This document shows positions 1-22,885 of a stretch of DNA of 22,885 bases, one piece after another. Each line of letters opens with the position of its first letter. The first letter of the stretch is position 1. Source of the stretch: a virus; IMG/VR virus record IMGVR_UViG_3300032304_002469, positions 1-22,885 of that record; one strand, written 5' to 3'. A program made the position numbers and the translations under genes. The notes under the pieces were generated by a model. It ran no database searches, was not told the DNA's origin, and was given only the letters and a program-made list of their open reading frames with translations.

Positions 1-747
1 AGAATAAGCACCAAATAACATTCCTGTACCAAGTAATGCACCAAGAGCGAGCAAAGAACTGCTACTAAAAGCACCAAGACCTTCTGCCAAATTTATTAAT
101 AGACTTTTTATTCCTTCTCCGCCGCCAAGAGCTTGGGCTGCGGCACCACCAGCGGCCAACGCAGCAATAAAACCTCCAATGCCTGCACCTAGTGCGGCTA
201 GTCCTAAACCGCCGCCTATGCTACCTAAAAATCCTGAAGATTTGGTATCAGCAGAACCAGGTGTTGTTGCTGTTGCGGAGGTTTTTGAAAATTTGGTTTT
301 ATAATCTTTTTCTCTTTGAGCCGCATTTTTAAAGAACATATCACCTTTTTTCTCACCTGCAATTCCTTGTTTTTTAATAAATTTAGCAAAGTTTTGCTTC
401 ATAATATTCATGTCATACGCCATACCAGGTAATGACATTGAATTTTTGGTGAAAATCGTTGTGTTTCTTTTAACTGCCGACATTTCATCAATTAAAACAT
501 TTAGTTTTAAATCCATCGAGGCACTAGAAAATGATGGAACAACTCCTGACGATGTTTTATTTGATGATCGTGAGGTCGCTGAATATGCTTTAAATAGTGA
601 AGGCAAAGCCGCAGCTAAAAACCCTCTTTGATTAAAAAGTTGCCGTGGGTCTATTTTTTCCAATGTTCTTTTGCCAACAGCAGAAAAAACACCACCACCT
701 TTTTCTTTTTCGGCCCGATATATTTCGGCTAATCTTGATTGTGCCAT
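1..747 (-). CDS. Tape-measure/hub-associated structural protein, N-terminal 249 aa (partial)
   Basis: Translation of the minus strand from the ATG at 747 stays open to the window edge, so at least 249 residues are present and the C-terminus is missing. The first ~165 residues are polar, with Lys/Arg-rich patches and a helical-looking stretch containing LPGMAYDMNIMKQNFAKFIK (about residues 107-126). From ~168 onward it becomes very rich in Gly, Ala and Leu, giving two hydrophobic segments at about 168-205 and 225-249. The start follows the preceding stop immediately (TAA then ATG). In many tailed phages the gene right after the frameshifted tail chaperone pair is the tape measure, and the hydrophobic Gly/Ala region fits that role. 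It could instead be a hub protein carrying a peptidoglycan hydrolase further downstream. I do not see a catalytic domain in this part. The role is inferred mainly from position and composition. Confidence 0.6.
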   Translation of the reverse strand, partial: MAQSRLAEIYRAEKEKGGGVFSAVGKRTLEKIDPRQLFNQRGFLAAALPSLFKAYSATSRSSNKTSSGVVPSFSSASMDLKLNVLIDEMSAVKRNTTIFTKNSMSLPGMAYDMNIMKQNFAKFIKKQGIAGEKKGDMFFKNAAQREKDYKTKFSKTSATATTPGSADTKSSGFLGSIGGGLGLAALGAGIGGFIAALAAGGAAAQALGGGEGIKSLLINLAEGLGAFSSSSLLALGALLGTGMLFGAYS

Positions 748-942
748 TTATTTTCTATTTCTTTGTTGTTTTAATTTTTCATTTTCTTCTTCAAGATACT
801 TTATTAACATATCTACATATAATTGTCTTTCCCACGGTATCATTCCATCCAATTCAGTTAAACTATATTTGTGATGCTGCATTAACGAAAAATTAGTTTG
901 ATAATAATTCTCCAAACTATCGTGAGAAAGACTTATGCGAAA
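748..942 (-). CDS. -1 frame extension of gp26-like protein (tail chaperone T-like segment)
   Basis: A 64-codon open frame lies between the gp26-like gene and the tape-measure-like gene, in the -1 frame relative to gp26. It has no credible start of its own: the first ATG (882) lacks a Shine-Dalgarno sequence at usable distance, and the only GGAG is about 27 nt upstream. Read through the slippery site at 939-948 it would add about 64 residues and give a 306-aa fusion. The segment ends in a charged, helical tail with the motif LDGMIPWERQLYVDMLIKYL followed by an E/K/Q-rich coiled-coil-like end. Tail assembly chaperones of many long-tailed phages (lambda G and G-T) are made this way just upstream of the tape measure. 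The assignment is inferred from frame, position and sequence character. The alternative is a free 44-aa protein from the ATG at 882. Confidence 0.72.
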   Translation of the reverse strand, partial: FRISLSHDSLENYYQTNFSLMQHHKYSLTELDGMIPWERQLYVDMLIKYLEEENEKLKQQRNRK

Positions 943-1667
943 AAATTTTGTACACCTTCAATTGTAACTTTCTCTGAATAATTACATTTTGGACATTTAA
1001 AGTCAAAATCTTTAGTTAATTTAGGCATTGTTTCAAAGAATTTTTGAATCTTTTCTAAGTCTGCTTGTTGTAGACTTTCAATAAAATCAATTAATTCTTT
1101 TTCACCTACATCTTTGGCATAATATATTTTATCATCATCGTACACATAATCAATACAACTTACAATTAAATTTAAAATATCAATGTCATTTCTTTTGTTT
1201 AATTTTTCAATCATATCAAAGTTTGGATATTTCATACAAACACCTAATTTATCCGATAATGCAATTTTATCAGTATGATTTGGATCTTTTATTGGCACAA
1301 TATCTAATAAATTTACATCAATTTTTACCAAACCTCCACAACTTTTATCTTTTCCTTCTTCATCTTGCACTACATTATTACAAGTATAACGAAGGTTGGT
1401 AATTTCACCAACTGATCTAGCTCTAAGATTTAGAAAAAGATTCTCTAAATCAAATGTAGGTAATTTATCAATATCAACTTTTTCATCCAATACACAATTT
1501 TTTAATACTTGTTTAATGGCACCTGTCACATCTTTTACATCATCAGACTGTGCAGCCATTAAAAATAGTTTTTGTTCTTTTACAAGAAACGGCCTAAAGC
1601 GAACAGATTTTCCAGTCGAAATAAGATTTGCTTCATATACAGGCACATCAAGTTTTGGCAAAGCCAT
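933..1667 (-). CDS. gp26: gp26-like baseplate hub/tail assembly protein
   Basis: A 244-aa protein (T4 gp26 is about 208 aa) resembling the T4 'base plate protein' family that includes gp26. The N-terminal part carries conserved-looking LPxxDVPxYE and FRPFLVKEQKLFL segments. There are two cysteine pairs, C96/C110 (YTCNN...SCGG) and C225/C228 (FKCPKC). Together they could bind one metal ion, although the spacing between them is large. A strong Shine-Dalgarno AGGAG (1674-1678) sits 6 nt before the ATG at 1667. It follows the gp54-like gene by 18 bp. In T4, gp26 acts in hub assembly. Here its 3' end carries a slippery sequence leading into a short -1 frame, so it probably works as the short form of a tail assembly chaperone pair for the downstream tape-measure-like protein. 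The family call is fairly secure; the chaperone role is inference. Confidence 0.72.
   Translation of the reverse strand: MALPKLDVPVYEANLISTGKSVRFRPFLVKEQKLFLMAAQSDDVKDVTGAIKQVLKNCVLDEKVDIDKLPTFDLENLFLNLRARSVGEITNLRYTCNNVVQDEEGKDKSCGGLVKIDVNLLDIVPIKDPNHTDKIALSDKLGVCMKYPNFDMIEKLNKRNDIDILNLIVSCIDYVYDDDKIYYAKDVGEKELIDFIESLQQADLEKIQKFFETMPKLTKDFDFKCPKCNYSEKVTIEGVQNFFA
939..948 (-). promoter_or_regulatory. Tandem -1 ribosomal slippery site A_AAT_TTT_TTC
   Basis: Read on the minus strand in the gp26 frame, the codons before the stop are CAA AAT TTT TTC GCA TAA. Both A_AAT_TTT and T_TTT_TTC fit the canonical X_XXY_YYZ heptamer and overlap each other. Slippage at either one yields the same -1 frame and the same peptide, entering the open frame that ends at 748. 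An SD-like AAGGTG (953-958) lies a few nucleotides upstream, as in other stimulated bacterial -1 sites. A 7-bp stem (913-919 with 894-900, 12-nt loop) lies downstream, but at 19 nt it is further away than usual. No expression data are available here. Confidence 0.75.
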
Positions 1668-1673
1668 AATAAT

Positions 1674-1678
1674 CTCCT
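1674..1678 (-). promoter_or_regulatory. Strong Shine-Dalgarno (AGGAG) for the gp26-like gene
   Basis: On the minus strand the sequence before the ATG at 1667 is AGGAGATTATT, the clearest ribosome binding site in the minus-strand block. It fixes the start of the gp26-like gene and suggests a higher initiation rate than for its coupled neighbours. Confidence 0.7.
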
Positions 1679-1685
1679 AATTAAA

Positions 1686-2435
1686 TTAAAAAGCACGACC
1701 TAATGGTAATTTTCTTGCAGCTGCACTTCCAAACAATGCGGTAGCTGCTGCGGCCAAATCATATGAACCACTATAGATTGGCCTATATTTTTGATACGCA
1801 AACTGAATTGATAATCTATGAAAATTTTCTTCTGACCAATTTAATGTCTGTGCAGCTATTCCAATTGGAAAAGCATCCATCAATTCAATTGCATATATTT
1901 GTTTTATAAATTCATCATACTGAATTATTTTAATATTTGTCATATAACGAGTAGCATTATCTTTTGGATATCTAAAATTATTTGTATCTGTTGGCATAAT
2001 TGCTTCCATCCAACGATCAAATAACTTTCTTTCAAAAAAATCATTTGTACAAATAAAAGTTAAAGAGGCATCATTATATTGAACTTGATGTGGAACTTTG
2101 AAGGTTGGACCATATGTTCTCACTTCATTTGTTTGAAAAGTTTTGCCTGGCAATTCAGCATTTTCACATTGAAGTGCCAAATATCTTGTCAACGAGGCAT
2201 TGGATGTTTTTGAATATTCATCTTGTTGACCGCTTTTACCAAAAGCAGAACCAATTGCATCTGACACATCACTAATAACAGAATTTGGAAAGTTTATAAT
2301 TTTTTCAATAATTGAACTACTAACAAACTGGCCAATGTAAGGTGGTATTGGAAGAATAACTTCAAATCTGGATGGTTTCGCAAAACCGTCTTTACCTCGA
2401 GCATTAGCTAAAAAAAGATTTGGTGAAAATGACAT
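1686..2435 (-). CDS. gp54: gp54-like tail tube initiator (gp19-fold tube protein)
   Basis: A 249-aa protein with the layout of contractile-tail tube-fold proteins. There is an N-terminal KPSRFEVILPIPP strand, then a region ALQCENAELPGK followed by FDRWMEAIM and MTNIKIIQYDEF. The C-terminal half AFPIGIAAQTLNW...IQFAYQKYRPIY closely parallels the end of T4 gp19. An extra loop of about 50 residues (about 36-85) is inserted after the first strand. At 249 aa it is longer than gp19 (163 aa) and shorter than T4 gp54 (320 aa). Its place beside gp26 and near gp48 favours gp54, the protein that starts tube polymerisation on the gp48 cap, over the tube subunit itself. The ATG abuts the stop of the upstream 192-aa gene (TAA then ATG), suggesting translational coupling. 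Confidence 0.65.
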   Translation of the reverse strand: MSFSPNLFLANARGKDGFAKPSRFEVILPIPPYIGQFVSSSIIEKIINFPNSVISDVSDAIGSAFGKSGQQDEYSKTSNASLTRYLALQCENAELPGKTFQTNEVRTYGPTFKVPHQVQYNDASLTFICTNDFFERKLFDRWMEAIMPTDTNNFRYPKDNATRYMTNIKIIQYDEFIKQIYAIELMDAFPIGIAAQTLNWSEENFHRLSIQFAYQKYRPIYSGSYDLAAAATALFGSAAARKLPLGRAF

Positions 2436-3014
2436 TTAAAATTTCTTTCGTGAGTCGGCGTAAATTTTACTCTCTGAAGCTCCAACAAAACTATCTGTTG
2501 GTAATAATGCAGCAATATCCCACTCATCAGCAGTTATCTCTAAAAAACGAGAATTGATATTTGAAAAAAGATACCTCTTGATGCATGGCATAGCTTCGAA
2601 GGCAGAACTAGCAGCTTTCAAATATTCATAACTAAGTCTTAACTTTGTTCTGTCATCAAAGTTTTTATTGGTCGTAGTTTTACTTAATTTGTCCAATAAT
2701 ATGATTCGTTGCCTTGGGTGAATGTAGTGTAAATTCAACCCTAAGAAACCGTCTGAGTATTGTTCTATTGGAATTACCAATGGGAACCTGTCGTAATATG
2801 GCATTGAATCTTTAGTCTTTGGATCATAGTAGTAAAAATACATCTTTCCAATAAATGTCTTATCTCTCAATCTTTGCCTGTCACGAATCAATGAAGCTGG
2901 TGTTGGATTTAAGTTTTTAACTTTCGCATTTAGCCATTCTCTAGCCATGCGAGTTCTTGGTGTTAAACCCTCTTTCGCTAACGATTGTTTTATTCGGTCG
3001 ATGAGATAAGCCAT
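2436..3014 (-). CDS. Unrecognised 192-aa protein of the T4-type tail/head completion cluster
   Basis: A well-formed 192-aa protein that I cannot assign to a named T4 gene. The N-terminus is basic (RIKQSLAKEGLTPRTRMAREWLNAKVKNL). A conserved-looking central block follows, GKMYFYYYDPKTKDSMPYYD then FPLVIPIEQYSDGFLGLNLH, rich in Tyr, Phe and Pro and ending in YIHPRQRIILLDKL. The C-terminal third looks helical (YLKAASSAFEAMPCIKRYLF). No signal peptide, membrane segment or obvious catalytic motif is visible. It lies between gp4 (13-bp gap) and the gp54-like gene (directly adjacent), so a structural or assembly role in joining or completing head and tail is likely but inferred. In T4, gp2 and gp50/gp4 are neighbours in a similar place; this protein does not look like gp2 to me. 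Confidence 0.75.
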   Translation of the reverse strand: MAYLIDRIKQSLAKEGLTPRTRMAREWLNAKVKNLNPTPASLIRDRQRLRDKTFIGKMYFYYYDPKTKDSMPYYDRFPLVIPIEQYSDGFLGLNLHYIHPRQRIILLDKLSKTTTNKNFDDRTKLRLSYEYLKAASSAFEAMPCIKRYLFSNINSRFLEITADEWDIAALLPTDSFVGASESKIYADSRKKF

Positions 3015-3019
3015 TGGGC

Positions 3020-3027
3020 TATTTATC
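3020..3027 (-). promoter_or_regulatory. Late-promoter-like GATAAATA just before the 192-aa gene
   Basis: On the minus strand the end of gp4 reads TTGAGATAAATAGCCCAATG. GATAAATA fits the NATAAATA form of the T4-type late -10 element reported for marine T4-like phages (from memory). With T4 geometry the start of transcription would fall on the A of the ATG at 3014, giving a leaderless message, so it may equally be chance. Confidence 0.3.
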
Positions 3028-3462
3028 TCAAAGTTTTAACCCTAATTCGTTTTCTGTAATCAACATAAACTTCCATCCATGTTCTTTACAGAATAAATCA
3101 GCTGCTCGCCATTTTTCTTGGTTAATTGCATATGTTGCTGCTTCTTGAAGAAACTTTTGTGTACGTCTTTTTTGAGTAGGTTTTTGAGTTTGTTTAAATG
3201 GCTTTACTTCCATGACAACAGTAGTTTCTTTGTTTGCCTGACGAATTCTTGCAATAAAATCAGGAAAGTAACGATGCACTTTTTGGTCTATTGGAGATTT
3301 GTAAGGTATTGGCAATTCTTCAGAAGCCCACCAAATCACATTTGGTTGTTCATCCAAATATTTCATTACACGCAATTCCCATGAAGAACGATAGACGATG
3401 TTTGTGGCATCGCCCTTGTATTTGTTTGGGTTTCGTGGTGTAAACCATCCTTTATATGACAT
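3028..3462 (-). CDS. gp4: gp4 head completion protein (PD-(D/E)XK nuclease fold)
   Basis: A 144-aa protein closely matching T4 gp4 (about 150 aa), the head completion protein needed after DNA packaging to make the head competent for tail joining. Shared landmarks are the N-terminal PRNPNKYKGD, YRSSWELRVMKYLD, WASEELPIPYKSP, RYFPD and EVKP. Residues E29, D68, E85 and K87 fit the PD-(D/E)XK endonuclease core, also seen in TnsA-like enzymes. Whether it cuts DNA in the virion is not established by the sequence. It is the first gene of the minus-strand block and diverges from gp48, with only 36 bp between the two start codons. The upstream ribosome site is weak (AGAGAGAT). Confidence 0.9.
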   Translation of the reverse strand: MSYKGWFTPRNPNKYKGDATNIVYRSSWELRVMKYLDEQPNVIWWASEELPIPYKSPIDQKVHRYFPDFIARIRQANKETTVVMEVKPFKQTQKPTQKRRTQKFLQEAATYAINQEKWRAADLFCKEHGWKFMLITENELGLKL

Positions 3463-3467
3463 AAATA
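3460..3467 (+). promoter_or_regulatory. Late-promoter-like CATAAATA upstream of gp48
   Basis: CATAAATA in the context GACATAAATAC lies 31 nt before the gp48 ATG, which is normal spacing for a T4-type late promoter (TATAAATA in T4). The predicted start is near 3473, leaving a leader of about 25 nt with AGGA at 3488-3491 as ribosome site. It overlaps the gp4 start codon on the other strand. The same 11-mer recurs at 14770-14780. Confidence 0.5.
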
Positions 3468-3480
3468 CTATCTATCTCTC

Positions 3481-3488
3481 TTTTTATA
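3481..3488 (-). promoter_or_regulatory. Late-promoter-like TATAAAAA for the minus-strand block
   Basis: On the minus strand TATAAAAA (7 of 8 positions of TATAAATA) lies upstream of gp4. The predicted start is near 3475, about 13 nt before the ATG at 3462. It faces the plus-strand element at 3460-3467, so each promoter lies in the initially transcribed region of the other. Confidence 0.4.
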
Positions 3489-3498
3489 GGATTATCAC

Positions 3499-4701
3499 AT
3501 GCCGTTATTTGGTTTAGGCGAAATCAAATTTGATAAAAGCCCAAATACAACAGATGGACCGTTAGCTTCATTATACGAGTCAGAATTTAAAAGCAGAACT
3601 TTAAAATATCCATTAGAGTTGACTAGACCAGAAGTTGGTCACTACATGCTAATTTATATTAAAAAACAAAAATCTTCTCAACTCACAGATGCGCCTCAAG
3701 AAGATCCAACACAACAAGCTTTGAATAGTCTTGGTAGCAATATTAAAGGTGCTATTGGCGGAGAAGTTGGAAATTTTGTTTCAAATCAAGTAGGAAAATT
3801 AGATAGCATGACCGGTGGTGCTTTAACTAGCATTGCTTCTGGAGTTAAAAATATAGTTAGCGGTTTAGGTTCAAATAAACCAAAAGTATTAAATGGAAAT
3901 GCGGCTGCAACACAATCAATCATTAATAGAAATGTAAAAAGTTTACAATTAAATGGCGGTAAATTAAGTCAAACAACTTTTACTGGCGATGTAATAGCTC
4001 TGTATATGCCAGAAACAGTACAATTTGGTTTTTCACAAAACTACGATCAACTATCTCTTATAAGTGGATTAGCAGGTTTAGCTGGCGTAGCTATTACAGA
4101 ACAAATTGATTCTGGAGGTAACACTCAAAAGTTACTTGATGCGGCCAAAGTTGCAATAACTAGAGCAGGAGCTTCAGGTTTAGGTGACATTGGTCGTGCA
4201 GGTGCTTTTTTAGGTTTTGGTTCTGTTATTAATCCAATGTTAGAAGTGATATACAAATCTCCTTCTTTTAGAAATTTTGATTATGTTTTTAAATTTTATC
4301 CAAGAAGTGAGAAAGAAGGTATAGAGGTACAAAAGATTATCAATATGTTACAATTTCACCAAGCACCAGAAATCAAAACTGATGGTTCAGTTAGTATGTT
4401 GATACCACCATCTGAATTTGATTTGAAGTTTTATTATGCAGGTAAAGAAAATGATAATATTCCAAAAATAGGTTCTTGCATTTTAAAAAATATACAAATT
4501 AATTATGCGCCACAGGGATGGTCAGCTTATGAAGTTCCTGGTCAAGGTGCAACTTTAGGTGGAACAGGAATGCCGGTTGCAATTGAAATGACCTTATCAT
4601 TCCAAGAAGTAACATATTTAACAAAAAATGTTCCTTTGCCAGGTGACATAACTCCAGAAAAAACTGCTGCAAGCCAACGAGGCGAATATGGTACATCTTA
4701 A
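3499..4701 (+). CDS. gp48: gp48 baseplate tail tube cap
   Basis: A 400-aa protein matching the gp48 type (T4 gp48 is 364 aa), which sits on the central hub and forms the platform on which the gp54 ring and tail tube assemble. The N-terminal ~55 residues and the C-terminal half (FDYVFKFYPRSEKEG, MLQFHQAPEI, LIPPSEFDLKFYYAG, IQINYAPQGWSAYE, EMTLSFQEVTYLTK) form the tube-fold core. Residues about 55-150 are a low-complexity, Gly/Ser/Asn/Gln-rich insert (including GEVGNFVSNQVGKLDSMTGG) that looks flexible. Expression starts from the 36-bp divergent gap, with AGGA 7 nt before the ATG. It opens the plus-strand baseplate operon, unlike T4, where 48 and 54 are adjacent and co-directional; here the gp54-like gene is on the other strand. 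Confidence 0.85.
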   Translation: MPLFGLGEIKFDKSPNTTDGPLASLYESEFKSRTLKYPLELTRPEVGHYMLIYIKKQKSSQLTDAPQEDPTQQALNSLGSNIKGAIGGEVGNFVSNQVGKLDSMTGGALTSIASGVKNIVSGLGSNKPKVLNGNAAATQSIINRNVKSLQLNGGKLSQTTFTGDVIALYMPETVQFGFSQNYDQLSLISGLAGLAGVAITEQIDSGGNTQKLLDAAKVAITRAGASGLGDIGRAGAFLGFGSVINPMLEVIYKSPSFRNFDYVFKFYPRSEKEGIEVQKIINMLQFHQAPEIKTDGSVSMLIPPSEFDLKFYYAGKENDNIPKIGSCILKNIQINYAPQGWSAYEVPGQGATLGGTGMPVAIEMTLSFQEVTYLTKNVPLPGDITPEKTAASQRGEYGTS

Positions 4702-4715
4702 AGAAATTAATTAAA

Positions 4716-5366
4716 ATGGCAAAATATTTCCAATACTACCCTAAAACATTTTATATTAGTAATAACGACACTAATGGTGTTGATACTGTTACAAATGTAC
4801 TTACAAGGTTTGCTTTTGAACAACAATTAAAAGATAACTCTACAGCTTTCTATCCATATCAAATACAAGATTCTGATACGCCAGAAATCGTTGCTCATAA
4901 ATTTTATGGCGATTCAGAAAAACATTGGATTGTATTATTGTTTAATGATATTATTGATCCTCAATTTGATTGGCCATTAAAATCTGAAACATTAATACAA
5001 TTTGTTAACGACAAATATACAGCTAATGGTTCCGCAAATGCTACGGTGCAAACTGGCCTTGAGTGGGCTTTGAGTACCAATAATGTTCAAGCACATTTTA
5101 AAGTTGTTACAACAACAACAAGTGATGGAACAATAACAGTAAAAAAATATCAAATTGATGCAAACACATACGCTAATACATCTGGAACAACTAACACATA
5201 TACAACGGCAAATAATGAATCGGTAACAATAAAAATTTCAAAAGAAGTTCGCTCTTATTATGAATATGAGGTAGAAGAAAATGAATCTAAAAGAGAAATT
5301 AGATTATTGAAAAAAGAATTTATGCCTTTAGTTAATAAAGAACTTAAAAGAATATTGTCAGTATGA
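4716..5366 (+). CDS. gp53: gp53 baseplate wedge subunit
   Basis: A 216-aa protein matching T4 gp53 (196 aa), a LysM-like wedge protein that links wedges to the hub. The core block is IVAHKFYGDSEKHWIVLLFN followed by DIIDPQFDWPL, which parallels the T4 segment with YGNPQLYWVLL and NDNYDPYYGW. An Asn/Thr-rich variable middle (about 105-165) is followed by a charged C-terminal helix with repeated Glu/Lys (EVEENESKREIRLLKKEFMP). It lies 14 bp after gp48, with a weak A-rich leader. Its TGA overlaps the ATG of the next gene (ATGA), so gp27 is probably translated by coupling. Confidence 0.85.
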   Translation: MAKYFQYYPKTFYISNNDTNGVDTVTNVLTRFAFEQQLKDNSTAFYPYQIQDSDTPEIVAHKFYGDSEKHWIVLLFNDIIDPQFDWPLKSETLIQFVNDKYTANGSANATVQTGLEWALSTNNVQAHFKVVTTTTSDGTITVKKYQIDANTYANTSGTTNTYTTANNESVTIKISKEVRSYYEYEVEENESKREIRLLKKEFMPLVNKELKRILSV

Positions 5367-6703
5367 GTTTTGAAATCAAAAAATCTACGCAGTATAAGAT
5401 TGATGAGCTTCTTCTTGTAACAAAAGATGGCAAAATTGATATAAGTTCAATTTTTAGTGAGATAAACATTTTTGATTCTCTATTAATGCCTGTAATGAGT
5501 GGCAATATTTTAATTCGTGATTCTTTGAATTTATCTGGCCAATTGTTATTTGATGGTTCAGAATCAATACTAATAAGTTTAAAAAAAGATGAAGAATCTG
5601 ATGTTGCTACATTTAAAAAAGCGTTTCGTGTTTACAAGCAATCTGAAAGAATAAATGATGGTCCAGGAACTGTAAGATATATTTTACATTTCGTTTCGGA
5701 TGAATTAATCTATTCGGATCAACAAAGAATTAATCAGTCTTACGAAGCAACTTACTCAGATATAGTTCAAAAAATTCTTTTAGATTACCTTAAAGTTCCT
5801 GAAAATAACTTAGGAGGAATTTATGAAAATTCTTTGGGTATTCGAAATGTTGTAATACCAAATTTAAGACCTCTAGAAGCAATTCAATGGTGCTCAAAGA
5901 GGGCTTTAGATTCAAAGAATTCAGCAAATTTCGTGTTCTTTCAAAATATTACTGGTTTTAATTTTGCAACTCTTTCTACATTATTATCGCAAAAAGAAGT
6001 TTTAGATATACAATACCAAACAAAAAATATTGGCACAAATGCAATTAGTGAAATGCAAGGAGCTAGATACCTAGAAGTTTTAACTTTAAATGACGCAATT
6101 GATAGAACAAGATCAGGTGTTAATTCGGGTAAATTTATTGGTTTTGATCCAATTACAAGATCGATAATGACAAAAAACATTAGTTATGGAGATCATTATA
6201 CAAATATGGACCATGGCAATAAAACACCAAATTTTACCTCAATTCAAAATAGAGGCGGAGTTGAAAATTCAGAAACATTTAATGCTCGTAAATCTGTAAG
6301 TATTTTTGGTTACGCAAAACAAAATAGTGAATACATTAAAAAGTATGATCCTTCTTCTATATCAAAGGAAGAAACAATAGAAAATTGGTACTTTCAGAGA
6401 AAAGCTGTTTTAAAAAATTTAATGTCAAAGAAATTAAAGGTTGTAATGCCAGGTAATTTTCAATTATCTTCTGGTTTTAATGTAAATGTTGAAGCACCAC
6501 AATTAGGTGTTTTTAATAAAACCACAAACGAAGATGATAAAAGTATTAGTGGCAAATATATTATTGTTGCTTCTAGACAAATTATTTCTTTTGATAAACA
6601 CGAAACTGTCCTTGAAGTAGCCTCTAGTTCATCTTCAACCGATTTCATAGCATCTAGTGGCCGAGAACAACAAAGTGAAATTTTAGGATATACAACAGAA
6701 TGA
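5363..6703 (+). CDS. gp27: gp27-like baseplate hub subunit
   Basis: A 446-aa protein in the position and style of T4 gp27 (391 aa), the trimeric torus that holds the gp5 spike and joins the six wedges. Visible features include an N-terminal strand set (INIFDSLLMPVMSGNILIRD), a block FRVYKQSERINDGPGTVRYI followed by LHFVSDELIYSDQQRINQSY, and a C-terminal beta-rich part (VVMPGNFQLSSGFNVNVEAP, SISGKYIIVASRQIISFDKH). This order (hub domain, helical middle, gp44-like barrel) is that expected for gp27 and related hub proteins. It overlaps gp53 by 4 bp at its start and gp5 by 4 bp at its end (ATGA at both). Distance from T4 gp27 is large, so the call rests partly on gene order before gp5. Confidence 0.78.
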   Translation: MSFEIKKSTQYKIDELLLVTKDGKIDISSIFSEINIFDSLLMPVMSGNILIRDSLNLSGQLLFDGSESILISLKKDEESDVATFKKAFRVYKQSERINDGPGTVRYILHFVSDELIYSDQQRINQSYEATYSDIVQKILLDYLKVPENNLGGIYENSLGIRNVVIPNLRPLEAIQWCSKRALDSKNSANFVFFQNITGFNFATLSTLLSQKEVLDIQYQTKNIGTNAISEMQGARYLEVLTLNDAIDRTRSGVNSGKFIGFDPITRSIMTKNISYGDHYTNMDHGNKTPNFTSIQNRGGVENSETFNARKSVSIFGYAKQNSEYIKKYDPSSISKEETIENWYFQRKAVLKNLMSKKLKVVMPGNFQLSSGFNVNVEAPQLGVFNKTTNEDDKSISGKYIIVASRQIISFDKHETVLEVASSSSSTDFIASSGREQQSEILGYTTE

Positions 6704-7683
6704 ATTCTTTAGACAATAAAGATTTTGCTGGTAAAAACGGATTCATTTGGTTTACTGGCATAGTTGAAGATAGACAAGACCCAATTAAACTTGGCCGTGT
6801 TCGTGTTCGCTGTGTAGGTTGGCATGCTGAAAATAAAATGCATCTTCCAACCGATATGTTGCCTTGGGCTATTGTTGCGTATCCACCAAACAACACAAAT
6901 CCTTATGCACCGAAAGATGGTGATATGGTTTTTGGATTTTTTGCTGATGGTGAAGCAGGTCAATCGCCAATTATACTTGCAACTTTTCCTGGTATTCCTT
7001 TGACAGCAGGAAATGCACAAGAAGCTTTTAGTGATTCTCGTGATGGTGATATATTATCATCAGGTCCAGTAAAACCAAATGAATCAGCTACAGTATATCC
7101 CAGAAATTTAGATGAACCAACAACATCACGCTTAGCAAGAAACGATTCTGACTATCCATCACCAATCAATGAAAGTAAAGCAGAGAAAAAAGAATCAAAG
7201 GTAGAACCAGATTCATACTATAACGCAGTTTACCCATATAATAATGTTTATGAATCTGAATCTGGTCACGCATTAGAATTTGATGATACGAAAGATGCTG
7301 AAAGAATTCATTTATATCACCGTTCGGGTTCGTATGTTGAATGGGGGCCAGAAGGTGATCGTTCAGAAAGAATAGAAAAAGATAAGTTTACTGTTGTTGT
7401 AGGTGATGATTCTGTATATGTAAAAGGTGATGTAAAAGTTTATGTAGACGGAAATGTTAACTTAGAAGTTGGCGGAGATGTTACCGCAACTGTTGAAGGA
7501 AGTTTAACAGGTGACATTAGTGGAAGTGCTACTGTAAGTGTTGGAGGAAGTGCTTCTGTGGATGTAGGTGGTAGTGCTACACTAGATGTTGGCGGAAGTT
7601 TTACCGCTGATATTGGAGGATCTTGCACAATTAGCTCAAGTGGTCGTATGAAATTTAATGCACCTCGTATTGATCTGAACTAA
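6700..7683 (+). CDS. gp5: gp5 baseplate central spike, without lysozyme domain
   Basis: A 327-aa spike protein. Residues about 12-105 form the N-terminal OB-fold (GFIWFTGIVEDRQDPIKLGR, VRCVGWHAENK, GDMVFGFFADGEAGQSPIIL) that docks on gp27. A polar linker (about 105-180) rich in Ser/Glu/Lys follows, then a strand segment EFDDTKDAERIHLYHRSGSY. Residues about 228-316 are an eight-residue repeat of the form V-x-V-G-G-S/D-x-x (GGSASVDVGGSATLDVGGS), the triple-stranded beta-helix needle. T4 gp5 (575 aa) carries a lysozyme between the OB-fold and the needle; here only the linker is present and no lysozyme motif is seen. The PAAR gene at 9449 would provide the sharpened tip. Expression is coupled to gp27 (ATGA overlap). 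Confidence 0.88.
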   Translation: MNSLDNKDFAGKNGFIWFTGIVEDRQDPIKLGRVRVRCVGWHAENKMHLPTDMLPWAIVAYPPNNTNPYAPKDGDMVFGFFADGEAGQSPIILATFPGIPLTAGNAQEAFSDSRDGDILSSGPVKPNESATVYPRNLDEPTTSRLARNDSDYPSPINESKAEKKESKVEPDSYYNAVYPYNNVYESESGHALEFDDTKDAERIHLYHRSGSYVEWGPEGDRSERIEKDKFTVVVGDDSVYVKGDVKVYVDGNVNLEVGGDVTATVEGSLTGDISGSATVSVGGSASVDVGGSATLDVGGSFTADIGGSCTISSSGRMKFNAPRIDLN

Positions 7684-7684
7684 T

Positions 7685-7894
7685 ATGCCGCACGAATTTG
7701 TTATTCTTTTAAATGGTAAATTAAAAATATATACCGACTACAATAAGATACCAAAAAAATTTGATAATGTAATAAAATTTTTACCAGAAATACCTAAACC
7801 ACCACATACACCAGAGCAACATGAAGAATTAGATTCTTGGAACGATAAGCTAAAAGAATTAATAAAAAGAGAAACAAATGGCATTAAGTCTTAG
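7685..7894 (+). CDS. Unrecognised small acidic/basic protein (69 aa)
   Basis: A 69-aa open frame starting one base after the gp5 stop and overlapping the next gene by 17 bp. The N-terminus MPHEFVILLNGKLKIYTDYN looks like a beta hairpin. It is followed by a proline-rich turn (LPEIPKPPHTPEQHEELDSW) and a charged C-terminal helix (NDKLKELIKRETNG). There are no cysteines, signal peptide or membrane segment. Its tight packing in the operon and ordinary codon use argue that it is real. It may be a small spike or baseplate accessory, but I cannot name it. Confidence 0.6.
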   Translation: MPHEFVILLNGKLKIYTDYNKIPKKFDNVIKFLPEIPKPPHTPEQHEELDSWNDKLKELIKRETNGIKS

Positions 7895-8456
7895 CCCACA
7901 AACTGAAATACCAAGAGTAAAAAGAAAAAGTACATTTAGTAGAACAGTAACAGTAACAGCAGGTGAATCAGAAACAATTAATTCTATTAGTGTAGTTTTA
8001 CAAGGAGAAGAAGAGCCTGACGTTAACATTATCGCAGGTAATACCAGTTTTACTATTTCTGGTGTTTATAGAAAAGGGTTTTCCGATTCAGCTAAATACA
8101 TTACTGATGGAAGTAGTGATCTTTTAGAAACACCGGTTTCTTTAACTGACATAGATAATATTCCTTCAGGTAAAGAATTATTTGAATATTTTCCTGATAC
8201 AAAAACAAGCATTACTAAAACGTATTCAGTAAGTGTAAATTATAATAATTTAGAAACAGGAAATACAACAGAAAATTTTACAATGACACATATTGTTGAA
8301 AATAATGTTCAACAATTTACAACTTTTATAAACAGTTACTATAATCCAGATGCGTCACCTTACGTTTTAAGATTTGTTTGGACAAACATAAATGGCGAAA
8401 ATATAGAATGGACAAACAATTTAAATGAAACAATATATTGGGAACCAGCGGAATGA
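7878..8456 (+). CDS. Putative virion structural protein (192 aa, beta-rich)
   Basis: A 192-aa protein of unknown family. Alternating Thr/Ser/Val-rich strands (FSRTVTVTAGESETINSISV, TKTYSVSVNYNNLETGNTTE) suggest an immunoglobulin-like or fibre-type beta structure. The C-terminus has an unusual double motif FVWTNINGENIEWTNNLNET then IYWEPAE, rich in Trp. The start codon lies inside the end of the 69-aa gene (AAAGAGA precedes it). Its TGA overlaps the ATG of the fibre-like gene (ATGA), so it probably works with that protein, possibly as an attachment base or chaperone. No enzyme motif is visible. Confidence 0.65.
   Translation: MALSLSPQTEIPRVKRKSTFSRTVTVTAGESETINSISVVLQGEEEPDVNIIAGNTSFTISGVYRKGFSDSAKYITDGSSDLLETPVSLTDIDNIPSGKELFEYFPDTKTSITKTYSVSVNYNNLETGNTTENFTMTHIVENNVQQFTTFINSYYNPDASPYVLRFVWTNINGENIEWTNNLNETIYWEPAE
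8292..8316 (+). other. 9-bp perfect inverted repeat in the 192-aa structural gene
   Basis: ATTGTTGAA (8292-8300), loop AATAATG, TTCAACAAT (8308-8316). It is AT-rich and within coding sequence, about 140 nt before the fibre-like gene. Such a repeat can arise by chance in DNA this AT-rich. Confidence 0.35.
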
Positions 8457-9445
8457 CAATTCCAAATACATTTGCAGATAAAACTATTTCAGTATCTTTA
8501 GAAGATTTAGATAATAATTTTAGTTATCTAGAATCAGCTATTGCTGCTCTTAGTACTGTTACAGATTTAAATGTTAGTACTACATTAACTGTTGCAAATA
8601 CAATTGTTATTTCTCAAACTTCTATTAATAATGTTCAAACAATAAATGTTGCTACAATAAATGTTTCAAATGGTGTTACAATATCTAATAATTTAACAAC
8701 ATCAAATATTTCAATATCAAACACTTTAAATGTATCTAATACCATTATTATTAGTAATGGTATAATAAATGTTTCAAATAGTATTGTAACAACAAATTTA
8801 ATTACTAGCGATATTACAGCAAGAGATATTCGATTTATTAATTCAACTGCAAATACCGTACAAGTTAATGGTTTAATTGAATTCGAAAACAATACTTTTT
8901 ATGGAATTGCAGATAATACACAAGGTCCAGGATTTATTGGTGTTGTACAATTTAGTGATATTTTAACCTCTAACATATATTCTGCCGCTGGAAGCAGTCC
9001 TTCGGATTGTTTTCCAAATAGACAACTTACATTAACAGCAAATACCATTTATGAAATAAATTATAGTTTATATTCTAATACCTCTGTGGCCACTGGAACT
9101 GGAAATTATTATTTGCAATTTGATCAAAGCCCTCAAATAGTATCATGTTCAGGATATGGAGCTCATGGTATGACGGTAGGAGTAACCTTCGGTGGTACCG
9201 TTTCTGGGGTGGCAATTAGGCCGCAAAGTAATCCTGTTTTTTCTCCAACAATAACTATAGCTTCTTCGACTGCTGGTACTGAGAGATACCATGAATTTAA
9301 AGTTTTTATTCTTACCCATGCAACTAATCCTACCAATTGGAGAATTACTTTTGCTGGTGGCACCGGTGGAATGAATGTTTATCGAGGTAGTTACTATAAG
9401 GCAACTAGATTGCCAAGAACTCCAGTAGGAAACTTTAGAACTTAA
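8453..9445 (+). CDS. Fibre-like structural protein with Asn/Val/Ser/Thr repeat shaft (330 aa)
   Basis: I start this at the ATG at 8453, which overlaps the upstream TGA in ATGA form. A TTG 15 bp earlier is in frame but less likely. Residues 1-35 (MTIPNTFADKTISVSLEDLD) look like an attachment head. Residues about 40-125 are an irregular repeat of N-V-S-N-T-I/L units (for example TLNVSNTIIISNGIINVSNS), typical of intertwined trimeric beta shafts. Residues about 145-330 form a globular tip, Gly-rich and with two cysteines (SPSDCFPN, VSCSGYG). The shaft DNA is about 22% GC, while part of the tip is over 40%, suggesting a separate origin. It sits between the spike genes and the PAAR gene. A receptor-binding or short-fibre role is inferred. 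Confidence 0.7.
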   Translation: MTIPNTFADKTISVSLEDLDNNFSYLESAIAALSTVTDLNVSTTLTVANTIVISQTSINNVQTINVATINVSNGVTISNNLTTSNISISNTLNVSNTIIISNGIINVSNSIVTTNLITSDITARDIRFINSTANTVQVNGLIEFENNTFYGIADNTQGPGFIGVVQFSDILTSNIYSAAGSSPSDCFPNRQLTLTANTIYEINYSLYSNTSVATGTGNYYLQFDQSPQIVSCSGYGAHGMTVGVTFGGTVSGVAIRPQSNPVFSPTITIASSTAGTERYHEFKVFILTHATNPTNWRITFAGGTGGMNVYRGSYYKATRLPRTPVGNFRT

Positions 9446-9720
9446 AATATGCCATCAGTCACAAGAGTCGGAGATTTAGATGTTGTTCATTGTTCTGTCC
9501 CAGCTAGAGCCAGGGGGTCGGGTAATGTGTTTGTCAATGGAAGACCAGTAAGTAGGCAAGGAGATGTAAACTCAGTTCATCTTCTTCCTGGTGGAAAAGG
9601 ATGTCCAGCTCATGCCTCAGCTATTTCATCTGGTTCTTCAACCGTAAAAGTAAATGGTTTAGGTATTGGTAGAGTTGGAGATTCAATAGCCGGCTGCACA
9701 TCTGTGGCTCAGGGTTCTTC
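9121..9720. other. GC-rich island over fibre tip and PAAR gene
   Basis: Hand counts of the ten 60-base lines give about 43% GC (256 of 600), against 22-28% in the lines sampled on either side (for example 8641-8700 and 9781-9840). The island covers the C-terminal tip of the fibre-like gene and nearly all of the PAAR gene. Part may reflect Gly/Ala-rich protein content. Replacement by recombination is the other explanation. Confidence 0.6.
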
Positions 9721-9739
9721 AAATGTTTTTGCAGGATAG
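9449..9739 (+). CDS. gp5.4: PAAR-repeat spike tip protein
   Basis: A 96-aa PAAR protein, the sharpened cone that caps the gp5 needle in T4-type tails and VgrG spikes in type VI secretion. The features are typical: MPSVTRVGDLDVVHCSVPAR at the start, then VFVNGRPVSRQGDVNSVH, a middle loop with GKGCPAHASAI, and a closing VKVNGLGIGRVGDSIAGCTS. Histidines H15, H48 and H58 with C57 or C81 are candidates for the metal-binding site. T4 gp5.4 (97 aa) has the same size. It lies 3 bp after the fibre-like gene and 12 bp before gp25. Its DNA (about 45% GC) is clearly richer than the flanking genes, like the fibre tip. Confidence 0.92.
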   Translation: MPSVTRVGDLDVVHCSVPARARGSGNVFVNGRPVSRQGDVNSVHLLPGGKGCPAHASAISSGSSTVKVNGLGIGRVGDSIAGCTSVAQGSSNVFAG

Positions 9740-9747
9740 AATAAATA
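9740..9747 (+). promoter_or_regulatory. NATAAATA-like motif before gp25
   Basis: AATAAATA ends 4 nt before the gp25 ATG. It matches the relaxed late -10 element, but the predicted transcript would start inside the ATG, so promoter function is doubtful. It is recorded because similar motifs sit at other starts in the window. Confidence 0.2.
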
Positions 9748-9751
9748 GAAG

Positions 9752-10156
9752 ATGGCACAAATAGATATAAAATCAGAAAGAACTTTTAAAGATTTGGATT
9801 TAAAGTTCACTAAGCATCCTATTAGAAAAGATGTGAATGTACACTTAAATGAATATGCAATTATAAATTCAATTAAAAATCTAATACTCACAAACCATTA
9901 CGAAAGACCGTTTAGGCCTGAAGTTGGTAGTAATATACGCCGATTTTTATTTGACAATATTGATAGTATAATTGCAGCAAGAATTGAAAGAGAAATAGGA
10001 GAAGTTATTACAAATTTTGAACCTAGAGTCAAAATCTCTAAAGTTTCTGCTATTCCAGAACCAGACGAAAATGCTTATAAAGTAACTTTAGAATTTTTTG
10101 TTATTAATAGTCCAAATCCAATTACGATTAACTTTTTCTTAGAACGAATCAGATAA
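9752..10156 (+). CDS. gp25: gp25 baseplate wedge (lysozyme-like fold)
   Basis: A 134-aa protein matching T4 gp25 (132 aa) and TssE of type VI secretion. It links the inner wedge to the sheath and starts sheath polymerisation. Visible signatures are IINSIKNLILTNHYERPFRP, the glycine-containing EVGSNIRRFLFDN, and the EPR motif (NFEPRVKI) conserved across gp25/TssE. The fold is lysozyme-like but the family is not thought to be enzymatic. It lies 12 bp after the PAAR gene, and its stop is one base from the gp6 start. Confidence 0.93.
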   Translation: MAQIDIKSERTFKDLDLKFTKHPIRKDVNVHLNEYAIINSIKNLILTNHYERPFRPEVGSNIRRFLFDNIDSIIAARIEREIGEVITNFEPRVKISKVSAIPEPDENAYKVTLEFFVINSPNPITINFFLERIR

Positions 10157-10157
10157 A

Positions 10158-12221
10158 ATGGCAAACCGTTTAAGAGTAACAGAACTTGATTTTGATACAA
10201 TCAAAACAAATTTAAAAAATTTTTTAAAACAACAACAACAATTTCAAGATTATGATTTTGAAGGATCGTCATTAAATATTCTTTTGGATATTCTTGCATA
10301 TAATACCCACTATAATGCTTATTATTTAAATATGGTGGCTAATGAATCATTTTTAGATACAGCCTTACTTCGTGATTCTGTTGTTTCTCATGCTAAATCC
10401 TTAGGATATTTACCTTATTCCACTAGAGCTCCATTAGCTACAATAGATTTTACTATTGAAACTCTTGATGCTACTCCTGCTACTTGTACTTTACCAGAAG
10501 GTTATTCTTTTATTTCAAATCAAATTGATAATAAAGCATATACATTTGTTGTTATAGAAGATACTTTAGTTACTAAATCAAATACAAAATATATTTTTGA
10601 AGATTTAAAATTATATGAAGGACAACTAATAACATACTCATTTACATATGATGCAGGTTCAAATCCAAAATCAATATTTGAATTACCTGAATCAAATATT
10701 GACACAACAACTCTCAGAGTATCAGTAACTCCAAATTCAGCTAATAGTGCATCAATTACATACGAAAAAGTAACTGATGTTTTAGATATAACACCAACAT
10801 CAGAAGTTTTCTTTTTACAAGAAGGCCGTGGAGGTTTATTTCAAATTTATTTTGGTAATGATGTTGTTGGTAAAAAATTACCTGACGGCGCAATTGTCAG
10901 TTGTACATATCTTGTAACAAGTGGAACAGAAGCTAACAAGGCTAATAATTTTATTGCAGCTGCATCGGTTACAGATTCTTTAGGTTCAACATTTAGTAAT
11001 TTTACAGTTACTCCAAAAACAGCAGCTTCTGGTGGGTCTGAAAGAGAATCTGTTGATAGTATTAAATTTTCTTCTTCTGCGAGATTTTCTACGCAAAATC
11101 GTTTGGTAACAAATAAAGATTATGCAACTTACATTTTAAATAACTACCCAAATATTGATTCTATATCAGTTTGGGGTGGTGAAGATAATGATCCTCCAGT
11201 TTATGGAAAAGTTTTTGTATCTTTAAAACCAAAAGATAATTATTACGTTTCTGAAGATGAGAAGAAAAGAATTATTGCAGAGGTTATTAATCCAAAATCA
11301 ATTATTTCAGTAAGTGCTGAAATTATAGATCCACAATACCTTTATTTTATCATTGAGGTTGATGCTCGTTATGATGTAAGAAAAACTACCGTAAGTGAAC
11401 AATCTTTAAAAGAATCAATTAAACAAGCTATCATAAAATATAGTGATACATTTTTAAATAAATTTAGTGCAAGATTAGTTGATTCAAAATTAGAAACAGC
11501 TATTGATAATGTTGATCAAAATGCAATTATTGGTAATCAATTAACAATTAAAGCACAGAAAAAATTTACTCCAAAATTAAATCAAAATGCTACATATGAA
11601 GTAAACTTTGATATACCTTTAAAACGAGGAACTACAACCAATAAATTAACCTCAACTGAATTTCAAACAAGAGATGTATCAGGTATCATTAGAACAGTAA
11701 CAATTGAAGAAGTTCCCACATCATTTACTGGAATTTCTTCTATTCTTGTGACAAATCCAGGTTTAAATTACACTTCAACTCCAACCGTCACAATAACTGG
11801 TGATGGCACAGGCGCAACAGCAGAAGCTATAATTGTCAATGGAACAGTTAATAGGATTATTGTAACAAATCGAGGAATTGATTATAGTCGTGCTATTATT
11901 TCTATTAGTGGTGGCGGAGGAATTTCTGCAACGGCAACTGCCGAAATTGATGCAAAAATAGGAACACTTAGAACAATTTATTATGATTCAACTGCACAAA
12001 GACAAATAGTTGATGGAAATGTAGGTGAAATTAACTATGAAACTGGCAAAATTACTTTAGAAGATATTAATATTCTTAGTGTTTCGTCTACTGATGGTTT
12101 AATGAGATTAACCGTTGAATCAGAAAAAGGAATAATAGAATCAACAAGAAACACAATCATTACAATTGATGAAAATGATCCAACATCTATCGTAACAACT
12201 CTAACAGCAGTGTCTAATTAA
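10158..12221 (+). CDS. gp6: gp6 baseplate wedge subunit
   Basis: A 687-aa protein (T4 gp6 is 660 aa), the wedge component that forms the inner iris-like ring of the baseplate and changes shape on contraction. The N-terminal signature is strong: LRVTELDFDTIKTNLKNFLK, QDYDFEGSSLNILLDILAYN, THYNAYYLNMVANESFLDTA, then LRDSVVSHAKSLGYLPYSTR, which is typical of gp6/J-like proteins. The core includes GGSERESVDSIKFSSSARFS and NRLVTNKDYATYIL. Around residues 527-603 two related beta units are inserted (VTNPGLNYTSTPTVTITGDG and IVTNRGIDYSRAIISISGGG), which T4 gp6 lacks as far as I recall. The TAA shares its last base with the gp7 ATG (TAATG), implying coupling. Confidence 0.92.
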   Translation: MANRLRVTELDFDTIKTNLKNFLKQQQQFQDYDFEGSSLNILLDILAYNTHYNAYYLNMVANESFLDTALLRDSVVSHAKSLGYLPYSTRAPLATIDFTIETLDATPATCTLPEGYSFISNQIDNKAYTFVVIEDTLVTKSNTKYIFEDLKLYEGQLITYSFTYDAGSNPKSIFELPESNIDTTTLRVSVTPNSANSASITYEKVTDVLDITPTSEVFFLQEGRGGLFQIYFGNDVVGKKLPDGAIVSCTYLVTSGTEANKANNFIAAASVTDSLGSTFSNFTVTPKTAASGGSERESVDSIKFSSSARFSTQNRLVTNKDYATYILNNYPNIDSISVWGGEDNDPPVYGKVFVSLKPKDNYYVSEDEKKRIIAEVINPKSIISVSAEIIDPQYLYFIIEVDARYDVRKTTVSEQSLKESIKQAIIKYSDTFLNKFSARLVDSKLETAIDNVDQNAIIGNQLTIKAQKKFTPKLNQNATYEVNFDIPLKRGTTTNKLTSTEFQTRDVSGIIRTVTIEEVPTSFTGISSILVTNPGLNYTSTPTVTITGDGTGATAEAIIVNGTVNRIIVTNRGIDYSRAIISISGGGGISATATAEIDAKIGTLRTIYYDSTAQRQIVDGNVGEINYETGKITLEDINILSVSSTDGLMRLTVESEKGIIESTRNTIITIDENDPTSIVTTLTAVSN
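11735..11968 (+). repeat. Two 'G-x-x-Y' beta modules inside gp6
   Basis: Two consecutive units with the pattern I-x-V-T-N-x-G-x-x-Y-x-x-x-x-(V/I)-x-I-x-G-x-G-x-x-A-T-A-x-A. They belong to the dispersed module family also found in gp7, gp8 and the last gene. Confidence 0.6.
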
Positions 12222-14776
12222 TGTCTTTTTCTAACACTTCCGTACTTATTTCTCAACAAGTTCCTGAATTTATTCGGGAAGAATATCCTTTATTCATAGA
12301 CTTTTTAAAAGCTTACTATGAATTTCTTGAACAAGAGCAATTTGATCCTGATAGTGGACTTAGTTTAAAAAATAACTTAACTACCCAGTTAAAAACTGTA
12401 AGAGATATTGTTGATGTAGACAAATCAGTAGATCAATTTGAAGAAAGTTTTTTAAATACTTTTCTTTCTTTAGTTCCAAAAGAAGCTAAAGTAAGTAAAG
12501 ATTTTTTAATTAAAAATATCTTACCATTATATCTTTCAAAAGGTATTGATGATTCATTTAAACTTTTATTTAAACTTTTATATGATGAAGAAGTAGAAAT
12601 AAATTTACCAAAAAACAACATTTTAAGAGCTTCTGATGGTAAGTGGACAATTGATAATTCTTTAAAAATTGAGCGTGATGTTCGAAATATCTATGTAGGC
12701 AATGGTTCAAAAAAAGAATTTTACTTAGTTCAACCTATAAATTTTGGTGATGTAACAGTTTATGTTAATGACATTTTAAAAGAAGAAAATGTTGATTATG
12801 AAGTTCGTAAAGAATCAAAAAAAATAATTTTTACAACAGCTCCAACAAATAACTCAGAAATCAAAATTGTTTATAATAATTTTGATTATACTTTATTTAA
12901 TAATAGAAAAATTGTAGGTATTTCATCTGGTGCCTCAGCTCTTGTGGAAAGATCTGTTGAGAAAATTATTACTGATAATTTAAATTTTGGTTTACCTTTT
13001 GAATTGTTTATTAATCCAAAAACACTATCAGGTTCTTTTATAAATGGTGAACAAATACGATCAGATATTGTTGATCAAAATGGTGAATTGATAACTATTA
13101 CCGCTGATACTTTTTCAATTTTAACAAGCATTACAGTAATAGATGGTGGTAGATCATATAATGTTGGAGATCCAATATTAATTCTTGGTGGCGGTGCTAC
13201 AACAGTTGCCACAGCAGAAGTTGAAAGTACAGAAGAATTTGCTTTAGCTCGAGTTGCTGTAGATTATGGAGGAGTAGGTTACAAATTAACAGAAAGTACA
13301 TATGTTGGATTAATAGATGGTAATCCTGAAGTTTTCATATCTGGTTATGTTGATGGAGTAAACAATAGTCACTATACTGCAAATTCTTTTACTGTTTTAG
13401 GTTCAGATATAGTATCACCCTATTCTGAAGTAACAATTAATTCCGCAGATTATGGAATGCCATCCGGACTTACTGAAAATGTTAACACCCGTATCGTAGA
13501 TGCTTTATCTAGAATTACGGTAACTGGACTTGGCCCAATAACAAATGCACTAGTGATATATTCTTCTCAGATAGCCGACCAATCCACAATTGATACGCTC
13601 CAGGCTGCTCTCTATACATCAGGTGGAATACCATTTGACATTAAAGGACATAGATCTATAGGAAGAATAGATGTTGTAAATGGTGGTTTGAATTACAATG
13701 TTGGTGATGAAGTTGTTTTTACAAATTCCAACATTCTCGAAACTGGCGCAGCTGCTGCGGTAAAAACAGTAAATGCAAACGGCAGTATTCTTACAATTCA
13801 AATGCAACCTCCAAGAATTGATGGAACTGCTAATGTTTCAAATAATGGAACTATTTTCTTTGGAACAGGCACTAATTTTTTATCCGATTTACAAGTAGGT
13901 GATAAAATAATTTATAGAAATCAAGAAACATATGTTTCGTCTGTTATATCTGATACTGTTATGTCATCTAATATAGCAATTTCTTTTTCTGGCGGAATAA
14001 ATTCAGCAAATAATCAAAAAATTGGATCATATTCAAAAGGTATTATTGGTGGTACAAATTATACACAAAATAATTTTCCAACACTCATTGTTTCTTCTGC
14101 AAATGGAACAGGAGCTAATGTTGTTGTAACATCTTTAATTGGAGATGGTGCAAATTTGAGAGCGGTTTTTGATCAGTTGGTAGGTAAAATTCTTTCTATA
14201 AAACTTACATCTGGTGGTAGTGGATACAAGTATATTCCAAAAGTAGATTTAGGTTCAATTGGTGGCGGAAATGCAATAGCTGAAGTAACTCTAGGTTCTT
14301 CTTATACTGTTTTTCCTGGAAGATGGACAACAACAGATTCAATTATTTCAAGTTATGAAAGAAAACTTCAAGGAAGTAATTATTATTTTGATTATTCATA
14401 TGTTACATCTTCATTAATACCGTTTACAAAATATAAAAATATTTTAAAAGAACTTCTTCATCCAGCAGGATTTGTAAACTATGCTATTTTTGATCTTTTA
14501 AAAGATGCAAAAGCTAAAGAAACAAATGTAAGTTATGTAGATAAAAGAACAACCATTTCGGGTTTTGTAAGTACAACAAATAATTCAATTTACATCACAG
14601 GAACAAATACTCGGTTTAATATTGCTAATACCCTTTCAATTTTTACAATTGGTTCAAATGTTGCGGTAAATAATCAAATTAGAACAATTAGTAGTATCAT
14701 TAGTAATACAAATCTTTCAGTAACGTCTGCATTTACTATGAATTCAAATACACAACAACTAACAATATTGACATAA
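12221..14776 (+). CDS. gp7: gp7 baseplate wedge subunit
   Basis: An 851-aa protein (T4 gp7 is 1032 aa) recognised by its N-terminus: SVLISQQVPEFIREEYPLFI, DFLKAYYEFLEQEQFDPDSG, and FLIKNILPLYLSKGIDDSFK with LLFKLLYDEEVEINLPKNNI. It wraps the wedge and links gp10, gp8 and gp6 in T4. After residue ~300 it is a mosaic. There are several G-x-x-Y beta modules (about 301-367, 475-527, 608-693). A unit of the type G-T-x-x-V-S-x-x-x-x-I-x-x-x-G-T-x-T-x-F occurs at about 530-600 and again at the C-terminus (about 775-851). An insert at about 407-467 is encoded by unusually GC-rich DNA. The conserved TTTDSIISSYERKLQGSNYY and ILKELLHPAGFVNYAIFDLL segments near 705-765 resume the core. Confidence 0.88.
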   Translation: MSFSNTSVLISQQVPEFIREEYPLFIDFLKAYYEFLEQEQFDPDSGLSLKNNLTTQLKTVRDIVDVDKSVDQFEESFLNTFLSLVPKEAKVSKDFLIKNILPLYLSKGIDDSFKLLFKLLYDEEVEINLPKNNILRASDGKWTIDNSLKIERDVRNIYVGNGSKKEFYLVQPINFGDVTVYVNDILKEENVDYEVRKESKKIIFTTAPTNNSEIKIVYNNFDYTLFNNRKIVGISSGASALVERSVEKIITDNLNFGLPFELFINPKTLSGSFINGEQIRSDIVDQNGELITITADTFSILTSITVIDGGRSYNVGDPILILGGGATTVATAEVESTEEFALARVAVDYGGVGYKLTESTYVGLIDGNPEVFISGYVDGVNNSHYTANSFTVLGSDIVSPYSEVTINSADYGMPSGLTENVNTRIVDALSRITVTGLGPITNALVIYSSQIADQSTIDTLQAALYTSGGIPFDIKGHRSIGRIDVVNGGLNYNVGDEVVFTNSNILETGAAAAVKTVNANGSILTIQMQPPRIDGTANVSNNGTIFFGTGTNFLSDLQVGDKIIYRNQETYVSSVISDTVMSSNIAISFSGGINSANNQKIGSYSKGIIGGTNYTQNNFPTLIVSSANGTGANVVVTSLIGDGANLRAVFDQLVGKILSIKLTSGGSGYKYIPKVDLGSIGGGNAIAEVTLGSSYTVFPGRWTTTDSIISSYERKLQGSNYYFDYSYVTSSLIPFTKYKNILKELLHPAGFVNYAIFDLLKDAKAKETNVSYVDKRTTISGFVSTTNNSIYITGTNTRFNIANTLSIFTIGSNVAVNNQIRTISSIISNTNLSVTSAFTMNSNTQQLTILT
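13120..14310 (+). repeat. Dispersed G-x-x-Y beta modules in gp7
   Basis: At least four related units: ITVIDGGRSYNVGDPILILG, VAVDYGGVGYKLTES, IDVVNGGLNYNVGDEVVFTN and IKLTSGGSGYKYIPKVDLGS, each tending to be followed by an Ala-Thr-Ala-rich strand. They are separated by other inserts, so the span is not a continuous tandem array. Confidence 0.6.
13441..13620 (+). other. GC-rich insert within gp7
   Basis: Hand counting gives about 43% GC (77 of 180), against about 28% in the nearby line 13021-13080. It encodes SADYGMPSGLTENVNTRIVD and the following segment to about DIKGHRS, with amino acid use (more Leu, Pro, Arg) unlike the Asn/Ser/Thr-rich surroundings. It lies between two G-x-x-Y modules. 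Confidence 0.5.
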
Positions 14777-14779
14777 ATA
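14772..14779 (+). promoter_or_regulatory. Late-promoter-like CATAAATA before gp8
   Basis: The 11-mer GACATAAATAC (14770-14780) is identical to that before gp48 (3458-3468). It contains the gp7 stop codon and ends 5 nt before the gp8 ATG. With T4 geometry transcription would start one base before the ATG, so a leaderless internal promoter is possible but unproven. Confidence 0.3.
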
Positions 14780-14785
14780 CATTCT

Positions 14786-16390
14786 ATGGCCTCAATTGTA
14801 ACTAAAAAAATAGCGTTAAACAGCGCTGAACAATTCAAAGAGTCTTTCTCAGAACCTTCTCCAACGATTGGTTTTATAGGCATTGGAAATCACGTTCCTT
14901 ATGCTAACGAATCTTCTCCAGATTCTATTGTTGAAACAGTTGCTTCAGAAAAAACTGTTTGGGACAATATGTTTGCAGCGAAAAGAATAACCGGTAATGA
15001 TGTTCAATTAGTTATTCCTCGATATAACTGGACTGCAAATACAAAATATAGAAACTATGATGATACAATAATTTTTTCTAATCTTTTTACGGCTAATATA
15101 TCACAAAATTTAAGGCCAATGTATGTTATGACTTCAGAAAGAAATGTCTATAAATGTGTTTCTAATAATAAATCTGCAAATTCGACCGTAGAACCAACAG
15201 GCGATTTTAACACTTCAAATGGTAATATTGGCACAGCTGATGGTTATCTTTGGAAGTATATGTTTAGGGTAACTCCATCAAATAAATTTTTAACTTCTGA
15301 ATGGATACCAGCACCAACAAGCACTTCGGCTTTAGATTTTGGAGTTGATTCTACTGGTGTTGTTGATGGTGAAATAACAAATATTGTGATCACTTCTTCT
15401 GGTCAAAATTATCGTCAAGCTTCAAATATTAAAGTTGATACTTATTCTTCTGGCCAAACATCCTTAAAATTAACAAACACCGCTCTTGTCTTGGAAATTT
15501 TTAGTATTTCAACTCTAGCAAATTTAAAAAATATGATAATTTCTGGAGCAGGAATACCTTTATCTACTCATATTGAAGATATTTCGATTGTCACAGGAAC
15601 TATAAATCTTTCAACTACAACAACTGCTTCAGGTGGAAATACAGGTAATAATATTTCAATTACAACTAGAGTCTATGTTGACGGTAATGGAGCTGGAGCA
15701 GTTGCTAACGCAACATTATCAAATACAGCATCAAATGTATCTTCAGCAAACGCAAATGTTTCAAAAATTACAATAACAAGTATTGGAACAGGTTACACAT
15801 ATGCAAACGCAATCATATATGGTTCAGGATCTGGAGCTAATGCTAGGGTAATTATACCTCCAAAATATGGCCACGCTTTTAATCCAGCTAGAGAATTAAA
15901 TGCAAATAATGTAATGGTTGCTGTTCGTATAGGCGAAATTGATTCTACGGAAAATGGTCTAATTTCAACAAATACTTCATTTAGACAGGTTAGTTTATTG
16001 AGAGATCCGCATAAATATGGGTCAACTGTGGCTGCAAATAATACTACTGCAAATGGAGTTATTACACAGACAACAAATATAGAGTTGATTCCTGGTTCAC
16101 CTTTTTCTTTAAACGAATTTGTTTACCAAGGATCTTTAAGTAATCCTTCAGCATATGCTTTTGTCAATGATCAAACATTATCAAGTGTTAAATTGTCTAA
16201 AGTAAAAGGAACATTTTTAAATGGTTTCTTAATTTTTGGTGCAAATTCAGGTGTTTCCAGAACCATAACTGGAGTTTCAAATCCAGAGTTTCAACCATAT
16301 TCAGGTGAAATTCTTTTTGTTTCAAATGAGAGTAAGATAGATAGATCAGATGGTCAAGCAGAAAATATTAAAATTGTTGTTAGTTTCTAA
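14786..16390 (+). CDS. gp8: gp8 baseplate wedge subunit with large insert
   Basis: A 534-aa protein; T4 gp8 is 334 aa. Core landmarks agree with T4: FIGIGNHVPYANESSPDSIV, VWDNMFAAKRITGNDVQLVI then PRYNWT, a YKCVSNN strand, GTADGYLWKYMFRVTPSNKF, and, much later, STNTSFRQVSLLRDPHKYGS (T4 has GFRQISIITNP at the corresponding place). Between them residues about 195-362 are an insert. It contains two G-x-x-Y beta modules (ITNIVITSSGQNYRQASNIK and KITITSIGTGYTYANAIIYG) and a Thr/Ser/Asn-rich middle, which accounts for most of the extra length. gp8 dimers sit at the wedge periphery and link gp7, gp6 and gp10 in T4. The gene starts 9 bp after gp7. Confidence 0.88.
   Translation: MASIVTKKIALNSAEQFKESFSEPSPTIGFIGIGNHVPYANESSPDSIVETVASEKTVWDNMFAAKRITGNDVQLVIPRYNWTANTKYRNYDDTIIFSNLFTANISQNLRPMYVMTSERNVYKCVSNNKSANSTVEPTGDFNTSNGNIGTADGYLWKYMFRVTPSNKFLTSEWIPAPTSTSALDFGVDSTGVVDGEITNIVITSSGQNYRQASNIKVDTYSSGQTSLKLTNTALVLEIFSISTLANLKNMIISGAGIPLSTHIEDISIVTGTINLSTTTTASGGNTGNNISITTRVYVDGNGAGAVANATLSNTASNVSSANANVSKITITSIGTGYTYANAIIYGSGSGANARVIIPPKYGHAFNPARELNANNVMVAVRIGEIDSTENGLISTNTSFRQVSLLRDPHKYGSTVAANNTTANGVITQTTNIELIPGSPFSLNEFVYQGSLSNPSAYAFVNDQTLSSVKLSKVKGTFLNGFLIFGANSGVSRTITGVSNPEFQPYSGEILFVSNESKIDRSDGQAENIKIVVSF
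15370..15870 (+). repeat. Two G-x-x-Y beta modules forming the gp8 insert
   Basis: Unit one is near 15370-15480 (IVITSSGQNYRQASNIKV) and unit two near 15750-15870 (ITSIGTGYTYANAIIYGSGS followed by GANARVII). They flank a unique Thr/Asn-rich segment and lie in a peripheral position compared with T4 gp8. Confidence 0.55.
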
Positions 16391-16399
16391 AGGTTAAAA

Positions 16400-19300
16400 A
16401 TGGCATTAGTTCAAAATTTTAATGTGAATCCTTATTATGATGATTATGATGAGGATAAAAAATTTCTCAGGATGCTCTTTCGTCCTGGTTACGCCGTTCA
16501 GGCTCGTGAATTAACTCAATTACAAACAATTCTACAAAAACAAGTTTCTCGTTTTGGTAAACATATTTTTAAAAATGGTTCAGTTGTAACTGGAGGAGAA
16601 GTTTCTTTATCAACTTCTGTTGTTTATCATAAACTACAAACTACATCTACATCTGGTGATGATGTAGATGTAGCAAATTTTCTTGGTAAAAATATTGGCA
16701 GTTCAAGTTCTCTGGCCGCAAATTCTGCTTTAGGTAAAGTTGTAGCTGTTACAGCTGCAACAACTACAGATCCTCCAACATTATTTGTTGAGTATAAAAC
16801 AGCATTACAGGCACAGGATGGTGAATCTCTCTACACTATAGATAGTGATCAATATGAAGCTCGTTTAATTGGTTCTAGTTCATCTGGCAAAGCTGCTACA
16901 GCAAGTGTAAATGATGGCGTTTATTTTATTGATGATTTTTTTGTTAAAGTTACTTCTCAAACAATAGTTTTAGAAAAATATGATAATGCACCAACTTATC
17001 GTGTTGGTTTAGCTTATGAAGAAAGTATAGTCGATGAAAAAACGGATACCTCTTTATTGGATCCAGCGTTAAATGCTTCCAATTACCAAGCTCCAGGTTC
17101 TACTCGTTATAAAGTAAATCTTTCTTTAGCTACAAGAACTTTAAACTCAACTGATGACACAAAGTTTATTGAAATAATTCGTATTGAAAGTGGTACAGTT
17201 ACTCTAAGAAATAGTTATCCTTTATATTCTGAATTAGAAAAAACATTAGCTCGCAGAACATATGATGAATCTGGTAATTATACCGTAAAACCATTTACAA
17301 TTTATTTAAAAGATCATATTCCTAATACAGGAAATGCATCTAATTCTGCTCTATTTACTGCCAAATTAAGTGTAGGAAAAGCTTATATTCGTGGCCAAGA
17401 AATTGAAACTGTATCTCCAATAAATTTGGAGTTAGAGAGAGCTAGAGATAAAACATCGGTCCAAAACTACGATATTGCTGCAAATTATGGTAATTACATT
17501 ACTGTTGCTAACACAAAGGGTCTTTTTGATGTTAGTACAATGCAAACAATTGATTTACATTGTGTTGTAAACGGAAATATATCCATATCAAACACAACAA
17601 CATATAACTCAACTAAAATTGGAACTGCTCGTATTCGTGAAGTTGAATATGTTTCTGCAGCTAATACTCAGGATTCTACAAGTTACAAATACAATCTTTA
17701 TCTTTATGATACTCGGTTTGTTTCTCAAACAGGTAATTGTTCTGGTTCGGGAACAACAAACACAATTGTTCTTTCAAATACCGCAGGCGTAATTTCTAAT
17801 ACTGCAAATGCATATTACGATACTTTCATAAGAATCTCTGGAGGTTATGGCGCAGACAATGTGAAACATAGAATTGTTTCATATAATAATATGACAAAGA
17901 CAGCAACAATTGCTGATATATTTGCCATACCTGCTGGCCCAAGAAGTAATTCTGTGTATACAATTGATTTCAATGTTAAAGATATTGAATCTTTTGCTAT
18001 CATCAATTCTACACCACAAATTGTTGCTTCTGCCAACGTTGATGTAACAAATCAAGAAACTCCTGGAAGTAATGCCTATTTTTCAGATACAAATTTCAAA
18101 TCTCTTGTATTTCGTGTGCCTCAGTCATTTGTTAGTTTTGGAATGTCTGACCAAGATTTTAGAGGTAAAGCTGTATTTAAAAATCAAACCGTATCAGCAG
18201 GTGCTTTATCAATATCTACTGGTTCTGCAAACAATGTATTTGTTGGTACCGGTGCTTTATCTGATGCTCAAAAATTAACTCATTTTTATGTTGTTGCTAA
18301 TAATTCTACAGAATTCACGCAAGGTCAAGTAATTCCATTTACTTCTGGAACTGGAAGAACAGTTTCAGTTTCAACTTCTTCTGCTACTCTTAATTTTAAT
18401 TCAGTAAATACATTTACAGTTGACGTTATTGCTTCAGTAGATTTTAATACAACAACACCTAAAGTAAAAACATTAGTATCTGCAAATACAACTGGCATAG
18501 GAACAGGCGGAGTAACGATTGGTAGTACAACAATTTTCGCTGCAGATGGTCAAGTTGCTATCACCACACCAAATAAAGTTCCTGGTCAATCAGATAATCT
18601 TTATATTTCTGACATTTATAAATTAGAAGGTACCTTTGAACAAACTTATGGATATTTTACTGTCACTTCAGGTGGTTCTTCGGTTAAATCTTCCTTTAAA
18701 GTTATTGACTCATTAAATCCTTCTACCTCAGTTGTTCTTGCTGACTTAACAAATGCAGCTAAAGATATTACTGATCGTTATATTTTAAATGATGGTCAAC
18801 AAGATGGTTATTATGACCATGGTTCTATTACTTTAAGACCAGGTGCAGCACCTCCAAAAGGTCGAATATTAGTTCTTGTTAATTATTTTACACATACAGG
18901 TTCTGGTTATTTTACCGTTGATTCTTATAATAATGGTTCTCTTGGAGCAACTGAAGATATTCGTTATACAAAAATTCCAAATTATACTAGCCCAACAACA
19001 GGTGAAGTTTATAAACTAAGAGATTGTGTTGATTTTAGACCTATTCGAACAAATGCTGTAGCTACAACTCCTAATTTCACACTTTCTGGTATTTCAATAC
19101 CTAGAGCAGCAGAATCTTTAGAATCTGACTATTCTTATTACATTCCAAGAACCGATAGAATTGTATTAGGCGAGGATAAAAAATTTAGAGTTATTAAAGG
19201 AGTTTCATCTTTATATCCACAAACTCCTCCTGAGCCAGATAATGTAATGAGTTTATATACGATTCGTGTAAACCCATATACTTTCTTTCCAAATGATGTA

Positions 19301-21622
19301 AAACTTCAGTATATCGAAAATAAACGATATACAATGCGTGATATTGGCAACTTAGAAAAAAGAATTGAAAATTTAGAATATTACACAGCTCTAAACACAT
19401 TAGAAAAAGCAGCACAAGATTTAACTGTTTTGGATGAAAATGGTTTAGAAAGATTTAAAAATGGTATTCTTACTGATTCGTTTAGAGGCCACCAAGTAGG
19501 TGATGTTAAAAATGTGGACTATAAATGTGCTATGGATTTTAATGCTGGAGAATTAAGACCGTCTTTTATTTCTACAAGTATTGGTTTTCAAACAAATACT
19601 TCATTAACATCAGCTACTGTTGATGCTGGAACAATTGTAACTTCACCGTATACAGTTAAAACATTTATTACACAAAATGTAGCCACTCAAGCCATGGCTG
19701 TTAATCCATTTGTTCTTTCAAACTATGCAGGTACACTTGATTTTTATCCTCCAGGAGATTTTTGGATTGATACAGAAACAAGACCAGATGTACTTGTGAA
19801 TATGGAAGGTGAAAATGATGCTTGGGAACAAATTGGTGCAGCATTACATGACACAAGGGCTGCGGGATGGGGAAATCAATGGGGCGATTGGAATGAATTT
19901 GTTTCTGGTAAAAATGTTGGAGTTAGCACCGGATCAGAAAGCAGATCAGTAGGTTACCTTGATTATCAGGATACAGTACAAAGCACAACTACAGTAACAC
20001 AATTTTCCAGAGAGCGTTTTGGTACTAAAAAAGTATTGGTGCCAGAAAGAATTGTAAAGAGTATCGGTAATCGTCAAGTTGACCTTTCTGTTGTCCCTTA
20101 TATTCGTGCTCAATGGATTATTACTGTTGCAAAAGGTTTAAGACCAAATCAATATCATTACCTTTTTGCTGAACAAGGCGACCTTGATGCAACAAAGTAC
20201 ATTGAATATCCAGCTCTTGTTTGGTTATATAATGTAAGTGGAAATTTTAATGACGGTTATGGTGTATTTGAAACTGTTACTTCTTCTAGCGGCGGTACGG
20301 CTAGGGTATTGAAACAACAGGGCCGTTCTTGGTCTTTAAATCAACCAGTAATTTATTTGGGTGATGTTCGTGGAACATTTGCTGCAAATGACACAATTAC
20401 AGGTACAGTAAGTGGTGCAACAGCTAGAATTGATATTATGTTTTGGAATAACGGCAATACAACCACAGCTACTGCTAATACAATCACTTTAGGTTCTGGT
20501 GCACCAGTAAATAATGCTTATGTAAATTTACAATCATCTTATGCAACAGTTACTTGGCCTTCATCAGGAACTAAAAATTTTACAGATCCAATAACTGCAT
20601 CACAGTTTTATCAAATAAGAATTGTTGCTGGTACAGGTCTTGGCCAAGAAAGAACAATTACAAATTATGTTGGATCAACAAAAGTTGCTACAATTACTCC
20701 AAATTGGGATATAACTCCAGATAATACATCTCGTTGGTCTGTAGGTAAACCACAATCTGACGACCATGGCGATATGGCCGGTCGTTGGTTCTTGCCTAAT
20801 TATGGACCAACATCTTATGATGACGGTTGGAGAAGTAGGACCGGTGCTCGCTTAATTAGATTAACAAGTGATGAAAATAACGATCCTTTGCAAACCAACT
20901 CTTTTGCTGAAGAACAATGGTATGCTCAAGGTGTATTGAATGTTGTTGAAGAAGTTTCTATTTCTGTTCGTGTACCAACAATTCAAAATCAAGTTATTTA
21001 CGAAAAAAATGATAATTATAGATCAACAACTGCTGTTGAACGGCAAGTTTTAGGAACAACTTTAGTACGAGATAGGACTCCTGCACCGTCTAGTGGTGGC
21101 CGTGGAGGTAAAATCATTTGTTCAGAAATGGCTCGCCAAGGATTCTTTGCACCAGATATTAATGAAGCTGATCAAAGATTTGGTCGCCGACTACAACGCA
21201 ATCACCCTATCATTTATCGTGGTTATGTTTATTGGGCAAGAACCATTGTCGAATGGTTAAAAGGTAAAGGTCCAAGTTTATACCTTTGGGACATGAAAGA
21301 CAATAATGAAATGCAAAAAAATATTGCACTACATATGACAGAGGTCATTGCTAAACCTTGGTCTGATGAAATGGCTTATATTGAAAGAGTTCGTGACGAA
21401 GGTTCTTTAGTAGGTAAATTTGTATTTTGGTTAGGTTTAGTGATCTGTGCGGTTGTTGGTTTGACAAATCCAAACCTAGATAAACCAGACAGTAGATTAA
21501 AAGGATATACAATTTTTACTTTTATGGTGGCATTTTATATTTTAGTTTCTTTAATTAATATTGTAACATCACCATTTAAAACAATTAAAGAATTTTTTAA
21601 AAGTAAATTAATTAGGAATTAA
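16400..21622 (+). CDS. Giant DUF4815-like baseplate/fibre protein (1740 aa)
   Basis: The N-terminus FNVNPYYDDYDEDKKFLRML, FRPGYAVQARELTQLQTILQ, KQVSRFGKHIFKNGSVVTGG is that of the DUF4815 family of phage structural proteins (named from memory). These follow the wedge genes in many marine T4-like phages. Two related 'R-I-x-x-G-x-G-x-x-x-x-R-x-I-x-x-Y' beta modules occur at about 444-520 and 1372-1450, and an SSGGTARV...TGTVSGATARI unit at about 1287-1347. The segment at about 1020-1050 (RYTMRDIGNLEKRIENLEYY) is a predicted helix or coiled coil. Near 1566-1625 lies a conserved-looking CSEMARQGFFAPDINEADQR, FGRR block. The last ~70 residues contain two hydrophobic segments (about 1673-1688 and 1703-1722) before a basic tail. 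It probably forms the peripheral baseplate in place of T4 gp9/gp10-type proteins. A clear AAAGG ribosome site precedes the ATG. Confidence 0.8.
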   Translation: MALVQNFNVNPYYDDYDEDKKFLRMLFRPGYAVQARELTQLQTILQKQVSRFGKHIFKNGSVVTGGEVSLSTSVVYHKLQTTSTSGDDVDVANFLGKNIGSSSSLAANSALGKVVAVTAATTTDPPTLFVEYKTALQAQDGESLYTIDSDQYEARLIGSSSSGKAATASVNDGVYFIDDFFVKVTSQTIVLEKYDNAPTYRVGLAYEESIVDEKTDTSLLDPALNASNYQAPGSTRYKVNLSLATRTLNSTDDTKFIEIIRIESGTVTLRNSYPLYSELEKTLARRTYDESGNYTVKPFTIYLKDHIPNTGNASNSALFTAKLSVGKAYIRGQEIETVSPINLELERARDKTSVQNYDIAANYGNYITVANTKGLFDVSTMQTIDLHCVVNGNISISNTTTYNSTKIGTARIREVEYVSAANTQDSTSYKYNLYLYDTRFVSQTGNCSGSGTTNTIVLSNTAGVISNTANAYYDTFIRISGGYGADNVKHRIVSYNNMTKTATIADIFAIPAGPRSNSVYTIDFNVKDIESFAIINSTPQIVASANVDVTNQETPGSNAYFSDTNFKSLVFRVPQSFVSFGMSDQDFRGKAVFKNQTVSAGALSISTGSANNVFVGTGALSDAQKLTHFYVVANNSTEFTQGQVIPFTSGTGRTVSVSTSSATLNFNSVNTFTVDVIASVDFNTTTPKVKTLVSANTTGIGTGGVTIGSTTIFAADGQVAITTPNKVPGQSDNLYISDIYKLEGTFEQTYGYFTVTSGGSSVKSSFKVIDSLNPSTSVVLADLTNAAKDITDRYILNDGQQDGYYDHGSITLRPGAAPPKGRILVLVNYFTHTGSGYFTVDSYNNGSLGATEDIRYTKIPNYTSPTTGEVYKLRDCVDFRPIRTNAVATTPNFTLSGISIPRAAESLESDYSYYIPRTDRIVLGEDKKFRVIKGVSSLYPQTPPEPDNVMSLYTIRVNPYTFFPNDVKLQYIENKRYTMRDIGNLEKRIENLEYYTALNTLEKAAQDLTVLDENGLERFKNGILTDSFRGHQVGDVKNVDYKCAMDFNAGELRPSFISTSIGFQTNTSLTSATVDAGTIVTSPYTVKTFITQNVATQAMAVNPFVLSNYAGTLDFYPPGDFWIDTETRPDVLVNMEGENDAWEQIGAALHDTRAAGWGNQWGDWNEFVSGKNVGVSTGSESRSVGYLDYQDTVQSTTTVTQFSRERFGTKKVLVPERIVKSIGNRQVDLSVVPYIRAQWIITVAKGLRPNQYHYLFAEQGDLDATKYIEYPALVWLYNVSGNFNDGYGVFETVTSSSGGTARVLKQQGRSWSLNQPVIYLGDVRGTFAANDTITGTVSGATARIDIMFWNNGNTTTATANTITLGSGAPVNNAYVNLQSSYATVTWPSSGTKNFTDPITASQFYQIRIVAGTGLGQERTITNYVGSTKVATITPNWDITPDNTSRWSVGKPQSDDHGDMAGRWFLPNYGPTSYDDGWRSRTGARLIRLTSDENNDPLQTNSFAEEQWYAQGVLNVVEEVSISVRVPTIQNQVIYEKNDNYRSTTAVERQVLGTTLVRDRTPAPSSGGRGGKIICSEMARQGFFAPDINEADQRFGRRLQRNHPIIYRGYVYWARTIVEWLKGKGPSLYLWDMKDNNEMQKNIALHMTEVIAKPWSDEMAYIERVRDEGSLVGKFVFWLGLVICAVVGLTNPNLDKPDSRLKGYTIFTFMVAFYILVSLINIVTSPFKTIKEFFKSKLIRN
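16641..16673 (+). other. Perfect 13-bp inverted repeat (hairpin) inside the 1740-aa gene
   Basis: CTACATCTACATC (16641-16653), a 7-base loop TGGTGAT, then GATGTAGATGTAG (16661-16673), an exact reverse complement. It lies about 240 nt into the gene and encodes the T-S-T-S-G-D-D-V-D-V stretch. A short T-rich run follows a few bases downstream. It could pause ribosomes, cause partial termination, or be an RNA processing site. Confidence 0.75.
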
Positions 21623-21623
21623 C

Positions 21624-22885
21624 ATGGCAACATCTTTTATTGATCCAGTAGCACAAACGTTTTTTGTTGATGCAGCAACATATCCAAAAGGTATGTTTGT
21701 GCATAGTGTCGATTTGGTTTTTAAGAAAAAAGATGAAGCTACTTTTCAACCTTTTTCAATTCAACTTAGACCCGTTATAAATGGTTATCCACACTCATCT
21801 CTAATTCATAGTGGTGCAGCTTTAGGTCAAGTTAATTTAAGACCAGATAAAATTAATACGGTATCTGGAGTTGGCTCTGATATTCCAGATATTACTAATG
21901 CAAATCATTATACAAGATTTAAATTTCCTGCACCAATTTTTCTTTCTCCTGGTGAACATGCTATTGTTATGTTTACCAATTCAGATGATTATGAAATATT
22001 TGTAGCAGAAATTGGAGGAACAAGACTTGATGGTTCTGATCGCCGTGTAGATAAACAAGTGTTTACAGGTTCTTTTTTCAAATCACAGAATGGTTCAACA
22101 TATACTGCCTATCAAGATATTGATTTGATGTTTAAATTAAATGTTTGTGATTTTACGGTAGGCACAACTCAAATAACTTTAGATAATGTTATACCAACCT
22201 CAAATATTGATTATGATGTAATTAAAGTTACAACACAAGAATTAAAATTTGATTCAACTTCATCACAATATGCTTATAGATTAACAGATAATTCAAGTGG
22301 TACTTTAGATGGTACTTTCACTAATGTTATTGCTGGTGATGATATAATATTGGATACTAGAAAAGTAGTTTATAATAATGCTAATGGTTCTGCGTTACTT
22401 AGATCAACTTTAACCACAACTGATAATACCGTATCTGTAATGATTGATACAGCTAGATTACATATGATCGGTATTAAAAATGTAATCAACGATTGCGGTT
22501 TAGAAGCTTCTGATTTTACAATTACAAATTCTGGCACAGGTTATACAGCAAATGCTATTATAACAATAACTGGAGCTAAAGGAAGTGGAGCAACGGCAAC
22601 AGCTGTTGCTAATTTAACAACTGGTCAAATTGATACTATTGAAGTATCATCTTCTGGTTCTGGTTACACAGAAAATGTTTCTGCTACAATTGCAGCTCCA
22701 AGTGTTCCAGCAGGCAATACAACTGCTACCGTTATTGTGGACTCGGAAACTGATTCAAAAGGTGGACCAGCAATTGCACGATATATTACTCGTAAAGTAA
22801 CTTTAGCTGATGGTTTTGATGCTGATATGATTCGTGTTTATATTACTGCTTATCAACCTGCTCAAACAACGGTTGAAGTTTATTA
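21624..22885 (+). CDS. Large structural protein following the DUF4815 protein (partial, N-terminal 420 aa)
   Basis: Starts 1 bp after the 1740-aa gene with AGGA (21614-21617) as ribosome site, and runs open to the window end. The opening TSFIDPVAQTFFVDAATYPK and the following GMFVHSVDLVFKKKDEATFQ, FSIQLRPVINGYPHS, FPAPIFLSPGEHAIVMFTNS resemble the second of the paired giant tail proteins found after DUF4815-like genes in marine T4-like phages (from memory; no formal name recalled). Residues about 297-360 contain two adjacent G-x-G-Y beta modules (ITNSGTGYTANAIITITGAK and IEVSSSGSGYTENVSATIAA). A beta-sandwich attachment role at the baseplate periphery is inferred. The C-terminus, where receptor-binding domains might lie, is outside the window. 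Confidence 0.75.
   Translation, partial: MATSFIDPVAQTFFVDAATYPKGMFVHSVDLVFKKKDEATFQPFSIQLRPVINGYPHSSLIHSGAALGQVNLRPDKINTVSGVGSDIPDITNANHYTRFKFPAPIFLSPGEHAIVMFTNSDDYEIFVAEIGGTRLDGSDRRVDKQVFTGSFFKSQNGSTYTAYQDIDLMFKLNVCDFTVGTTQITLDNVIPTSNIDYDVIKVTTQELKFDSTSSQYAYRLTDNSSGTLDGTFTNVIAGDDIILDTRKVVYNNANGSALLRSTLTTTDNTVSVMIDTARLHMIGIKNVINDCGLEASDFTITNSGTGYTANAIITITGAKGSGATATAVANLTTGQIDTIEVSSSGSGYTENVSATIAAPSVPAGNTTATVIVDSETDSKGGPAIARYITRKVTLADGFDADMIRVYITAYQPAQTTVEVY
22505..22735 (+). repeat. Two adjacent G-x-G-Y beta modules in the last gene
   Basis: Two tandem units of about 30-35 residues, TGYTANAIITITGAKGSGAT and SGYTENVSATIAAPS, each followed by an Ala/Thr-rich strand. They are the clearest copies of the module that also appears in gp6, gp7 and gp8. 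Confidence 0.65.

Follow-up and report, generated by a model that had tools for sequence, protein, structure and literature searches.

A probable -1 programmed frameshift producing two tail assembly chaperones in T4-like phages

A conserved -1 frameshift is reportedly the mark of a family of tail assembly chaperones described by Xu, Hendrix and Duda in 2004, and the title of a 2022 article by Vladimirov, Gautam and Davidson is said to argue for a mechanism other than frameshifting. The frameshift that gives lambda G and G-T has been reviewed as widely conserved in long-tailed phages "except T4" (2016 review, PMC5009743). According to two later articles that cite the work (PMC10885494, PMC12846349), the tail chaperone genes of T4-like phages were identified by Vladimirov, Gautam and Davidson (Virology 2022), reportedly with poly-T signals. 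PMC12846349 also describes Vandenendeviridae/Andersonviridae (phage Adele), in which the -1 frame of the tail chaperone is conserved through to the tape measure gene and the poly-T signal is GTTTTT. By these accounts, tail chaperone genes with poly-T signals in T4-like phages have apparently been known since 2022; what we add are tests across the whole family, the signals of candidate stimulators and an explanation for gp51.

We analysed a stretch of 22,885 nt from a T4-like phage fragment (IMGVR_UViG_3300032304_002469), referred to here as the window. The junction between its gp26-like gene and the reading frame behind it contains the following features:

933..1667, minus strand: gp26-like gene, the 0-frame short form of 244 aa, with an ATG start (PF12322 T4_baseplate, E 2.7e-63; phrog_150, E 8.3e-70)
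939..945, minus strand: slippery heptamer T_TTT_TTC, in phase with the gp26 codons AAT TTT TTC
942..948, minus strand: overlapping heptamer A_AAT_TTT, present in the window and not conserved in the family
748..939, minus strand: gp51-like extension in the -1 frame, 63 sense codons and a stop (TAA 750-748), putative equivalent of the T domain (phrog_634, E 4.7e-27)
748..1667, minus strand: predicted long form of 306 aa made by the -1 frameshift, putative G-T equivalent, with VQNFFRIS as predicted junction peptide
953..959, minus strand: Shine-Dalgarno-like (SD-like) GAAGGTG, with 9 nt between GAAGG and the heptamer, a probable stimulator
894..919, minus strand: 7-bp stem with a 12-nt loop (arms 919-913 and 900-894), a possible stimulator, weak at this locus
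1..747, minus strand: tape-measure-like gene with its ATG at 747, cut by the window end, encoding Gly/Ala-rich hydrophobic repeats

The gp26-like gene ends in CAA AAT TTT TTC GCA TAA, with the TAA at 935-933 on the minus strand. The initial annotation had proposed a -1 frameshift here, and its coordinates, ORF ends and product lengths (244 and 306 aa) all check out. Both of the overlapping in-frame heptamers that it described are present (948-942 and 945-939), and the -1 frame is indeed open to 748, where the TAA directly precedes the ATG of the next gene. The downstream ORF lacks a good start, as had been stated: there is no ATG before the Met of LMQHH, and the first candidate is a TTG at codon 9 with a poor Shine-Dalgarno sequence. 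This ORF matches phrog_634, named "baseplate hub assembly catalyst" (gp51). The gp26-like protein matches positions 5-232 of phrog_150 and the -1 ORF positions 237-278, so that one family already holds both pieces in series. No second gp26-type match was found in the 22.9-kb fragment, and the ORF at the place of gp51 consists of the extension only. Heptamers of the X_XXY_YYZ type are common in the AT-rich window (104 in the 6839 codons of its genes, among them 10 T_TTT_TTN; T_TTT_TTC occurs once, at the junction). The single genome is therefore only suggestive, and the proof has to be carried by comparative data.

We assign a probability of roughly 0.93 to the reading that a -1 programmed frameshift at this site gives tail assembly chaperones of 244 and 306 aa, equivalent to lambda G and G-T. 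The anatomy of the junction, its conservation, selection on the -1 frame, homology to T4 gp26 and gp51 and a chaperone-like fold form the basis on which we infer the slippage itself, its rate and the roles of the products. Most ribosomes would stop at the TAA and release the short form. Some, with two tRNA-Phe on TTT TTC, would slip by -1 onto TTT TTT and continue in that frame as far as 748, which would yield the long form with its helical extension of 63 aa; since a single tRNA-Phe normally decodes both TTT and TTC, both tRNAs could pair again after the slip. The event would be stimulated by an SD-like element upstream and, in most relatives, a hairpin downstream. By analogy with lambda G/G-T, many copies of the short form and few of the long one would coat the tape measure protein, the putative product of the next gene, and tube subunits would be recruited by the extension.

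For the comparison, five scans of viral contigs, together with 21 regions from named phages, supplied 419 loci. In all 406 loci that have both parts on one strand, the extension occupies the -1 frame, which is open over the gp26 stop. Neither a +1 arrangement nor an in-frame (0-frame) fusion was found among the surveyed loci, including a set fetched later; the sole other arrangement among them is the T4 type, in which the genes are on opposite strands. T_TTT_TTN stands in phase in 401 of the 405 loci with complete gp26 ends and in 154 of 158 non-redundant representatives (clustered at 80% protein identity). The same picture is seen in all 42 testable loci of the later set, which came from bacterial and archaeal assemblies, and in Aeh1, Cronobacter S13, Citrobacter Ci1 and Vibrio nt-1. 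Homologues in which the downstream ORF is retained but has a start of its own and lacks a slippery site had been named as possible counter-evidence; we looked for them in more than 400 loci and found the slip site and the -1 frame almost universally kept. Loci without the extension are mostly contig ends; two others, L092 and L456, are diverged or broken. L456 lies on a chromosome labelled archaeal (Heimdallarchaeota MAG, CP070695.1) and consists of a gp26 relative with 47% identity to residues 1-150 and a broken C-terminal part; it is either a degraded insertion or a case of mis-binning.

Four exceptions do without the canonical heptamer. Three are Ackermannviridae phages; the fourth, Vibrio phage K393, clusters with these three in the tree. 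All four carry ATT TTC, CTT TTC or GTT TTT at the slip position, and a weaker or different slippage signal may be in operation in this group. Their loci (L094, L095, L101 and L092) keep the extension, with GAG ATT TTC, CAC GTT TTT and TCA CTT TTC as the sites. The site of Vibrio phage VP-1 is GTT TTT.

A preceding codon that ends in T and a first Phe codon TTT were the selection criteria for the 154 loci, and the test is the 154 out of 158; from the gene's own codon usage, given the amino acids, these first two codon choices would be expected in 67.8 of 154. The codon before TTT is AGT in 49 loci, GAT in 39, AAT in 33, TCT in 24 and another in 9 (GCT being among the variants), and the second slip codon is TTC in 124, TTT in 22, TTA in 7 and TTG in one. 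Elsewhere in gp26-like ORFs, the same hexamer occurs at 0.00084 per codon. The observation made at the junction is confirmed, far above chance, and T_TTT_TTN is the slip site as predicted from these alignments. Only one of the two heptamers first pointed out has therefore stood: T_TTT_TTC belongs to the conserved type, whereas A_AAT_TTT, with its variable preceding codon, is a local coincidence and was rejected as the working slip site.

Around the slip site, two kinds of candidate stimulators could be recognized. A GAG/GAA GGN codon pair is found about 9 nt upstream of the heptamer throughout the family; the SD-like AAGGTG that had been noticed in the window is there at 958-953, and the motif is enriched at the family level. 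Over the representatives, which share ancestry and are not independent trials, the anti-SD energy is -5.95 kcal/mol versus -5.03 kcal/mol for synonymous recodings and is better in 105 of 154, so that the conserved Gly is not the whole explanation of the motif. Across the same related representatives, predicted structure peaks at slip+9 to slip+49 (mean z -1.66, s.e.m. 0.16; -0.5 or weaker away from the site), and the peak survives a synonymous-codon null that preserves the -1 protein (mean z -1.56). We infer an effect of these elements on slippage, which for the upstream SD-like element is probable. As to the 7-bp stem that had been proposed downstream, it is present at 894-919 and begins 19 nt past the heptamer, and hairpins are a family-level feature; individually it is weak (z -1.14). 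As a conserved stimulator this particular stem is unsupported, the signal being a family-wide tendency to form hairpins in several registers.

The relation to T4 was examined with sequence profiles. Gene 26 (208 aa) and gene 51 (249 aa) of T4 lie on opposite strands, and Aeromonas 25 and Acinetobacter 133, like T4, have two genes; the window is without this Tevenvirinae arrangement. The family profile matches T4 gp26 at 2.2e-24, and the T4 gp26 match to phrog_150 ends at position 235 of 282. T4 gp51 matches PF12322 with its residues 1-201 and phrog_150 nearly end to end. A profile of the joined product matches gp51 of T4 (E 3e-15), Aeromonas 25 (E 5e-20) and Acinetobacter 133 (E 2e-16), and the extension profile matches the last ~45 residues of these three proteins. 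T4 gp51 thus consists of a gp26-like part plus the extension, which means that T4 encodes the two forms in separate genes, the long one ready-made. The profile matches bear out the suggestion in the initial annotation that gp26 with its extension is the T4-type equivalent, T4 gp26 corresponding to the short form and T4 gp51 to the long one.

Compared with T4 gp51, the cyanophage and vibriophage copies have been described as lacking the N-terminal ~200 residues, and Aeh1 as having no gp51 (Sullivan et al. 2010, PMC3037559). In Aeromonas phage Aeh1, we found an unannotated -1 extension behind GAT TTT TTC (locus L464, ~1586-1760; extension profile E 9.6e-16). Both the short marine gp51 and its "absence" from Aeh1 are explained by these results, because gp26 supplies the N-terminal part and the Aeh1 extension had not been annotated. 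In an unrooted tree with long branches, the frameshifting gp26 proteins, including those of the Straboviridae KVP40 and Aeromonas AS-zj, cluster apart from the T4-type gp26 and gp51. It seems likely that the -1 frameshift is ancestral for the two tail chaperones across the T4 superfamily (Kyanoviridae, non-T-even Straboviridae, Ackermannviridae and several unclassified lineages), that the T-evens replaced recoding by duplication into gp26 and a ready-fused gp51, and that the marine "truncated gp51" is an annotation artefact.

An AlphaFold2 model of the gp26-like protein (mean pLDDT 94.3) was compared with 998 solved chains by VIA-align. The best two matches, both over residues 1-96, were 3fgx (Z 8.3, 86 aligned, 3.9 A) and the HK97 tail assembly chaperone 2ob9 (Z 7.3, 84 aligned, 4.0 A), with Z values of 7-8 being modest and in a range where unrelated matches occur; the third-best reached Z 4.9. 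The match to 2ob9 concerns the very family that is predicted from gene order, and the model modestly favours a chaperone-like fold in the N-terminal part of the gp26-like protein. The third-best match, 5ir0, is ORF19 of a Vibrio cholerae PICI-like element, a protein without known function; this satellite-element protein is perhaps a chaperone mimic. The extension is modelled as three helices, for which no fold match was found among the solved structures, and when both alignments were searched by sequence against solved structures, no credible match came up.

The tape-measure-like protein encoded next is made up of Gly/Ala-rich hydrophobic repeats. In locus L001 (2921-4732) it is at least 604 aa long; a lysozyme-like domain is located around residues 504-602, close to where the L001 sequence ends. 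Searches with this protein gave phrog_7 (E 3e-9) and Phage_lysozyme (0.0016, below the Pfam cut-off) and no match to a tape-measure profile. Composition, length and the lysozyme-like domain would fit a tape measure protein, and in phiM12 the annotation "similarity to phage tape measure proteins" is given three genes after gp26. Some relatives have an ORF of ~90-140 aa between the extension and the tape-measure-like gene; these are of pelagiphage, methylophage and rhizobiophage type (L081, L084, L088 and many other loci). At 16400-21622 of the window, a 1740-aa structural gene ends in hydrophobic, probably membrane-spanning segments, which is unusual for a baseplate protein.

How the -1 frame is entered can be judged from the selection acting on it. 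Calculated over 2698 pairs of related sequences, its dN/dS was 0.17 for codons 1-16 and 0.09 for codons 17-48, versus 1.29 and 1.51 for the same bases in the two other frames, which served as control. The extension measures 56-73 codons across loci; open stretches in the +1 frame have a median length of 5. Within the first 12 codons, an ATG is lacking in 106 of the 154 non-redundant loci, and 87 lack GTG and TTG as well. Purifying selection that begins at a point without a start codon indicates a protein entered from upstream, and by this measure the -1 frame is coding from the slip site onward, ahead of any start codon in most loci. Public records for P-SSM2, S-PM2, Syn9 and KVP40 nevertheless annotate an independent small gene, gp51 of ~57 aa, which would be translated from its own start or by termination-reinitiation at the gp26 stop. 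KVP40 does have TAATG, and within 3 codons of the slip site there is an ATG in 39 of 154 loci and any start in 45, where a free gp51 could also arise. However, residues are under purifying selection in the 12 codons of the 87 loci without a start as well; a free gene would have no need for a constant -1 frame, for an opening across the stop or for a position after T6; and T4-type gp51 carries a gp26-like part fused to it. We regard an independent gene as very unlikely, the start-codon and dN/dS data disfavouring a free gp51 as the sole explanation.

The frames could also be joined by RNA polymerase slipping on the T run, and not by the ribosome. A homopolymer is present, and with TTT TTT it has at least seven Ts in 22 of 154 loci, but the other 132 (TTC, TTA or TTG) have exactly six. 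Six Ts are short for polymerase slippage. The SD-like and hairpin elements are enriched at a spacing that is relevant to the ribosome, and polymerase slippage is in our judgement extremely improbable. Another reading accepts the frameshift product as real and takes it for a baseplate hub protein or hub assembly catalyst in place of a tape-measure chaperone. The names of PF12322, phrog_150 and phrog_634 point to baseplate and hub; in the T4 literature, gp26 is a possible hub component, and gp26 and gp51 are also listed as hub assembly chaperones (PMC3004832). Set against this are the predicted short and long forms just before a tape-measure-like gene, which is the lambda pattern, the resemblance of residues 1-96 in the predicted model to the HK97 tail chaperone, and the assignment of the T4-like chaperone genes by Vladimirov et al. 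2022, as reported in PMC10885494 and PMC12846349. We consider this hub reading unlikely.

T4-like phages are among the most abundant ocean viruses, and in public records their gp51 is annotated as a stand-alone protein of reduced size and, for Aeh1, as absent. Read as the frameshifted end of gp26, gp51 regains the missing ~200 residues, and the T4-likes would come into the lambda G/G-T scheme. The family would offer a natural comparison of two ways to make two protein forms, ribosome slippage and gene duplication, and T_TTT_TTN at the end of PF12322 genes could be used as an annotation rule.

Among the known systems, T4 gp26 and gp51 are homologous to the proteins of the window; they are two separate genes on opposite strands, whereas the window has one gene and a predicted frameshift. 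The short gp51 of cyanophages and vibriophages is the same ORF, read as a reduced gene in PMC3037559 and here as the frameshifted tail of gp26. The phage Adele system shares the -1 frame leading to the tape measure gene and the poly-T, and differs in phage family and in having GTTTTT in place of TTTTTTC. With lambda G/G-T, the locus shares one start for a short and a long product, a (here predicted) -1 slip near the end of the first ORF, an extension without a start, the position upstream of a tape-measure-like gene and a chaperone-like N-terminal fold; it differs in its slip site T_TTT_TTN, and the two systems have no established relation in sequence.
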